Position numbers and translations under genes: made by a program. The notes under the pieces are model-generated. The model searched no databases. It saw only the letters and a list, made by a program, of their open reading frames with translations, and was not told the origin of the DNA. This document shows positions 1 to 64,000 of a stretch of DNA of 64,000 nt, piece after piece (the stretch's first letter is position 1; every line of letters begins with the position of its first letter). The DNA comes from Paragemmobacter straminiformis. GTDB lineage: Bacteria > Pseudomonadota > Alphaproteobacteria > Rhodobacterales > Rhodobacteraceae. The stretch is taken from the NCBI RefSeq assembly GCF_014243445.1, contig NZ_JACLQD010000003.1, positions 1 through 64,000 on the forward strand, in the 5' to 3' direction.

Positions 1-277
1 CAAACCGTGAAGCTGACACTCACATCATCGGAACTCGAAAGCCCCTAGTGAGCCGATATGCTGCGATCAGACGCCGATGCGCCCAAACCGCCCGCATATC
101 CCTTCATCAATTCAATTGTCAAAGAGCCATCCAGAGACAAAATTGACCGAAGCGCTAGTTTCCTAGCGATCCTTGTCCGCCGTATCTTCAGATTTTCCGA
201 ACCGTTACGGGCGTTCCGCTTTCGCTTCCGGCGCCGTTTCGTTCCGTCACCGTCACGTCTCCGCTTCGGTGAGGCGG
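1..277 (-). ncRNA. 5' leader of an rRNA operon transcript (16S rRNA lies beyond the left edge)
   Basis: Read on the minus strand this stretch has the order expected of an rRNA leader. A GC-rich transcribed start follows the promoter at 278-306. Next comes a perfect 6-bp hairpin with a GAAA tetraloop at 153-168 (boxB-like), and then GCTCTTTGACA at 117-127, which closely resembles the rrn antitermination boxA. The sequence then runs off the window without reaching mature 16S sequence. I also recognise the part at 1-60 as resembling the region just before 16S in Rhodobacter relatives; that is memory, not a search. No open reading frame here looks like a gene. Confidence 0.72.
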
Positions 278-306
278 TGTTTACGGAAGGGTGTCGGGAG
301 CCGCAA
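278..306 (-). promoter_or_regulatory. predicted rRNA operon promoter
   Basis: On the minus strand TTGCGG (301-306) and TAAACA (278-283) are separated by exactly 17 bases, fitting a sigma-70 type promoter. An A/T-rich tract with runs of A and T lies just upstream (about 311-345) and could act as an UP element. Transcription would enter the boxB/boxA leader downstream. The hexamers are assigned by eye. Confidence 0.6.
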
Positions 307-455
307 GAGGGAAAAACGAAGAAAGCGCGACTTTTTTCAGAATGGCGGATTTATCCACAAAATCTTGGGCTTGGCGAAACAATCGGCACCAGAACCACGC
401 GACGCCAGCAAGAAAATGTCATCAACCCGTCATGACCGGCCCCCGCCCGGCCAAA
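307..455. other. intergenic spacer upstream of the rRNA promoter, with a DnaA-box sequence
   Basis: No gene is seen between the rRNA promoter and the end of msrQ. The spacer has an A/T-rich tract adjoining the promoter and one perfect DnaA-box sequence, TTATCCACA, at 351-359. A single box does not make an origin. Confidence 0.5.
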
Positions 456-1064
456 TCAGGCCGAGACAGGAAGAAAGCGTGCGCGCGCCTTCCATGCGCG
501 GGCGGCAAGCAGCAGGATCGCCGCGCCAAGATAGAGCAAAGGCTCGACCGGCCATGCCTTGACCAGCACCACATAATGCACCGCCCCTGCGAGAACCGCG
601 ACATAGGTCAGCTTGTGCAGCCGTCTCCAGGCGGCGGCCCCGAGCCTTTTGACCGAGGCGTTGTTCGAGGTCACGGCCAGCGGAATCATCGCGGCGAAAC
701 CGGCCATGCCGATGATGATGTACCAGCGCTTGACCAGATCGTTGGCCATTTCGCTCCAGCGCAATCCCATGTCGAGAACGACCCAGGCCGACAGGTGCAT
801 CGCAATATAGAAAAAGGCGACAAGCCCGACGGCGCGGCGGAATTTCATAAGGTTGAGGCCGAACCAGCGCAAGGGCGTGATGACCAGACCGCCGATCAGG
901 AACTGAAGCCCCAACTCGCCCAAGCGCAGTTCGATGGCCTTGACCGGATCGGCCCCGAGACCGCCTGTCACGGCCAGCCAGACGATCCAGAGGAAAGGCA
1001 GCACGCCGGCAAGATAGACAGCCCATGTCGGCAGGCGGCGGAACAGTTGGTTGAGAGACTCCAC
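456..1064 (-). CDS. msrQ: MsrQ, heme-binding membrane subunit of the MsrPQ methionine sulfoxide reductase
   Basis: The protein is the b-type-heme inner-membrane partner that passes quinone-derived electrons to periplasmic MsrP for repair of oxidised methionine. It is about 202 residues with six hydrophobic segments. Conserved histidines sit in the segments reading AFFYIAMHLSAWV and RRLHKLTYVAVLAGAVHYV, as expected for the ferric-reductase-like fold. Length is close to the E. coli protein. I chose the GTG at 1064, two bases after the msrP stop and preceded by AAGGA; an upstream ATG at 1097 would overlap msrP. It is the second gene of the msrPQ operon and reads toward the rRNA leader. Confidence 0.92.
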   Translation of the reverse strand: MESLNQLFRRLPTWAVYLAGVLPFLWIVWLAVTGGLGADPVKAIELRLGELGLQFLIGGLVITPLRWFGLNLMKFRRAVGLVAFFYIAMHLSAWVVLDMGLRWSEMANDLVKRWYIIIGMAGFAAMIPLAVTSNNASVKRLGAAAWRRLHKLTYVAVLAGAVHYVVLVKAWPVEPLLYLGAAILLLAARAWKARARFLPVSA

Positions 1065-1065
1065 C

Positions 1066-1974
1066 TCAGAAATCCTTGGACAGGTCTTGGCCGGCATAGA
1101 GCGAGGCCACCTGCTCTTCGTAGCCGTTGAACATCAGCGTATCCTGACGGCCGGCGAAAAGCCCCGCCCCGACGCGGCGTTCCGAGGCCTGCGACCAGCG
1201 CGGATGGTCGACCGTGGGGTTCACGTTGGAATAGAAGCCGTATTCGCTGGGCTGCAACATGTTCCAGGTGGTTTGCGGCATGCTGTCGGTCAGGCTGATC
1301 TTGACGATGCTCTTGATCGACTTGAACCCGTATTTCCACGGCACGACCAGACGGATCGGCGCGCCGTTCTGCTTGGGCATCTCTTCCCCGTAAAGGCCCG
1401 TCGCCAGAATCGTCAGCGGATGCATGGCTTCGTCAAGGCGAAGCCCCTCGCGGTAGGGCCATTCGAGGATGGGGGATTTCTGGCCGAACATCTCTTCGGG
1501 GCGGACAAGGGTTTCGAACGCGACATATTTCGCGCCCGGCTGGACGCCCACGCGGTTCAAGAGACCGGAAAGCTGGAAGCCGATCCACGGCACGACCATC
1601 GACCAGGCCTCGACGCAGCGGAAACGGTAGATGCGCTCTTCGAGCGGCTGCCCTGACAGCACATCGGCAAGGTCATAGGTGCCGGGCTTGTCGACCATGC
1701 CGTCGATGGTGATCGACCACGGGTCGGTGGTCAGCGCGGCGGCGTTGGCGGCAGGATCTTCCTTGCCGGTGCCGAATTCGTAGAAATTGTTGTAGGTGGT
1801 GATCTCTTCGAATGTGTTCGGCGTGTCGCTGATCGACAGCGGGCTTTTCGCGGCTTCGATCTTGGCCAGCGCGGGCGAGGCGAATGCGGCGGCCCCCGCC
1901 GAGGCGATCAATTGGCGACGGTTGAGCCAGAGCGGCTTGGGCGTCACATCGGACCATGTCAGGCGCTTGGGCAT
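1066..1974 (-). CDS. msrP: MsrP, periplasmic molybdopterin methionine sulfoxide reductase catalytic subunit
   Basis: This 302-residue protein belongs to the sulfite-oxidase-fold YedY/MsrP family, which reduces methionine sulfoxide in periplasmic proteins. It has a twin-arginine signal near its N terminus ([20 protein letters not shown]), consistent with Tat export of a folded Mo enzyme. The likely Mo-ligand cysteine is in [15 protein letters not shown]. The start at 1974 follows a strong ribosome site, AAAGGAGG; the open frame extends further upstream, but those residues precede the signal and are not needed. It is directly followed by msrQ. Confidence 0.94.
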
Positions 1975-2257
1975 CGTTCGTCCTCCTTTGGGGGTCGCTA
2001 TGCAGAAAGTGACAGGATTTGCCGGAAAAGCAAAATGCCCGTCCCACTTTGGCAATACGGGTGAACCCTAGGGTTGGTTTCATTCACGCGCGATAAAACA
2101 TGCTCGCGGTCTTGTGTCTAGAAATTGGCCGGAGGCGCGGCTTAGTGCGCAGGCGGATGCAAGCAACGGCTGTTAACATGAATGTCAGACTCATCCATTG
2201 GTTGCCGTGAGGACGTAGCACTTACGCCAATGACGGCATTCATGGGAGTGACACCAT
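1975..2257. other. divergent intergenic region between msrP and the fasciclin gene
   Basis: This 283-base gap must hold the promoters of two divergent genes. A perfect 12-bp palindrome, AACCCTAGGGTT, lies at 2064-2075, about 90 bases before the msrP start, and is a possible operator. I could not assign -35/-10 elements with confidence. Confidence 0.4.
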
Positions 2258-2746
2258 ATGATCCGCAGAACCTTTCTTGCACTGACCACCGCCACCACGC
2301 TGTTCGCCGGGCAAGCCTTTGCCGAAGCGCATTCCAAGGACATCGTCGACACCGCCATCGGTGCAGGCAACTTCACCACGCTGGTTGCCGCTGTGGAAGC
2401 GGCCGGTCTGGTCGAAACGCTGAAGGGCGCAGGCCCGTTCACCGTCTTCGCTCCGACCGATGCGGCCTTTGCAGCACTGCCCGCCGGAACGGTGGAAGAC
2501 CTGCTCAAGCCCGAGAACAAGGACAAGCTGGTTGCGATCCTGACCTATCACGTCGTTCCCGGCAAGGTCATGTCGACCGACCTAACCGAAGGCATGACCG
2601 CGGCGACCGTGCAGGGCGCGAACGTCACGATCACGCTGGAAGGCGGGGCCAAAGTGAACGGCGCGCCGATCTCGACCGCCGATATCGAGGCGACGAACGG
2701 CGTGATCCATGTGATCGACCAGGTCATCCTGCCGCCGGAAGGCTGA
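2258..2746 (+). CDS. secreted fasciclin (FAS1) domain protein
   Basis: The 162-residue product begins with a Sec-type signal peptide (about residues 1-22, ending in GQAFAEA) followed by one FAS1 domain. Family hallmarks are visible: [17 protein letters not shown] in the first conserved block and [10 protein letters not shown] in the second, with a closing [13 protein letters not shown]. Bacterial single-FAS1 proteins are exported and often linked to adhesion or stress, but the role here is unknown. It stands alone between msrP and clpB and ends just before a strong hairpin terminator. Confidence 0.92.
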
Positions 2747-2765
2747 TATCCTGATCCGATGACGG

Positions 2766-2800
2766 AAAAGGCCCCCCGGAGCGATCCGGGGGGCCTTTTT
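2766..2800. terminator. bidirectional rho-independent terminator
   Basis: An 11-bp GC stem (GGCCCCCCGGA / TCCGGGGGGCC) with a GCGA loop is flanked by AAAA on the left and TTTTT on the right. It can therefore end both the fasciclin transcript and the clpB transcript, which converge here. Confidence 0.9.
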
Positions 2801-2813
2801 GTCTGTTCGCCCT

Positions 2814-5426
2814 TCAGTGGACGACCGCCTGCACGGGCCGTTCACGGCGCGAGGCGCTGACGCGGTCGCCGATGATAAGCCCCTCGGGTCCGGCGGTGAC
2901 GCGGATGGTGGCCCCGTCAAGAACATCGCCCGACAGGATCATCTCGGCCAACTGGTCTTGCAGATGGCGCTGGATCACCCGTTTCAGCGGACGCGCGCCA
3001 AAGACCGGATCGTAGCCTTCGTCGGCCAGCCAGTCCTTGGCATCCTTGGTCAGATCGAGCGTGATCTTGCGCGATGCAAGGCGGGCTTCCAGACGTTTCA
3101 TCTGGATGTCGACGATGGCCCCCATATCCCCGCGCCCCAGACGGTCGAATATGATGGTTTCATCCAGACGGTTCAGGAACTCGGGGCGGAAGTGTCCGCG
3201 CACCGCCTCCATCACCTCGCGCTTGGCCTCCGAGGCATCTGCGCCATCGGGCAGTTGCGACAGCGCATAGGCACCGAGGTTCGAGGTCAGGATGATCAGC
3301 GTCTGCTTGAAATCGACGGTGCGGCCATGACCGTCGGTCAGGATGCCGTCGTCGAGCACTTGCAAAAGCACGTTGAACACGTCGGGGTGGGCTTTCTCGA
3401 CCTCGTCGAACAGGATCACCTGATAGGGGCGGCGACGGACGGCTTCGGTCAGCACGCCGCCTTCGTCATAGCCGACATAGCCGGGGGGCGCGCCGATCAG
3501 GCGGGCCACGGCGTGTTTCTCCATGAACTCGGACATGTCGATGCGGACCATCGCGTTCTCGTCGTCGAACAGATAGGCCGCGACAGCCTTGGTCAGTTCG
3601 GTTTTCCCCACGCCGGTCGGGCCGAGGAACAGGAACGACCCGAGCGGGCGGTTTTCGTCGTTCAGCCCGGCGCGGGCGCGGCGGACGGCGTTGGCCACGG
3701 CGGTAACCGCCTGACGCTGGCCGATGACGCGTTTGCCAAGCTCTTCCTCCATGCGCAGCAGCTTGTCCTTTTCACCCTCGAGCATCTTGGTCGTGGGAAT
3801 GCCTGTCCAGCGTTCCACCACCTCGGCGATCTGTTCGGGGCGCACGGCTTCGGCAACAAGGGCTTCGCCTTCGCGGGCTTCGGCATCGGCAAGCTGCTTT
3901 TCCAGCGCCGGAATGCGGCCGTATTGCAGTTCGCCGGCCTTGGCAAAGTCACCCTCGCGCTTGGCCTGCTCAAGCTCGGCGCGGGCGCGGTCGAGCTGTT
4001 CTTTCAGGTCGCGCGCCGCTTCAAGGCTATCGCGTTCGGCCTGCCATTTGGCGGTCATTTCGGCCGAGCGTTCCAGAAGTTCGGCAAGCTCTTTCTCAAG
4101 CTTTTCCAGCCGGTCCTTCGAGGCCGCGTCATCCTCTTTCTTCAAGGCTTCGGATTCGATCTGGCTTTGCAGGATCTGGCGGTCAAGCGCGTCGAGTTCC
4201 TCGGGTTTGCTGTCCACTTCCATCCGCAGGCGGCTGGCCGCTTCGTCGATCAGGTCGATCGCCTTGTCCGGCAGGAAGCGGTCGGTGATGTAGCGGTGCG
4301 ACAGCGTGGCCGCCGCGACGAGTGCCGAATCCGAGATGCGCACCCCGTGGTGGAGTTCGTATTTCTCCTTGATCCCGCGCAGGATCGAGATCGTATCCTC
4401 GACCGTCGGTTCGTTCACCATCACCGGCTGGAAGCGGCGGGCGAGGGCTGCGTCTTTCTCCACATATTTGCGGTATTCGTCGAGTGTGGTGGCACCGACG
4501 CAATGCAGTTCGCCCCGTGCAAGCGCGGGTTTGATCAGGTTGGCGGCATCCATCGCCCCTTCAGAGGCGCCCGCACCGACAAGGGTGTGCATCTCGTCGA
4601 TGAAAAGGATGATCTCGCCATTGGCGCCCGTCACCTCGGACAGGATGGCTTTCAGCCGTTCCTCGAATTCGCCGCGATACTTGGCGCCCGCGATCAGCGA
4701 ACCCATGTCGAGAGCCATGAGCTTCTTGTTGCGCAGGCTTTCCGGCACATCGCCGTTGACGATGCGCAGGGCCAGACCCTCGGCGATTGCGGTCTTGCCG
4801 ACGCCGGGTTCGCCGATGAGAACCGGGTTGTTCTTGGTGCGGCGCGACAGGACCTGCATCGTGCGGCGGATTTCGTCGTCACGGCCGATGATGGGGTCGA
4901 TCTTGCCTTCGGCGGCCGCTTCGGTCAGGTCGCGGGCGTATTTCTTCAGGGCGTCGTAGCCGGCTTCGGCGCTTGCCGTGTCGGCGGTGCGGCCCTTGCG
5001 GATGTCGTTGATCGCAGCGTTCAGTTTCTGGGCGGAAACGGCGCCGGCATCGAGCGCGTCCTTGGCCTTGCCGGGAACCATCGCCAGCGCCATGAGGATA
5101 CGTTCCACCGGAACGAAGCTGTCGCCCGCTTTCTTTGCCAGCTTTTCGGATTCATCCAGAACCTTGACCAGACCGGGGTCCATGAAGGGTTGGGCATCGC
5201 CCGTCACCTTGGGCATCTTGCCCAGAGACAGGGCAACCGCCTCGGACACGCGGGCGGGTTCGCCCCCGGCGCGGCGGATCAGGTTGGACGCCAACCCTTG
5301 GTCATCATCCATGATGGCTTTGAGCAGATGCTCGGGGGCAAGCCGCTGGTGGCTTTCCCGAACGGCGATGGTTTGCGCGGCTTGCAGGAACCCGCGCGAG
5401 CGTTCCGTGAACTTTTCAAGGTTCAT
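2814..5426 (-). CDS. clpB: ClpB protein disaggregase
   Basis: This 870-residue AAA+ chaperone rescues aggregated proteins together with the DnaK system. Visible parts in order are the N-terminal Clp repeat domain (from [14 protein letters not shown]), first ATPase domain with Walker A GEPGVGKT near residue 205, a long charged coiled-coil middle domain, and second ATPase domain with GPTGVGKT near residue 601 and the sequence [13 protein letters not shown]. The start at 5426 follows AAGGAG; the open frame continues upstream but reads through the promoter. A heat-shock-type promoter lies at 5500-5528. Length is typical of ClpB. Confidence 0.97.
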
Positions 5427-5499
5427 CGGCAAATCTCCTTTTCTAAAGCACCGCTTGTGGACGCCCTGAAAAGGCACGCCCGCTTCGGCCTTGAGCCAA

Positions 5500-5528
5500 A
5501 GATGGGGCGGCATCCGGCCCGTTGCAAG
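5500..5528 (-). promoter_or_regulatory. predicted sigma-32 (RpoH) promoter of clpB
   Basis: On the minus strand CTTGCAA (5522-5528) and CCCCATCT (5500-5507) are separated by 14 bases. This closely matches the sigma-32 consensus (CTTGAAA, then CCCCATnT). It places the transcript start about 65-70 bases before the clpB start codon, fitting known heat-shock control of clpB. Confidence 0.7.
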
Positions 5529-5536
5529 ACCGCTGG

Positions 5537-5600
5537 TTTCATACTCGTCCAAATATCCGCGGGGGGGCCGCGCAAGGCGCGGCGGGGGCGGCAGCCCCCT
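5537..5600 (-). repeat. dispersed intergenic GC-hairpin element, copy 1
   Basis: Immediately after the stop of the TolB-like gene, the minus strand reads a GGGGGC/GCCCCC hairpin, a second GCCGCGC/GCGCGGC hairpin, and the tail GGATATTTGGACGAGTATGAAA. The same order and nearly the same tail occur after speB at 39654-39726. The stems suggest a transcription-ending or mRNA-stabilising role; there is no U run. Confidence 0.72.
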
Positions 5601-6419
5601 TCACCCGTAGTGGACAAAGGCAAAGGCCGATCCGTCGGGCGCCCAGTTCGGCACGTTCATGGTGCCCTGCCCGCCGGTGAATTCCATGATGCGGCGGCGG
5701 TCGGTGCCATCGGGGCGGCACAGGACAAGCGCAACCGGCAAGTCGCGCGGGTGGCCAAGCGTGCCTGCGGGATAGGCAAGGTAGAGTAGGTGTTTGCCAC
5801 AGGGTGACGGATGGGGGAACCAGTTGACGCAGTCGTCGGCGAAAAGTTTGCGCTGGTCGGTTCCGTCCGCCTTCATCACCCAGATTTGCGCGTGCCCGTC
5901 ACGGTCGCAGTTGTAATAGATAAGGCTGCCATCGGCGGAATAGTCGGGGCCGTCGCAATGCCCCTCGCCCCGTGTCAGCCGGGTTTCCGCGCCGCCCGCC
6001 ACGGGGATCGTATAGACATCGATCACGCGGCTGCCGCGCGCGGCGACATAGGCCAGCGTCTTTCCATCGGGCGACCAGCCGTGCCACCAACTTGGCGCGG
6101 CCGGAGAGATCAGGCGGGGGGTGCCGCCGCCTGCGGGCATCAGGAAGATTTCCGAGCCGCTCTCGCGGTGGTGCGACAGGGCGATCAGGCTGCCATCGGG
6201 GGAAATGCCGTGGTCGTTGTTGCATTTCACGGCAAAACCCGTGTCGACGGGCACCAGCGCGGGCGCGTCGAGCGGGACGCGGAACAGGCGGCCATCGCCG
6301 TTGACCAGCAGCGATGCGCCCGACGGGTCCCAGTTCGGTGCCTCGATCAGGCGGTCGGTTTGCAGCACCACGCGGGCGCTGTTCGTGCCGACTGTCCAGA
6401 TCATCAGCGCCGATGTCAC
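5601..6419 (-). CDS. TolB-like WD40/PD40 beta-propeller protein
   Basis: The 272-residue product is made of repeated PD40-type blades, seen as recurring motifs such as ISPDGSLIAL, WSPDGKTLAYVAARG, YSADGSLIYYNCDRDG and WAPDGSAFAFV. No signal peptide is evident, so unlike periplasmic TolB it is probably cytoplasmic. The start is a GTG at 6419 whose codon overlaps the stop of the preceding gene (GTGA), so it is translationally coupled as the last gene of the ROK-cutC-unknown-propeller cluster. Function and ligand are unknown; such propellers often serve as binding scaffolds. Confidence 0.8.
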   Translation of the reverse strand: MTSALMIWTVGTNSARVVLQTDRLIEAPNWDPSGASLLVNGDGRLFRVPLDAPALVPVDTGFAVKCNNDHGISPDGSLIALSHHRESGSEIFLMPAGGGTPRLISPAAPSWWHGWSPDGKTLAYVAARGSRVIDVYTIPVAGGAETRLTRGEGHCDGPDYSADGSLIYYNCDRDGHAQIWVMKADGTDQRKLFADDCVNWFPHPSPCGKHLLYLAYPAGTLGHPRDLPVALVLCRPDGTDRRRIMEFTGGQGTMNVPNWAPDGSAFAFVHYG

Positions 6420-7189
6420 GGGCGCTCCTTTGCTTTCAAAAGCTTGGCGGGGCGCAGGGCTTCGGCCTGTTTCATCAGGCTGAAGGTCTGGTTCACGTAA
6501 TTCACCACGCCCGAGATCTTTTCCATATAGGCCGTCAGCTCGGGGGTCTTTTCCGCCTCGACCATCTGCACGGGGCGGTCGGGGCCGTCATGTTCGAACT
6601 GGCAGTAGAACAGCGGCTCGCCGCGCTTCAGGATCAGGTCGCGGTCGGTGTCGTGCCATTCAAAGGCCCACATCAGCGGGCGCGGCCAAAGCGAGAGCGG
6701 AAAGCGCCCGCCAAAGATCGTGCCGGGAAGCGGGTCGCGGCGGTAATGGGCAAAGGTGCCGATCTGCGTCAGCCAGACGGGTTCGTCGGCAATGAAGCAA
6801 TAGGGCAGCGACAGTTGCACCGTGGGGCGGTCGGGAAAGCGCCATTCCGGTTCCGAGACCAGCGTCAGCACCTCGCCCAGCTTGTTGCCACGGATGGGCG
6901 ATGCGGTTCCGGCGCGGTTGACCAGCAACGCCTTGCCCTTGTCATCACGGGAAAAGCCGATGTGCAGATCGAAGGGGCATTTCACCACGAAGTAGCGGCT
7001 TTCCATCTGGATGACCGCAGGGCAGCGGCTGGCGCTTTTGGCATGGGTGCGGTTGGGCGGGCGCGACACAAGCCGTTCGGGCGGGTCGTAAAGCACCGCG
7101 CCCTTGTCCTGCGTCAGGAACCAGCCCACCTGCACGGGGCCAGAGCGGGGGCCGTCTTCGGGGCGGTCGTATGTGATGTTGATCTGCAC
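6416..7189 (-). CDS. conserved-looking protein of unknown function
   Basis: I do not recognise this 257-residue soluble protein. It starts at a GTG just after the cutC stop, preceded by AAGGAG, and ends overlapping the TolB-like gene. It is rich in Trp and Pro, with stretches such as CPFDLHIGFSRDD, LSLPYCFIADEPVWLTQ and GRFPLSLWPRPLMWAFEW, and has no signal peptide or membrane segment. Codon and base use match its neighbours, so it is a real gene in this operon. Confidence 0.78.
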   Translation of the reverse strand: MQINITYDRPEDGPRSGPVQVGWFLTQDKGAVLYDPPERLVSRPPNRTHAKSASRCPAVIQMESRYFVVKCPFDLHIGFSRDDKGKALLVNRAGTASPIRGNKLGEVLTLVSEPEWRFPDRPTVQLSLPYCFIADEPVWLTQIGTFAHYRRDPLPGTIFGGRFPLSLWPRPLMWAFEWHDTDRDLILKRGEPLFYCQFEHDGPDRPVQMVEAEKTPELTAYMEKISGVVNYVNQTFSLMKQAEALRPAKLLKAKERP

Positions 7190-7191
7190 CG

Positions 7192-7932
7192 TTACTCCTT
7201 GAGCGCCTGTTTCAGCGCCCGCACTTGGTCTGCCGATGTGTCGCGCCGATGCGCGGGGCCGAAGCCGAAGGCGGCGACGGCGGGGTCTTCCTCTGTGGCG
7301 AGTGAACAGGAGGCATGGAGTTCGCACAAGCCCGCAGCGGTGAAGAGGGGCGCGTTTTGCGGCATGATGCCGCCGCCCGCAAGAAGGATGATGCGGCCAG
7401 CGGCCTGGATGTGCAGGCGTGCGATGAGGGCGATGCCTTGGGGTGCTGTCGCGGCTTGGCCCGAGGTGAGAATGCGCCTGAAGCCCAGCGCGATGGCCTT
7501 TTCGAGCGCGGCGAAAGGGTCGGGCGTCAGGTCAAAGCAGCGGTGGAGGGTGGTTTCCATGCCCCGCGCTTCGTCCATGAGCGTGGCAAGGGTGTCGGTG
7601 TCGAGCGACCCGTCGGGATTGGATGCGCCAAGGACGACACCCGCAAGGCCCGCGCTGCGGATGGCGGCAATCTCGTGCCGCATGGCGCGGGTTTCGGCGC
7701 GGGTCCAGACAAAGCCGCCCGCGCGGGGGCGGATCATGGCAAGGACGGGGCGGGGTGCGCTGCGGGCGGCTTCGATCAGCCCCGCCGAAGGGGTCAGCCC
7801 GCCGAGCGCGAGCGCCGCGCACAGCTCGATCCTGTCAGCCCCGCCTTCGATGGCGGCTTGCAGCCCGTCGGGCGTATCGACGCAGACTTCCAGAAGCCTA
7901 GCCAAAGGCGGCGGCCCCCGCTTCGGCGGCAC
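7192..7932 (-). CDS. cutC: CutC family protein (copper homeostasis family)
   Basis: The protein (up to 246 residues) is a CutC-family TIM barrel. Signature segments are LLEVCVDTPDGLQAAIEGGADRIELC at the N terminus (read across residues 13-38), ALGGLTPSAGLI, MIRPRAGGFVWT, and TLHRCFDLTPD. CutC was first tied to copper tolerance, but its biochemical role is not settled. The start is uncertain: the GTG at 7932 overlaps the ROK gene by 35 bases and has no clear ribosome site, while a TTG at 7905 would remove a proline-rich lead. Its place in a sugar-kinase operon hints at a carbohydrate link. Confidence 0.9.
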   Translation of the reverse strand: MPPKRGPPPLARLLEVCVDTPDGLQAAIEGGADRIELCAALALGGLTPSAGLIEAARSAPRPVLAMIRPRAGGFVWTRAETRAMRHEIAAIRSAGLAGVVLGASNPDGSLDTDTLATLMDEARGMETTLHRCFDLTPDPFAALEKAIALGFRRILTSGQAATAPQGIALIARLHIQAAGRIILLAGGGIMPQNAPLFTAAGLCELHASCSLATEEDPAVAAFGFGPAHRRDTSADQVRALKQALKE

Positions 7933-8788
7933 CGATCAGGCCGGGTTCGATGCGGCATTGCGCGGGGACGACCAAGGGGCGGTCGGTCTGGCGCAGGATC
8001 ATGCCGCGCACGGCTGTATCGAGCGTTGCGACCAAAGCCGTGACATTCGACAGACCCCCGCCCACAGGCACGATGGACGCGCCGACCGTATTCAGAACCA
8101 TCGCAAGCGGCGGGGCGATAAGGGCCGTCCAGACCTTGACGGTTTTGGTCGCCCTCACCTCGCCCGCTTGCCAGTCGGTCAGGATGGCGGGGGCCAAAGC
8201 CTCGACCCCGTGCAGGGTGCGGTAAAGTTTCTCGATCCCGCGCGCGCTGCAAACGGCATCGATGCAGCCCGTCAGACCGCAGCCGCAGGGGTATTCGGGC
8301 AGGGTGACGCCTTCGACCTGCGTCTTGGCAACGGGGCCGTGGCCCCATTCGCCCGCAAAGCCGCCCGGACCGCTGACGAGCTTGCCGTCGATCACCAGCC
8401 CGCCGCCGACCCCTGTGCCGAGGATGACGCCAAAGACATTGCGATGCCCCTGCCCCGCGCCCTGTCTCGCCTCGGCCAGTGCGAAGCAATCGGCATCGTT
8501 GAGGATGAGCGTGGGCAAGCCAAGGGCGGCTTCGATTTCGGGGGCGAGGGCGCGGTGATCGGCGCAGGGAATGTTGGCGACGCGGATGCGCTGGCTGTCG
8601 GGATCGACGACCCCGGCGATCGAGATCGAAACGGCGCGGTGTCCGGGGGCGCGGTAACTGCGCAGCGCGGCAAGGAAGGCTGCGAAATCGGCGGTGGGGG
8701 TGGGCGTGTCGCCCAAAGGTGTCACGGTGCCACCCGTGGCGCTTGCGGCCTTGATCCGGCTTCCGCCGATGTCGAAACAGAGGATCAT
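7898..8788 (-). CDS. ROK family sugar kinase (N-acetylglucosamine kinase-like)
   Basis: This 296-residue protein has the ROK fold. The N-terminal phosphate-binding motif reads LCFDIGGSRIKAA and the catalytic region reads LNDADCFALAEA, with the acidic residue expected to act as base. VILGTGVGGGLVIDGKL follows, then a CGCGLTGCID zinc-binding cluster. Members phosphorylate glucose, GlcNAc or ManNAc; GlcNAc is plausible, but the substrate cannot be fixed from sequence. I chose the ATG at 8788, preceded by GGGATAGG, over a GTG six bases upstream. It heads the four-gene minus-strand cluster and is divergent from pyrF. Confidence 0.88.
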   Translation of the reverse strand: MILCFDIGGSRIKAASATGGTVTPLGDTPTPTADFAAFLAALRSYRAPGHRAVSISIAGVVDPDSQRIRVANIPCADHRALAPEIEAALGLPTLILNDADCFALAEARQGAGQGHRNVFGVILGTGVGGGLVIDGKLVSGPGGFAGEWGHGPVAKTQVEGVTLPEYPCGCGLTGCIDAVCSARGIEKLYRTLHGVEALAPAILTDWQAGEVRATKTVKVWTALIAPPLAMVLNTVGASIVPVGGGLSNVTALVATLDTAVRGMILRQTDRPLVVPAQCRIEPGLIGAAEAGAAAFG

Positions 8789-8833
8789 CTGCACCTATCC
8801 CTTTGCCGCGATCCTAGCGGCAGTCTTGTGCTG

Positions 8834-8862
8834 TTGACAGGGGGGCGATGCCGCCGCACTAC
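8834..8862 (+). promoter_or_regulatory. possible pyrF promoter
   Basis: A perfect TTGACA (8834-8839) is followed after 17 bases by CACTAC (8857-8862), 25 bases before the pyrF start. The -35 is strong; the -10 is poor, so this is tentative. Confidence 0.4.
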
Positions 8863-8887
8863 GCCTGCGGCTTTTATGGAGACTGAC

Positions 8888-9577
8888 ATGTCGGATGACC
8901 GCCTGATCGTTGCCCTTGATGTGCCGAACGTGGTGCAGGGGTTGGAACTGGCCCAGCGCATCGGCGATGCGGCAAGCTTTTACAAGATCGGGCTGGGAAT
9001 GCTGACCGGCGGCGGCCTTGCGCTGGCGAACGAGCTGAAGGGCGAGATGGGAAAGCGCATCTTCCTTGATATGAAATTCTTCGACATCGGGGCCACGGTC
9101 GAGGCGGCCGTGCGCGGCGTGGCGCGTTACGACCTCGACTTCCTGACGGTGCATGGCGACCCGCAGGTGGTGCGCGCGGCGGCCGAGGGCAAGGGCGGGA
9201 CGGGGTTGAAGATTCTGGCGGTGACGGTGCTGACCTCGCTCGACCGTGCGGACCTTGATGCCAATATGATCAAGGCCGGGGATATCCGCGAGATCACGCT
9301 CGAGCGGGCGGCACGGGCGCTCGAGGCGGGGGCGGATGGGGTGATTGCCAGCCCGCAAGAGGCCGCGCTGATACGCGCGCTGCCGCAAGCCAAGGGCAAG
9401 CTGATCGTGACGCCGGGGGTCCGGCCTGCGGGTGCGGCGCTGGGCGACCAGAAGCGCGTGGCAACGCCGTGGCAGGCGATCACGGACGGGGCAGACCATA
9501 TCGTCGTGGGCCGTCCGATCTGGCAGGCGGCAGACCCGGCCGCCGCCGCGCGTGCGGTGATTGCCGAACTGCCCTAA
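8888..9577 (+). CDS. pyrF: orotidine 5'-phosphate decarboxylase
   Basis: The 229-residue enzyme performs the last step of UMP synthesis, decarboxylating OMP. Its active-site motif is intact: DMKFFDIGATV contains the catalytic Asp-Lys-Asp arrangement. The N-terminal LIVALDVP and C-terminal ITDGADHIVVGRPIW phosphate-binding segment are also typical. The ATG at 8888 is preceded by GGAG; another in-frame ATG lies 12 bases upstream. A 16-bp tandem repeat begins at its stop codon. Confidence 0.97.
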   Translation: MSDDRLIVALDVPNVVQGLELAQRIGDAASFYKIGLGMLTGGGLALANELKGEMGKRIFLDMKFFDIGATVEAAVRGVARYDLDFLTVHGDPQVVRAAAEGKGGTGLKILAVTVLTSLDRADLDANMIKAGDIREITLERAARALEAGADGVIASPQEAALIRALPQAKGKLIVTPGVRPAGAALGDQKRVATPWQAITDGADHIVVGRPIWQAADPAAAARAVIAELP

Positions 9578-9609
9578 GGAAGAATTGGCCTAAGGAAGAA
9601 CTGGCCTAG
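9573..9609. repeat. 16-bp tandem repeat between pyrF and the hydroxylase gene
   Basis: CCTAAGGAAGAATTGG (9573-9588) is repeated as CCTAAGGAAGAACTGG (9589-9604) with one mismatch, and a third copy begins (CCTAG). The first unit contains the pyrF stop codon, and the last bases contain the stop of the convergent gene. It looks like a small local duplication. Confidence 0.75.
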
Positions 9610-10835
9610 ATCGGCTTTCCCGCCAGCAGGCGCGGCAGGTCGCCGTTCAGCCCCGCCGCCTGACGGATGAAACCGCGACGCAGGGCAGGGATGCGGTTCA
9701 CGAGGCCAAGGCCAAGGTCGCGCCCTGCCCGCAGGATCGGGTTGTCGTTCGAGAAGATGCGGTTGACCGTGTCCATGCCCAGCGCAAGTGCCGTGGAATC
9801 GAACCGTCGCCAGCGTTGATAGGCATCAAGCGTGGTGGCGGAACCGATATCCTCGCCGCGCCGTGCCGCTTCGATCACGACCTGTGCCAAGGCGCCGACA
9901 TCGCGCAGGCCAAGGTTCAGCCCCTGCCCTGCAATGGGATGCACGCCGTGGGCGGCATCACCCACCAAGGCCACGCGGGGGGCGATGAAGGTTTCGGCCA
10001 GGGACAGCGACAGCGGATAGGTAAAGCGATCTCCGGCAAGTTCGATGGGGCCGAGAAAGTCACCGAAGCGCGGGCGCAGGGCGGCAAGATAGTCGGCATC
10101 CGACAGCGCCTGTATGGCCTTGGCGTTCTGTTCCGTCTCGCTCCAGACGATGCTGGAATGGTGGCCGCCCGCAAGCGGCAGAATCGCAAGCGGGCCTTCG
10201 GGCATGAAGAACTGGTGCGCGATGCCGTGGTGGTCTTTTTCGTGGCTGATCGCGGTGACAAGTGCTGTCTGCCCGTAGCCCCAGCCGATGCGCTTGATGC
10301 CCGCGCGCGTGGCCGTGCCGCTGCCACGGCCGTCGCAGCCGACAAGCAGGCGGCCGCGCAGCGTCTGGCCCGAGTTCAGGGTGATCGTCACGCCCGATGC
10401 GTCGACCGATTGGCCGGTTACGGTCTGGCCCGACAGAAGGGTGATTTTCGGATGCGCCTGCATGGCGGACAGGAAGGCTGCGTAAAGGTGCCGGTCTTCG
10501 AGCAGGAAGCCCATCGGCCCCTCCTCGATCTCGGCGGCGTCGAAGGTCAGGAAAAAGGGGGCTGGCCCCTGCCCTGCCAGACCGTCGCTTGCCTTGATCT
10601 GGTGGATCGGCTGCGCCTTGTCGCCTACCAACGGCCAGATGCCGATTCCTTGCAGAAGGCGCCGCGAGGCGATGGCAAGGGCATAGGCGCGCCCGTCAAA
10701 GCCCGCTTCGGCCCGCGCGGGGGCAGGGCGGGCATCGACGACGGTCACCGACAGCCCGCCGTTTGCAAGCGCAAGGGCAAGTGCGGGGCCGTTCAGGCCA
10801 CCCCCGGCGATCAGGATATCTGCATCTATTGTCAT
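9606..10835 (-). CDS. UbiH/UbiF/VisC family FAD-dependent hydroxylase (ubiquinone biosynthesis)
   Basis: The 409-residue flavoprotein has the N-terminal dinucleotide-binding motif (ADILIAGGGLNGPALALAL), the middle LLVGCDGRGSGTATRAGI motif, and the second FAD motif PRVALVGDAAHGVHPIAGQG. The last is diagnostic of the UbiH family that hydroxylates the ubiquinone ring. Which ring position it attacks (UbiH, UbiF or UbiL type) is not decidable here. The ATG at 10835 is the only sensible start. It is convergent with pyrF and divergent from the amidase. Confidence 0.88.
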   Translation of the reverse strand: MTIDADILIAGGGLNGPALALALANGGLSVTVVDARPAPARAEAGFDGRAYALAIASRRLLQGIGIWPLVGDKAQPIHQIKASDGLAGQGPAPFFLTFDAAEIEEGPMGFLLEDRHLYAAFLSAMQAHPKITLLSGQTVTGQSVDASGVTITLNSGQTLRGRLLVGCDGRGSGTATRAGIKRIGWGYGQTALVTAISHEKDHHGIAHQFFMPEGPLAILPLAGGHHSSIVWSETEQNAKAIQALSDADYLAALRPRFGDFLGPIELAGDRFTYPLSLSLAETFIAPRVALVGDAAHGVHPIAGQGLNLGLRDVGALAQVVIEAARRGEDIGSATTLDAYQRWRRFDSTALALGMDTVNRIFSNDNPILRAGRDLGLGLVNRIPALRRGFIRQAAGLNGDLPRLLAGKPI

Positions 10836-10915
10836 GCGCCCAATATGGCCGCCAAGGCGGGATTGTCCATGCGCCGCTCTGCCGCTACCGTTCGGGAAAC
10901 CAACGGGGACGACCG

Positions 10916-12247
10916 ATGAGCAGAACCTGGCTGAATATGCGGGCCGCCGAACTGGGGCGCGAGATCGGGGCGGGGCGGATCAACCCCGTGGACCTGACCG
11001 AAATGTTCCTCGATTCCATCGCGGCGCATCCCTTGGCCGAGCGGATCTATGCCCGCACCACCCCCGCAAGGGCGCGGGCCGAGGCGATGGCCGCGACCAC
11101 GCGGGCGCGGCGGGGATGGCGGCACGGGTTGCTCGACGGGGTTCCGATCAGCTGGAAAGACCTGTTCGATACGGCGGATGTGGCGACCGAGGCGGGGTCG
11201 GCTCTGCTGCGCAACCGCATTCCCAAGCGCGACGCCGAGGTGTTGGGGGTTGCGACGCAAGGGGGCCTTGTCTGCCTTGGCAAGACGCATATGAGCGAGC
11301 TTGCCTTTTCCGGCCTTGGCCTGAACCCCGTCACCGCAACGCCGCCCTGCATCAATGACGAGGATGCGGTTTCGGGGGGGTCGTCTTCGGGGGCTGCGGC
11401 ATCGGTGGCCTATGGGCTGGCCCCTGCGGCGATCGGGTCGGATACGGGCGGGTCGGTGCGGATACCGGCAGCGTGGAACGATCTGGTCGGGTTGAAGACC
11501 AGCGCGGGGCGGCTGTCGCTGCGGGGTGTCGTGCCGTTGTGCGAAACCTTTGACACGGTGGGGCCGTTGGCGAAATCGGTCGAGGATTGCGCGCTGCTCC
11601 TCGCCGCGATGGAGGGGAGCAGACCCACCGACCTGAGCGGGGCTACACTGGCCGGAACGCGGATGCTTGTGCTTGAGACCGTGGCGCTGGACGACCTGCG
11701 CGAGGGGCCGGAGCGCGGTTTTGACGATGCGGTCAGCCGGTTCAGCGGCGCGGGCGCGCGGATCGAGAGGGCAAAAGCCCCCGAGGTGGCCGAGGCGATG
11801 GCCCTGGCCGGGCGTCTTTTCGCGACCGAAGCCTATGGCATATGGCGCGACACCATCGAGGCCGCGCCGGACAAGATGTTTCCCCGCATTCTCGAACGCT
11901 TCCGGTCGGGCGAAGAGGTCAGCGCGCCCGACTATGTCGCGGCTTGGCGGCGGCTGGAGCAGTTGCGCCGCATCTGGGCCGAGCGCGTGGCGGGCTATGA
12001 CGCCGTGCTGGTGCCGACCTCGCCCATCCTGCCGCCCCATGCCGAGCGGTTGATGACGGATCAGGATTATTACGTCACCGAAAACCTTCTGGCGCTGCGC
12101 AATACGCGGATCGGCAACCTGATGGGGCTATGCGCGTTGACGCTGCCGACGATCGAGCCAAGCTGCGGCGTGTCCCTCATGGCGGGGTCGATGGCCGAGG
12201 AACGGCTGCTGCGGCTGGGTGTGGCGGCCGAAAAGGCGCTGCGCTAG
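10916..12247 (+). CDS. amidase signature family protein
   Basis: This 443-residue enzyme has the Ser-Ser-Lys triad of amidase signature hydrolases: Lys81 in GVPISWKDLFD, the cis-Ser within GGSSSGAAA (residues 154-162), and the nucleophile Ser180 in GSDTGGSVRIPA. Such proteins hydrolyse amides; the substrate here is unknown. A GatA role is unlikely because no gatB or gatC is adjacent. The ATG at 10916 lies after the hydroxylase gene's divergent start and removes 51 residues of non-homologous lead. Confidence 0.9.
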   Translation: MSRTWLNMRAAELGREIGAGRINPVDLTEMFLDSIAAHPLAERIYARTTPARARAEAMAATTRARRGWRHGLLDGVPISWKDLFDTADVATEAGSALLRNRIPKRDAEVLGVATQGGLVCLGKTHMSELAFSGLGLNPVTATPPCINDEDAVSGGSSSGAAASVAYGLAPAAIGSDTGGSVRIPAAWNDLVGLKTSAGRLSLRGVVPLCETFDTVGPLAKSVEDCALLLAAMEGSRPTDLSGATLAGTRMLVLETVALDDLREGPERGFDDAVSRFSGAGARIERAKAPEVAEAMALAGRLFATEAYGIWRDTIEAAPDKMFPRILERFRSGEEVSAPDYVAAWRRLEQLRRIWAERVAGYDAVLVPTSPILPPHAERLMTDQDYYVTENLLALRNTRIGNLMGLCALTLPTIEPSCGVSLMAGSMAEERLLRLGVAAEKALR

Positions 12248-12372
12248 GGGCGCAAAAGCCACAAATCTTGTGCTCAAGCTGCGGTTGATACAGGCTTTTT
12301 CTGGACCGCCGCCATTCACTTGGCTATCGTGGCCATCAAACGGGGCGATACGACCCCGGGTATGAGGCATGT

Positions 12373-13551
12373 ATGGCGTTTCCTGAGCGGTTTCAAAGCC
12401 TGCCGGATTATGCATTTCCGCGTCTGCGGAAGTTGCTCGACCCGCATAAGCCGGGGGCCGAGCCCATTGCCATGACCATCGGCGAACCGCGCCACCCGAT
12501 GCCCTCCTTTGTGGCCGAGGTGATGGCGGCGAATATTGCGGGCTTCGCGGTCTATCCGCCCAATGACGGCACGCCGGAACTGCTGGCGGCGATTTCGGGC
12601 TGGATCGCGCGGCGTTACGGGGTTGCGCTGGGCGAAGAGCGGCTGATGGTGCTGAACGGGACGCGCGAAGGTCTGTTCAACGCCGCCGTAGCACTGTGCC
12701 CCGAAACCAAGAACGGCAAGAAGCCCGTCGTGCTGATGCCGAACCCGTTCTATCAGGTTTACGCGGTGGCCGCTTTGGCGATGGGGGCAGAGCCTGTCTA
12801 TGTGCCCGCCACGGCAGCGACGGGGTTTCTGCCCGATTACGCCAGCCTTCCGGCCGATGTGCTGGACCGTGTGGCGATTGCCTATCTGTGTTCGCCCGCC
12901 AATCCGCAGGGGGCGATTGCTTCGCGCGGTTATCTAGCGGACTTGCTGCGATTGGCTGAAAAGCACGATTTCAGGGTTTTCTCGGACGAATGCTATTCCG
13001 AGATCTGGCGTGTCGCGCCGCCCGTGGGTGCGCTTCAGGTCGCTGCCGAGATCGGGGCCGACCCGGAACGTGTCGCGGTGTTCCATTCGCTCTCCAAGCG
13101 GTCGAACCTGCCGGGGCTGCGGTCGGGGTTCGTCGCGGGGGGTGTGGAAAGCATCGCCCGCATCCGCAAGCTGCGGTCCTTTGCCGGTGCGCCGCTGCCC
13201 CTGCCCGTTCAACGGGTGAGCGAGCGGGCTTGGGCAGACGAGGCGCATGTGGACGAGAACCTTGCGCTTTATCAGGAAAAGTTCCGCATCGCGGACGAGG
13301 TGTTTGCCGGCGTGCAGGGGTTCCAGAACCCCGAAGGCGGGTTCTTCCTGTGGCTTCCGGTCGATGACGGCGAGGCCGCGGCCTTGACGCTGTGGAAAGA
13401 GACAGGCGTGCGGGTGCTTCCCGGAGCGTATCTGTCACGCGATGCCGGGGGGGATAACCCCGGCAAGGGTTATATCAGGGTCGCCCTTGTGGCGCCCAAA
13501 GACGAAATGCAGCGCGGGCTGATCAAGCTCCGCGACTGTCTGTACGGGTAA
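12373..13551 (+). CDS. PLP-dependent class I/II aminotransferase (DapC-like)
   Basis: The 392-residue protein is a fold-type I aminotransferase. The PLP lysine is Lys242 in HSLSKRSNLPGLRSGF, and the phosphate-binding and substrate segments LNGTREGLFNAA, PNPFYQVY and YLCSPANPQGA are present. Similarity to succinyldiaminopimelate aminotransferases is suggested by these motifs and by its place before ftsK, but the substrate is inferred. The ATG at 12373 is preceded by GAGG. The end lies 12 bases before ftsK, so the two may be co-transcribed. Confidence 0.86.
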   Translation: MAFPERFQSLPDYAFPRLRKLLDPHKPGAEPIAMTIGEPRHPMPSFVAEVMAANIAGFAVYPPNDGTPELLAAISGWIARRYGVALGEERLMVLNGTREGLFNAAVALCPETKNGKKPVVLMPNPFYQVYAVAALAMGAEPVYVPATAATGFLPDYASLPADVLDRVAIAYLCSPANPQGAIASRGYLADLLRLAEKHDFRVFSDECYSEIWRVAPPVGALQVAAEIGADPERVAVFHSLSKRSNLPGLRSGFVAGGVESIARIRKLRSFAGAPLPLPVQRVSERAWADEAHVDENLALYQEKFRIADEVFAGVQGFQNPEGGFFLWLPVDDGEAAALTLWKETGVRVLPGAYLSRDAGGDNPGKGYIRVALVAPKDEMQRGLIKLRDCLYG

Positions 13552-13563
13552 GGGACGGGCAAG

Positions 13564-16542
13564 ATGGCATCCTATCAGGCACGGCAGCGCGATCCGCTTC
13601 TGGACCAGAACATGCAGGCGATGCTGGAACGGCGCGGGCGCGAATTGATCGGCATTGTGCTGGTCGGCGTGGCGCTGCTGTTCGCGCTGATGCTGTGGAG
13701 CTATTCGCCGGAGGATCCGGGCTGGATGGTGGCAACGGACGAACCGGCCAAGAACTTGCTTGGACGTTTCGGCGCGGCGCTGGCCTCGACGCTGATTATC
13801 ATCGGCGGCAAGGGAACCTGGGCGATTCCGGTGATCCTTGGCGCTTGGGGGCTGCGGTTTACGCTGCATCGCGGGGCCGAACGGGCGCTGGGGCGCATCG
13901 TATTTGCCGTGATCGCGGTGGCGATGTGTTCGGTCTATGCGGCATCGCTGGTGCCGGGGGCGGATTGGCCGCATTCCTTTGGCCTTGGCGGGCTGTTCGG
14001 CGATACGGTGCTGGGCGCGCTGATCGGGATGGTTCCGGGCGGGGCCGGGTTCGGGCTGAAGCTTGTGTCGCTCCTGATGGGTTTCGGCGTGCTGGCGATG
14101 ATGCTGTTCGTGACCGGATTCGATGCCCGCGAGGTGCGGGTGATCCTGCGGTTCCTGATGGTCGGGTCGGTGATCTGCTACAACGCCGCGCTGAACCTTG
14201 CGGGAAGCGGCGCCAAGACCACCGCGCGGGCCGCGCAGACGATGCAGGAACGGCGGCGGGCGGCAGGGACCGATCCGCGCCGTGTGGACGACACGCCGCG
14301 CCCGCGCCGCGCCGGAGAGCCGCCGCTGGATGCACGGCGCGACACCGCGCCCGAATGGGGCCGGCCGACGCAACTGCGCGCCGATCCGCGCTATGGCGCA
14401 ACCCTTGCCGAGGCACCGCATTACGCGCCACCCAAGGAAAAACAGGGGCTTCTGTCGCGCGTGCCCGGCCTGATGCGGCGCACGGTCGAACCCGAACCCG
14501 AGCTGGTCGAGCAGGAACCACTGGACTACGGCGATGATTTCCGCCCCGACGAGGATCGTATCAAGGCGCGGATTTCCGACGTCATCAAGTCGCGTATCCG
14601 GCATCCGAACGGGCCGGTGAACGTGTCGTCGGCGCAAGGTCGGCGCGAGCCTGCGGTGACCCGCCCGAACCGTCCTGTCACACTGGTGGCAGATACGGCG
14701 CGCCGCGTGGCCGAACCGCCGCTGTTTGCGGCGGCGCCGGTCGTGGCCCCCGCTGCCGCTTCTGCCTTTGGGCGGATCGTACCGCCGCCGCCGGAACTGC
14801 CAGAGGAACTGGACGGGGAAAACCTGTTCCGCGCCGATCTGGACGAGGATTGGTCGCCCGAAACAGATGAGGCCGACGCGGCCGATTTCCCGCCTGCCCC
14901 GATGCCGGTGCCGCGGCTTGGTGCTGCCGAACGGCGGCCCGTGGTGCAGCACGGCATGAAGAAGCCCGTCGCGCCATCGCGTCAGGCGATTGCGGAATCG
15001 CAGCCGAAACTGCGCTTCGACGACCCTGCGCCCGCCTATGAACTGCCGCCGCTGTCGCTGCTCTCCTCGCCCGAGGGGATCACGCGGCACACGCTTTCGG
15101 ACGAGGCGCTGGAAGAGAATGCGCGGATGCTTGAATCGGTGCTGGATGACTATGGGGTCAAGGGCGAGATCGTCTCGGTCCGGCCCGGCCCCGTGGTCAC
15201 GATGTACGAGCTTGAGCCCGCGCCGGGGTTGAAGGCGAGCCGTGTGATCGGGCTGGCCGATGACATCGCGCGGTCGATGTCGGCGCTGTCGGCGCGGGTG
15301 TCGACGGTGCCGGGCCGGACGGTGATCGGGATCGAATTGCCCAATGCCGTAAGGGAAAAAGTGGTGCTGCGCGAGATCCTCTCGGCCCGCGATTTCGGCG
15401 ATTCAAACATGCGGCTGCCGCTTGCGCTTGGTAAGGACATCGGGGGCGAGCCGATCGTGGCGAACCTTGCCAAGATGCCCCACCTGCTGATTGCGGGGAC
15501 CACCGGGTCGGGCAAGTCGGTTGCCATCAACACCATGATCCTGAGCCTGCTTTACAAGCTGTCGCCGGAAGAATGCCGCCTGATCATGATTGACCCGAAG
15601 ATGTTGGAACTGTCGGTCTATGACGGGATTCCGCATCTGCTTTCGCCCGTGGTGACCGATCCGAAGAAGGCCGTCGTGGCCCTGAAATGGGTCGTGGGCG
15701 AGATGGAAGAGCGGTATCGCAAGATGTCCAAGATGGGCGTGCGCAACATCGAGGGCTATAACGGGCGGGTGCGCGAGGCGCTGGCCAAGGGCGAGATGTT
15801 CAAGCGCACGATCCAGACGGGATTTGACGAGGACACGGGCGAGCCGGTCTTCGAGACGGAAGAATTCGCCCCCGTCGCCCTGCCCTATATCGTTGTGATC
15901 GTCGACGAGATGGCCGACCTGATGATGGTGGCGGGCAAGGAAATCGAAGCCTGCATTCAACGGCTTGCGCAGATGGCGCGGGCAAGCGGCATCCACCTGA
16001 TCATGGCGACGCAGCGGCCTTCGGTCGATGTGATCACCGGCACGATCAAGGCGAACTTCCCGACCCGCATCAGCTTCCAAGTGACGTCCAAGATCGACAG
16101 CCGGACGATCCTTGGCGAGCAGGGGGCCGAGCAATTGCTGGGCATGGGGGATATGCTTTACATGGCGGGCGGGGCCAAGATCACCCGTATCCACGGCCCC
16201 TTTGTCAGCGACGAAGAGGTCGAGGAAATCGTCAATCACCTCAAGAGCTTCGGGCCGCCCGCCTATATGTCGGGCGTGGTCGAAGGGGTCGAGGACGAGC
16301 GGGCCGACGACATCGACATGGTGCTGGGGCTGGGTGTCGGAGAGGGCGGGGACGACGCGCTTTACGATCAGGCGGTTGCCATCGTGGCGCGGGACCGGAA
16401 GTGTTCGACCAGCTATATCCAGCGCAAGTTGGGGATCGGCTACAACAAGGCGGCGCGGTTGGTCGAGCAGATGGAAGAACAGCAGGTGGTTACCCGCGCG
16501 AACCATGTGGGCAAGCGCGAGATTCTGGTGCCCGAGGCCTGA
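13564..16542 (+). CDS. ftsK: FtsK DNA translocase
   Basis: This 992-residue septum-anchored motor clears chromosome termini and activates XerCD at division. Four hydrophobic segments occupy about residues 20-200. A long Pro/Arg/Glu-rich linker runs to about residue 480. The motor domain follows, with Walker [14 protein letters not shown] near residue 646, Walker [13 protein letters not shown], and [19 protein letters not shown]. The C-terminal winged-helix gamma domain ([22 protein letters not shown]) should read KOPS sites. The gene ends before a 24-bp palindrome and a terminator. Confidence 0.96.
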
Positions 16543-16545
16543 CCG

Positions 16546-16569
16546 GCAAATTCCTTCGAAGGAATTTGC
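16546..16569. repeat. 24-bp perfect palindrome after ftsK
   Basis: GCAAATTCCTTC is followed at once by its reverse complement, with no spacer, 4 bases after the ftsK stop. It sits immediately before a separate terminator hairpin. Confidence 0.8.
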
Positions 16570-16572
16570 AGA

Positions 16573-16602
16573 CAAGGCCGCCCTTCGGGCGGCCTTGTTT
16601 TT
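16573..16602 (+). terminator. rho-independent terminator after ftsK
   Basis: CAAGGCCGCCC, a TTC-type loop and GGGCGGCCTTG form an 11-bp stem followed by TTTTT. It is a textbook intrinsic terminator. Confidence 0.93.
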
Positions 16603-16630
16603 ATGGGCTTGGCGCGGTAGTGCGCGGGCC

Positions 16631-17662
16631 ATGAAAGCGGCGGTTTCCCTGAATGATCTGGTGGTGCGCGGGCTGGTCGGAGAGGCCGAGGCCCCTGCCC
16701 TGTTGCCTGTGGAGCAGGCGTTCCGCATTCGGGTGACGGGGGCGATGGAGGGGGCGATCGCCAATCGCGCGGACCCCGTGGCGCGGCAATTTCTGCCGGA
16801 TGTTCAAGAGCTTGAGGTTCGGGACGGCGAATTGTTCGACCCCATCGGGGACGAGGCGCATTCGCCGGTGAAAGGGTTAACGCATCGTTACCCCGACCGT
16901 TGCATTTTGCATGTCACCAAGACCTGCGAAGTGTATTGTCGGTTCTGTTTCCGGCGCGAGGCGGTGGGCGACGAGGGGCATCTGACCGAAGCCGAGATCA
17001 TCGCAGCTTTGGATTACGTTGCGGTTAACCCGCAGATTCGCGAGGTGGTTCTGACCGGCGGCGACCCGTTGGTGCTTTCCACGCGGCGAATCAAGGACTT
17101 GGTGGCGCGGATCGGGGCCATTGCCTCGGTCGAGACGCTGCGGGTTCACACGCGAATTCCGGTGGTTGCGCCGGAACGGGTGACAGGGGAATTGGCCGAA
17201 ACGCTGGGGAAATCGCGGCTTTCGGTAGTGGTCGTCGTGCATACGAACCACGCGCAAGAGATCACGGACGGGGCAAAACTGGCGCTGGGACGGTTGCGGG
17301 GCGCGGGAATTATGCTGCTTTCCCAATCGGTTCTGCTGCGCGGGGTGAACGACAGCCTTGATGCGTTGGAAGGGTTGTTCCGCGAGTTGATGCGCAACGG
17401 GGTGAAACCCTATTACCTGCATCATTGTGATCTGGCGCGGGGGGTTTCGCATTTCCGGACCACGCTGGCGGATGGCATGGCGCTGATGGCGGGGCTGCGG
17501 GGGCGGCTTTCGGGGCCGCTGCTGCCGACCTATGTCATTGATATTCCTGGTGGATTTGGCAAGGTTCCGGTCAATCCGGCCTATGTGGTTCCAGCCGGCG
17601 CGCCGAAGGAATGGCGCATCACCGACTGGAAAGGCGGGGTCCACCGATATACGGACTCTTAA
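16631..17662 (+). CDS. KamA family radical SAM protein (lysine 2,3-aminomutase / EpmB-like)
   Basis: This 343-residue protein carries the radical SAM cluster motif CEVYCRFC (Cys99, Cys103, Cys106). It also has the downstream HTRIPVVAPERV and VHTNHAQEI segments, and near the C terminus IDIPGGFGKVP, which holds the PLP-binding lysine of lysine 2,3-aminomutases. The short length resembles EpmB (YjeK), which makes beta-lysine for elongation factor P, more than catabolic KamA. No epmA or efp is visible nearby, so the role is inferred. The ATG at 16631 follows the ftsK terminator; the frame is open upstream inside ftsK but that part is shadow. Confidence 0.87.
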   Translation: MKAAVSLNDLVVRGLVGEAEAPALLPVEQAFRIRVTGAMEGAIANRADPVARQFLPDVQELEVRDGELFDPIGDEAHSPVKGLTHRYPDRCILHVTKTCEVYCRFCFRREAVGDEGHLTEAEIIAALDYVAVNPQIREVVLTGGDPLVLSTRRIKDLVARIGAIASVETLRVHTRIPVVAPERVTGELAETLGKSRLSVVVVVHTNHAQEITDGAKLALGRLRGAGIMLLSQSVLLRGVNDSLDALEGLFRELMRNGVKPYYLHHCDLARGVSHFRTTLADGMALMAGLRGRLSGPLLPTYVIDIPGGFGKVPVNPAYVVPAGAPKEWRITDWKGGVHRYTDS

Positions 17663-17723
17663 ACAGAGCGGATGCACAGATGATGCAGACGAACGATTCG
17701 TCGCGTTAAGGGCCTGTTGACGC

Positions 17724-17954
17724 TTAGGCCGCGACGGGGCGGCGGATGTTCGCGGCGGCCTCGAGGACGAGCGGGCGCAGACCCGTGCCGCCCGCATCGA
17801 CGATTTCGAAGAACTTGCTCCGCATCCGCGGCTCCCAGAAATCGTTGATATGGGACGCGATGCCCGCGACGCCTTCGTCGTGGGGCTTCGATTCGAAGAA
17901 CTTGGCGATCTGGTTGGCCATGTAGACCAGCTTGGTTGTGGTGTCAGCGGACAT
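17724..17954 (-). CDS. fdsD: formate dehydrogenase delta subunit FdsD
   Basis: The 76-residue protein matches the small FdsD family. It begins with residues like KLVYMANQIAKFFESKP and has HINDFWEPRMR near the middle and a C terminus ending in AANIRRPVAA. FdsD is needed for assembly or stability of the soluble Mo formate dehydrogenase. It is the last gene of the operon and its ATG overlaps the end of fdhD by 11 bases. Confidence 0.9.
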   Translation of the reverse strand: MSADTTTKLVYMANQIAKFFESKPHDEGVAGIASHINDFWEPRMRSKFFEIVDAGGTGLRPLVLEAAANIRRPVAA

Positions 17955-18744
17955 GGGCGGCCTTTGTCAGTCGGTCGGAGTGGGTGAAAACCTCGAACCT
18001 GTCGGAACGGGCGAGGGCGATGAGGGTGATGCCCGCCTCGTCCGCCAGATCGACGGCGGTGGCGGTGGGGGCCGAGACGGCGATCAGGATCGGCGCGCCG
18101 AGGGTGGCGATTTTCTGCACCATGTCGATGGACACGCGCGAGGTGAGGATGACCGCGCCTTGCGGGCGGTTGTTGCGGACGAGGTGGCCGACGAGCTTGT
18201 CGAGCGCGTTGTGGCGGCCCACATCCTCGCGCGACCAGAGGATGCCCGAGGGCGTCCAGAAGGCGGCGCAATGGGCGGCGCGCGTGATGTCATGCAGCGG
18301 CTGCTGGGCCGTAAGGGCCGAAACCGCGGCGTTCACCTGTTCGGGCGTCATGCGAAAGGTCGAGGGCGGAACATGGGCCACGGGGCGCACGGCCTGTTCG
18401 ATGCTGTCGAGGCCGCAGAGGCCGCAGCCGACGGGACCGGCCATTGTGCGGCGGCGGGCTTTCAGGCGGTCTTCGGCATCAGCGCGAAGCCAGATCTGCA
18501 CGTCGATTCCCTTGGGGGTTTCGACGGTCTCGACCGATTCGATCTGGTCGGGGGTGGCGATGCCCTCGGTCAGGGCAAAGCCGTAGGCGAAATCGGCGAG
18601 GTCGGCAGGGGTTGCCATCATCACCGCCTGGGTCGAGCCGTTGAAGGAGAGGGCGACCGCCACCTCGGTCGGCAGGGGGCGGGCCCCCTGCGCGATGCCG
18701 TCTGCGCCAAAGGTCAGACGGGGAAGGCGGCGGACGCTTTCCAT
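17944..18744 (-). CDS. fdhD: FdhD/FdsC, sulfur-transfer chaperone for the Mo cofactor of formate dehydrogenase
   Basis: The 266-residue protein is of the FdhD family, which transfers sulfur to the bis-MGD cofactor before insertion into formate dehydrogenase. The conserved CxxC is present as GCGLCG (Cys107 and Cys110). The RVSIDMVQKIA and EDVGRHNALDKLVG segments are also typical. Start and fdsA stop overlap as TGATG at 18744, so I reject the longer open frame. In fdsGBACD operons this gene is called fdsC. Confidence 0.95.
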   Translation of the reverse strand: MESVRRLPRLTFGADGIAQGARPLPTEVAVALSFNGSTQAVMMATPADLADFAYGFALTEGIATPDQIESVETVETPKGIDVQIWLRADAEDRLKARRRTMAGPVGCGLCGLDSIEQAVRPVAHVPPSTFRMTPEQVNAAVSALTAQQPLHDITRAAHCAAFWTPSGILWSREDVGRHNALDKLVGHLVRNNRPQGAVILTSRVSIDMVQKIATLGAPILIAVSAPTATAVDLADEAGITLIALARSDRFEVFTHSDRLTKAAHVR

Positions 18745-21620
18745 CACTCGGCCGCCAGAACACGCCGCGAATGGGCGGCTTGGGCGTTGTATTCCTCTTG
18801 CCACTCGGTCGGGCCGTTGGAGGGGCTGACCTGAACCGCCGTCACCTTGTATTCGGGGCAGTTGGTCGCCCAGTCGGAATAGTCGGTGGTGATGACGTTC
18901 GCTTGCGTGTCGGGGTGGTGGAAGGTCGTATAGACCACACCGGGGGACACGCGGTCGGTGATCTTTGCCTTGAGCGAGGTTTCACCCGAGCGGCTGGCCA
19001 GTTTCACGAATTGACCATCGCGCACGCCGCGAACCTCGGCGTCGTGCGGGTGGATTTCGAGAACGTCTTCGTCATGCCAGACGACGTTTTCGGTGCGGCG
19101 GGTCTGCGCGCCCACGTTGTATTGCGACAGGATCCGCCCCGTGGTGAGCAACAGCGGGAAGCGCGGGCCGGTCTTTTCATCGGTCGCCACATATTCGGTG
19201 ACGATGAACTTGCCCTTGCCGCGCACAAAACCGTCGATGTGCATCAGCGGCGTGCCTTCGGGGGCCTGTTCGTTGCAGGGCCACTGGATGGAGCCCATCT
19301 CTTCGAGGCGTTCGTAGTTCACACCCGCGAAAGAGGGGGTGAGCATGGCGATTTCATCCATGATCTGGGACGGGTGGGTATAGGCCCAGCCCGCGCCCAT
19401 CGCATTGGCGAACATCTGCGTCACTTCCCAGTCGGCGTAGCCCTGTTTCGGGGCCATCACCTTGCGGACGCGGTTGATGCGGCGTTCGGCGTTGGTGAAG
19501 GTGCCGTCCTTTTCAAGGAAGGAGGACCCGGGGAAGAACACGTGGGCGTAGTTTGCGGTCTCGTTCAGGAAGAGGTCATGGACGATGACGCATTCCATCG
19601 CCGCAAGGCCCGCCGCCACGTGTTTGGTGTCGGGGTCGGATTGCAGGATGTCTTCGCCCTGGCAGTAAAGGCCCTTGAAGGTGCCTTCGACCGCGGCGTC
19701 GAGCATGTTGGGAATGCGCAGGCCGGGTTCGTTGTCGATCTTGACGCCCCAGAGGGATTCGAACACTTCGCGCACGCTATCGTTCTTCACATGGCGGTAG
19801 CCCGGCAGTTCATGGGGGAAAGAGCCCATGTCGCAGGAGCCTTGGACGTTGTTCTGGCCGCGCAGGGGGTTCACGCCCACGCCACGGCGGCCGATGTTGC
19901 CGGTGAGCATGGCAAGGTTGGCGATGCCGATGACGGTGGTGGACCCCTGGGAATGTTCGGTCACGCCAAGGCCATAGTAGATGGCCCCGTTGCCGCCACG
20001 GGCAAAGAGGCGGGCGGCGGCGCGCAGTTCCTCGGCCTTGACGCCGGTGAGGAGCTGGGTCGCCTCGGGCGAGTGGCGGGGATCGGCGACGAAGGCGGCG
20101 TAGTCCTGGAATTCGTCCCAGTCGCAGCGGGTGCGGATGAACTCTTCGTCAAAGAGGCCTTCGGTCACGATGGTATGGGCGATGGCGGTGACCACGGCGA
20201 CGTTGGTGCCGGGGGTCAGTTGCAGGTGGTGCGCGGCCTTGATGTGGGCGCTGTCGACAAGGTCGATGCGGCGCGGGTCGACGACGATGAGCTTGGCCCC
20301 GGCGCGCAGGCGCTTTTTCAGGCGGCTGGCAAAGACGGGGTGGCCATCGGTCGGGTTGGCACCGATCAGGATGACGACATCGGTTTCTTCGACCGAGTCG
20401 AAGTCCTGCGTGCCGGCAGAGGTGCCGAAGGTCTGGCCCAAGCCGTAGCCGGTGGGCGAATGGCAGACGCGGGCGCAGGTGTCGGTGTTGTTGTTCTGGA
20501 ACACCGCGCGGGTGAGCTTTTGCACGAGGAAGGTTTCCTCGTTCGTGCAGCGGGACGAGGTGATGACGCCGACGGAATGACGGCCATGTTTCGCGATCAG
20601 GCCGTTCATGCGGTTGGCTGCGAATTCCATCGCCTCGGGCCAGGACACCTCTTTCCACGGGTCGTTGATGGAGTCGCGGATCATGGGCGAGAGGATGCGG
20701 TCTTTGTGCGACGCGTAGCCATAGGCGAAGCGGCCCTTGACGCAGGAATGGCCGCGGTTGGCCTTGCCGTGTTTGTAGGGGACCATGCGGACGAGTTCGT
20801 CGCCGCGCATTTCAGCCTTGAACGAGCAGCCGACGCCGCAATAGGCGCAGGTGGTGATGACCGAGCGTTCGGGGGTGCCGATTTCGATGATCGACTTTTC
20901 TTGCAGGGTCGCGGTCGGGCAGGCCTGAACGCAGGCACCGCAAGAGACGCAGTCGGAGGTGATGGCGGTATCGGTTTTGGCGCCGAAGGAAATGCGGCTG
21001 TCGAAACCGCGGCCTTCGATCGTCAGCGCGAAGGTGCCCTGCACTTCCTCGCAGGCGCGGACGCAGCGCGAGCAGACGATGCACTTGGCGGGGTCGTAGG
21101 AGAAATAGGGGTTGGAGTCGTCTTTCGGCAGGTATTGGGGGTTCGCCTCGCCCGAGGTGTTCTTGGCCTTGAAGTGGGTTTCCACGGCTTCGTAGCGCAC
21201 ATCGCGCAGGCCGACGGCGCCCGCCATGTCTTGCAATTCGCAATCGCCGTTGGCCGAGCAGGTCAGGCAGTCGAGCGGGTGGTCGGAGATGTAAAGCTCC
21301 ATCACGCCGCGGCGGAGTTGCTTGAGTTTGGCGTTCTGGGTGTGGACCTTGAGCCCCGGTGCGACGGGGGTGGTGCAGGAGGCGGGGGTGCCGGCGCGGC
21401 CTTCGATTTCCACCAGACACAGGCGGCAGGAGCCGAAAGCGTCGATGCTGTCGGTGGCGCAGAGTTTCGGAACGGTGATCCCGATTTCGGCGGCGGCGCG
21501 CATGATCGAGGTGCCCTCGGGCACGGTGATGTCGAAGCCGTCGATGGTCAGCGTGACCATCGTCTTGGACTTTGCGGCGGGGGTGCCGAAATCGCGGTCG
21601 GGGATGATGAAGTCTTTCAT
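18744..21620 (-). CDS. fdsA: NAD-dependent formate dehydrogenase catalytic alpha subunit FdsA
   Basis: This 958-residue Mo enzyme oxidises formate to CO2 and feeds electrons to FdsB and NAD. An N-terminal [2Fe-2S] domain carries CATDSIDAFGSCRLCLVEI. Ferredoxin-like clusters follow (CIVCSRCVRAC and CVSCGACVQACP), then a [4Fe-4S] site at CAYCGVGC. The Mo-ligand Cys386 and catalytic His387 are in CARVCHSPTGYG, the same numbering I recall for R. capsulatus. The start at 21620 is an internal ATG just after the DUF4287 stop; the longer open frame overlaps that gene. Confidence 0.97.
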   Translation of the reverse strand: MKDFIIPDRDFGTPAAKSKTMVTLTIDGFDITVPEGTSIMRAAAEIGITVPKLCATDSIDAFGSCRLCLVEIEGRAGTPASCTTPVAPGLKVHTQNAKLKQLRRGVMELYISDHPLDCLTCSANGDCELQDMAGAVGLRDVRYEAVETHFKAKNTSGEANPQYLPKDDSNPYFSYDPAKCIVCSRCVRACEEVQGTFALTIEGRGFDSRISFGAKTDTAITSDCVSCGACVQACPTATLQEKSIIEIGTPERSVITTCAYCGVGCSFKAEMRGDELVRMVPYKHGKANRGHSCVKGRFAYGYASHKDRILSPMIRDSINDPWKEVSWPEAMEFAANRMNGLIAKHGRHSVGVITSSRCTNEETFLVQKLTRAVFQNNNTDTCARVCHSPTGYGLGQTFGTSAGTQDFDSVEETDVVILIGANPTDGHPVFASRLKKRLRAGAKLIVVDPRRIDLVDSAHIKAAHHLQLTPGTNVAVVTAIAHTIVTEGLFDEEFIRTRCDWDEFQDYAAFVADPRHSPEATQLLTGVKAEELRAAARLFARGGNGAIYYGLGVTEHSQGSTTVIGIANLAMLTGNIGRRGVGVNPLRGQNNVQGSCDMGSFPHELPGYRHVKNDSVREVFESLWGVKIDNEPGLRIPNMLDAAVEGTFKGLYCQGEDILQSDPDTKHVAAGLAAMECVIVHDLFLNETANYAHVFFPGSSFLEKDGTFTNAERRINRVRKVMAPKQGYADWEVTQMFANAMGAGWAYTHPSQIMDEIAMLTPSFAGVNYERLEEMGSIQWPCNEQAPEGTPLMHIDGFVRGKGKFIVTEYVATDEKTGPRFPLLLTTGRILSQYNVGAQTRRTENVVWHDEDVLEIHPHDAEVRGVRDGQFVKLASRSGETSLKAKITDRVSPGVVYTTFHHPDTQANVITTDYSDWATNCPEYKVTAVQVSPSNGPTEWQEEYNAQAAHSRRVLAAE

Positions 21621-21621
21621 C

Positions 21622-21834
21622 TCAGGCACCTTTTTTCTTGGCAAGCTGGTGGGCCACGATGGCATTGGCATGGCCGTGGCCCATCGCGTGGGCTTCCTTG
21701 AGGAAGGAAACGATCTGCATGTGCGAATGGTCCAGCCGATCTGCGATCTGGTCGAACCAGTGCTGCATCGGCTGGCCGTATTTCTTTTCGATCGAGGGGA
21801 AGTAGGACGCCGGTCCCTGAACCTTTTCGGTCAT
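21622..21834 (-). CDS. DUF4287 domain protein embedded in the formate dehydrogenase operon
   Basis: This 70-residue basic protein contains KYGQPMQHWFDQIADR and AMGHGHANAIVAHQL, which I recognise as the DUF4287 pattern. It has no signal or membrane segment. Its ATG overlaps the fdsB stop as ATGA at 21831-21834, and its stop is one base from the fdsA start. It therefore sits inside the fds operon, between the beta and alpha subunits. Function is unknown; position suggests a link to formate dehydrogenase assembly or control. Confidence 0.85.
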   Translation of the reverse strand: MTEKVQGPASYFPSIEKKYGQPMQHWFDQIADRLDHSHMQIVSFLKEAHAMGHGHANAIVAHQLAKKKGA

Positions 21835-23348
21835 TCGGCGGCTTCCTTCATGGGGGCGAAGTCATCGGGGAAGTGGGTCAGGGCGGACATCACCGGATAG
21901 GGGGTGAAGCCGCCAAGGGCGCAGAGCGACCCCGATTTCATGGTATTGCAAAGGTCGGTCAGCAGCGGGATGGCGGCGCTGTCACCCTTGGCGATGCGGT
22001 CGACGGTTTCGACGCCGCGCACGGCACCGATCCGGCAGGGGGTGCATTTGCCGCAGGATTCGATGGCGCAGAATTCCATCGCGAAACGGGCCTGTTTCAG
22101 CATGTCGGCCGAGTCGTCGAAGATGACGAGTCCGGCGTGGCCGATCAGCCCCTCTTTCGCGCCGAATTCCTCATACCCGAAGGGCGTGTCGAAAAGGGCG
22201 CGGGGGAAATAGGCGCCCAGCGGGCCGCCGACCTGCACCGCTTTGACGGGGCGGCCCGTCATGGTGCCGCCGCCGATGGCGTCGACGATCTGGCCGAGGG
22301 TGAGGCCGAAGGCGCATTCGAACAGGCCGCCATGTTTCACGTTGCCCGCGATTTGCAGCGGGATTGTGCCGCGCGAGCGGCCAAGGCCGAAGTCTTTGTA
22401 GAAGGCCGCGCCGCGTTCGAAAATCACCGGAACGGTGGCGAGGGAGATCACGTTGTTGACCACGGTCGGGCGGCCAAGGAAGCCTTGCAGCGCAGGCAGC
22501 GGCGGCTTGGCGCGGACGACGCCGCGCTTGCCTTCGAGCGAGTTGAGGAGAGAGGTTTCCTCGCCGCAGACATAGGCGCCTGCGCCGACGCGGATTTCCA
22601 TGTCGAAGGCATGGGCCGACCCCATGACCGCAGCGCCGAGGACGCCTGCCTTGCGGGCGAGGATCACGGCTTCGGACATCACCTCGATCGCGTCGGGGTA
22701 TTCGGAGCGGATGTAGACGTAGCCCTTGGTTGCCCCCGTGGCGAGGCCCGCGATGACCATGCCTTCGATCAGGGTGAAGGGGTCGCCCTCCATCAGCATA
22801 CGGTCGGCGAAGGTGCCGCTGTCGCCTTCGTCGGCGTTGCAGACGATGTATTTCTGGTCGGCCTTGGCCTCGGAGACGGTTTTCCACTTGATGCCCGTGG
22901 GGAAGCCCGCGCCGCCACGGCCACGCAGGCCGCTATCGGTGACCTCGGCCACGATGGCGGGGCGGTCCATGCCCAGCGCGCGGCGCAGGCCCGAAAGGCC
23001 GCCGTGGGCTTCGTAATCGGACAGCGAGAGCGGGTCGATCAGGCCCACGCGGGCAAAGGTGAGGCGGGTTTGCTGCGCCATCCACGGCAGCGCGTCGGTC
23101 GGGCCGAGGGCAAGGGGGCCGCCGTCGAAGATTTGCGCGACATCGGCTGCGGTCATCGGGCCAAAGGCGGTGCGGCCGTTCGGGGTTTCCACCTCGACCA
23201 GCGGTTCGAGCCAGACCATGCCGCGCGAGCCGTTGCGGACGATCTGGACGGTGAGGCCGCGCTTTGCGGCTTCGGCCTGAACGGCGGCGGCGACCTCGTC
23301 AGAGCCGAGGGCGCGGGCGGCGGCGTCGCGGGGGATGTAGATTTTCAT
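21831..23348 (-). CDS. fdsB: formate dehydrogenase beta subunit FdsB (NADH- and FMN-binding)
   Basis: The 505-residue NuoF-like subunit carries NAD, FMN and a [4Fe-4S] cluster. It has an N-terminal thioredoxin-like extension, the FMN/NAD motif GLRGRGGAGFPTGIKWK, YIVCNADEGDSGTFADR, and the cluster ligands ESCGKCTPCRIG near the C terminus. It accepts electrons from FdsA and reduces NAD. It overlaps fdsG (ATGA at 23345) and the DUF4287 gene. Confidence 0.96.
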   Translation of the reverse strand: MKIYIPRDAAARALGSDEVAAAVQAEAAKRGLTVQIVRNGSRGMVWLEPLVEVETPNGRTAFGPMTAADVAQIFDGGPLALGPTDALPWMAQQTRLTFARVGLIDPLSLSDYEAHGGLSGLRRALGMDRPAIVAEVTDSGLRGRGGAGFPTGIKWKTVSEAKADQKYIVCNADEGDSGTFADRMLMEGDPFTLIEGMVIAGLATGATKGYVYIRSEYPDAIEVMSEAVILARKAGVLGAAVMGSAHAFDMEIRVGAGAYVCGEETSLLNSLEGKRGVVRAKPPLPALQGFLGRPTVVNNVISLATVPVIFERGAAFYKDFGLGRSRGTIPLQIAGNVKHGGLFECAFGLTLGQIVDAIGGGTMTGRPVKAVQVGGPLGAYFPRALFDTPFGYEEFGAKEGLIGHAGLVIFDDSADMLKQARFAMEFCAIESCGKCTPCRIGAVRGVETVDRIAKGDSAAIPLLTDLCNTMKSGSLCALGGFTPYPVMSALTHFPDDFAPMKEAAE

Positions 23349-23818
23349 GCGCTGACCCCTGCGAGGATGCTGTCGATTCGGGCTTCGTCCACGCGGCCGA
23401 CGAGTTTGCCGTCGATCATGGCGGCGGGGGCGCAGGCGCAGAGGCCAAGGCAGAAGATGGGTTCCAGCGTGACCTGACCGTCACGGGTGGTTTCGTGCCA
23501 TTCGATGCCCAGTTTGTTCTGCGCATGGGCGGCGACGCGGTCTGCGCCCATCGACTGGCACGCCTCGGCGCGGCAGAGTTTCAGGACGTGGCGGCCTGCG
23601 GGGTCTTCGCGGAAGTCGTGGTAGAAGGACATGACGCCATGCACTTCGGCGCGGGAGAGGTTCAGGCTTTTCGCGATCACGGGAAGGGCGTCTTGCGGGA
23701 CGTAACCGAAGCTTTCCTGAATGGCGTGGAGGATGGGAAGAAGCGGACCTTCCAGCCCGTCATGCGCGGCGAGGATATCATCGACGCGGGAAAGGATTTC
23801 GGCGGTTTGCAGAGTCAT
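23345..23818 (-). CDS. fdsG: formate dehydrogenase gamma subunit FdsG ([2Fe-2S])
   Basis: The 157-residue NuoE-like subunit binds one [2Fe-2S] cluster through CRAEACQ and CLGLCACAP. The N-terminal helical segment LLPILHAIQESFGYVP is typical of NuoE/HoxE proteins. It is the first gene of the operon; start ATG 23818 is preceded by AAAGGG. The regulatory region with GTTTGATAG repeats lies directly upstream. Confidence 0.95.
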   Translation of the reverse strand: MTLQTAEILSRVDDILAAHDGLEGPLLPILHAIQESFGYVPQDALPVIAKSLNLSRAEVHGVMSFYHDFREDPAGRHVLKLCRAEACQSMGADRVAAHAQNKLGIEWHETTRDGQVTLEPIFCLGLCACAPAAMIDGKLVGRVDEARIDSILAGVSA

Positions 23819-24201
23819 GGCGGGCCCTTTGTTCGTTACAGGGGTGATACGCCGTTTGATAGGGGAATCAATATCGATTTCCCGTTGTTTGATAGATGGC
23901 GTCTATTGAGCGGGGATGGGGAACGGTAGGGGCGCGGCCGAACCGGGGGGGCTTGTATACGTGCACCCGCCCCGTGGGGGCGGAAAAGGAAACGCGACCC
24001 GCGTTTCCCCGCCCTAGGCGCAGCCTGTCACCCTGGATCCGCTGCCACGAGGAACGACAGAGGCCAGCGCCTGCCCCGGCGGGCGAGAAGCGCCCGCCAT
24101 GGGCGGGGCGGGCGCTGGCCGGTGGCCTTTGGGCCACCGGCGAATTGCGGACCCCGCAGCGCGTGGCAAAGGCACGCGCCTTTGCCATTTTCAGTCATGG
24201 C
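23819..24201. other. fds operon control region and hairpin-rich spacer
   Basis: No gene is seen in these 383 bases. The part near fdsG (23819-23900) is less GC-rich and carries two direct repeats. The part near the LysR gene holds five inverted repeats in a row: 23968-23984, 23988-24008, 24062-24120, 24119-24140 and 24164-24187. The last is followed by TTTT on the plus strand. Confidence 0.7.
23854..23895 (-). promoter_or_regulatory. candidate LysR-type regulator binding site of the fds operon
   Basis: GTTTGATAG occurs at 23854-23862 and again at 23887-23895, a spacing of 33 bases (about three helical turns). Between them lies an imperfect palindrome (GGGAATC ... GATTTCCC). It lies 36-77 bases before the fdsG start, fitting an activator site. 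Confidence 0.5.
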
Positions 24202-25095
24202 TTACAGCCCCGACATCTTCCCGAACCGCTCGGCTTCCGCGATCAGCGCGGCGAGGACGGGGGTCAGCGGGTCGCGGCGGGCGGCGATAAGGCCGACGGT
24301 ATGCTCGACCTCGGGTTCCACGATGGGAATGGCGCGCAGCTGGCCGCCGCCCGCGAACATCAGTGCCAGTTCGCGCGGCACGACCGAGGCCCAGCGCCCT
24401 GTCATCACATGGGCGGTCAGTGCGATGGTCGAGTTGCTTTCGACCTGCGCCGTGACGCGCGCCCCGGCCTCGGCCAGATGCTGGTTGATGATGCGGCGGT
24501 TCTGCATGTCGCCCGTAAGCAGGCAAAGCGGCTGTTCGGCCACCTCGGCCCATGACACGCTTTCGCGGTCGGCGAGGGGGGAGGAGGCGGCGCAGAGCAG
24601 GCGGTAGAATTCGGCGTAAAGCGGGATCTGCGCCACGCGGCCAAGGGGTTCGTTGTCGAGGTAGGTGATGCCTGCATCGAGGTCGAGGGATTCGATGCCC
24701 GACAGGATCTCGGCGCTGGTGCGCGACAGGATCGAGACGCGGACATTGGGGTGGCGGGCGATGAAAGGCGCGGTCAGGCCCGCGATCATCGGCAAGGCGG
24801 TGGGAATGACTCCGATGCGGACGTTGCCCGACAGGCCCGCGCGGACGGTGCGCATTTCATCCTTGAGCGCGCGCATGTCGCCCACGATGCGGCGGCCCCA
24901 GTCGAGGACGCGCTGGCCTTCGGGGGTCAGCCCCTGAAAGCGCGATCCGCGAAAGACGAGTTGCACACCAAGCTGGTCTTCGAGCTGGCGGATGGCAGAG
25001 GAAAGGGTGGGCTGGGTCACGCCGCACACCTCGGCCGCGCGGCCGAAGTGGCGCTCGTTTGCGAGGGCGATGAACATTTCCAGCTTGTCGATCAT
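24202..25095 (-). CDS. LysR family regulator, probable activator of the fds operon
   Basis: The 297-residue protein has the N-terminal LysR helix-turn-helix (LEMFIALANERHFGRAAEVC, then TQPTLSSAIRQLEDQLG) and a co-inducer domain from about residue 92. It lies upstream of fdsG in the same orientation, separated by the hairpin-rich spacer, so control of formate dehydrogenase is likely. A LysR regulator named FdsR has this role in Cupriavidus. Start at 25095 (MIDKLEMF) is preferred over the longer open frame. Confidence 0.88.
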   Translation of the reverse strand: MIDKLEMFIALANERHFGRAAEVCGVTQPTLSSAIRQLEDQLGVQLVFRGSRFQGLTPEGQRVLDWGRRIVGDMRALKDEMRTVRAGLSGNVRIGVIPTALPMIAGLTAPFIARHPNVRVSILSRTSAEILSGIESLDLDAGITYLDNEPLGRVAQIPLYAEFYRLLCAASSPLADRESVSWAEVAEQPLCLLTGDMQNRRIINQHLAEAGARVTAQVESNSTIALTAHVMTGRWASVVPRELALMFAGGGQLRAIPIVEPEVEHTVGLIAARRDPLTPVLAALIAEAERFGKMSGL

Positions 25096-25156
25096 GTGAC
25101 GAGCCTGACCCCATTCGCCGCTTGTCCGCAAGGGGCGGGGGGCTTACGTCTTGGGG

Positions 25157-25951
25157 ATGAAACATCTTATCCCATTCATTCCGAAGCCCGCCTATGTGCC
25201 TGTGATCCGCCTTTCGGGCGCGATCGGCGGGGGAGCGCGCGGTTTGTCGGATGCCGGCCTTGCGCCGTTGATCGAGCGGGCCTTTGCGCGGGGCAAGCCT
25301 GCGGCGGTGGCCTTTGTCGTCAATTCGCCCGGAGGGTCGGCGGTGCAGTCGTCGTTGATCGCGGCGCGCATCCGGCGACTGGCTGACGAGAAGCAGGTTC
25401 CGGTCCACGCCTTTGTCGAGGATGTGGCGGCGAGCGGGGGCTATTGGCTGGCCTGTGCCGCCGATGACATCTGGGTCGATCCGGCAAGCATCGTCGGGTC
25501 GATCGGGGTCATCTTCGCGTCGTTCGGATTTCCCGAGCTGATGGCGCGGCAGGGGGTCGAGCGGCGGGTGGTGACGGCGGGGCGGTCGAAAAGTTTCGCC
25601 GACCCGTTCCTGCCGCAGAAGCCCGAGGATGTGGAGCGTTTGCGCGCCTTGCAGGAGCCGATCCATCAGGCGTTCATCGACCATGTGAAGGCGCGGCGCG
25701 GGGTGCGGCTGGACGCGGGGGCGGACCTGTTCAACGCCGATGTCTGGGTGGGACAGCAGGCGGTGGCGCTGGGGCTGGTCGACGGGCTGGGCCATGCGGT
25801 GCCGAAGCTGAAGGCGCTGTACGGCGAGAAGGTGCGGCTGGTGCCGTTCGGGCAAAGGCGCAGCCTGCTCCAGCGTCTGGGCATGGCGGCGACCGACGGG
25901 CTTTTGCAGGGTGTCGAGGAACGCGCCCTTTGGGCGCGGTACGGGCTATGA
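25157..25951 (+). CDS. S49 family serine peptidase (SppA/SohB-like)
   Basis: The 264-residue protein has the signal-peptide-peptidase A core: VNSPGGSAVQSSLI, catalytic Ser93 in VEDVAASGGYW, and Lys145 in TAGRSKSFADPF. The 52-residue Ser-Lys spacing is what I recall for short SppA enzymes. VGSIGVIFASFGFPELM matches the family. No clear signal peptide is seen, and membrane association would be weak. The ATG at 25157 is preferred over a TTG at 25151. Its stop overlaps the next small gene (ATGA). Confidence 0.88.
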   Translation: MKHLIPFIPKPAYVPVIRLSGAIGGGARGLSDAGLAPLIERAFARGKPAAVAFVVNSPGGSAVQSSLIAARIRRLADEKQVPVHAFVEDVAASGGYWLACAADDIWVDPASIVGSIGVIFASFGFPELMARQGVERRVVTAGRSKSFADPFLPQKPEDVERLRALQEPIHQAFIDHVKARRGVRLDAGADLFNADVWVGQQAVALGLVDGLGHAVPKLKALYGEKVRLVPFGQRRSLLQRLGMAATDGLLQGVEERALWARYGL

Positions 25952-26130
25952 TCAAGGGCGCGATCTTCTTTCTGCTGGTCATGGTCGCCATCGGCATGAT
26001 CGGAAACGCCATTGCGCCCAGTGCGATGCGGCGCATCATCCGGCGGCAGTTGCCGAAAGCCTCTACCTGTCCGCGCTGCGGGCGCTATCTGGTCGGCAAG
26101 GGCGGGTGCGACTGCAAGAAGAGGGCGTGA
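25948..26130 (+). CDS. small membrane protein with a C-terminal zinc-ribbon-like motif
   Basis: The 60-residue product has one N-terminal transmembrane segment (IFFLLVMVAIGMIGNAI), a basic patch, and a cysteine cluster CPRCGRYLVGKGGCDC that could bind zinc. It overlaps the S49 gene by ATGA and the SDR gene by TGATG, so it is translationally coupled to both. I do not know its function; a partner or regulator of the S49 peptidase is possible. Confidence 0.75.
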   Translation: MIKGAIFFLLVMVAIGMIGNAIAPSAMRRIIRRQLPKASTCPRCGRYLVGKGGCDCKKRA

Positions 26131-26906
26131 TGCGGGCTTTGGTGACGGGTGCGGGTAAGCGGCTGGGGCGGGCGATGGCGCTTTATCTGGCAGGTCGCGG
26201 ATATGACGTGGCAGTCCATTACGCCCGCAGCCGCGACGAGGCCGAGGCCGTGGTTGCCGAAATCCGGGCGATGGGGCGGCAGGCGGTGGCGCTGCGGGCC
26301 GATCTGCTGGTGGAAGCCGAGACGGCGACGCTGGTCGCCCGCGCGGCCGAGGGGTTGGGCGGGGCGTTGACGGTGCTGGTGAACAACGCAAGCATTTTCG
26401 AGCATGACGATCTGCGCAGTTCGACCCGCGAGGGGTGGGACCGGCATATGGAATCGAACCTGCGCGCGCCCTATCTGCTGACACAGGGATTCGCGGCGCA
26501 GGCCCTGCCCGCCGAGACCGACGGGAACGGCGAACCTCGGGCGCGGGGGCTGGTGGTCAACATGCTTGACCAGCGGGTGCTGAAGCCGACGCCGGAGTTT
26601 TCGACCTATACCATCGCCAAGATGGGGCTTTGGGCGCTGACACGCACGGCGGCGCAAGGGCTGGCGCCGGATGTGCGGGTGAACGGCATCGGGCCGGGGC
26701 CGACATTGCGGGGCGGGCGGCAGAGCGCGGAGCAATTTGCGAGGCAGCGGGCGGCGACGGTTCTGGGCCGTGGCGCGAACGAGGCCGATATCTGCGCGGC
26801 GCTGGGCTTTCTGCTCGATTCCCCTGCCGTTACGGGGCAGATGATCGCCGTGGATGGCGGGCAGCATCTGGGCTGGCAAACGCCCGATGCGCTGGATGTG
26901 GAGTAA
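26130..26906 (+). CDS. short-chain dehydrogenase/reductase, pteridine reductase (FolM)-like
   Basis: This 258-residue SDR has the cofactor motif VTGAGKRLGRAMA, whose Lys-Arg pattern resembles NADPH-dependent pteridine reductases. It also has VNNASIFEHDD and the catalytic YxxxK as YTIAK. FolM-like dihydrofolate/dihydromonapterin reduction is a reasonable guess, not proven. The ATG at 26130 overlaps the preceding stop. Confidence 0.83.
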   Translation: MRALVTGAGKRLGRAMALYLAGRGYDVAVHYARSRDEAEAVVAEIRAMGRQAVALRADLLVEAETATLVARAAEGLGGALTVLVNNASIFEHDDLRSSTREGWDRHMESNLRAPYLLTQGFAAQALPAETDGNGEPRARGLVVNMLDQRVLKPTPEFSTYTIAKMGLWALTRTAAQGLAPDVRVNGIGPGPTLRGGRQSAEQFARQRAATVLGRGANEADICAALGFLLDSPAVTGQMIAVDGGQHLGWQTPDALDVE

Positions 26907-27219
26907 CTGTAAGGGGATGGCGACACTGAGTTGTCCACTTTGGGCAGACAGGATGACGAGCTGTCACGAATTCGTTAAGTTTATCAAAGATTTGCCGGGC
27001 GATCAAAATTCTTTCCCATGAAATCAATACGTTACAAATTCGCCTAAAAATTAGGCAGCGTAGCGAACAGGGCCAAAAACAAGGAGAATCCGGCGATCCG
27101 GAAAACTTGCCCACGAAGTTATCCACAGAAAGCGTGGACAGCTTTGCTCTTGCCCTTTGCCGCGAGGTCAGTGCAGCCGTGGGTAGAATCGATGACTCGG
27201 TGATATAGGTGTAAGGACC
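26907..27219. other. AT-richer intergenic region upstream of uvrC with a DnaA box
   Basis: This 313-base gap is clearly less GC-rich than its surroundings, especially 26965-27060, and holds no gene. A perfect DnaA box TTATCCACA lies at 27119-27127, and a degenerate one (TTGTCCACT) at 26930-26938. It must contain the uvrC promoter, which I could not place exactly. Confidence 0.5.
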
Positions 27220-29148
27220 GTGACCGAAGACGTGCAGAACAACGGGGCCGAGACGCCCGAAGGTGCCACCGGGACGCCTGCCAAGACGGGCGCGGAGGCG
27301 CGCGTGCCGACGGGGCATGCGGTGATTCACGGCTATTTGCGGTCGCTCGACGGATCGCCCGGGGTTTACCGGATGCTGAACGCCAAGGCCGAGGTGCTTT
27401 ATGTCGGCAAGGCGCGGAACCTGAAGGCGCGGGTTACGAATTATTCCCGCCCGTCGAACCAGCATTCGGGGCGGATCGCGCGGATGATCTCGGAAACCGC
27501 GTCGATGATGTTCCTGACCACGCGGACCGAGACCGAGGCGCTGCTGCTTGAACAGAACCTGATCAAGCAGCTCAAGCCGCGCTACAACGTGCTGCTGCGC
27601 GACGACAAGAGCTTTCCGAATATCCTGATCGGCAAGGAGCATGGTTTCCCGCAGATCAAGAAGCACCGCGGCAAGCGGAGCGAGAAAGGCAGCTACTTTG
27701 GCCCCTTTGCCAGTGCGGGGGCGGTGAACCGGACGCTGAACCAGTTGCAGCGGGTGTTTCTGCTGCGGACATGCAGCGACCCGATGTTCGAGAGCCGGAC
27801 GCGGCCCTGCCTGCTGTTCCAGATCAAACGCTGTTCGGCGCCTTGTGTGGGCAAGGTGACCGAGGCGGAATATGCGGCACAGGTTTCGGATGCCGAGCAG
27901 TTCCTGTCGGGCAAGTCGACGCAGATACAGGCCGAGCTTGCCACGGCGATGGCGGCGGCATCGGAAGCGATGGAATTCGAGCGGGCCGCCGCCCTGCGCG
28001 ACCGTATCCGCGCGCTGACCAATGTGCAGCAGGCGCAGGGGATCAACCCCAAGGGCGTGGCCGAGGCGGATGTGATCGCGCTGCACCTCGAGGGCGGGCA
28101 GGCCTGTGTGCAGGTCTTTTTCATCCGCGCCAACCAGAGTTGGGGGAACCGCGATTTCTACCCGCGCACCGGGGCGGGGGCCGAGGAGGCCGAAATTCTG
28201 GAAGCCTTTGTCACGCAGTTCTATGACGACAAGGAGCCGCCGAGGCTGGTGCTGCTGTCGCATGCCGTCGAGAACCCCGATCTGGTGGCCGAGATGCTGG
28301 CCGAACGGGCGGGGCGCAAGGTGGAGCTGGCCGTGCCGCTGCGGGGCGAAAAGGCCGAGCTGGTCGAGAACGCGGCGCGCAACGCGAGGGAATCGCTGGC
28401 GCGGCGGATGGCCGAGGGGGCGGCACAAACCAAGCTGTTGCAGGGTTTGGCGGATGCCTTCGATCTGGACGCGCCGCCGAGACGGATCGAGATTTACGAC
28501 AACGCGCATATCCAGGGGTCGGACGCCGTGGGCGGCATGGTCGTTGCCGGAGCCGAAGGATTCATCAAGGGCCAGTATCGCAAGTTCAACATCAAGTCGA
28601 AGGCGGGCGCGCTGGGCGATGATTTCGGCATGATGAAAGAGGTGCTGACGCGGCGCTTCGAGCGGTTGCTGAAAGAGGACCCCGACCGCAAGACCGACGC
28701 CTGGCCCGACCTCTTGCTGATCGACGGGGGTGCGGGGCAGGTTTCGGCGGTGGGCGAGATCATGGCCGAGCTGGGGGTGGACGACATTCCCTTTATCGGG
28801 GTGGCCAAGGGGATCGACCGCGACGCGGGAAAGGAAGAGTTCTATCGGCCGGGCGAGCCTGCCTTTGCGTTGCAGCGGAACGACCCGGTCCTGTATTTCG
28901 TGCAGCGTTTGCGCGACGAGGCGCACCGCTGGGCCAATGGCGCGCATCGGGCGAAACGGTCCAAGGCGATCAGCGTGACGCCGCTTGACGATGTGCCGGG
29001 GGTCGGGGCGACACGGAAGCGCGCGCTTCTGGCGCATTTCGGCAGCGCCAAGGCCGTGGCGCGGGCGGGCGTGTCGGACCTGATGGCGGTGGACGGGATT
29101 TCAGAGGCGATGGCGCAGGTGATCCACGATTTCTTTCACGATCGCTGA
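27220..29148 (+). CDS. uvrC: UvrC, excinuclease ABC subunit C
   Basis: The 642-residue nuclease makes both incisions in nucleotide excision repair. The N-terminal GIY-YIG domain contains [20 protein letters not shown], and a UvrB-binding UVR motif lies near residue 250 ([15 protein letters not shown]). The RNase H-like nuclease domain includes [20 protein letters not shown] and [11 protein letters not shown]-terminal helix-hairpin-helix pair includes [18 protein letters not shown]. Translation starts at a GTG with AAGGA upstream. It is convergent with rbfA. Confidence 0.97.
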
Positions 29149-29297
29149 GGATGCCGCCGACGGCAGGGCAAGCGCGCAACCCGTGTTGCACGCTTCTGGC
29201 TGACGGTGGGGACAGCGACGCCCGTGCGTCTGGCGCAGGGGCCGCACCCGCCCTGCGGGGGGCGGGCATGACCCGTGCCTGAAATGTCGGGATGGCG

Positions 29298-29729
29298 TCA
29301 GGCCCCGTCCCCGTCCCCGTCCTCGTCCTCGTCCTTGGCGGCGATGTCGCGCTGCACGACCTTGTCCGCGAAAAGGCGGCGGGTTTCGTCAAGGCGGTCG
29401 AAGGTGAGGTCGGGCAGGAAGCGCAGTTCGGGCGCGTATTTCAGTGTCATTTCCTTGCCCAGACGGCGGCGCAGTTCATAGGCGTTGCGCGCGAGGGCGG
29501 CCACGGCCTCTTCCACCGATGCCGTGCCCATCAGCGGCATGACGTAGATCGTCGCCACCTTGAGGTCGGTCGAGCAGGACACCTCGCCGATGGTGATGGA
29601 CATGCGGTTCAGGTCGGGATCGTGGATCTCGGCCCTGTTGAGCATGTCAGAAAGCGTGCGGCGGATGAGTTCGCCGACGCGCAACTGGCGCTGCTTGGAG
29701 CTTTGGGATTGGGCGGGACGTTTTGACAT
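29298..29729 (-). CDS. rbfA: ribosome-binding factor A
   Basis: The 143-residue protein is RbfA, a 30S maturation and cold-adaptation factor. Typical segments are RVGELIRRTLSDML, VSCSTDLKVATIYVMPL, and LRRRLGKEMTLKYAPELRFLPDLTFDRLDE (read at about residues 88-117). It ends in an acidic Asp/Glu/Gly tail (DEDEDGDGDGA) encoded by a short repeated codon run. The start at 29729 excludes an upstream open frame that overlaps dapB. Confidence 0.95.
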   Translation of the reverse strand: MSKRPAQSQSSKQRQLRVGELIRRTLSDMLNRAEIHDPDLNRMSITIGEVSCSTDLKVATIYVMPLMGTASVEEAVAALARNAYELRRRLGKEMTLKYAPELRFLPDLTFDRLDETRRLFADKVVQRDIAAKDEDEDGDGDGA

Positions 29730-29823
29730 GGCGCTCACATAGGGGTTTTGGGGCTGCGGCGCAACGGCAGGGTTTATCGCAGGGCGGGTTCGGGCTAAAG
29801 CGGGGCAAAGCATGGGGGTTGGC

Positions 29824-30630
29824 ATGGATCTGCCGGGTATCGTGATTACGGGCGCTTCGGGGCGCATGGGGCAGATGCTGGTCAAGGGCGTCATGGCCCA
29901 TGACAGGGCGCGGCTGGTGGCCTGTGTCGAACGGGCGGGCCATGCGTGGGTGGGGCGCGATGTGGGCGAATGCATGGGCGGGGCGGCGCTGGGTGTAACC
30001 GTGACGGACGACCCGCTTGAGGCCTTTGCCAAGGCGCAGGCGGTGATCGACTTTACCGCCCCTGCCGCGACGGTCGAGTTTGCGGCGCTGGCCGCGCAGG
30101 CGCGGGCGGTGCATGTGATCGGCACGACGGGGCTTGAGGCATCGCATCTGGCCAGGATCGACGCGGCCTCGCGCCATGCGGTGATCGTGCGGGCGGGGAA
30201 TATGTCGCTGGGCGTGAACCTGCTGGTGAAGCTGACGCAAAAGGTGGCCGCGGCGCTGGATGCCGATTGGGATATCGAGGTGATCGAGGCGCATCACCGC
30301 ATGAAGGTCGACGCGCCAAGCGGCACGGCGCTGATGCTGGGGCAGGCCGCCGCCGAGGGGCGGGGCGTCAGCCTTGACGATGCCCGCGTGTCGGGGCGCG
30401 ACGGGATCACGGGCACGCGGGAGCGGGGGACCATCGGGTTCAGCGCCATTCGCGGCGGGGATATCGTGGGCGAGCATGACGTGCTGTTCGCCGCCGATGG
30501 CGAACGGATCGTGCTGCGGCATGTGGCGACGGACCGGACCATCTTTGCCCGAGGGGCGATCCGCGCGGCGCTGTGGGGGCAGGGGCAGAAACCCGGCCAA
30601 TATGATATGATGGATGTGCTGGGGCTGTGA
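29824..30630 (+). CDS. dapB: 4-hydroxy-tetrahydrodipicolinate reductase
   Basis: The 268-residue enzyme reduces the dihydrodipicolinate precursor in lysine and meso-diaminopimelate synthesis. It has the nucleotide motif [12 protein letters not shown] and the catalytic [13 protein letters not shown]. Further conserved segments are IGTTG, and [16 protein letters not shown] in the C-terminal domain. I chose the ATG at 29824, giving family-typical length; an in-frame ATG at 29812 is possible. It is divergent from rbfA. Confidence 0.97.
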
Positions 30631-30705
30631 GTCGGCCCCCGCCCGGCGGCGGATTGATCCATTCGCCGGAGTGATGCGTAGAAATCCCGTTGATCGGGGG
30701 TTCAG

Positions 30706-31062
30706 ATGCGTTTCGGACTTATCCTTGTGGCCCTGCTGCTGCCCGCCATCGCGCGGGCGGACGGCTATGCGCGTATCAGCGAGCGCGACCAGTTCCTGAA
30801 CACGGTGGCGGGGAAAGAGCTGCGGATGCGGCTTTTGGGCATTTCGCTGATCGTCGAGCCGGATGGCGCGATCAAGGGCAATGCGCTGGGCTGGGATGTG
30901 ACCGGAACGTGGGAATGGCGGGACGGCTATTTCTGCCGCGAGATGGACTGGTCGGGCTATCCCATCCCGCTGAATTGCCAGCTGGTCGAGGCGGGGGATG
31001 GCGCGGTGCGGTTTACCGTCGACAAGGGCGCGGGGGAATCGGCCGCCTTCAGCATCCGCTAG
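30706..31062 (+). CDS. small exported protein of unknown function
   Basis: The 118-residue product has a clear Sec signal peptide (about residues 1-18, ending in IARA) and a mature domain with GYFCREMDWSGYPIPLNCQLVE, whose two cysteines could pair. I do not recognise the family. It follows dapB by 75 bases and meets the SDHAF4-like gene tail to tail. Confidence 0.75.
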   Translation: MRFGLILVALLLPAIARADGYARISERDQFLNTVAGKELRMRLLGISLIVEPDGAIKGNALGWDVTGTWEWRDGYFCREMDWSGYPIPLNCQLVEAGDGAVRFTVDKGAGESAAFSIR

Positions 31063-31247
31063 AAGTCGATCGCGAGACCTTTCTTCTCCCAATCGCCGTA
31101 GCGCACGGGTTCGGGGCCGTCGCGGCCACCCAGTTCGGGGGGGAGGTCTGCCGGTTTGGCAGCCTTGCGCCGTTCTTCGGCCTCGGCCAAGGCGCGGAGA
31201 GCTGCGGGGGGAAGGGCTGCGGGGGGAAGGGCTTTTTCGTCGGACAT
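31059..31247 (-). CDS. DUF1674 / SDHAF4-like succinate dehydrogenase assembly factor
   Basis: This 62-residue protein ends with the hallmark of the DUF1674/SDHAF4 family, GRDGPEPVRYGDWEKKG. In mitochondria the homologue chaperones flavinylated SdhA before complex II assembly. The N-terminal half is Ala/Pro-rich and probably disordered. The ATG at 31247 is chosen because it gives the usual short length. Its 3' end overlaps the convergent exported-protein gene by four bases. Confidence 0.85.
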   Translation of the reverse strand: MSDEKALPPAALPPAALRALAEAEERRKAAKPADLPPELGGRDGPEPVRYGDWEKKGLAIDF

Positions 31248-31311
31248 GGCGGGTTCCTGTTTCTGCCGTGTTGATATACGTCGTTGGGCCAAGGCAACAA
31301 GGGTGCGGGTC

Positions 31312-32565
31312 ATGGCGGCAGAGGGATTGGCGGCGCGGGCGGCAGCGGTTGGCCTATTGGGCGCGGTGCTGGCCGAGGGGCAGTTGATGGCGCAGGCCGT
31401 GGCCGACGGTCAGGGACCGCTGGCGGGGCTGACCCCGTCGGACCGGGCGCGGGCGCAGCGGCTGGCACTGGCGACGCTGCGCCATGTGGAGCAGGCCGAC
31501 AAGGTTCTGGAAAAGCACATGCGCAAGGCGCCGCCGCGCGTGGTGCAAAATGCCTTGCGGCTGGCGGTCACCGAACTGGCGATGGGCGGGGCCGCGCATG
31601 GCGTGGTGAATGCGGCGGTCGAGATTGTCCGGCGCGGCAAGCGCACGGGGCATATGGCGGGGCTGGTCAACGCCGTGTTGCGGCAGGTGCCGGAAAATCC
31701 GTTCGACGGTTTGGCGGTGCAGAAGATGCCGCGCTGGCTGCGCCAGCCGCTGGTTCACGCATGGGGCCGCGAGGTCGTGGCCGCGATCGAGGCCGTGCAA
31801 GCCGCCGTGCCGCCGCTTGACCTGACGCTGCGGGCGGGGGGAGAGGCGCCGGAGGGCGAAGTTTTGCCCACCGGCAGCCTGCGGCTGGCCGATGCGGGGC
31901 AGGTTTCGGCGCTGGCAGGATTTGCGACGGGCGGTTGGTGGGTGCAGGATGCCGCCGCCGCGCTGGCGGTAAAGCTGCTGGCCCCGCAAAAGGGCGAGCG
32001 GGTGCTGGACCTTTGCGCCGCACCGGGGGGCAAGACGATGCAGCTTGCCGATGCGGGGGCTTTGGTCACGGCGCTTGATATCTCGGGCCCGCGGATGGAG
32101 CGGGTGAGGGAGAACCTTGCGCGGACGGGGTTGCGTGCCGAGCTGGTCGTGGCCGATGCGCTGCAATGGCAGCCCGAAGGGCTGTTCGATGCGGTGCTGC
32201 TGGATGCGCCCTGTTCGGCCACGGGGACGATACGGCGGCATCCTGACCTGCCCTTCGTCAAGGACGGGTCGGAACTGGCGGAACTGGTGACGTTGCAGGC
32301 GGCGATGCTGGATCGGGCGCTGGCGCTGGTCAGGGACGGGGGACGCGTGGTGTTCTGCACCTGTTCGGTCTTGCAGGACGAGGGCGAGGCGCAGTTGGCG
32401 GCCGCGCTGGTGCGGCACCCTGCCCTTCGGGTCGAGCGGGTCGAGATCGCGGGGGTGCAGCCCGAGTGGTGGACGCCCTCGGACGGGCTGCGGTTGCGGC
32501 CCGATTACTGGGCCGAGCGCGGCGGTATGGACGGGTTTTTCATGGCGCGGCTGGTGAAGGGTTAA
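31312..32565 (+). CDS. rsmB: RsmB-type rRNA (cytosine-5) methyltransferase
   Basis: The 417-residue protein joins an N-terminal NusB-like RNA-binding domain (about residues 1-135) to a SAM-dependent RNA m5C methyltransferase domain. Motifs seen are LDLCAAPGGKTMQLAD (SAM binding), VLLDAPCSATGTIRRHPD (first catalytic Cys) and VVFCTCSVLQDEGEAQ (second catalytic Cys), with a C-terminal MDGFFMARL. RsmB modifies 16S rRNA. The ATG at 31312 lies well past the divergent small gene. Confidence 0.92.
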   Translation: MAAEGLAARAAAVGLLGAVLAEGQLMAQAVADGQGPLAGLTPSDRARAQRLALATLRHVEQADKVLEKHMRKAPPRVVQNALRLAVTELAMGGAAHGVVNAAVEIVRRGKRTGHMAGLVNAVLRQVPENPFDGLAVQKMPRWLRQPLVHAWGREVVAAIEAVQAAVPPLDLTLRAGGEAPEGEVLPTGSLRLADAGQVSALAGFATGGWWVQDAAAALAVKLLAPQKGERVLDLCAAPGGKTMQLADAGALVTALDISGPRMERVRENLARTGLRAELVVADALQWQPEGLFDAVLLDAPCSATGTIRRHPDLPFVKDGSELAELVTLQAAMLDRALALVRDGGRVVFCTCSVLQDEGEAQLAAALVRHPALRVERVEIAGVQPEWWTPSDGLRLRPDYWAERGGMDGFFMARLVKG

Positions 32566-33512
32566 AGCCAGTTCTTCCAGCGGAAATAGGCCCAAGCCAC
32601 GGCCGAGGATGCGACCATGCCAAGCAGCGCCGCCGGATAGCCCCAAGGCTGGGGCAGTTCGGGCATATGGGCAAAGTTCATCCCGTAGATGCTGGCCACC
32701 AGCATGGGCGGCGAGAACAGCACCGCCACGACCGAGACGATGCGGACCGTCGAGTTCTGCGCGAGGTTGATCATGCCGAGCGTGAGATCGGTCGCCTGCG
32801 CGATGCGGGCCGAGAGGAAATCTGTGTGAACCTCGAGGGCGTTCACGTCGCGGCGCAGGGCCTTGACGGTGTTGTCCTGCGCCGGGTCGCGGTCGTTCTG
32901 GGCGTAGAAGCCAAGCGCGCGGTCAAGCGTGAGAAGCGCGAGGCGGAGGATGCCGATCAGGTGGCCTTCGCGGCCAAGCTGGCGCAGGGCCACTTCGAGC
33001 CGTTCCTGTGCGCGGCTGCGGCGCGGGGTGTCGTGGATGGCGTTGCCGAGCGTGTCGAGGCTGCGGCCCGCGGATTCGAGCAGATCGGCAAGGCGGCCGG
33101 TGATTTCCTCGACCAAGGACAGGAAAACCGCGTGGCTGCGGGTGCAGCCGAGGGCGAATTTGTCGGCGCGGGTGGGGTAGGTTTCAAACGGACGCGAGGC
33201 GTGGTGGCGCACGGTCACCAGCCGGTCGGGGCCGAGGATGAAGCTGACGGGGCCTGAAATGGGCGTGTTGGTCTGGGAATGGCCGGTCAGGACCACGGTC
33301 ATGCAATCGACAGCGCCTTCGCGGTAGAGGCGGTTCGAAATCTCGATTTCTTCCATGTCGGCAAGGGTCGGAACGTCGAGGCCAAGGGCTGCGACGGCGG
33401 CGGCCTCGTCCGGGGTGGGTTGGAACAGGTCGATCCAGACGGCGCGCGACAGGGGTTCGCCTGCGGGGAGCGGGACGAGGCGGCCTGCGGAGGGAAGAAA
33501 GGCGGATAGCAT
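32562..33512 (-). CDS. corA: CorA family magnesium/divalent cation transporter
   Basis: The 316-residue protein has the large cytoplasmic N-terminal domain, a long helix and two C-terminal membrane segments. The signature pore motif is seen as IYGMNF, followed by the loop residues MPEL. This supports Mg2+ uptake, though Co2+ or Zn2+ transport also occurs in the family. It overlaps the rsmB stop by four bases, tail to tail. Confidence 0.94.
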   Translation of the reverse strand: MLSAFLPSAGRLVPLPAGEPLSRAVWIDLFQPTPDEAAAVAALGLDVPTLADMEEIEISNRLYREGAVDCMTVVLTGHSQTNTPISGPVSFILGPDRLVTVRHHASRPFETYPTRADKFALGCTRSHAVFLSLVEEITGRLADLLESAGRSLDTLGNAIHDTPRRSRAQERLEVALRQLGREGHLIGILRLALLTLDRALGFYAQNDRDPAQDNTVKALRRDVNALEVHTDFLSARIAQATDLTLGMINLAQNSTVRIVSVVAVLFSPPMLVASIYGMNFAHMPELPQPWGYPAALLGMVASSAVAWAYFRWKNWL

Positions 33513-33568
33513 CGCGCACCCCTATGGTTCAGGGCGCAGCTAATCGCGGAACGGGTGCGGCGTAAAGC

Positions 33569-34183
33569 CTAGCACGAGATCAACGCGGCAAGCGGCGCGT
33601 TCTGGCGCGCCACGCAGTCGTTGAGCTGCGGCAGGGTCATCGCGTCGTCCTTGACGAATTCGATGAACATGGCGTTGAGGTTGTTGAACACCACCTCGCC
33701 CAGCGCGCGGGTGTCGATATCGGGACGGACCACCGCGCGGCGCTGGAGTTCGGCCAGAAGGGCGCAGACCTGATCGGTCAGCATGCGGTCAAGGTCGGTG
33801 AAGCGGGTGGAAAAGCGGGTGGCGGGGGCTTCGATGGTGATCGCCATCGCGGTGCGCCACATCTCTTTCGACAGGTAGACAAGCGAGTGGTCGTAATAGC
33901 CGCCGATCAGCCGCGCGAGGGCGCGGGCCACATCGGCGGGCGGGTCGGCGAGAAGGGTCTTGCCGAAATCATGGACCTCCTCGACCTCCATCGAGACGAT
34001 GGCGAGGAGAAGATCACCCTTTGTCTCGAAGTAGTTGTAGAAGGTGCCGACCGAGATTTCGGCCGCGCGCGCGATGTCGTCGATGCGCACCGCGCCATAG
34101 CCGACCTGACGGAAAAGCTGCGACGACGTTTCAAGGATACGCCGCGTTCTGTGGGCTTTCTGTCTTTCGCGCAGGCCGGTCAT
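33569..34183 (-). CDS. TetR family regulator, likely of the polyamine-type transport operon
   Basis: The 204-residue protein has an N-terminal TetR helix-turn-helix (TRRILETSSQLFRQVGYGAV, then ISVGTFYNYFETKGDLL) and a variable ligand domain. It is divergent from the ABC transporter operon, 112 bases away, and the gap holds an imperfect palindrome, so it probably controls that operon. The ligand is unknown. Confidence 0.88.
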   Translation of the reverse strand: MTGLRERQKAHRTRRILETSSQLFRQVGYGAVRIDDIARAAEISVGTFYNYFETKGDLLLAIVSMEVEEVHDFGKTLLADPPADVARALARLIGGYYDHSLVYLSKEMWRTAMAITIEAPATRFSTRFTDLDRMLTDQVCALLAELQRRAVVRPDIDTRALGEVVFNNLNAMFIEFVKDDAMTLPQLNDCVARQNAPLAALISC

Positions 34184-34208
34184 GGGTGCCTATGAGTTTA
34201 TTGCTGTT

Positions 34209-34239
34209 TTGACATTGACTTCAAAAATGAACGAACTCA
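34209..34239. promoter_or_regulatory. candidate operator/promoter of the transport operon
   Basis: TTGACA (34209-34214) and TTGACT (34215-34220) give -35-like sites on the plus strand. An imperfect 24-bp palindrome, TGACTTC ... GAACTCA (34216-34239, six of seven arm bases paired), overlaps them, as expected for TetR repression. Assignment is by eye. Confidence 0.4.
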
Positions 34240-34295
34240 ATTATTTTCTGAGAGCGCCGCAGAAGCGCGGATTAACCCCGACATGGAGAGATTTG

Positions 34296-35348
34296 ATGGT
34301 TCTGACGTCCCGCCTGCCGTTGACCGCCGTTGCCTTGCTGGCGCTTGCCAGCCCGTCCTTTGGTCAGGAACTGAACGCCCTTGTGTGGTGCGACCACACC
34401 GACCCGTCGCTGGTGGCGCCCTTCGAGGAGAAGTTCGGGGTCAAGGTGAACCTGAAGGAATACGAGGGCACGGCGGCGGGGATGGCGATCCTTGACCAGA
34501 GCCAGCCGGGGGATTGGGATGTGCTGGTGATCGACGCGGTCGATGTGGGCCGTGCGGTCGAAGCCGGAAAGCTGGCCGAGATTCCCGCCGACCAGTTGCC
34601 GACGGCGGATTTCTTTCCCGAGCTGGTCATGCCCGCGAACAACACCGTGGACGGCAAGACCTATGCCGTGACCGAGAAGTTCGGCTACAACACCATTTCC
34701 TACGACAAGACCAAGGTAGACCCCGCCGACATGCAGGACATGGCCGCGCTGACGGGCGGCAAGTATGACGGGCGGATCGGGATTTACGACTATTACCTGC
34801 CGGTTCTGGGGCTTGTCGCGCTGGGTCAGGGGGTGAACACCGCCGACATCAACGCCGAAACCCTGCCCGCGCTGAAGGAGCCGCTGATGAAGCTGCGCGC
34901 CGCGTCCAAGCAGGTGTCGGATGTGGTGAGCGCGCAGACGGCGCTGGCCACGGGCGAGGTGGATATCGTCGTGGGCGGGGGCGAATGGCTGACGGCGGTG
35001 CTGGCGGCGGACAATCCGAACCTCGACTGGACGATCCCCAAGCAGGGCGGTTTGCGCTGGGCGCAGTCGATCGGCGTGGTGGCGGGGACGACCCAGCCGG
35101 ATCTGGCGCTGGAGTTCGTGAAATACATCGTCTCGCCCGAGGGGCAGGCGCGGCTGGCGACGGCGTCGTGCTACTGGGGGATGCCCGCCAACGCCAAGGC
35201 CGGCGATGCGCTGACGCCCGAGCAAAAGACGGTGCTGCGCTGGGATGAGCAGCCCGAGTTCCTGAAGCGGGCGCAGCTTTACCCGATTCCGGATGCCGCG
35301 ACCGATACCGCGATGCAGGACATGTGGACCGAGATGCTGAACCAGTGA
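34296..35348 (+). CDS. ABC transporter substrate-binding protein, spermidine/putrescine (PotD) type
   Basis: The 350-residue protein has a signal peptide (about residues 1-23, ending in ASPSFG) and the PotD/family-1 fold: CDHTDPSLVAPFEEKFGVKV near the start, then EKFGYNTISYDKTKV and VDIVVGGGEWLTAV. The ligand is likely a polyamine or another cationic amine compound. The ATG at 34296 follows GGAGAG. It is the first gene of a five-to-six-gene overlapping operon. Confidence 0.9.
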   Translation: MVLTSRLPLTAVALLALASPSFGQELNALVWCDHTDPSLVAPFEEKFGVKVNLKEYEGTAAGMAILDQSQPGDWDVLVIDAVDVGRAVEAGKLAEIPADQLPTADFFPELVMPANNTVDGKTYAVTEKFGYNTISYDKTKVDPADMQDMAALTGGKYDGRIGIYDYYLPVLGLVALGQGVNTADINAETLPALKEPLMKLRAASKQVSDVVSAQTALATGEVDIVVGGGEWLTAVLAADNPNLDWTIPKQGGLRWAQSIGVVAGTTQPDLALEFVKYIVSPEGQARLATASCYWGMPANAKAGDALTPEQKTVLRWDEQPEFLKRAQLYPIPDAATDTAMQDMWTEMLNQ

Positions 35349-36199
35349 CGTTGGAAGCCAAAGAACGGCGTCTGGGCTGGGGTCTGGTGGCCCCGGCCCT
35401 TGTCTGGACGGGGGCGTTCTTCGTGTTGCCCTTTGTCGCGATGCTGGCGCTTTCCTTCGCCCATATGGAGGGGCGGACGGTCGTGCATGGCTTTGGCGCC
35501 GGAAACTATGTGCGGGCGTTCACCGACTGGACGATGGTCAAGGCGCTGGTCAACAGCCTTGAGATCACGGTGCTGGTGACCGTGGTCTCGGTGGTGCTGG
35601 CCTATCCGTTGGCGGCGATCATCGCCTTTCGGGTGCCTGCGCGGTGGCAGCGGCTGGCGTTGCTTATGGCGGTCTTGCCGTTCTGGACGTCATACGTGGT
35701 GCGGTCTTATTCGTGGCTGCTGGTGCTGGGACAGAACGGGGTGGTGAACAAGACGCTGCTGGGGCTGGGCCTGATTGCCGAGCCGCTCGAGATCGCGTCG
35801 ACCCGCACGGCGACGGTAATCGGCTTTGTGCATTTCTTCGTCATGCTGCTGACGCTGACCATTTACGCGAACCTGATCCAGCTATCGCCCAATTACATGC
35901 GGGCGGCGCAGGACCTTGGCGCGGGGCGGTGGCAGACATTCCGGCATGTGGTGCTGCCCCTGACCTTGCCGGGGGTGGTGACGGGGGCGTTCCTGACATT
36001 CGTGCTGTGCATCGGGGATTACATCACGCCGCAGATTCTGGGCGGGAATGCCGAGCTGACCTTGCCGCAGCTGATCATGCTGCAAATGGGCAGGAGCGGG
36101 AATTTCCCGCTGGCGAGTGCCTTGTCGGTCGTGCTGATGGGGGTGGTGACGCTGGCCTATTTCCTGTCGGCGCGGTGGCTGAGGCTGGACCGGCTATGA
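35345..36199 (+). CDS. ABC transporter permease, PotB type
   Basis: The 284-residue membrane protein has six hydrophobic segments and the cytoplasmic EAA loop AAQDLGAGRWQTFRHVVLPL. FTSYVVRSYSWL-like text (WTSYVVRSYSWLLVLG) is typical of PotB permeases. Its GTG start overlaps the binding-protein stop (GTGA at 35345-35348). It should pair with the next permease. Confidence 0.92.
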   Translation: MTLEAKERRLGWGLVAPALVWTGAFFVLPFVAMLALSFAHMEGRTVVHGFGAGNYVRAFTDWTMVKALVNSLEITVLVTVVSVVLAYPLAAIIAFRVPARWQRLALLMAVLPFWTSYVVRSYSWLLVLGQNGVVNKTLLGLGLIAEPLEIASTRTATVIGFVHFFVMLLTLTIYANLIQLSPNYMRAAQDLGAGRWQTFRHVVLPLTLPGVVTGAFLTFVLCIGDYITPQILGGNAELTLPQLIMLQMGRSGNFPLASALSVVLMGVVTLAYFLSARWLRLDRL

Positions 36200-36963
36200 G
36201 GGTGCTTGGCTGGATCTACATGGCCTTGGCCTATGTCTTCGTTTTCCTGCCCGTGGCGGTGCTGGTGGCGTTTTCCTTTCAGGACGGGCGTTTGCCCGTG
36301 CCGCCCTTTCAGGGCTTTTCGCTGCGCTGGTACGAGAAGGTGCTGGGCAACGATGATCTGATGGCAGCCTTGGGCAATTCGTTTCTGGTTGCGGTGGTGT
36401 CGTCGGCCATTGCGCTTGTCCTCGGATTTCTGGCGGCGCATGCGCTGGCGCGGGTGCGGTTGCCGGGGTCTGTGCTGATGCGGGGGGTGCTGATCGCGCC
36501 GATGACGGTCAGCTATCTGATCATCGCGCTTGGCCTGCTGACGATGTTCGGCGCGGCGGGGGTGAAGCTGTCGCTTTGGACGGTGGGCGCGGGGCATGTG
36601 GTGATCAACCTGCCGCTGTGTTTTGCCATCTGCTTTGCGGCGATGGGCGACCAGCAGCGCAGCGCGGAACGGGCGGCGCGTGATCTGGGGGCGGCAGAGT
36701 GGCAGGTGCTGTGGCACATCTCGGCCCCGATGCTGGCGGCACCGCTGGCGGCGGCGTTCTTCCTGTCGGTCACGTTCAGTTGGGACGAGTTCATCATCGC
36801 GTTCCTGCTGACGCGCTTTGATGTGACCTTGCCCGTGGAAATCTGGTCGATGCTGCGGTCGGGGTTGTCTCCGGCCACGAATGCGGTCGGGTCGCTGGTG
36901 TTTCTGGTTTCGGTCACGCTGGTTGTGGCGTTGGAATTGCTGGTTTTCAGGAGGGCGAAATGA
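36196..36963 (+). CDS. ABC transporter permease, PotC type
   Basis: The 255-residue protein is the second permease, with six hydrophobic segments and the EAA loop AARDLGAAEWQVLWHISAPM. SVTFSWDEFIIAFLLT is characteristic of PotC-like permeases. The ATG overlaps the first permease's stop (ATGA). Confidence 0.92.
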   Translation: MRVLGWIYMALAYVFVFLPVAVLVAFSFQDGRLPVPPFQGFSLRWYEKVLGNDDLMAALGNSFLVAVVSSAIALVLGFLAAHALARVRLPGSVLMRGVLIAPMTVSYLIIALGLLTMFGAAGVKLSLWTVGAGHVVINLPLCFAICFAAMGDQQRSAERAARDLGAAEWQVLWHISAPMLAAPLAAAFFLSVTFSWDEFIIAFLLTRFDVTLPVEIWSMLRSGLSPATNAVGSLVFLVSVTLVVALELLVFRRAK

Positions 36964-37952
36964 CCGCTGGGGTTTCGGTGCGCGGGGTTTCGCAACGCTA
37001 TGGTGGCGCGCTGGCGCTGGATGACGTGTCGCTTGAAATCATGGCGGGAGAGTTCGTGGTGCTGCTTGGCCCGTCGGGCTGCGGCAAGACGACCTTGCTG
37101 AACCTGATCGGGGGATTTGCCGAGCCGACGCGCGGGCAGGTGCTGATCGGCGGGAAGGATATGGCGGGGGTCGCGCCCAAGGAGCGGCCCACGACGACCG
37201 TGTTTCAGGACTACGCGCTGTTCCCGCATATGAGCCTTGCCGAGAACGTGGGCTTCGGCTTGCGGATGCGCGGCGTGGCCAAGGCCGAGCGGATGGCGCG
37301 GGCCGAGGAGATGCTGGCGCTGGTGGGTCTTGACGGGCGGGGCGACCGGCGGCCGCACGAGCTGAGCGGGGGCCAGCGGCAGCGGGTGGCGCTGGCGCGG
37401 GCCTTGGCGGTTTCGCCCGACGTGCTGCTGCTGGACGAGCCGCTGGGGGCGCTTGACCTGAAGCTGCGGCGCGCCATGCAGGACGAGTTGAAGGCGATCC
37501 AGCGGCGGGTGGGGACGACCTTTGTGCATGTGACGCATGACCAGGAAGAGGCGATGGGAATCGCCGACCGGATCGTGGTGATGAATGGCGGCAAGATCGA
37601 GGATCAGGGGCCGCCGCGCGAGGTTTACATGCGCCCGAAGTCGCTGTTCGCGGCGGGGTTCATGGGGGAAGTGAACCGGATCAAGGTAAAGGGCGGGGTG
37701 TCGGCGCTTGGGATGATGGCGGTGCCGGACGGGGTGCTGTGCATAAGGCCCGAGGCGATTTCGACGGCGGGCGCGCTGCGGCTGGGGCCGTGCCGCGTGC
37801 GGGATGCAGCGTTCTTCGGCGGCTATGTGCGGGCGCATGTGGTGCCCGTGGCGGCACCGGATATGGTGCTGGTCGTGCATCTGCCGCAGGGGGCCGAGGT
37901 GGCCGAGGGGCAGGTGCTTGACCTTGGCGCAAGCGCGCATGTGGTGTTGTGA
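36960..37952 (+). CDS. ABC transporter ATPase, PotA type
   Basis: The 330-residue ATPase has Walker A GPSGCGKTT, the Q-loop VFQDYALFPHMS, signature LSGGQRQR, Walker B VLLLDEPLGALD and the switch His in HVTHDQEEA. A C-terminal TOBE-like regulatory domain follows from about residue 240. It powers the two preceding permeases and overlaps its neighbours by ATGA and TGATG. Confidence 0.95.
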   Translation: MTAGVSVRGVSQRYGGALALDDVSLEIMAGEFVVLLGPSGCGKTTLLNLIGGFAEPTRGQVLIGGKDMAGVAPKERPTTTVFQDYALFPHMSLAENVGFGLRMRGVAKAERMARAEEMLALVGLDGRGDRRPHELSGGQRQRVALARALAVSPDVLLLDEPLGALDLKLRRAMQDELKAIQRRVGTTFVHVTHDQEEAMGIADRIVVMNGGKIEDQGPPREVYMRPKSLFAAGFMGEVNRIKVKGGVSALGMMAVPDGVLCIRPEAISTAGALRLGPCRVRDAAFFGGYVRAHVVPVAAPDMVLVVHLPQGAEVAEGQVLDLGASAHVVL

Positions 37953-38680
37953 TGGAACGGATCGGACCAAGGGACTGGTGGCGCGTGCGGTCGGTCGGGG
38001 ACGGGGTGACCTGGATCGACGAGCCGCATATCCGCGCCTTTTACCGCTGCAATGTCTGGCATGTGCGGGGCCGTGATGGCGACATGCTGGTAGACAGCGG
38101 GATGGGGGTCGTGTCGTTGCGCGACTGGGTGCCGCTGGTGACGGAGCGCCCTTTGGAGGCGGTGGCGTCGCACACGCATTTCGACCATATCGGCTGCCAC
38201 CACGAATTTCCCTGCCGGTCGTACCACGGGGCCGAGGCAGAGATGATGCGGAACCCGACGCGGGTGAACACGCTGGCCGAGCCCTATGTGACGGACGAGA
38301 TTTTCACGGGTCTGCCCCCTGCCCCGTACCAGTCGGCGCTTTATGCGGTGAAGGCGGCACCGGCGACGCGGCTGCTGTGGGACGGGGATGTGGTGGACCT
38401 CGGGGACCGGCATTTCGAGGTGATCCATACGCCAGGCCATTCGCCCGGCGGGATCGCGCTTTGGGAGGCGGCGACGGGTGTGCTGTTTTCGGGCGATATC
38501 GTCTATGATGGCGAGTTGATCGAGGACACCTACCACTCCAACGCGGCGGACTATTACCGCAGCATGGTGCGGCTGTATGATCTGCCCGTGCGGGTGGTGC
38601 ATGGCGGGCATTTCGAAAGCTACGGGCGCGAGCGGCACCGCGAGATCATCGGGAACTGGCTGAAGGAAAAAGAGCAATGA
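37952..38680 (+). CDS. metallo-beta-lactamase fold hydrolase
   Basis: This 242-residue protein has the metal-binding motif SHTHFDHIG (HxHxDH), a downstream HTPGHSPGGIALW histidine, the bridging aspartate in LFSGDIVYDG, and VVHGGHFES. These are the ligands of glyoxalase II-like metallohydrolases. Being between the transporter ATPase and the ureohydrolase, with overlaps at both ends, it probably acts on the transported compound or its product. The reaction is unknown. Confidence 0.85.
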   Translation: MERIGPRDWWRVRSVGDGVTWIDEPHIRAFYRCNVWHVRGRDGDMLVDSGMGVVSLRDWVPLVTERPLEAVASHTHFDHIGCHHEFPCRSYHGAEAEMMRNPTRVNTLAEPYVTDEIFTGLPPAPYQSALYAVKAAPATRLLWDGDVVDLGDRHFEVIHTPGHSPGGIALWEAATGVLFSGDIVYDGELIEDTYHSNAADYYRSMVRLYDLPVRVVHGGHFESYGRERHREIIGNWLKEKEQ

Positions 38681-39651
38681 GCGCGTTCAACCAACCTTTG
38701 GGCGGCAATGACATGCCCCGCTTCGGCGGGCCTGCGACGATGATGCGCCTGCCCGGCGCAGAGACGGCGGCGGGGCTGGATGTGGCCTTCATCGGGGTGC
38801 CGATGGATCACGGCACGTCGAACCGTTCCGGCACGCGGCTGGGGCCGCGCCAGATCCGCGACGAAAGCCGGATGCTGCGGCCGTTCAACATGGCGACGGG
38901 CGCCGCGCCCTTCGAGCATTTGCAGGTGGCGGATATCGGGGATGTGCCGGTCAACACCTTCGATCTGAAAAAGACGGTCGATATCATCACCGCGCATTAT
39001 CGGGGCGTTCTGGCGCATGGGGCCAAGCCCCTGACGCTGGGGGGCGACCATACGCTGACTTGGCCGATCCTGCGGGCGATGAAGGAAAAGCACGGGCCGG
39101 TGGCGCTGATCCATATCGACGCGCATGCCGATATCAACGACACGATGTTCGGCGAGACGGTGGCGCATGGTTGCCCGTTCCGCCGCGCGTGGGAGGACGG
39201 GTGTCTGCAAAACGACAAGGTGTTCCAGATCGGGCTGCGCGGGACGGGCTATAGCCCCGACGATTTCGACTGGGCGCGGGGCAAGGGCTGGACCGTGGTG
39301 CAGGCCGAGGAGTGCTGGGGCAAGTCGCTGGTCGGGCTGATGGCGCAGGTGCGGGCCAAGATCGGGGATGCGCCGGTCTACATTACCTATGACATCGACA
39401 GCCTTGACCCTGCCTTTGCGCCGGGGACGGGGACGGTCGAGGTGGGCGGGCTGACCACGTGGCAGGCGCTCGAGATCATTCGCGGCTGCGCGGGGCTGAA
39501 CATCGTGGGGGGTGATTTGGTCGAGGTGTCGCCGCCCTATGACACGAGCGGCAACACGGCGCTGATCGGGGCGAACCTGCTTTACGAGATGCTGTGCGTG
39601 ATGCCCGGCGTGCCGCAGAAACCGTCGCGGTTTTCGGGGCTGACGTTCTAG
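38677..39651 (+). CDS. speB: agmatinase-family ureohydrolase
   Basis: The 324-residue enzyme has all arginase-family Mn ligands: His in LTLGGDHTLTW, the Asp-His-Asp set in IHIDAHADIN, and the pair of Asp in YDIDSLDPAFAPG. The N-terminal VPMDHGTSNRSGTRLGPRQIR resembles agmatinases, guanidinobutyrases and guanidinopropionases. Substrate is therefore a guanidino compound, most simply agmatine, giving putrescine and urea. It closes the transporter operon and is followed at once by the dispersed hairpin element. Confidence 0.85.
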   Translation: MSAFNQPLGGNDMPRFGGPATMMRLPGAETAAGLDVAFIGVPMDHGTSNRSGTRLGPRQIRDESRMLRPFNMATGAAPFEHLQVADIGDVPVNTFDLKKTVDIITAHYRGVLAHGAKPLTLGGDHTLTWPILRAMKEKHGPVALIHIDAHADINDTMFGETVAHGCPFRRAWEDGCLQNDKVFQIGLRGTGYSPDDFDWARGKGWTVVQAEECWGKSLVGLMAQVRAKIGDAPVYITYDIDSLDPAFAPGTGTVEVGGLTTWQALEIIRGCAGLNIVGGDLVEVSPPYDTSGNTALIGANLLYEMLCVMPGVPQKPSRFSGLTF

Positions 39652-39653
39652 GC

Positions 39654-39726
39654 AAGGGGGCCTTCTGCCCCCTCGGGGCGCGCGGGCGCGCCCCTCACCC
39701 CCGAGGATATTTGCGCGAGTATGAAA
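39654..39726 (+). repeat. dispersed intergenic GC-hairpin element, copy 2
   Basis: Starting three bases after the speB stop is a GGGGGC/GCCCCC stem, a second stem around GGGGCGCGCGGGCGCGCCCC, and the tail GGATATTTGCGCGAGTATGAAA. The order and tail match the element at 5537-5600 on the other strand. It lies between speB and the convergent RND pump gene. Confidence 0.72.
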
Positions 39727-39768
39727 ACGCGTATGAACGGGCAGGCGGGTAAAGCGCCTGCCCGTTTC

Positions 39769-42700
39769 CTATTCGGCCACGTGCAGCGACGGGCGCTTGC
39801 CGGACAGGGCATCGACGCGGGTCGAGAGATCCTCGATCCGTTCGGCGAGGATATGGGCTGCGGGTTCTTCGGGTTCATCCTCTTTCGGGCCGATCACGCG
39901 GCTGAAGATGCGGCCGACGATGCGCGACAGGTCATCCATGATGAGGAAGAAGGCCGGAACGATCACCAGCGACAGCACGGTCGAGACGATGATGCCGCCG
40001 ATCACGGCCGTTGCCATCGGGGCGCGGAACGACCCGCCCTCGCCCACGCCCAGCGCCGAGGGGAGCATGCCTGCCGACATGGCGATGGAGGTCATGACGA
40101 TGGGACGGGCGCGCTTGTGGCCCGCCTCGATCACGGACTGGAAGCGGTCCATGCCCTGACGGCGCATCTCGATGGCGAAATCGATCAGCAGGATGGCGTT
40201 CTTGGTCACGATGCCCATCAGCATCAGGATGCCGATCAGCACCGGCATCGACAGGGCGCTGCTGGTCAGGATCAGCGCCGCCGCCACGCCGCCGATGGCA
40301 AGGGGCAGCGAGAAGAGGATTGTGAAGGGCTGGATGACCGATTTGAACAGCAGGATCAGCACGGTCAGCACCAGCATCAGGCCCATGATCATGGCATTGC
40401 CGAAGCTGGTCATCAGTTCGGCCTGAACCTCGGCATCGCCGGATTCCTGGATTCGGGCGGTGGGCGGCATTTCGACCGAAGCGGCGAGTTCCTTGAAACG
40501 GTCGCTTGCGGTGCCGAGCGCCACACCCACGGGAAGGTTCGCGCCGATGGTGGCGCGGCGTTCGCGGTTGAGGCGGTCGACCATCGACGGGCCTTCGGCG
40601 ATCTTGATGTCGGCCACGGTGGAGAGCGGCACCGATCCGGTTGCCGTGGGCACGCGCAGGGCGGCGATGCGGGCGAGGTCTTCGCGGCTGGCATCGTTCA
40701 GGCGGACGCGCACCGGGATCAGCCGGTTGTCGATGGAGAGTTTGGCCAAGGCGGCGTCGACATCGCCGATGGTGGCGACACGGACGGTCTGGGCGATGGC
40801 CTGCGTGGTGACGCCAAGGCGGGCGGCTTCGGTCGCGCGGGGGGTGATCTGCACCTCGGGGCGGGGAAGGGCGCCTTCGGAGGCGACGTTGGCAAGAAGC
40901 GGGTCGCCGGACAGCGCGGCTTCGAGACGGGCCACGGCGAGGTTCAGGTCGGCTTCGTTCTCGGCAAGGATCGAGAAGGAAAGATCACGCTCGCCACGGT
41001 CGTTCAGCTTGAAGGCGCGGATATCGGGGATGGCGTGGAGTTTCTCGAAGATCTGCGCCTCGATCACGTTTTGCGGGGTGGCGCGGCCGTGGTTTTCGGC
41101 ATCGGGGACGATCAGGCCCAGAAGCGGGATCTTGTTGGCCACCTGCGAGAGTTTCAGCACCAGAGAATGGTCGAGACGGTCGAGCAGCACCGTCACCGAG
41201 GCGCGCCGGATGTCGCGGTCTCCGGTGGGAGAGGAGCCGCCGATCACCATGACCTTGTCGACGCCGTCGATGGCCTGAATGGTTTTCACCATGTCTTCGG
41301 TGGTGCGGTCGGTTTCGGCCAAGGTCGCGCCGGGGGGCAGTTCGACCGAGATCGGGATGCGGCTGACATCTTCGGGCGGCAGGAAGCTGCCCGGAACCTT
41401 GAGCATGAAGAAGATCGACACGGCCAGCACGCCGAACGCGCCGAGCAGCGTGAGGTAGCGGGCGGGAATGATCCACAGATGCCCCGAGGTGGTGGTTTTG
41501 ACCAGCCGCAGATAGCCGCGCATGAAGGGGCCGTCGCCGTGGCTGTCGTCATGCGCGTCTTTCGACCGCATGAGGTAGGCGGCCATCATCGGCGTGATGA
41601 GGCGCGCGACGAGCAGCGAGAACAGCACGGCGATGGCCACCGTCAGGCCGAACTGGCGGAAATACTGGCCCGGAATGCCGGGCATGAAAGAGACCGGCAC
41701 GAAAACCGCGACGATGGTGAAGGTGGTGGCAATGACGGCAAGGCCGATTTCGTCGGCCGCGTCGATCGAGGCGCGGTAGGGGGTTTTGCCCATGCGGATG
41801 TGCCGCGAGATGTTCTCGATTTCAACGATCGCATCATCGACTAGGATGCCTGTGGCCAGCGTGATGGCAAGGAAGCTGACAAGGTTCAGCGAAAAGCCGA
41901 GCAGGTCCATGATGTAGAAGGTCGGCACCGCCGAGAGCGGCAGGGCCACCGCCGAGATCAGCGTGGCGCGCCAGTTCTTGAGGAAGGCCAGCACCACGAG
42001 AACGGCCAGAAGCGCGCCCTCGAGCAGGGTGTGCAGGGCGGATTCGTAGTTGCCGTAGGTGTAGAACACCGTTTCGTCGACCAGCGTGATGGTGACGTTG
42101 GGGTTCTTCTGGCGCAGCAGGTCGAGCTGGGCGTTGACGGTTTCGGCCACCGACACCTCGGACGCGCCCTTGGCGCGGAACACGGCGAAGGTGACGACCT
42201 GTTCGCCGTTCACCTTGGCGAAGGAGCGAAGCTCTTCGTAGGTGTCGATGATCTGGCCAAGGTCGGAGAGGCGGACATGGCGGCCCGACGGCAGGGCGAT
42301 GGTGGTGTTGGTCAGCTTTTCGACGGTGGCGGCATCGCCCAGCGTGCGGATTGCCTGTTCGCCCGCGCCGAGTTCGGACCTTCCCGCGCCGAGGTTGGTG
42401 TTGGTGGCGCGCAGTTGCGCGTTCACGGCGGCGGCGGTGATGCCGTAGCTGTCGAGCTTGACCGGGTCGAGCAGGACGCGGATTTCACGGTCGGCCCCGC
42501 CGTAGCGGTCGACGCGGCCGATGCCGGGGCGGCCCTGAAGGGCGCGGACGATGATGTCATCGACGAACCAGGATACCTCTTCCATCGTCATGTCGGGGGC
42601 GCTGACCGCAAAGGTCATGATCGCCTGCCCCTCGACATCGACGCGGCTGACGATGGGGGCCTCGATATCGCCGGGAAGGTCGCCGCGGACGCGGTCGATG

Positions 42701-43032
42701 GCGTCCTTGGTGTCTTGCACGGCCTTGTCGGTGGGAACCTCCATGCGGAATTCGACGGCGGTGGTCGAGACGCCATCGGTCACGGTGGAGTTGATGTTCT
42801 TGACGCCGGTGATGCCGGCGACCGCGTCCTCGATCTTTTTGGTGACCTGCGTTTCCATTTCCGCCGGAGCGGCGCCCGACTGGGCAACGGTGATGGCGAC
42901 GACGGGGACGTCGATGTTGGGGAAGCGGGTGATGGGCAGGGTGTTGAAGCTTTGCCAGCCGAGGACAAGCATCATGAAGAAGAAGAGCAGCGGCGCTACG
43001 GGGTTTCGGATCGACCAGGCGGAGAAGTTCAT
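39769..43032 (-). CDS. RND (HAE1/AcrB-like) efflux pump
   Basis: The 1087-residue inner-membrane pump has the 12-segment AcrB layout with two large periplasmic loops. Proton-relay residues are visible in ATGILVDDAIVEIEN (two Asp), and in the second half as GIVTKNAILLIDFAIE (Lys). The N terminus IRNPVAPLLFFFMMLVLGW is typical. It likely exports toxic organic compounds; the substrate is unknown. It is preceded by its adaptor gene; no outer-membrane channel gene is adjacent. The C-terminal 45 residues are an extra charged tail. Confidence 0.94.
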   Translation of the reverse strand: MNFSAWSIRNPVAPLLFFFMMLVLGWQSFNTLPITRFPNIDVPVVAITVAQSGAAPAEMETQVTKKIEDAVAGITGVKNINSTVTDGVSTTAVEFRMEVPTDKAVQDTKDAIDRVRGDLPGDIEAPIVSRVDVEGQAIMTFAVSAPDMTMEEVSWFVDDIIVRALQGRPGIGRVDRYGGADREIRVLLDPVKLDSYGITAAAVNAQLRATNTNLGAGRSELGAGEQAIRTLGDAATVEKLTNTTIALPSGRHVRLSDLGQIIDTYEELRSFAKVNGEQVVTFAVFRAKGASEVSVAETVNAQLDLLRQKNPNVTITLVDETVFYTYGNYESALHTLLEGALLAVLVVLAFLKNWRATLISAVALPLSAVPTFYIMDLLGFSLNLVSFLAITLATGILVDDAIVEIENISRHIRMGKTPYRASIDAADEIGLAVIATTFTIVAVFVPVSFMPGIPGQYFRQFGLTVAIAVLFSLLVARLITPMMAAYLMRSKDAHDDSHGDGPFMRGYLRLVKTTTSGHLWIIPARYLTLLGAFGVLAVSIFFMLKVPGSFLPPEDVSRIPISVELPPGATLAETDRTTEDMVKTIQAIDGVDKVMVIGGSSPTGDRDIRRASVTVLLDRLDHSLVLKLSQVANKIPLLGLIVPDAENHGRATPQNVIEAQIFEKLHAIPDIRAFKLNDRGERDLSFSILAENEADLNLAVARLEAALSGDPLLANVASEGALPRPEVQITPRATEAARLGVTTQAIAQTVRVATIGDVDAALAKLSIDNRLIPVRVRLNDASREDLARIAALRVPTATGSVPLSTVADIKIAEGPSMVDRLNRERRATIGANLPVGVALGTASDRFKELAASVEMPPTARIQESGDAEVQAELMTSFGNAMIMGLMLVLTVLILLFKSVIQPFTILFSLPLAIGGVAAALILTSSALSMPVLIGILMLMGIVTKNAILLIDFAIEMRRQGMDRFQSVIEAGHKRARPIVMTSIAMSAGMLPSALGVGEGGSFRAPMATAVIGGIIVSTVLSLVIVPAFFLIMDDLSRIVGRIFSRVIGPKEDEPEEPAAHILAERIEDLSTRVDALSGKRPSLHVAE

Positions 43033-43044
43033 CGTTTGCCCCCC

Positions 43045-44211
43045 TCAGTTCGCGTCGGACGGGACGGGGTTGATCTTGTCGCCATCGCGGACGAAGGCGC
43101 CTGCCTTGGTCACGATGGTGTCGCCCTCTTGCACGCCCGAGAGGATTTCGACCCAGCCACGGTCGCGGATGCCGGTCTGGACCTGCACGCGCGACACGAT
43201 GCCATCTTTGACCAGCATGACCGAGGCACCCTCGGCCGAGGCGCCGACGGCGGTGACGGGGACAGAGACGGCATCGCGTTCGGCCACGAGGATTTCGGCG
43301 TCGAGGAACATGCCCTGACGGATCTGTTCGGGCTGGTCGATGCTGATGCGGGCGCGGCCGAGGCGGGTGGTCTGGTCGATGCTGGGTTCGACGAGGCGGA
43401 CGGTGCCTGACAGCGGTTCGGTGCTGCCGACGCCGACCATGCTGACCTTTTGGCCCACGGCGAGGCGGGTGAGGTCGATTTCCGAGACATCGGCGTTGAG
43501 TTCCAGCGCGCCGTCGCGGATCAGCGTGAACATCGGCTGGGAAGCGCCCGAGGCGATGGCCCCGACAACGGCGTTGCGCTGGGTGATGGTGCCTGCGACG
43601 GGGGCTTTCACCTCGGAGCGTTCGAGGCTGAGTTCGAGGTTGGCGAGTTGCGCCTGCACCAGATCGACCTGCGCGCGGGCGGCTTCGAGCGATTGGGTGG
43701 CGACCGTCACGCGGGCGGTGGCTGCGATGGCGTTGGACGAGGCCTGATCGGCGGCAGCCTGACTGGCGGCGCCCTGTTTCACCAGAGCGGCGGTGCGTTC
43801 GTTGACGCGCTGGGCTTCATCGGCGCTGGCGCGGGCCTCGAGCATCTGGGCTTCGGCCTGCGCGATGGTGGCACGGGCCGAGGCGAGCGAGGCGGTGAAC
43901 TGGCTGCGTTGCAACTCGAGCGTGCTTTTCGACAGGGTGGCGAGGGTCTGGCCCGCCTGAACCTGATCGCCCACATCGGCAAGGAGGGTTTCGATGGGCT
44001 GCCCCTCGATCAGCGGGGCGACGCGGATTTCCTCGACCGGGCCGACGAGGCCCGAGACGATCACCCTGTCACGCAAGGGACGCGAGGCGACAGTCGAGAC
44101 GGTGATCGCGGGCAGGACGACCGTCGCTGCGGCGGGCTGCGTTTCGGCTGCGGCAAAGGCCGGAGCGGCGAGCGCGGAGATGAGGGCGGGAAGGATCAAA
44201 AGGGAACGCAT
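43045..44211 (-). CDS. RND efflux periplasmic adaptor (membrane fusion protein)
   Basis: The 388-residue protein has a signal peptide, then a lipoyl-like half-motif, a long Ala/Gln-rich coiled-coil hairpin (about residues 90-200), the second lipoyl half with SEVKAPVAGTITQRNAVVG, and beta-barrel and membrane-proximal domains. It should join the downstream pump to an outer-membrane channel. It lies 12 bases before the pump gene. Confidence 0.92.
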   Translation of the reverse strand: MRSLLILPALISALAAPAFAAAETQPAAATVVLPAITVSTVASRPLRDRVIVSGLVGPVEEIRVAPLIEGQPIETLLADVGDQVQAGQTLATLSKSTLELQRSQFTASLASARATIAQAEAQMLEARASADEAQRVNERTAALVKQGAASQAAADQASSNAIAATARVTVATQSLEAARAQVDLVQAQLANLELSLERSEVKAPVAGTITQRNAVVGAIASGASQPMFTLIRDGALELNADVSEIDLTRLAVGQKVSMVGVGSTEPLSGTVRLVEPSIDQTTRLGRARISIDQPEQIRQGMFLDAEILVAERDAVSVPVTAVGASAEGASVMLVKDGIVSRVQVQTGIRDRGWVEILSGVQEGDTIVTKAGAFVRDGDKINPVPSDAN

Positions 44212-44217
44212 CTAAAA

Positions 44218-44850
44218 TCAGCCTTTCAAATCGTCATTGGCGACATCGTCGATCGTGCGGGCGACGGTGTGCAATAAAAGGTCGGTCAGGCGCTGCTGCG
44301 CGCGGGGGTTTTCGGCGGGGTGCATGGCACTGGCTTTCACCAGCATGACCAGAAGCATGGCCTGCGGATAATAACGTTCGCGCGCGTCAGCTTCGGTGAG
44401 GTTCTTTGCCTTGGCAAAGATAGATGTGAGATAGCCGATTATTTCATGCTCCATATGCGTGGTGATGGCGCTGATTTCGGCTTTGCGCAAAGCGGCGGCG
44501 GTGATCTCGGCCCAGAGCTGGCCTTCGCCTTCGCAGTCGCCCTGCATGATGCGGGCGTTGATGGTGGCGCGCAGGCCCGAAAGCGGATCGGGCGAGCGCA
44601 GGATTTCGCGGAAGGTCGCCTCCATCTCGGCCAGATCACGCAGGATCAGGGCGGCGACGATGGCGGCTTTCGAGGGGAAGTAGCGGTAGAAGTTGCCGAC
44701 GCTCATGCCGCAGGAACGGGCGAGGTCTTGCATGGAGGCGCCGTCGAATCCCTTTTCCGCAAAGGCGCGGCGCACGCCTTCGAGGATTTCGGCGCTGCGC
44801 TGGTCCATGCTTTGCGCATGGGTGAGGTGCAGGGGAGGGGCGGCTGTCAT
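44218..44850 (-). CDS. TetR family regulator of the RND pump
   Basis: The protein (210 residues from this start) has a TetR helix-turn-helix: EILEGVRRAFAEKGFDGASM followed by SCGMSVGNFYRYFPSKAAIV. It lies directly upstream of the pump genes in the same direction, suggesting autoregulation and pump control. I prefer the ATG at 44850. The upstream ATG at 44880 lies inside a perfect palindrome that looks like the operator, and the probable promoter would make it leaderless. Confidence 0.87.
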   Translation of the reverse strand: MTAAPPLHLTHAQSMDQRSAEILEGVRRAFAEKGFDGASMQDLARSCGMSVGNFYRYFPSKAAIVAALILRDLAEMEATFREILRSPDPLSGLRATINARIMQGDCEGEGQLWAEITAAALRKAEISAITTHMEHEIIGYLTSIFAKAKNLTEADARERYYPQAMLLVMLVKASAMHPAENPRAQQRLTDLLLHTVARTIDDVANDDLKG

Positions 44851-44866
44851 CGGTTCTTCGGTCTGC

Positions 44867-44882
44867 GAATGAATGTTCATTC
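44867..44882. promoter_or_regulatory. probable TetR operator (perfect palindrome)
   Basis: GAATGAA and TTCATTC are perfect inverted 7-bp arms separated by TG. On the minus strand a TTGCTT / TATCTG promoter pair (16-base spacer) sits just upstream, so bound repressor would cover the transcript start of the TetR-pump operon. Confidence 0.62.
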
Positions 44883-45164
44883 ACTCAGATACTCCTGACA
44901 GGGCAGAAAGCAAGGATTTTGTTAACGACCTCCGAATCACTGCGCGTGATTCGTGGCTGAGTTGTGTCCAACTGTTTTCGCATGGGAAACACCCCGCAAC
45001 CTAAGATTGTAATTTGGTTTCGAATTTGGCGCAAAAACGGAAAAGGGGGCCGATTGAGGGTTAATCGTGGCCTGAATGTGGCAGGAATTTGACCGACTCG
45101 TTAACGAATGTTAATGAGAGTTAATGCCGCTTTTCTCGGCGTTTTCTTCCTTTAGGAGCCACAC
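44883..45164. other. divergent control region between the TetR gene and the Thr/Pro-repeat gene
   Basis: About 280 bases without a gene. It contains a perfect 8-bp inverted repeat (CGAATCAC / GTGATTCG, 44933-44953) and three TTAA motifs exactly 10 bases apart (45101, 45111, 45121), with further TTAA at 44922 and 45061. The start of the downstream gene is preceded by TTTAGGAG. These are likely regulator sites for that gene. Confidence 0.5.
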
Positions 45165-46346
45165 ATGGGACGCAAGTTCGGTTATTTGCCCTACCGCTCG
45201 ACCGTAGTTAAAGCATTTTGCGTTGCTTCGGTCGCGGCCGCCACGCTGTTCGTGCTGCCCGAGAGCGGCAAGGCGCAGGTCCGCAAAGTCAAAATTCCCC
45301 AGGAACTGTGCGTTTATTCGCCGCTCGGCAAGAAGCTGATCGCGGTGATCAAGGCACGTCCCGATTACGCACGCATCCTTGAGTATCTGAGCAACGAGTG
45401 CCCCGAAGTGGCGCTGCTGTTCGTAGACGAGCCGACCGCGACGATCCCGGACGAGCCGGGTGGCGGTGGCACCCCGACCGATGGCGGTGGCACCCCGACG
45501 CCGACGCCGACCCCCACTCCGACCCCGTCGCCGACGGCTACCCCGACCCCGACGCCGACTGCTTCGCCGTCGCCGGAAACGACTCCGACCCCGACCCCGA
45601 CCCCGACCGCTTCGCCGTCGCCGGAAACGACTCCGACCCCGACCCCGACGGCTACCCCGACGCCGGAACCGACCCCGACCCCGTCGCCGACAGCTACCCC
45701 GACGCCGGAACCGACCCCGACCCCGACCCCGACGGCTACCCCGACGCCGGAACCGACACCGACACCGACGCCGACGGCAACTCCGACGCCGGAACCGACA
45801 CCGACACCGACGCCGACGGCAACTCCGACGCCGGAACCGACCCCGACCCCGTCGCCGACGGCAACCCCGACCCCGCCGCCGCCGCCGCCGACTCCGACTC
45901 CGGAGCCGACCCCGTCGCCGTCGCCTTCCGCTTCGCCCTCGCCGTCGCCCTCGTCGACGCCCGCTCCTTCGCCGACGCCGAAAGGCAACAACGGCAATGG
46001 GAATGGCGATGAAGGTGAATGCAGCGGCGCCGATTGCACCGACCCGTCCAACCCCGGCAACGGTGGCACCGGCGGTAATGGTGGCAACGGTGGTAATGGT
46101 GGCAACGGTGGTAATGGTGGCACCGGCGGCACGGGTGCTGTCGCTCCGACCGACACCACGACGACTGATACCGGCAACGGTAACGGCGGTGGCAACGGCA
46201 ACGGCGGTGGCAACGGTAACGGTGGTGGCAACGGTAACGGTGGAAACACCGACCCCGCCCCTGCCGAGACGGCTCCGTCTGATACGGCACCCTCGGAGAC
46301 CGCCCCGTCGGATACTGCTCCGTCGGATACCGCTCCGACCGAGTGA
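45165..46346 (+). CDS. exported Thr/Pro-repeat and Gly/Asn-rich protein of unknown function
   Basis: The 393-residue protein starts with a signal peptide (about residues 1-38). A short domain of about 50 residues with Cys49 and Cys79 follows, then a long Pro/Thr/Ser tract (about 105-280). This includes five perfect 14-residue repeats of the type [14 protein letters not shown], encoded by 42-bp DNA repeats at 45648-45857. Next come a pair of cysteines (GECSGADC), a Gly/Asn-rich stretch, and a C-terminal run of [10 protein letters not shown]-like repeats. No anchor or sorting signal is seen. It looks like a surface or periplasmic stalk protein and a good O-glycosylation acceptor. Confidence 0.82.
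45648..45857 (+). repeat. five 42-bp tandem repeats coding for Thr-Pro units
   Basis: Units begin at 45648, 45690, 45732, 45774 and 45816, each coding 14 residues (TATPTPEP followed by TPTPTP or TPTPSP). A partial sixth begins at 45858. The units differ only by a few synonymous or Ser/Thr changes, so they arose by recent duplication. Confidence 0.88.
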
Positions 46347-46365
46347 TCGGACCTGAAGAAACGAG

Positions 46366-46392
46366 AAATGGCCGCCCTTGGCGGCCATTTTT
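46366..46392 (+). terminator. rho-independent terminator
   Basis: ATGGCCGCC and GGCGGCCAT form a 9-bp stem with a 3-base loop, followed by a T run, 20 bases after the repeat-protein stop. Confidence 0.9.
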
Positions 46393-46430
46393 CATTTGGG
46401 GGGGCGGATGCCCTGCCCCGCGCGCGCGGC

Positions 46431-47051
46431 TTAGCTGATGCGGTCCATAACGCCGCCTGCGAACACGGCGACCCAGCGGCTGGGTTGGCGGGGGTCTTGC
46501 AGACGCAGGAAGGTGTATCCGGTTTCACGCCACGGCTTGATGCGGCCGGTCATGTTGTCGAGCACGAGATCTTGCGCGCCGGTGCGCAGAACCAGCACGG
46601 CATGCGAACGGTTCTGCCGGTCAAGCACGGTGGCGATGAGCAGTTGATCGGGCGAGAAGCCTGCCTCGATCAGGCGTAGCTTCTTGTAGAGGACGTAATC
46701 CTCGCAATCACCGCCACGGCTGGTCGGCAGGCTCCAGCGTTCGGCGACGGACCATTGGCGCTGGTCCGAGATCGGGCGGACGGTGCGGTTGGCGCTTTGG
46801 TTCACCTGCTGGACGGTTTTCAACGCCTCGATATCAAGGCGCTGGACGCGGCCGGTGCGGGCGCAGGCCCATTCATAGGTGCGGCACAGATTGGTCGCGC
46901 CCGGAGGGGCGGAGACCGTTGCTTTCACGGGAATAAGGTCACGGTGCATCTTGCGCGCGTCGATCGCGTGAGCGGGCATTACAAAAGACATCAGCACGGC
47001 TACGGGCAGCAAGCTGCGCAGCACCGCGCTGAGGTGTAGGATTTGGCGCAT
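46431..47051 (-). CDS. transglutaminase-like periplasmic cysteine protease (BTLCP, LapG-like)
   Basis: The 206-residue protein has a signal peptide and the Cys-His-Asp triad of bacterial transglutaminase-like cysteine proteases: Cys in GGDCEDYVLYKK, His in RSHAVLVLRT, and Asp in LVLDNMTG. LapG of this family cleaves large surface adhesins under c-di-GMP control through LapD. No lapD is adjacent, so target and control are unknown. The ATG at 47051 follows a GGGGGGA ribosome site. It is convergent with the Thr/Pro-repeat gene. Confidence 0.88.
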   Translation of the reverse strand: MRQILHLSAVLRSLLPVAVLMSFVMPAHAIDARKMHRDLIPVKATVSAPPGATNLCRTYEWACARTGRVQRLDIEALKTVQQVNQSANRTVRPISDQRQWSVAERWSLPTSRGGDCEDYVLYKKLRLIEAGFSPDQLLIATVLDRQNRSHAVLVLRTGAQDLVLDNMTGRIKPWRETGYTFLRLQDPRQPSRWVAVFAGGVMDRIS

Positions 47052-47239
47052 GACATCCCCCCTCGGGCAGAACCTCGGATGGAGGTAATTGACCGTGGGA
47101 CCGCGACCTTGGTTCGACCGAAGCAAGGCAATTTCGCGCTGAGAGACTAAACCTTAGGGCGAGTTTTAGCTTTTGAAAATCAGGGCGTTAGCGCGAAGGC
47201 CAAGCCAAGCGCGGCAGGATTTGGGCAGGTAAAGCGCCC

Positions 47240-48601
47240 TTAAGGCCATGTTTTGAAGAGCATGCGCGATTCGTAGGCGGCCGGAGTGAGCGGTTCGCCA
47301 TAGGTGAAGGGCTTGAGGAAAAGAAAGAAGCCCGCAAGCGCCACAACCCAGACGAATCCTGTCACGCGCGACAGGCCGAGGCGCGTGGCAAGGACCGCGG
47401 TGGCAGCGACGGCAAAGGTCAGGCTGGGCATGTAGTGATACAGGAACATGGGCCGGTCGATCAGCGCATAGGGCAGGAAAAAGGCGCTGTAGGTGATGGC
47501 CATCCATGCGGGGGCGCATTCCTCGCCGGTCTTCCACAGGGTCAGCGGGCGGCGTGTCCAGAGGAAGAGCTGGTCGAGCAAGAGCTTGGCCATGAAAAGC
47601 GTGGTGGTCCACAGGAGGACGAGGTTGGGCAAGAGGTAGATGCGCGACAGGTTCGGTTCGAGGCTGTCGGTCCAGTAGTAAACGCCGCGTATGCCGAGCG
47701 GCCAAGTATACCAGCGCGAGGCATAGGGGTGGTCCCCCACGTTGCCGGCGACCGTGGCCATCGTGCGGTTGAGTTCGGCTATGGCGGCAAACAGGCCGAG
47801 CGGCACCGTGCCATCGGTCGCGGCGGGGTGGCCGTGCAGGCGGGCGTTGAAAGAGGGGATCATGAAATCCGCGCCCGAACCGGTATTGGGCAGAAGCAGC
47901 AGATGGGCGGCGAAGCCCGCGACATACCAGACGCCGATGACGGCAAAGATCGTCAGGGCCGCGACGACCGAGCGGCGGAACTGGCCGGCCAGCGCCTCGC
48001 GCCCCAGGATCAGGAACACGGGGACGAGGAAGGCGAGCGCGGTCCATTTGATCGAGACGGCACAGGCAAGGAAGAAGGCGGTGCCCAGCAGCGTGCCAAG
48101 ACTGCGGCTGCGCAGCCATTCGCCCAGAAAGACTCCGGCGGCGAGGCCGCAGAAGATGAGCGGGCCATCGGGCAGGACAAGGCGGCTTTCGGCAATGCGC
48201 AGGTTGTCGAAAACCAGCGCCCAGCCCGCGACCATGCCCCAGAAACGGCTTGCCCCCATCAGGATCGCCATGCGCGCCATCAGAAGCGGGCAGGCGGCCG
48301 CAAGCCCGCAGAGGAAGCCGCGCTGAACGACGAAATAGGCGCCGTCATAGGCTTGCTGGAAATCGGGCATCCCCTGTCCGTGATAGCCGCCAAGCCATGC
48401 GAGTGCCGCGAAGAGAAGGCGCAGGTGCGGGGGGTGGATGTCGATGTAGAACTCGCCCGTGAAATAGGCGGCCCAGAAGGTGCCGTAGCTTTCGTCGAAC
48501 ACCACCGAAGCCGGAGAGCCGAGGCCGCGGAAGGCCGTGGCAAAGGACACGGCGGCGAGGGCGATCCACAGAAGGCGGTCGGTCTGGGTCGTGCTTTGCA
48601 T
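47240..48601 (-). CDS. GT39-type protein O-mannosyltransferase homologue (PMT family)
   Basis: This 453-residue polytopic membrane protein has about ten hydrophobic segments. Its first outer loop shows the PMT signature: catalytic Asp36-Glu37 in VVFDESYGTF, then YIDIHPPHLRLLFA (compare the eukaryotic FDE and DVHPP motifs). PMT enzymes move mannose (or another hexose) from a polyprenyl-phosphate donor to Ser/Thr of exported proteins. The ATG overlaps the GtrA stop (TGATG), so the two are coupled. Acceptor and sugar are not known. Confidence 0.86.
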   Translation of the reverse strand: MQSTTQTDRLLWIALAAVSFATAFRGLGSPASVVFDESYGTFWAAYFTGEFYIDIHPPHLRLLFAALAWLGGYHGQGMPDFQQAYDGAYFVVQRGFLCGLAAACPLLMARMAILMGASRFWGMVAGWALVFDNLRIAESRLVLPDGPLIFCGLAAGVFLGEWLRSRSLGTLLGTAFFLACAVSIKWTALAFLVPVFLILGREALAGQFRRSVVAALTIFAVIGVWYVAGFAAHLLLLPNTGSGADFMIPSFNARLHGHPAATDGTVPLGLFAAIAELNRTMATVAGNVGDHPYASRWYTWPLGIRGVYYWTDSLEPNLSRIYLLPNLVLLWTTTLFMAKLLLDQLFLWTRRPLTLWKTGEECAPAWMAITYSAFFLPYALIDRPMFLYHYMPSLTFAVAATAVLATRLGLSRVTGFVWVVALAGFFLFLKPFTYGEPLTPAAYESRMLFKTWP

Positions 48602-49068
48602 CAGTGGGCTTTCCATGTGTGCCGCTTGGACAGGCGGTAGTTCCAGACGGTGCCCGCCGCAATGCCGACAAGGGTGGCAAGCGGCCAGAAGGGCGCGAGG
48701 CGGATGGTGATATAGGCTGCCGCCACGTTGATCAGCGCGCCGAGGCTGCTGATGAGGCAAAAGCGCAAAAGCCCCGCAGCAAAGGCGCGGCCATGCAGGC
48801 GGTGGCCGGGGAAGGTGAAGCGGTTGTTGAGGACGAAGTTCAGCACCATGACCGCAAAGGTCACTGCCGTATGCGACGGCAGGAAGGGCAGGCCGAGGCC
48901 GTTGAGCAGGACCGCGAGCAGCGAAAAATGCACCGCAGCACCAAGGGCGCCGACACAGCCGTAAAGCAGGAAATCGAGGGGAAGAGAGGTCGCGCGCGAC
49001 AGGCCTTGCAGCGCCGCCATCAGGCTGGCGGGCAGTTCGGACCGGATCGGTTCGTTTGGCAATGTCAC
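48601..49068 (-). CDS. GtrA family membrane protein (polyprenyl-phosphate sugar flippase)
   Basis: The product (about 155 residues from a GTG at 49068) has four membrane segments and the family signature LNFVLNNRFTF; the last segment ends with VWNYRLSKRHTW. GtrA proteins are thought to flip undecaprenyl-phosphate-linked sugars. The start is uncertain: a TTG at 49104 and an ATG at 49020 are also in frame. It is coupled to the PMT gene and divergent from the GT2 gene that may make its substrate. Confidence 0.85.
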   Translation of the reverse strand: MTLPNEPIRSELPASLMAALQGLSRATSLPLDFLLYGCVGALGAAVHFSLLAVLLNGLGLPFLPSHTAVTFAVMVLNFVLNNRFTFPGHRLHGRAFAAGLLRFCLISSLGALINVAAAYITIRLAPFWPLATLVGIAAGTVWNYRLSKRHTWKAH

Positions 49069-49158
49069 ACCCGACGGCTTCGTTTTGCGATAGAAGTAGC
49101 CCAAGCCGGTGGCATCATGTTAATTAAATTTAATAGCATGGGCCAACAGAGGTGCAGG

Positions 49159-50148
49159 ATGGCGATTTCGGGTGACACCCTCACCTTGATTGTGCCGGTC
49201 TTCAACGAGGAAGAGGCTGTCCCGCGCTTTCTCGAGGAAATCAGCGCCAAGCTGGCGGGGCTGGATGCCGCGCTGGAGATCCTGTTCATCGACGACGGGT
49301 CGAAGGACCGCACCTTCGAGGTGATCCGCGAGGCGGCGGCCAAGGATGCGCGGGTGCGATACATCAAGCTGTCGCGGAATTTCGGCAAGGAAATCGCCCT
49401 GACGGCGGGGCTGGAACTGGCGCGGGGCGATGCGGTCGTGCCGATGGACGTGGACCTGCAGGACCCGCCCGAGCTGATACTCGAGTTCGTGCGGCTGTGG
49501 CGGCAGGGATACAAGACGGTCTATGGCGCGCGCCGCCGCCGCGATACCGACAGTTTCATGAAGCGGATGACGGCGGGCGGCTTTTACCGCGTGTTCAATG
49601 CCGTGGCGGATATGCGGATACCCGAGGATGCGGGCGACTTCCGCCTGATCGACCGCGAGGTGGTCGAGGTGATCCGGCAATTGCCCGAACGGACGCGCTT
49701 CATGAAGGGGTTGTTCAGCTGGGCCGGGTTTTCCACCATCGGCGTGCCCTATGACCGCCCCGCGCGCGAGGTGGGGACGACGAGCTTCAACTATCGCAAG
49801 CTGTTCAGGTTCGCGATGGACGGGATCACCAGTTTCTCGACCCTGCCGCTGCGGGTCTGGTCGGCCTTTGGCGCGGTGATGGCGCTGGCGAGCCTTGGTT
49901 ACATGCTGATCGTCGTGGTGCGGACGCTGGTGTTCGGGGTCGACTGGCCCGGCTATGCGTCGCTGATGTCGGCGGTGCTGTTCTTCGGATCGGTGCAACT
50001 GATCTCGGTCGGGGTGCTGGGAGAGTATATCGGGCGGATCTATTTCGAGACGAAGCGGCGCCCGCTTTACGTGGTCGAGACCAGCAACATCGGGGCGAGC
50101 GCGATCAGGGCCGCCGATCCGAGCGGATCGGGTCGAACAGCAGCCTGA
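49159..50148 (+). CDS. GT2 polyprenyl-phosphate glycosyltransferase (GtrB/DPM1-like)
   Basis: The 329-residue protein has a cytoplasmic GT-A domain with [28 protein letters not shown], and the metal-binding [11 protein letters not shown]. Two C-terminal membrane segments end in [16 protein letters not shown]. This is the typical layout of enzymes that load glucose or mannose onto undecaprenyl phosphate. It is divergent from gtrA-PMT, making a likely pathway. The ATG at 49159 follows GAGG. Its last 44 bases overlap the convergent ATPase gene. Confidence 0.9.
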
Positions 50149-52015
50149 GGCCGTTGAGGACGACAAGCACGGTCCCGCCTTCGTGGCCCAGAACGGCAAG
50201 GGGAAGCGGCAGGTCGAAGAACAGGCCGCCGACAACCAGCACGCCCATGGCGCCCAGCGCAAAGATCAGGTTCTGGCGGATGATCGCGGCGGTGCGGCGC
50301 GCAAGGCGGTGCGCGGCGGCGAGGCGGTCCATGTTCTCGGACAGAAGGGCCACTTCGGCGGCCTGAAGCGCGACCTCGGAGCCTGCCGCGCCCATTGCAA
50401 TGCCGACATCGGCGCGGGCAAGGGCGGCGGCATCGTTCACGCCGTCACCGACAAAGGCGACGCGGCCCCTTGCCGCAAGGTCGCTGACTAGACGGACCTT
50501 GTCGGCGGGCAGAAGATCGGCGTGGATTTCCTGCGGCGAGAGGCCCAGCGCCTGACCGATGCGCAGCGCGACGGGGCGGCGGTCGCCTGTCATCATCACG
50601 ATGGTCTTGATGCCTGCGTGGCGCAGGGCGGCCAACCCCTCGCGCGAGGTGGCGCGGGGCTGGTCGGCTACGGCGACCGCGCCAAGAAGCACGTCGCCGC
50701 GCCCGAGGTAGACCACGGTTTCGCTGCCGTCTTGCAGGATGGCGAGGGCGGGATGGGTGAGATCGGCCCCCATGCGGGCGGCCATGCGGGGGTTGCCGGC
50801 CCAGATCGGGCCGGATGCGTGGGTTCCGGTGATCCCCTCGGACGGGTGGGCGGTGACGTCGGTGACGGTTTCGGGGGTAAGGCCCCGCAGTTCGACCGCG
50901 CGGCGCAGGGCATCGGCAATGGGGTGTTCCGAGTGGGATTCGATGCCCGACATCAGGGCAAGCAGGGTGGTTTCATCGATGTCGAGGGGAAGGAGGCGCG
51001 TCACCTCGGCCCGTCCGGTTGTCAGCGTGCCGGTCTTGTCGAAGGCGAAGGTCTGCACGGTGGCAAGGGTTTCGAGCGCGGCTCCGCCCTTGAACAGCAC
51101 CCCGCCACGGGCGGCGGCCGACAGGGCAGACAGGATCGCGGCGGGGACCGAGATGACCACCGCGCAGGGGCTGGCGGCGACAAGGATGGTCGCGGCGCGG
51201 TAGAGCGCTTCGTCAAAGGGTTGGCCGAGATAGAGGAAGAGGCCGAAAAGCAGGATGGAGCCTGCCAGAACCGCGACGGTGTAGCGCTGGCCGAACCATG
51301 CCGAAAAGCGTTCGGAGGGGGCCTTTTGCGCCTGCGCCTCGGTCACCATCGCGATCATGCGGGCGACGGTGGATTCGGCGATGGGGCGCAGCACCTCGAC
51401 CGTCAGGATGGCGTGGAGGTTCACGGTGGCTTCGTGGACGCGGTCGCCGGGCGATTTGACGACGGGGATGGATTCGCCGGTGATGGTGGATTCGTCGAGA
51501 CTGCCCTGGCCGACGGTGATGCGGCCATCGACCGGCACGCGCGCGCCGGGGCGCAGGACGACAAGATCGCCGGGGTTCAGCGATTCGACGGCGACTTCGG
51601 TCACGATGCCGTCGGGACCAAGACGGAAGGCGGTTTCGGGGCGCAGGGCCATGAGCGCCTCGACCGCGCGGCGGGCTTTGCCCATCGCGCGGTGTTCGAG
51701 CATGTTGGACAGGCGGAACAGCGTCAGCAGGACCGCGCCTTCTAGGGCCGCGCCGACAGATGCCGCGGCAAGGGCGGCCACGACCATGAGCAGATCGACA
51801 TCGAGAACGCGTTCGCGGAACAGCTCGCGCAGGGCGGTGAAGGCGGCGGGGGCGCCGCCGGCCAGAAAGACGGCAAGAAGGGCGATGTCGGTCTGCGGCA
51901 GCGGGGTGAGGAAACGGTTGGCCAGCGCATAGGCCATGCCCGCAAGGGTGACCACCGTCAGCGCGAGGTCGAGCCCTTCGGGCATTTCGGATGCGTGGGA
52001 ATGTTCGTGCGCCAC
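50105..52015 (-). CDS. P1B-4 type heavy-metal ATPase (Co/Zn/Cd-type exporter)
   Basis: The 636-residue pump has the metal-transport motif [10 protein letters not shown] (SPC), phosphorylation site [13 protein letters not shown]-binding HP dipeptide (SHSEHPIAD), hinge [11 protein letters not shown], and the C-terminal [17 protein letters not shown] plus the HEGGT motif mark the P1B-4 group, tied to Co, Zn, Cd or Fe. The N terminus has a short His-rich stretch (AHEHSHA) and no CxxC domain. The GTG at 52015 is preceded by GGGGG. Confidence 0.9.
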
Positions 52016-52198
52016 CGGATCGCCCCCATGTGTTGCTGCGCGCCAGTTTGAACACCGTTTGGCGCGTGCCGCAACGCGGCATGGTGACGGGTCATCGCGG
52101 TTGTGCCCGGATTTTGCCACAACTCTGGGGGTTGGGGGCGCGGCTTGGCCCGCAAAGCGCCCCAATCGCATGTTTCGGCTTGCAGACGGAGGCCGCCG

Positions 52199-55100
52199 AT
52201 GAACATTCGCACGAATGATCTTGTTAAAAGGTCGGAAAGAACGCCGGAGGCTGCGGTGTCGGACATCTCGCTGGTGCGCCTGTTGAACGAATTGGTGCGG
52301 ACCCCGCTCGCGGGTCTGGATGCGATGGTTTCATCGGTGATCGGGCGGCTGGCCGAGGGGGCCGGGGCGGGCTGGGCCTGTCTTTACCGGCTGGAAGGTT
52401 CCGGCCTGACCCTGACGCATGGATGGGTGGCGGCAGGGCGCGCGCCCGTGGAATGCGATCCGGTCAAGGTGCTTTCGCCGGTGATGGGGCGGCTGCTGGC
52501 GAATGAAACCGCGGCGCTGCATGACGGGTTACAGGGGCGAAGCGCGCTGGCGCTGCCCATCAACGACGGGACGAGGCTGACGGGCGTGCTGGGCTTTGTG
52601 TTCGACGCAGACCTGCCTGCGCTGCCCGAGGCCGAGATCGAGCGGCTGAAAGCTGCCGCCGAGGTGATCGAGACGGTTCTGGCGCGGCATGGCGAGGCCG
52701 CAAGGCACCGAGATACGGCGCGGCGGCTTGAAGCGACGCTGGCGGCCCTGCCGGACCTGTTGTTCGAGGTTGGCGCCGATGGCATCTTTGCCGGCTTCAG
52801 CGCGGGGCCGCCCGAATTGATGGCCGCGCCGCCTGACCGGCTGGCGGGGATGCATCTGTCCGAGGCGCTGCCGCCCGATGCCTGCGCCGTGGCCCTGCGC
52901 GGGCTTGAGATGACGTTGCGCGACGGGCGGGTGACGGGGCTGCGCTATCCCCTGGCGGTGAATGGCAAGGACCACTGGTTCGAACTGGCGGGCGCGCGGA
53001 AACCTGCGGCCGTGCCGGGGGCGGAGCCTTCGGTCATTTTCCTTGTGCGGGATGTGACCGACGACATGCAGATGCGCGATCAGGTGTCGCGGCTTGGCAA
53101 GATCGTCGAGACGATGTCGAACCTTGTCGCGATCCTCGATCTGGACGAGCGGGTGGTCTGGGTCAACGCCGCCTTCGAGACGCAGACGGGTTGGCGGCTG
53201 GACGAAATCAGGGGCAAGCCGCTGACCGACCTTGTGCGCTGCGATGCGGATGTGGCGGGCAATGCCGGACATGTGGCCGATGCGATGAAAAAGCGTCTGG
53301 GCTATGCGGGGCAGACGATCAACCAGGACCGCTGGGGGCGGCGCTACTGGATCGATTTCCATGTGGTGCCGCTGCATGACGGTGCGGGGCAGGTGAACGG
53401 CTTTGTCACCATCGAAACCGTGGTGACGAAGTCGAAAGAGCAGGAAGCGGCGATGGCCGAGCTTGCCCGCAGTGCGACGGTGGCGCGCGAGCAGATGGAG
53501 AATGCACTGCGCGCGCTGCCCGATGCCGTGGCGGTGCTGGATGCCGAGGACCGTCTGGTTGTGGCGAACGAGGCCTATTTCGCCATGTTTCCCGAGCTGG
53601 CCGGGGTGGCGGTTGTCGGCGCGACGACCGAGGAGATCTTGCGCGAGGGTGTCGCGCGGGGGATATTCGGGCCGGGGCGCGGGGCGGATGCCGCCGCGCG
53701 CGAGGCATGGGTGCAGGACCGCTTGCAGACCTATCGCGCCGCGCGGGACGTGGACGAGGTGCAACTGCCCGACGGACGCTGGATGCGCCGGATGCATATG
53801 CGCACCGCCGATGGCGGCTGCATCGCCGCGTCGATCGACATCACCGCACGGCAGAACCAGATTGCGGCACTGGATGCCGCGAACCGCGACCTGAGCGCCG
53901 CGCTGGAAGAACGCGACCGCGCCGAGCGGCATTTGCTGGGGATCATCGACGGGGCCGAGGTGGGCACCTTCGAGCTGGATCTGGTGACCAACGAATTGCG
54001 CGTTGGCGGGCATTGGGCCGAAATGCTGGGGCGCGACCCCGAGGCGGACAACGTCTTTGAATTCATCGATTTCCACGAACTCGTCCATCCCGAGGACCGG
54101 CCACGGATTCCGCTGCCGGCGTCGGGTTTACCCGATCCGGGCGACGGGTTCATCGAGCTTGAATTCCGGATGCTGCACGACGACGGGCATTGGGTGTGGA
54201 TCCTGTCGCGCAGCCGGGTGACGGCGCGGGATGCGGCGGGCAACCCGCTGGCCGTGGCGGGGGTGCATCTGGACATTTCCGACCGCAAGAGGCTGGAGCA
54301 GGAAATCCGTGCGAGCCGCGCCTACCTTTCGGAGGTGATGGACACCTCGATCGCCGCGCTGGCCGTGCTGGATGAGGCCGGGCGGATCACCTATGCCAAC
54401 CTCGAGGCCGAGCGGATTCTGGGGCTGAGCCGGTCGGAGATGCGCGGCAAAGCCTATAACGACCCGTCCTGGCGGCTTGAGCGGGTCGAAGGCGGGCCTT
54501 TGCCGGATGGCGATTTGCCGTTCCGCCGCGCGCTGGAAGAACAGGGCACCGTGCGCAACATGCGCTTTGCGCTGCATTGGCCCGATGGCGAGCGGCGGGT
54601 GCTTTCGGCCAATGCCGTGCCGCTTGCCCATGTGGATGGCAACCGGCAGGTCGTGGTGTCCTTTTCCGACATCACCGAGGAAATCGCCGCGACCGCGCGG
54701 CTTGAGGAAGCGCGGGCGCGGGCCGAGGGGATGAGCCGCGCCAAGTCGGTGTTCCTTGCCAATATGAGCCACGAGATCCGGACCCCGCTGAACGGGGTGC
54801 TGGGCATGGCCGAGGTGCTGGATTCGGTGGTGACCCCGCCGGAGCAGAAACAGATGGTCGCCACCATCCGCCGGTCGGGCGAGACGCTGCTGACGGTTCT
54901 GAACTCGATCCTCGACATGTCGAAGATCGAGGCGGGGAAGATGGAACTGGAAACCGTGCCGCTGCGCGTTTCCGAGATCGTCGCGCAGGCCGAAGCGGTG
55001 TTTTCGGTTCAGGCCGAGGAAAAGGGGCTGGAATTCGAGGTCATGTCCCATGCCGGCGCCGACCGCGCCAGATTGGGCGACCCGCACCGCATTGCGCAGG

Positions 55101-55867
55101 TGCTGAACAACCTGCTGTCGAACGCGATCAAATTCACCGAAAGCGGCGGGGTCGAGCTTAAAGTCTCGAGCAAGCCCGGAAAGCCGGTGACCTTCGAGGT
55201 GAGCGACAGCGGTGTCGGCATGACGCCGGAACAGGTGGAGCGGGTGTTCGACAGTTTCGAGCAGGCCGACGGGTCGACGACGCGGCGCTTCGGGGGGACG
55301 GGGCTTGGCCTGTCCATCGTGCGCGAACTGGTCGAGTTGATGGGCGGCACGGTCGAGATGTCAAGCGCGCAGGGGCGGGGCACGCGGGTCAAGGTGACCT
55401 TGCCCTTGGCCGAGGCGCCCGAGGGGCCGCACGCACCCGAACTTGTCGAGCAGGTGCCGGACATGACGGTGCTTGAGGGGCGCAACGTGCTGGTTGCGGA
55501 TGACAATCTGACCAACCGCATCGTGTTGAGCGAAATGCTGACCCAGACGGGCGTGCAGATCACGATGGTCGAGAACGGGCAGGACGCCATCGCGGCGTGG
55601 AAGAAGGCCGGAGGCGCGGGGCGGGGCTTCGACCTGCTGCTGCTCGACATCACCATGCCGGTGCTGGACGGGATGAGCGCGCTGTCCGAGATCCGCAGGG
55701 CCGAATGCGCGACCGGCGCGCCGCCGGTTCCCGCGATTGCGGTGACGGCCAACGCCATGCCCAATCAGGTCGCAGATTACATCATGGGCGGTTTTGACAC
55801 CCATCTGGCAAAGCCGTTCAAGCGCAAGGACCTTTTGCATGCTATAAGGTCTTTGTTGCGCGGCTGA
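52199..55867 (+). CDS. cytoplasmic hybrid sensor histidine kinase with GAF and multiple PAS domains
   Basis: This 1222-residue protein has no membrane segment. In order there are a GAF-like domain (about 20-165), four to five PAS domains (about 175-815, with PAC-like ends such as [12 protein letters not shown]), HisKA with phospho-accepting His858 in [12 protein letters not shown], an ATPase domain ([22 protein letters not shown]), and a C-terminal receiver with Asp1150 in [13 protein letters not shown]. It should sense internal cues and pass phosphate to an Hpt protein. The ATG at 52199 follows GGAGG. It is the first of a five-gene signalling cluster. Confidence 0.93.
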
Positions 55868-55997
55868 GTCGAATTCTAATTTCTTTTTCCACTGTATTAA
55901 TGTTTGTTTAGATGCTGACACTTTATACCACAATATCGCCCTTAAGCTGTGCTGTACTGGCATGGCGGGCGAGGGTGTCTCGACGGGGTATTGCACG

Positions 55998-56393
55998 ATG
56001 AGCGATCAGTCTTCCGATCAGAAGTTCCGCATCCTTCTGGCCGAGGATGACGAGGTGAACCAAGAGGTCATCAAGGCCTTTCTGGCCGGCCAGTCGCATA
56101 TCGACCTGACGGTGGTGGGTGACGGGCGGTCGGCGCTGGAAGCGGCGCTGGGAACGCGGTTCGACCTGATGCTGTTCGACCACAACATGCCGCATATCAC
56201 GGGGGATCGGGTGATCCGCTATCTGCGGTCGGGCAATTCCAACAACTCGCGCACGCCGGTGGTGCGGTTCACGGCCGAGGCCGACCACGCCACCATCCGC
56301 GAGACCGAAGGGCTGATCGAAGCCGTCCTGCCCAAACCGCTGCGGGCCGAAACCTTCCTGACCACCATCGACACGATCCTGCGCAAGGGCTGA
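55998..56393 (+). CDS. stand-alone receiver domain protein
   Basis: The 131-residue protein is a single CheY-like receiver: acidic pair in LLAEDDEVNQ, phospho-acceptor Asp61 in LMLFDHNMPHITG, Thr92 in VVRFTAEAD, and Lys113 in PKPL. It has no output domain, so it probably acts as a phosphate shuttle or sink between the flanking kinases and the Hpt protein. Start is chosen at 55998; an ATG at 55962 is possible. Confidence 0.88.
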   Translation: MSDQSSDQKFRILLAEDDEVNQEVIKAFLAGQSHIDLTVVGDGRSALEAALGTRFDLMLFDHNMPHITGDRVIRYLRSGNSNNSRTPVVRFTAEADHATIRETEGLIEAVLPKPLRAETFLTTIDTILRKG

Positions 56394-56397
56394 GGGC

Positions 56398-58419
56398 ATG
56401 ACCTTTGAAGGCCGTGGCAAACCCGTCGAGGACGATGCCGTAACACCCGCCGCGCTGATCCGTGGCGAAGAGCGGCTGCGCGATGTGATCGAGGGCGCGC
56501 AGGTCGGCACCTGGACATGGGATTTCGATACGGTCACCCAGCTTGTCAACGACGTCTGGGCGCGGATGCTGGGCTATGACATGGTCGAACTGTCGCCCGT
56601 GACCTATGACACGTGGAGCCGGATCGTGCATCCCGACGACCGCGAGGTCGTGGAAGCGATGATCGACCGTTGCCTGACCGGGGCCGCCAACGGCTACGAG
56701 GCCGAATACCGCATGCAGCACCGGGACGGGCACTGGATGTGGGTGCTTGACCGCGGGCGGGTGGTGCGCCGGAAGCCGGACGGATCGCCCAAGATCATGG
56801 CGGGAATCCAGATCGAGATTTCCGAGCAGAAATCGCGCGAGGCCGCGCTGATAAAGGCCAAGGCCGAGCTGGAAAGCGCGTTGGCCGAGCGGGCGAGTGC
56901 CGAGCAACGCTTCATAGATATCGCGGCGGTCAGCGACGGCTGGTTCTGGGAGCAGGACGCGGACCTGCGCTTTTCTTTCCTGTCGCAGCCGGAGTATTTC
57001 GAGAAGATCGGCGTGCCGCCCGTGAACATCATGGGCAAGACGCGGGAAGAATGGCTTGAACATTATCCCGACGTCCGGGCGAGTGCGGATTGGGAGCTGG
57101 TGCTTTCGGCGCTTCGTGACCGGCGGCCTTTCCGCGATTTCGTCTATCGCGCGCCGGATTCGCCTGATGGCGAGGAGCGGTGGTTCCGGATTTCGGGTGC
57201 GCCGGTCTTTGACGCGGCGGCGAATTTCCTTGGCTATCGCGGCGTCGGATCGGATGTGACGCAGTTGTATCTGGCCAAGGCGCGGGCGGAAGAGGCGAGC
57301 CGGACCAAATCGATGTTCCTTGCCAATATGAGCCATGAAATCCGCACGCCGCTGAATGGTGTGCTGGGCATGGCCGAAGTGCTGGATTCGTCGCTGACCA
57401 ACCCTGAACACAAGCGGATGATCGGCACGATCCGGCGTTCGGGCGAGACGCTGCTGAACATTCTGAACGACATCCTCGACATGTCGAAGATCGAGGCGGG
57501 AAAGCTGGAGCTTGAATCGGTGCCCTTCAGCCCGATGGAATTGGCCGAGCGGGTCGAGGACCTGCACAACCTGCGGGCCGAGGAAAAGGGGCTGGATTTC
57601 GAGGTGCTGGTCAGCTCGGGGGCCGAGGCGGCGCGCATCGGCGATCCGTTCCGCGTGCAGCAGATCATGCACAACCTTGTGTCGAATGCGATCAAGTTCA
57701 CCGACAAGGGGTCGGTGACGGTCAAGCTTTCGGGGCGGCGCGGGCAACCGCTGGTCGTCGAGGTGCGCGACACGGGCATCGGGATGACGCCCGACCAGAT
57801 GGCGCGGCTGCACGACGAATTCACCCAAGCCGACAGTTCGGTGACGCGGCGTTTCGGCGGCACGGGGCTGGGCATGGCGATCACGCGCAATCTGGTGCTG
57901 AAGATGGGGGGCGAGGTTTCGGTGCAATCGGAACCCGGCGAGGGGACGGTGATCCGCGTATCGCTGCCGCTGGCCGAAAGCGATGTGCAGCCGACCGCGG
58001 GCCGTGCGGCCCCGATGGCCCCGGCCGAGGGGCGGCTGGACGGGTTGCGGATTCTGGTGGCCGATGACAACGGAACGAACCGCTCGGTTCTTGAGCTGAT
58101 GCTGACGCGCTGCGGGGCCGAGGTCACGATGGTATCGGACGGGTTGCAGGCCGTTCAGTCATGGGAGCCGGGTCGCTATGACGCGATCCTGCTGGATATC
58201 GCCATGCCGGTGATGGACGGGAAAGCCGCGCTGCATGAAATCCGCCAGAAGGAAGCCGCGCTGAACGTGCCGCGCGTGCCGATCGTGGCCGTGACGGCGA
58301 ATGCCATGTCGCACCAGATTGTCGAATATCTGATCTGGGGCTTTGACAGCTGCGTGTCGAAGCCGATCACCATGTCGGATGTGACCAAGGTGATAAGGTC
58401 GCTGCTGCGGCGGGCCTAG
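56398..58419 (+). CDS. cytoplasmic PAS hybrid sensor histidine kinase
   Basis: The 673-residue soluble kinase has two PAS domains (about 25-150 and 170-295), HisKA with His313 in [12 protein letters not shown], an ATPase domain (NLVSNAIKFTD, FGGTGLGMAIT), and a receiver with Asp600 in ILLDIAMPVMDG. Its kinase core is very like that of the upstream hybrid kinase, down to the phrases [11 protein letters not shown] and DMSKIEAGK, so the two look like paralogues. It lies four bases after the receiver gene. Confidence 0.93.
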   Translation: MTFEGRGKPVEDDAVTPAALIRGEERLRDVIEGAQVGTWTWDFDTVTQLVNDVWARMLGYDMVELSPVTYDTWSRIVHPDDREVVEAMIDRCLTGAANGYEAEYRMQHRDGHWMWVLDRGRVVRRKPDGSPKIMAGIQIEISEQKSREAALIKAKAELESALAERASAEQRFIDIAAVSDGWFWEQDADLRFSFLSQPEYFEKIGVPPVNIMGKTREEWLEHYPDVRASADWELVLSALRDRRPFRDFVYRAPDSPDGEERWFRISGAPVFDAAANFLGYRGVGSDVTQLYLAKARAEEASRTKSMFLANMSHEIRTPLNGVLGMAEVLDSSLTNPEHKRMIGTIRRSGETLLNILNDILDMSKIEAGKLELESVPFSPMELAERVEDLHNLRAEEKGLDFEVLVSSGAEAARIGDPFRVQQIMHNLVSNAIKFTDKGSVTVKLSGRRGQPLVVEVRDTGIGMTPDQMARLHDEFTQADSSVTRRFGGTGLGMAITRNLVLKMGGEVSVQSEPGEGTVIRVSLPLAESDVQPTAGRAAPMAPAEGRLDGLRILVADDNGTNRSVLELMLTRCGAEVTMVSDGLQAVQSWEPGRYDAILLDIAMPVMDGKAALHEIRQKEAALNVPRVPIVAVTANAMSHQIVEYLIWGFDSCVSKPITMSDVTKVIRSLLRRA

Positions 58420-58733
58420 GGGCGGGGCAAAGCCTCGAGCGCCTCCATGAGCGGATCAAGGACGGGCATGATCTCGGGTCCGGTGGCGCCTATGGCTACG
58501 AGGCGCTCGACCTCGGCCGCGATGCGACCGATATCGGCATGGCCAAGGGTCGCGGCCGTTCCGGCGATTTTATGGGCGATGCCGCCGATTTCGGCCAGCG
58601 CCTCGAACGGGGCGCGGCCTTCGCTGTAGCGCAGGCGCGCATCCTCGAGCGCGTCGAGCCGCTCGGCCGCGAGGCGGCAGAACAGGCGTTCGGCGGCTGC
58701 GAGGGGCGATTCGACGGCTGCGGGGGCGTTCAT
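58416..58733 (-). CDS. histidine phosphotransfer (Hpt) protein
   Basis: The 105-residue protein is a helical Hpt domain with the phospho-accepting His54 in IAHKIAGTAATLG. It should carry phosphate between the hybrid kinases and a downstream receiver. It is coupled to the response-regulator gene (TGATG) and its stop overlaps the convergent kinase stop. Confidence 0.9.
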   Translation of the reverse strand: MNAPAAVESPLAAAERLFCRLAAERLDALEDARLRYSEGRAPFEALAEIGGIAHKIAGTAATLGHADIGRIAAEVERLVAIGATGPEIMPVLDPLMEALEALPRP

Positions 58734-59683
58734 CAGGCCACCATTGTCGGCTTGCTGCGCTTGTCGGGCGGGGTCGAGGCGGACAGGATCGCACGCTCGA
58801 GGATGCGGGTGGGCTTTGTCGGCGACAGGAAGGACGAGCGCGCGACCTCGCCCACGCGGACCTGCGGGACGGGGATGCGGTCGGTGGCGTAGATCGATTC
58901 GAAATCCATCAGGCCGATGTTGATGAGGATTTCGAGATCATCGGTCGCGGCGCCCAGATCGCGTTCGGACATGCAGACAAAGTTGCCGCTGCCGGCATAG
59001 GCGATCTTGGCATCCTCGGTCTTGAGTGAGTCGACGATCTGCGCGGCGACGTCGCCAAGCATCTGCATGTAGACCGCGCCCGATGCCTTGTTGAAGATCA
59101 TGCTGGCATTCTTGATGTGGATGCCAAAGGCGCTGGTCGAATACATGCGCTTGACGCCAAGGGTGAGGAGATAGTTTTCCATCGCCAGAAACTCGATCCC
59201 GCGGTCGAAGCCGGGGATCAGGATCGGGGTGTCGAAATCGGCGTTGATCTCGACCTGGGCGGCGCGCTGGCCGACGAGGCGGGCAAATTCGGCAAGGCGG
59301 TGACGTTCCGACAGCAGGCGGGCGACCATGCCGATGCGGGCCTTGAGTTCGATCATGTCGAGGGGCTTGGTGATGTAGTCGGTCGCGCCTGCGGTGAAGG
59401 CTTCGTCGACAAAGTTCTTTCCGGCGAGGGCGGTGATCATAAGGATCGGCGTCTGGCGATAGGCCGTGCGCAAGCGGATGGCCGTGGTCAGCGCGGTGCC
59501 ATCGAGACCGGGCATCTGCATGTCGGACAGGATGCAGTCATAGACGTGATTCGACGTATCGACTTCGTGCAACGCCTGTTCGGCGGTGCCGACGGTGGTG
59601 ACATGGCCGTAGCCGATGGCCTTGAGCATCCCCGCAAGGAGTTCGAGGAAAACCGGATCATCATCGACAGCGAGAATACGCAT
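58733..59683 (-). CDS. response regulator with a probable degenerate GGDEF output domain
   Basis: The 316-residue protein has an N-terminal receiver (AVDDDP, Asp54 in ILSDMQMPGLDG, Lys in TKPLD). A C-terminal part (about 165-290) has spacing and secondary-structure pattern that suggest a GGDEF domain. Where the active-site GGDEF should stand there is GSGNF (231-235), so it is unlikely to make c-di-GMP and may bind a ligand or partner. Recognition of the C-terminal domain is by eye and uncertain. The gene heads a two-gene operon with hpt. Confidence 0.85.
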   Translation of the reverse strand: MRILAVDDDPVFLELLAGMLKAIGYGHVTTVGTAEQALHEVDTSNHVYDCILSDMQMPGLDGTALTTAIRLRTAYRQTPILMITALAGKNFVDEAFTAGATDYITKPLDMIELKARIGMVARLLSERHRLAEFARLVGQRAAQVEINADFDTPILIPGFDRGIEFLAMENYLLTLGVKRMYSTSAFGIHIKNASMIFNKASGAVYMQMLGDVAAQIVDSLKTEDAKIAYAGSGNFVCMSERDLGAATDDLEILINIGLMDFESIYATDRIPVPQVRVGEVARSSFLSPTKPTRILERAILSASTPPDKRSKPTMVA

Positions 59684-59862
59684 TGTTTGGCCCTATCTTT
59701 CCCCGGTGCTGCACGCGCGCCGGGGCCGTTTCGTTACGCTTGCCCTGTGGTGCAATCTGGAGGCGAAACGCGGCGAGATTTGGGCCTGTTAACAGTTATT
59801 AAGGGGCAGTTTTCGGACGGTTCCGGACGAGGCCCGCCCTTGGGCCGCAGGATCAGGCAGGG
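59684..59862. other. intergenic region upstream of the response-regulator gene
   Basis: These 179 bases hold the promoter of the RR-hpt operon. Two TTAA motifs lie exactly 10 bases apart (59789 and 59799), the same spacing as before the Thr/Pro-repeat gene. A GC hairpin around CCCCGG ... CCGGGG lies at about 59713-59736. Confidence 0.45.
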
Positions 59863-60981
59863 TCAGCCCATGATCCGTTCAACGAACCACCACGCGCCGA
59901 CCAGTGCGATGGCCCCCGAAGCGGGAACGCTGATGCGGGCGCGATACCACGGTTTCTTGCGGAACCAGAGGCCGACCAGCAGGAAAGCGGCCGTAATGAC
60001 GGCGAGTTGGCCCAGTTCGACGCCGACGTTGAAACCGATGAGGGCGGGGAAGAAATTCCCCTCGGGCAGTCCGATTTCGCCAAGGACCGACGCAAAGCCC
60101 AAGCCGTGCAGAAGCCCGAAGCAAAAGACCACGACTGGGCGCCAGCGCGAGAGGCCCTGCGTCAGGATGTTCTCGACCGCGACGAAAACGATGGAGGCGG
60201 CGATGACCGGTTCGACGATGGAGGCCGGAACCGCGACATAGCCCAGCGCGCCAAGGCCAAGGGTGACGGTATGGGCAATCGTGAAGGCGGAAACCTGCCA
60301 GAGCAACGGGCGCAACTGCGTGGAGAGGAAGAACAGGCCAAGGACGAAAAGGATATGGTCCAGCCCCTTGGGCACGATGTGGTCGAAGCCGATGGGGATG
60401 TAGGAGGCAAAGGCCTGCGCCGGCGACATGGCATCGCCGCCGCCCAGAGCGATGGGGTCCGACATGGCCCCGGCTTCGAGATAGCCGTCATAGGGTTTGT
60501 CGACACCGTTCTGGCGGATGACGAGCGCGCCGAAGGGGGCGGCCCATCCGACCTGCACGGTCTTGGCGCCGGCAGGAACGGGGGCGGTGAAGCTGATGGT
60601 CGAGGCGCGGGGCAGGTTGACATCGCCCACCTCGGGCACCGAAACGCCAAGCAGGGTCAGCGGTTGGTCGACCCCGTCGATGCGGACGAAAACGCGCGGG
60701 GCCATGCGGGGCCAGAAAGACCGGAAGCGGGATTCGAGCGCGGCGGGCGGCAGGGCGCGCAGGCTGTCGTAGCTTGCGGCTTCGGGGGCGGCGTTGGTGT
60801 CGGCGGTCAGGGTGAGGTCGATGCCCGCGACGAAGCCTTCGAGATTGGTGCGGATATCGAATGCGAGCGTGTCGCCATCTTGCTGGAAATCACCGATGGA
60901 GGGCAAAACCTCGTGCGCGGCAAGGGGTTGGGCCAGCGCCAGAAGCAGGCCGAGCGCAAGGCGGCGCAAATGTGCGAACAT
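59863..60981 (-). CDS. HupE/UreJ family membrane protein
   Basis: The 372-residue protein has a signal peptide, a periplasmic domain of about 190 residues, and a C-terminal HupE/UreJ-type membrane domain. That domain has GFDHIVPKGLDHILFVLG, an AHTVTLGL histidine segment, and LLHGLGFASVL. Relatives are linked to nickel or cobalt uptake. It is divergent from a DUF4198 protein gene with a 94-base shared control region. The ATG at 60981 places the signal peptide at the N terminus. Confidence 0.85.
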   Translation of the reverse strand: MFAHLRRLALGLLLALAQPLAAHEVLPSIGDFQQDGDTLAFDIRTNLEGFVAGIDLTLTADTNAAPEAASYDSLRALPPAALESRFRSFWPRMAPRVFVRIDGVDQPLTLLGVSVPEVGDVNLPRASTISFTAPVPAGAKTVQVGWAAPFGALVIRQNGVDKPYDGYLEAGAMSDPIALGGGDAMSPAQAFASYIPIGFDHIVPKGLDHILFVLGLFFLSTQLRPLLWQVSAFTIAHTVTLGLGALGYVAVPASIVEPVIAASIVFVAVENILTQGLSRWRPVVVFCFGLLHGLGFASVLGEIGLPEGNFFPALIGFNVGVELGQLAVITAAFLLVGLWFRKKPWYRARISVPASGAIALVGAWWFVERIMG

Positions 60982-61075
60982 GTTTTTCTTGACCTTTCGC
61001 TTGCCGAAGCGTGCCGTCGGACAATCTATGGCGTGGGGACCGAAATGAAACGTCACGAATGAAGGAAGACGGAAA

Positions 61076-61888
61076 ATGTTCATCTCAAGGTCCGTTGTGC
61101 TGGTTGCAGCGCTGGCGGCATTGCCCGCAGCGGCGCATGAATTCTGGATTTCGCCCCAAGACTACCGCGCCGAAGTCGGGCAGGTGGTGAAGGCCGAGCT
61201 GCTGGTCGGTTCGGATATGGCGGGGCAGGCCTTTCCGTGGCTGAAGCGGAACACGGCCGAGGCGCGGATGATTTCGGACAACTGGAAGATCGATATCACC
61301 GGACGCGAGGGGGATTTGCCCGCGCTGAGCTTCACCCCGCAGGAGGAAGGGCTGCACCGCGTGATCTTTCACGCGCAGCCGTCCTTTGTGATCTTCGACA
61401 AGCCCGAGACCTTTCCGCATTATCTGGAATACGAGGGGCTGGACTGGGTTTTGGCGGCGCACAAGGCGCGCGGCCTGCCCGAGGTGGATTTCGGCGAGAT
61501 GTATACCCGCAACGCGCGGGCGCTGGTGCAGGTTGGCCCTGCGACGCCGGATCAGCTGGACGCCCCGACGGGAATGCCCTTCGAGCTGGTCGCCCTGCAA
61601 AACCCCTATGTCGAGGGGACCGAAGCGATCGACGTGCGGTTGACGTGGAACGAGGAACCGCAACCCGACGAGCAGGTGGCGATCTTCGTCAAGGCGCCGG
61701 GTGGCACGGCACCCAAGGATGTGACGCGAAAGCTGGTGAAAACCGGTGCCGACGGGGTGGCGCATATCGTGCTGGATGCGGCCGGGGAATACATGCTGTC
61801 GTCGGTGCATATGGAACCCCTTGAAGGCAATGTGGCGGCGGTCTGGCAAAGCCACTGGGCGACGCTGAACTTTCGGGTCGGCGAATAG
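61076..61888 (+). CDS. exported DUF4198 family protein (possible metal-uptake accessory)
   Basis: The 270-residue protein has a signal peptide and, at the start of the mature part, the family hallmark AAHEFWISPQDY with its N-terminal His. The C-terminal half is beta-rich. DUF4198 proteins are often found with nickel/cobalt uptake genes. Pairing with the divergent HupE/UreJ gene supports a metal-related role. It ends at a strong terminator. Confidence 0.86.
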   Translation: MFISRSVVLVAALAALPAAAHEFWISPQDYRAEVGQVVKAELLVGSDMAGQAFPWLKRNTAEARMISDNWKIDITGREGDLPALSFTPQEEGLHRVIFHAQPSFVIFDKPETFPHYLEYEGLDWVLAAHKARGLPEVDFGEMYTRNARALVQVGPATPDQLDAPTGMPFELVALQNPYVEGTEAIDVRLTWNEEPQPDEQVAIFVKAPGGTAPKDVTRKLVKTGADGVAHIVLDAAGEYMLSSVHMEPLEGNVAAVWQSHWATLNFRVGE

Positions 61889-61891
61889 GGA

Positions 61892-61920
61892 AAAGGCCCC
61901 GGCGACAGGCCGGGGCCTTT
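61892..61920. terminator. bidirectional rho-independent terminator
   Basis: AAAGGCCCCGG and CCGGGGCCTTT are perfect 11-bp arms with a short loop, with A and T runs at either end. It serves the DUF4198 gene and the convergent small secreted-protein gene. Confidence 0.87.
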
Positions 61921-61926
61921 GCCGCT

Positions 61927-62175
61927 TTACTGGTGGTTGCCCAGTTTTGCGCGCGCCAGTTCGCTTTTGTCACGCGTGCCGTTCTGCGCTTCGATCTTTG
62001 CGTCGCGGGTGCCGTAAGAGCCGTCGGCGTTCGGGCGCTGGCCGTCGGCAACGGCGCCGGGCGGCAGCGAGCCTGCGAGCATCGCTCCGAAGCCCTGGTC
62101 ATGGCCCTTGGCAAAGGCCATCGGGGCGGTAAGCGCGGCGAGGGTCAGGGCAAGAGCCGTGGTTTTGACGAACAT
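61927..62175 (-). CDS. small exported protein of unknown function
   Basis: The 82-residue product has a clear signal peptide (about residues 1-22, ending in APMAFA) and a short hydrophilic mature part rich in Gly, Asp, Asn and Lys with no cysteine. I do not recognise it. The start at 62175 follows GAGAGAGG. It is convergent with the DUF4198 gene. Confidence 0.72.
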   Translation of the reverse strand: MFVKTTALALTLAALTAPMAFAKGHDQGFGAMLAGSLPPGAVADGQRPNADGSYGTRDAKIEAQNGTRDKSELARAKLGNHQ

Positions 62176-62256
62176 TCTGTAGCCTCTCTCTGTTGGTTGA
62201 GTGGCCAAGCTACGGGCGCGGACGGGCAGAAGTTTCGGCGCGGCCCGTCTATTTTG

Positions 62257-62273
62257 CCTGACGCGGCGTCAGG
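62257..62273. promoter_or_regulatory. candidate operator upstream of the TRAP transporter
   Basis: CCTGACGC, one G, and GCGTCAGG form a perfect 17-bp palindrome about 90 bases before the TRAP small-permease start. No regulator gene is next to it in the window. Confidence 0.45.
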
Positions 62274-62361
62274 CGCGGCGCGGGGGCGGGGAACTCGCGC
62301 CAAAGTTGACGGGTCGCGGGGCGGGGGCCTAGGCTTGGCGGGTCAACAGCGGGGGAACGGG

Positions 62362-62946
62362 ATGCGGGCATTGCTGGCACTGGCTGCGGGAATCGACAGG
62401 ATCAACGAAAGGGTCGGGCGCGCGACGGCATGGCTTATTCTGGTCGCGGTGCTGGTGAGCGCCGCGAATGCGGTGGTGCGCAAGGTGTTTTCGGTATCGT
62501 CCAACGCCTGGCTGGAGATGCAGTGGTATCTGTTCGGCGCGGCCTTTCTGCTGGCGGCGGCCTATACGCTGAAACAGAACGAGCATATCCGCATCGACAT
62601 CGTCTACGGGCTGTTCTCGCGCAGGGTGCAGCACTGGATCGACCTGTTCGGGCATGTGGTGTTCCTGATGCCCTTTGTGCTGCTGATGGTGTGGTATCTG
62701 GTGCCCTATGTCGCGCAGTCGTTCCGCAATGGCGAGGTGTCGACCAATTCGGGCGGTCTGGTGATCTGGCCTGCCAAGGGGTTGCTGCTGGCGGGGTTCG
62801 TGTTGCTGGCGGCGCAGGGGATTTCCGAGATCATCAAGAAGATCGGCGTGATGCGGGGGCTGATACCGGACCCCACACCCTTTGTTTCGGCGCATGAGGC
62901 GGCCGAGAAGGAAGGGGCAGCACTGGCGCAGGAGATCGGCAAATGA
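62362..62946 (+). CDS. TRAP transporter small permease (DctQ type)
   Basis: The 194-residue protein has four membrane segments and the DctQ-family pattern: RATAWLILVAVLVSAANAVVRK, then WLEMQWYLFGAAFLLAAAYTL and NEHIRIDIVY. It forms the TRAP membrane complex with the next gene. The ATG at 62362 follows GGGGGAACGG. Its stop overlaps the large-permease start (ATGA). Confidence 0.93.
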   Translation: MRALLALAAGIDRINERVGRATAWLILVAVLVSAANAVVRKVFSVSSNAWLEMQWYLFGAAFLLAAAYTLKQNEHIRIDIVYGLFSRRVQHWIDLFGHVVFLMPFVLLMVWYLVPYVAQSFRNGEVSTNSGGLVIWPAKGLLLAGFVLLAAQGISEIIKKIGVMRGLIPDPTPFVSAHEAAEKEGAALAQEIGK

Positions 62947-64000
62947 TGCTTGAATTCATTGCGCTGAATATGGCGCCGATCATGTTCGCCAGCCTCGTGA
63001 TCTTTCTGCTTCTGGGCTATCCGGTCGCCTTTGCGCTGGCGGCCAACGGGCTGATGTTCTTTTTCATCGGCGTCGAACTTGCGCCCCTGTCGGGGGGGTC
63101 GATCTCGTTGGACTGGCCGTTGCTGAACACCTTGCCCAACCGGTTCTGGGGGGTGATGTCGAACGAGACGTTGCTGGCGATACCCTTCTTTACCTTTATG
63201 GGGATCGTGCTGGAGCGGTCGGGGATGGCCGAGGATCTGCTGGATACCATCGGGCAGTTGTTCGGGCCGATCCGCGGGGGGCTGGCCTATGCGGTGATCT
63301 TTGTGGGTGCGTTGCTGGCGGCAACGACGGGGGTGGTGGCGGCAAGTGTCATCGCGATGGGGTTGATAAGCCTGCCGATCATGCTGCGCTACGGCTATGA
63401 CCGGCGCATCGCATCGGGCGTGATCGCGGCAAGCGGGACGCTGGCGCAGATCATCCCGCCGAGCCTTGTGCTGATCGTTCTGGCGGACCAGTTGGGGCGG
63501 TCGGTCGGGGATATGTACACGGCGGCGATGATACCGGGTTTGGTGCTGACAGGGCTTTATTGCCTGTATGTCTTTGCCATGTCGATGCTGCGGCCCGCAT
63601 CGATGCCCGCGCTGCCGCCGGAAGCGCGCACGCTGGGAAGCGGCGTCACCTCGCTTTTCGTGGCCCTTCTGGCTTGCGTCCTGATCGGCTATGGCGCGCA
63701 TCGCTGGCTTTATGCGACCCACGGGGCGAATGCCGATGTGCTGGGGGCCACGGTGGGGGTGATTGCGATCTATGCCGTGGCCGTGGCCGACAAGGGCCTG
63801 AAGCTGGGGTTGATGTCGCGGTTGGCGCAACAGGTCATCATCGTGCTGATCCCGCCCTTGGCGCTGATCTTCCTTGTGCTTGGCACGATCTTTCTGGGCA
63901 TCGCCACGCCGACCGAAGGCGGGGCGATGGGGGCTGTGGGGGCGATGCTTCTGGCGGCGGGGAAGCGGCGGCTGAGCTATGGGGTGGTCAGTCAGGCGCT
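62943..64000 (+). CDS. TRAP transporter large permease (DctM type), cut by the window end
   Basis: The open frame begins at ATG 62943 (overlapping the DctQ stop) and runs off the right edge, giving about 352 residues. It is very hydrophobic, with DctM hallmarks such as LLAIPFFTFMGIVLERSG, GALLAATTGVVAASVIAMGL, IIPPSLVLIVLADQ and GIATPTEGGAMGAVGA. No substrate-binding protein gene is seen; it may lie beyond the window, so the transported acid is unknown. Confidence 0.93.
   Translation, partial: MMLEFIALNMAPIMFASLVIFLLLGYPVAFALAANGLMFFFIGVELAPLSGGSISLDWPLLNTLPNRFWGVMSNETLLAIPFFTFMGIVLERSGMAEDLLDTIGQLFGPIRGGLAYAVIFVGALLAATTGVVAASVIAMGLISLPIMLRYGYDRRIASGVIAASGTLAQIIPPSLVLIVLADQLGRSVGDMYTAAMIPGLVLTGLYCLYVFAMSMLRPASMPALPPEARTLGSGVTSLFVALLACVLIGYGAHRWLYATHGANADVLGATVGVIAIYAVAVADKGLKLGLMSRLAQQVIIVLIPPLALIFLVLGTIFLGIATPTEGGAMGAVGAMLLAAGKRRLSYGVVSQA

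Follow-up and report, generated by a model that had tools for sequence, protein, structure and literature searches.

What do three predicted glycosylation genes do beside a gene for an exported Thr/Pro-repeat protein in Paragemmobacter straminiformis, and which partner does that protein normally keep? We analyzed a 64,000-nucleotide stretch of one contig, hereafter the window. A sequence-only reading had described a GT2 glycosyltransferase, a GtrA-coupled PMT-type GT39 transferase and an exported protein whose sequence contains five Thr-Pro repeats of 14 residues, and each was found at its described place.

The exported repeat protein

The exported repeat protein, designated REP, is encoded on the + strand (45165 to 46346). 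Its 393 amino acids comprise a signal peptide, a two-Cys domain of about 58 residues (residues 39-96; 45279 to 45452, + strand), a Thr/Pro tail and a Gly/Asn-rich end. The junction motif D-E-P-T-A-T-I (45426 to 45446, + strand) marks the border between domain and tail. REP homologs shared this build: a signal peptide, one or two two-Cys domains of about 55 residues ending in T-A-[ST]-[IV], and a hypervariable tail. The domain is without a Pfam or NCBIfam family. Searching 66 members against these databases gave best E-values of 0.0094 and 0.026, none credible, and searches of the PDB by sequence (best E-value 0.75) and by fold (2.2, with a weak structure model of pLDDT 68 and pTM 0.47) returned nothing usable. 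No REP match was found in 7 of the 18 other genomes of the genus.

The Thr/Ser-Pro region of the tail (45480 to 45980, + strand) contains the five units (45648-45857, + strand; residues 162-231), each consisting of 12 residues followed by [ST]P. Tandem Repeats Finder (TRF) detected a 42-bp unit in 7.9 copies. By hand count, six of the seven variable nucleotide sites among the five copies were third codon positions, and the change was synonymous in five of the six variable codons. The repeats look translated and constrained, because their variation is mostly third-position and synonymous. Long antisense ORFs over the repeat were taken as composition artefacts.

We ranked 85 distinct tails of at least 25 residues, drawn from 101 REP frames, by [ST]P density. 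The window REP had the densest tail, and the two genomes that carry the glycosylation cassette ranked first and third, while the median was 0. Ser/Thr-Pro-rich tails were also present without a PF16192 match, in G010 and in the Marivita record of L154 (second of 85).

A C93 protease beside REP

Convergent with REP, and standing between it and the PMT gene, lies a gene for a Peptidase_C93/BTLCP protease with a signal peptide-like N-terminus (46431 to 47051, - strand). The sequence-only reading did not include this protease, the regular partner of REP. The protein matched PF06035 with 154.7 bits (cut-off 27), and Cys, His and Asp, assigned as a triad through the spacing in HvyA, were intact in all 23 C93 proteins compared. 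The C93 profile matched PDB chains 4u65 (2e-13) and 4fgo (6e-9), which we take to be LapG. With the LapG equivalog NF045674, the window protein scored 47.4 bits against a cut-off of 320. Judged by these profiles, the protease is a C93 family member and not LapG itself. The N-domain of LapD (PF16448) matched in none of 20 genomes, in a search where no control scored.

The tail-to-tail arrangement of REP and C93 was found at all 12 same-genus REP loci, including the REP copies of G004. Outside the genus, REP was present in 19 genomes, 16 of which were fetched as wide neighbourhoods (all except G075, G314 and G374). Twelve of the 16 had the arrangement, and three of the other four were cut by a contig end, giving 12 of 13 among the uncut genomes. 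The 19 genomes come from a survey that found REP in at least 21 of 394 genomes, with 13 candidates scored per genome; G018 and G006 are near-copies. When C93 genes were taken as the starting point, 58 of 80 loci (57 plus L172) showed the arrangement, a proportion that is enriched because all 23 query seeds came from REP-holding loci and the set was limited to the 80 best of 531 confirmed places. This set also overlaps the other two samples, at least eight of its members being the same-genus loci again. Among these best 80, REP was non-convergent at four loci and not seen at 13. With this placement, REP is the predicted exported and regular partner of the protease. Alphaproteobacteria are said to be especially rich in BTLCP/C93 proteins (PMC4241560, accessible part). 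A narrow literature search, with most subscription journals outside its reach, found no report linking C93 to such a partner.

The border between domain and tail suggests how the two proteins may interact. In 66 aligned domains (64 of the 65 listed, the second copy of L165 being omitted, plus those of the window and G007), the junction Thr was present in 65 and TA[ST] in 50, and conservation dropped directly past the motif. The D-P part (D.?PT) was present in just 29 of the 66. In the weak REP model, the motif is unstructured and lies behind the last helix. According to the accessible part of a report on LapG and DvhG (PMC13090378), both are proteases, and LapG sites consist of a helix, DP and then [T/A/P]AAG. 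REP resembles the LapG-LapA and DvhG-DvhA systems in pairing a C93/BTLCP protease with a partner that has a helix, a D-x-P-like turn, a T-A motif and then an extended part; it differs in being small, in its Sec-type signal and in having TA[ST] instead of AAG (PMC13090378). By the LapG-substrate pattern, in which a helix and DP precede [T/A/P]AAG with its scissile A-A, REP does not qualify: T-A-[ST]-[IV] is similar, not the same. By analogy, C93 most likely cuts REP at this junction, in the window REP putatively between the A and the following T.

The C93 family is transglutaminase-like, and no target of its Caulobacter member HvyA is named in the accessible part of that report (PMC4241560). 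Moreover, second REP copies in the window genome, G061 and G330 have no C93 nearby. These observations would suit a different relation, in which C93 cross-links or otherwise processes REP, or REP regulates C93, and the motif is simply the structural end of the domain. We consider this rather unlikely; the proteolytic activity of LapG and DvhG and the modelled lack of structure past the helix speak for cleavage instead.

The predicted glycosylation cassette

Behind C93, and in no operon with REP, lies the cassette. The PMT-family GT39 transferase (47240 to 48601, - strand), with FDE and DIHPP motifs, exceeded the curated cut-offs of PF02366 (91.5 bits against 22.7) and PF16192 (107.2 against 32.4). 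It aligned with chain A of the solved PMT structure PDB 6p25 across FDE and HPP; DE and HPP are loop motifs of PMT enzymes. Its start overlaps the stop of the adjacent gene in the sequence TGATG. This gene encodes a GtrA flippase-like membrane protein (48601 to 49104, - strand; start codon uncertain) that matched PF04138 with 73.7 bits (cut-off 26.1). A 54-bp intergenic region (49105 to 49158), a putative site of promoters, separates these genes from the divergently transcribed GtrB-like GT2 gene (PF00535; 49159 to 50148, + strand; ATG at 49159). The GT2 has two hydrophobic segments at its C-terminus by a simple window score, and it scored 304 bits with NF047588 (PgfS), below the cut-off of 500.

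These assignments support the earlier proposal of a synthase-flippase-transferase set. Mannose, the sugar of the actinobacterial PMT enzymes named in that proposal, was not supported. Glucose is likelier, because the GT2, a predicted polyprenyl-phosphate glucose synthase, resembles glucose-specific SynGtrB (7.4e-102, 344 bits) far more than dolichol-phosphate mannose synthase (61 bits).

The three genes resemble GtrA-GtrB-Gtr(type) systems, which combine a polyprenyl-phosphate sugar synthase, a GtrA flippase and a GT-C transferase; in the window, however, the GT-C enzyme is of the PMT family with PF16192, and the acceptor is probably a protein (PMC11127046, accessible part). A cassette that modifies a surface polysaccharide, as gtrA-gtrB-gtr does on O antigens, would share GT2 and GtrA as the standard first two parts (PMC11127046). 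Such a role would also fit HvyA, an alphaproteobacterial periplasmic C93 homolog that governs the Caulobacter crescentus capsule; HvyA sits in a capsule export locus, whereas the window C93 adjoins REP (PMC4241560, accessible part). The third enzyme has PF16192 in addition to PF02366 and could be aligned with protein mannosyltransferases of solved structure, and none of the nine genes of the window that were assigned to families is a polysaccharide gene. A polysaccharide acceptor seems quite improbable to us.

Glycosylation of the REP tail is the best reading of the cassette. A comparable arrangement is the cnm-pgfS-pgfM1-pgfE-pgfM2 locus of Streptococcus mutans, in which an adhesin gene adjoins the GT2 gene pgfS and a PMT-2-like membrane protein is required for adhesin modification. 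That locus is Gram-positive and has an epimerase, and neither GtrA nor a C93 partner is mentioned in the accessible part of the report (PMC5856776).

Distribution of the cassette and the proposed mechanism

The PMT cassette was present in 2 of 148 genomes, the window genome and its sister G013, at the same spot. Both carriers have REP with a Ser/Thr-Pro tail, and no searched genome had this PMT without REP, in line with the expected co-occurrence. An exclusive enzyme-acceptor pairing was not supported: of the 12 REP loci in the genus, 10 were without the cassette, including one whose tail is rich in Thr/Pro. In cassette-free relatives, the Zn/Cd-type P-type ATPase (50105 to 52171, - strand) is the conserved flank adjoining C93. 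The cassette is an add-on to the REP-C93 pair.

Among the same-family relatives searched, PF16192 was found only in the window genome and G013. The locus had been called unusual for an alphaproteobacterium; rarity stood, with PF16192 in 7 of 385 genomes of the class (six over the cut-off), but PMT recurs there, four of the seven genomes belonging to one other family. Back-translated patterns confirmed no PMT homologs in genome contigs, plasmids gave no PMT match, and a literature search found nothing on PMT in alphaproteobacteria. A tree of the neighbouring RND pump from 12 genomes separated the trio G000, G013 and G007 from the nine others (100/100). As the tree does not settle the inner order of the trio, gain in two genomes and loss in one both fit. 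The match between tail and enzyme counts as about one event, because the only two carriers are close kin.

The slot adjoining C93-REP held a sulfotransferase in eight relatives and a GT4 enzyme in one. Tyrosine sulfation of REP by the former was not favoured, because seven of the eight tails beside it have no Tyr.

Cassette-free REP loci are the rule, and the window genome has four further PF02366 matches elsewhere. Other PMT genes of the phylum often had GtrA beside them (7 of 22 short loci by tblastn). REP matched at none of these loci, and it was also absent from the single wide neighbourhood of such genes that was read (G102). The set might on these grounds modify many exported proteins, its placement near REP and C93 being incidental or merely convenient. 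This appears unlikely, given that both carriers retain the cassette at the REP-C93 locus and the window REP tail is the densest in [ST]P.

In the mechanism that we propose, GT2 would work at the cytoplasmic face of the membrane, linking a hexose, probably glucose, to polyprenyl phosphate, and GtrA would flip the product. After Sec export, PMT would attach the hexose to Ser/Thr next to Pro in the REP tail. REP would keep a constant small two-Cys domain while its tail is free to vary, and C93 would act at T-A-[ST]-[IV] between them, as LapG does on adhesins. The outcome would be a stiff sugar-coated tail, surface or periplasmic, that the protease can release. We give even chances to this explanation as a whole, with partnership, hexosylation and cleavage combined. 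More tentatively, and with more doubt than confidence, we suggest an undescribed two-gene module of Rhodobacteraceae, C93 with a convergent secreted REP that has a built-in cleavage site and a nearly free tail, in which slot enzymes (sulfotransferase, GT4 or PMT cassette) swap with tail chemistry.

A partner gene constant in place and orientation offers a testable substrate for C93. The PMT cassette offers natural material on probable protein O-glycosylation: two close relatives have it at a single locus, and the relatives that lack it serve as controls. If the module exists, it would give these bacteria species-specific, enzyme-decorated and protease-releasable surface tails.

The REP locus and its genes

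We examined the gene for the exported repeat protein, REP (45165-46346, + strand, 393 aa), and its neighbours. The REP tail contains five copies of a 14-residue unit ending in [ST]P (residues 162-231) within a longer Thr/Ser-Pro stretch. The four features named by the sequence-only reading (GT2, GtrA, GT39 and the repeat protein) were all found in the window. This gene set is real but had left out a Peptidase_C93 (BTLCP/LapG-like) protease gene, C93 (46431-47051, − strand, 154.7 bits), located between the REP and PMT genes. The GT39/PMT gene (47240-48601, − strand) matched PF02366 and PF16192, both over cut-off, and the alignment of its product with PDB 6p25 chain A (protein mannosyltransferase 1, which we take to be yeast Pmt1) spans the FDE and HPP loops. 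The GtrA gene (48601-49104, − strand) runs into the PMT gene, its stop overlapping the PMT start, and the GT2 gene (49159-50148, + strand) is divergent. A second C93 gene is located on another contig of this genome (G000:C8:487849-488304, − strand).

Pairing of REP with C93

The order TetR, REP, intervening slot, C93, P-type ATPase and histidine kinase was common to all 12 same-genus REP loci, window included, and REP and C93 were tail-to-tail in each; the REP copies of genome G004 entered this count from separate REP matches, not from the synteny read-out. Wide neighbourhoods were examined for 16 of the 19 other-genus REP genomes. A convergent C93 adjoined REP in 12 of these 16; in three of the remaining four the REP domain lies about 450 bases or less from a contig end on the expected C93 side, and in G042 no C93 match was found within 18 kb around REP. 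G061 and G330 each also carry a second REP without an adjoining C93.

Among the best 80 of 531 C93 loci, 57 had a convergent REP at most 3.5 kb away, and a fuller profile added L172, giving 58/80, a proportion enriched through query choice and overlapping the same-genus and other-genus loci. Less than 1.2 kb of DNA remained downstream at six loci, five with a cut-off, mostly Gly-rich convergent frame; the sixth, L174, is also one of four loci (with L136, L154 and L169) where REP is nearby and not convergent. No REP was seen at 13 of the 80. Apart from six MAGs, these records bear Rhodobacteraceae names or the names of genera placed in that family. Five of the six are named only to higher rank (L109, L113, L116, L134 and L137), four of them with a convergent REP, and the sixth, a Bdellovibrionales MAG (L173), was without REP. 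At L108, L110, L114 and L135, C93 is convergent to a presumably KatG-like (catalase-peroxidase) gene; at least three of these four come from an organism or record set also holding a REP-linked C93. The strict synteny and tail-to-tail placing identify REP as the partner of C93.

The REP family and its junction motif

The first 102 residues of REP matched in 15 of 148 genomes, window genome counted, including 11 of 18 other same-genus genomes; the other seven gave no match. A profile search found REP in at least 21 of 394 family genomes (19 outside the genus), and a wider class sample in 2 of 289, both of the same family as the window. Within the samples searched, the REP family was seen in Rhodobacteraceae alone.

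The matches are alike in carrying a two-Cys domain behind a signal peptide, but wholly unlike in their tails: Ser-Pro (G013), collagen-like GPTGPTGE (G007), TQPTVPTQPTEP (G010), NGTDPVDPT (G002), GGPGGGN (G014), acidic and Gln-rich (G005), or short and acidic (G001, G006 and G018). An NGHGND...SNPG motif, perhaps a metal-binding or sorting signal, recurs inside or ending four tails (L087, L088, L089 and L142), and its looser joint pattern in 7 of 85. The window's genome also encodes a second REP-domain protein (L077:4722-6710, − strand; G000:C13) of about 660 aa; its tail is rich in Ala and its junction is TQSI, versus TA[ST]I. No C93 match was found across the 14 kb examined.

In 66 REP domains the two Cys were invariant, and the junction read Thr (65/66), Ala (54/66) and Ser/Thr (60/66), with conservation collapsing directly past it. 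The predicted structure has four helices, with the junction unstructured behind the last (mean pLDDT 68, a guide only). In LapG substrates, as described in PMC13090378, a helix and a DP motif precede [T/A/P]AAG, which is cut between the alanines. REP resembles these in part: the second Ala is replaced by Ser/Thr, and the D-P element occurs in 29/66 domains. As the likeness is only partial, we infer by analogy that C93 would cut REP at the junction, and do not claim membership among LapG substrates.

The probable glycosylation cassette

The PMT protein was found in 2/148 genomes, those of the window and G013 (79%). PF16192 occurred in 3/148 genomes, 7/385 class genomes (6 over cut-off) and 22/349 phylum genomes (19 over cut-off), in overlapping sets that include the window genome. 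Both carriers place the cassette (GT2, GtrA and PMT) between C93 and the ATPase; in same-genus loci without it, the ATPase match ends about 450 bases or less from C93. In G102, an alphaproteobacterium of another family, the PMT gene adjoins a GT2-GtrA fusion (L046:7154-10083), with no REP match across 18 kb around it.

Other enzymes adjoin REP elsewhere. In eight relatives a TPR-sulfotransferase occupies the slot between REP and C93, co-directional with C93 (L039:11649-13115 and seven other same-genus loci); PF13469 was found in both tested. It co-occurred with the cassette in 0/12 same-genus REP loci. In G007 a GT4-type glycosyltransferase lies directly downstream of the collagen-like-tail REP on the same strand (L036:9040-11681). 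G004, with two REP copies, gave no match to either enzyme.

In [ST]P density among 85 distinct REP tails, the window REP ranked first and G013 third; rank 2 was a Marivita (L154), where a PF16192 search gave no match. By a looser count (Ser/Thr adjoining Pro), G010 ranked second and G013 fourth, and G010, whose tail is Ser/Thr-Pro-rich, gave no PF16192 hit. Since the carriers are close kin, the match of tail and cassette amounts to about one independent case.

GT2 scored 344 bits with Synechocystis GtrB, 157-165 with ArnC-type enzymes and 61 with dolichol monophosphate mannose synthase. GtrB converts UDP-glucose to UndP-glucose, according to PMC4728340; because GT2 is closest to GtrB, glucose would be a better guess than mannose for the cassette sugar.

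The sequence-only reading had the cassette make, flip and transfer a hexose onto the repeat protein. Tail glycosylation by the cassette is still the favoured interpretation; primarily, though, the locus is a C93-REP protease-partner module, with the glycosylation cassette attached in one lineage.
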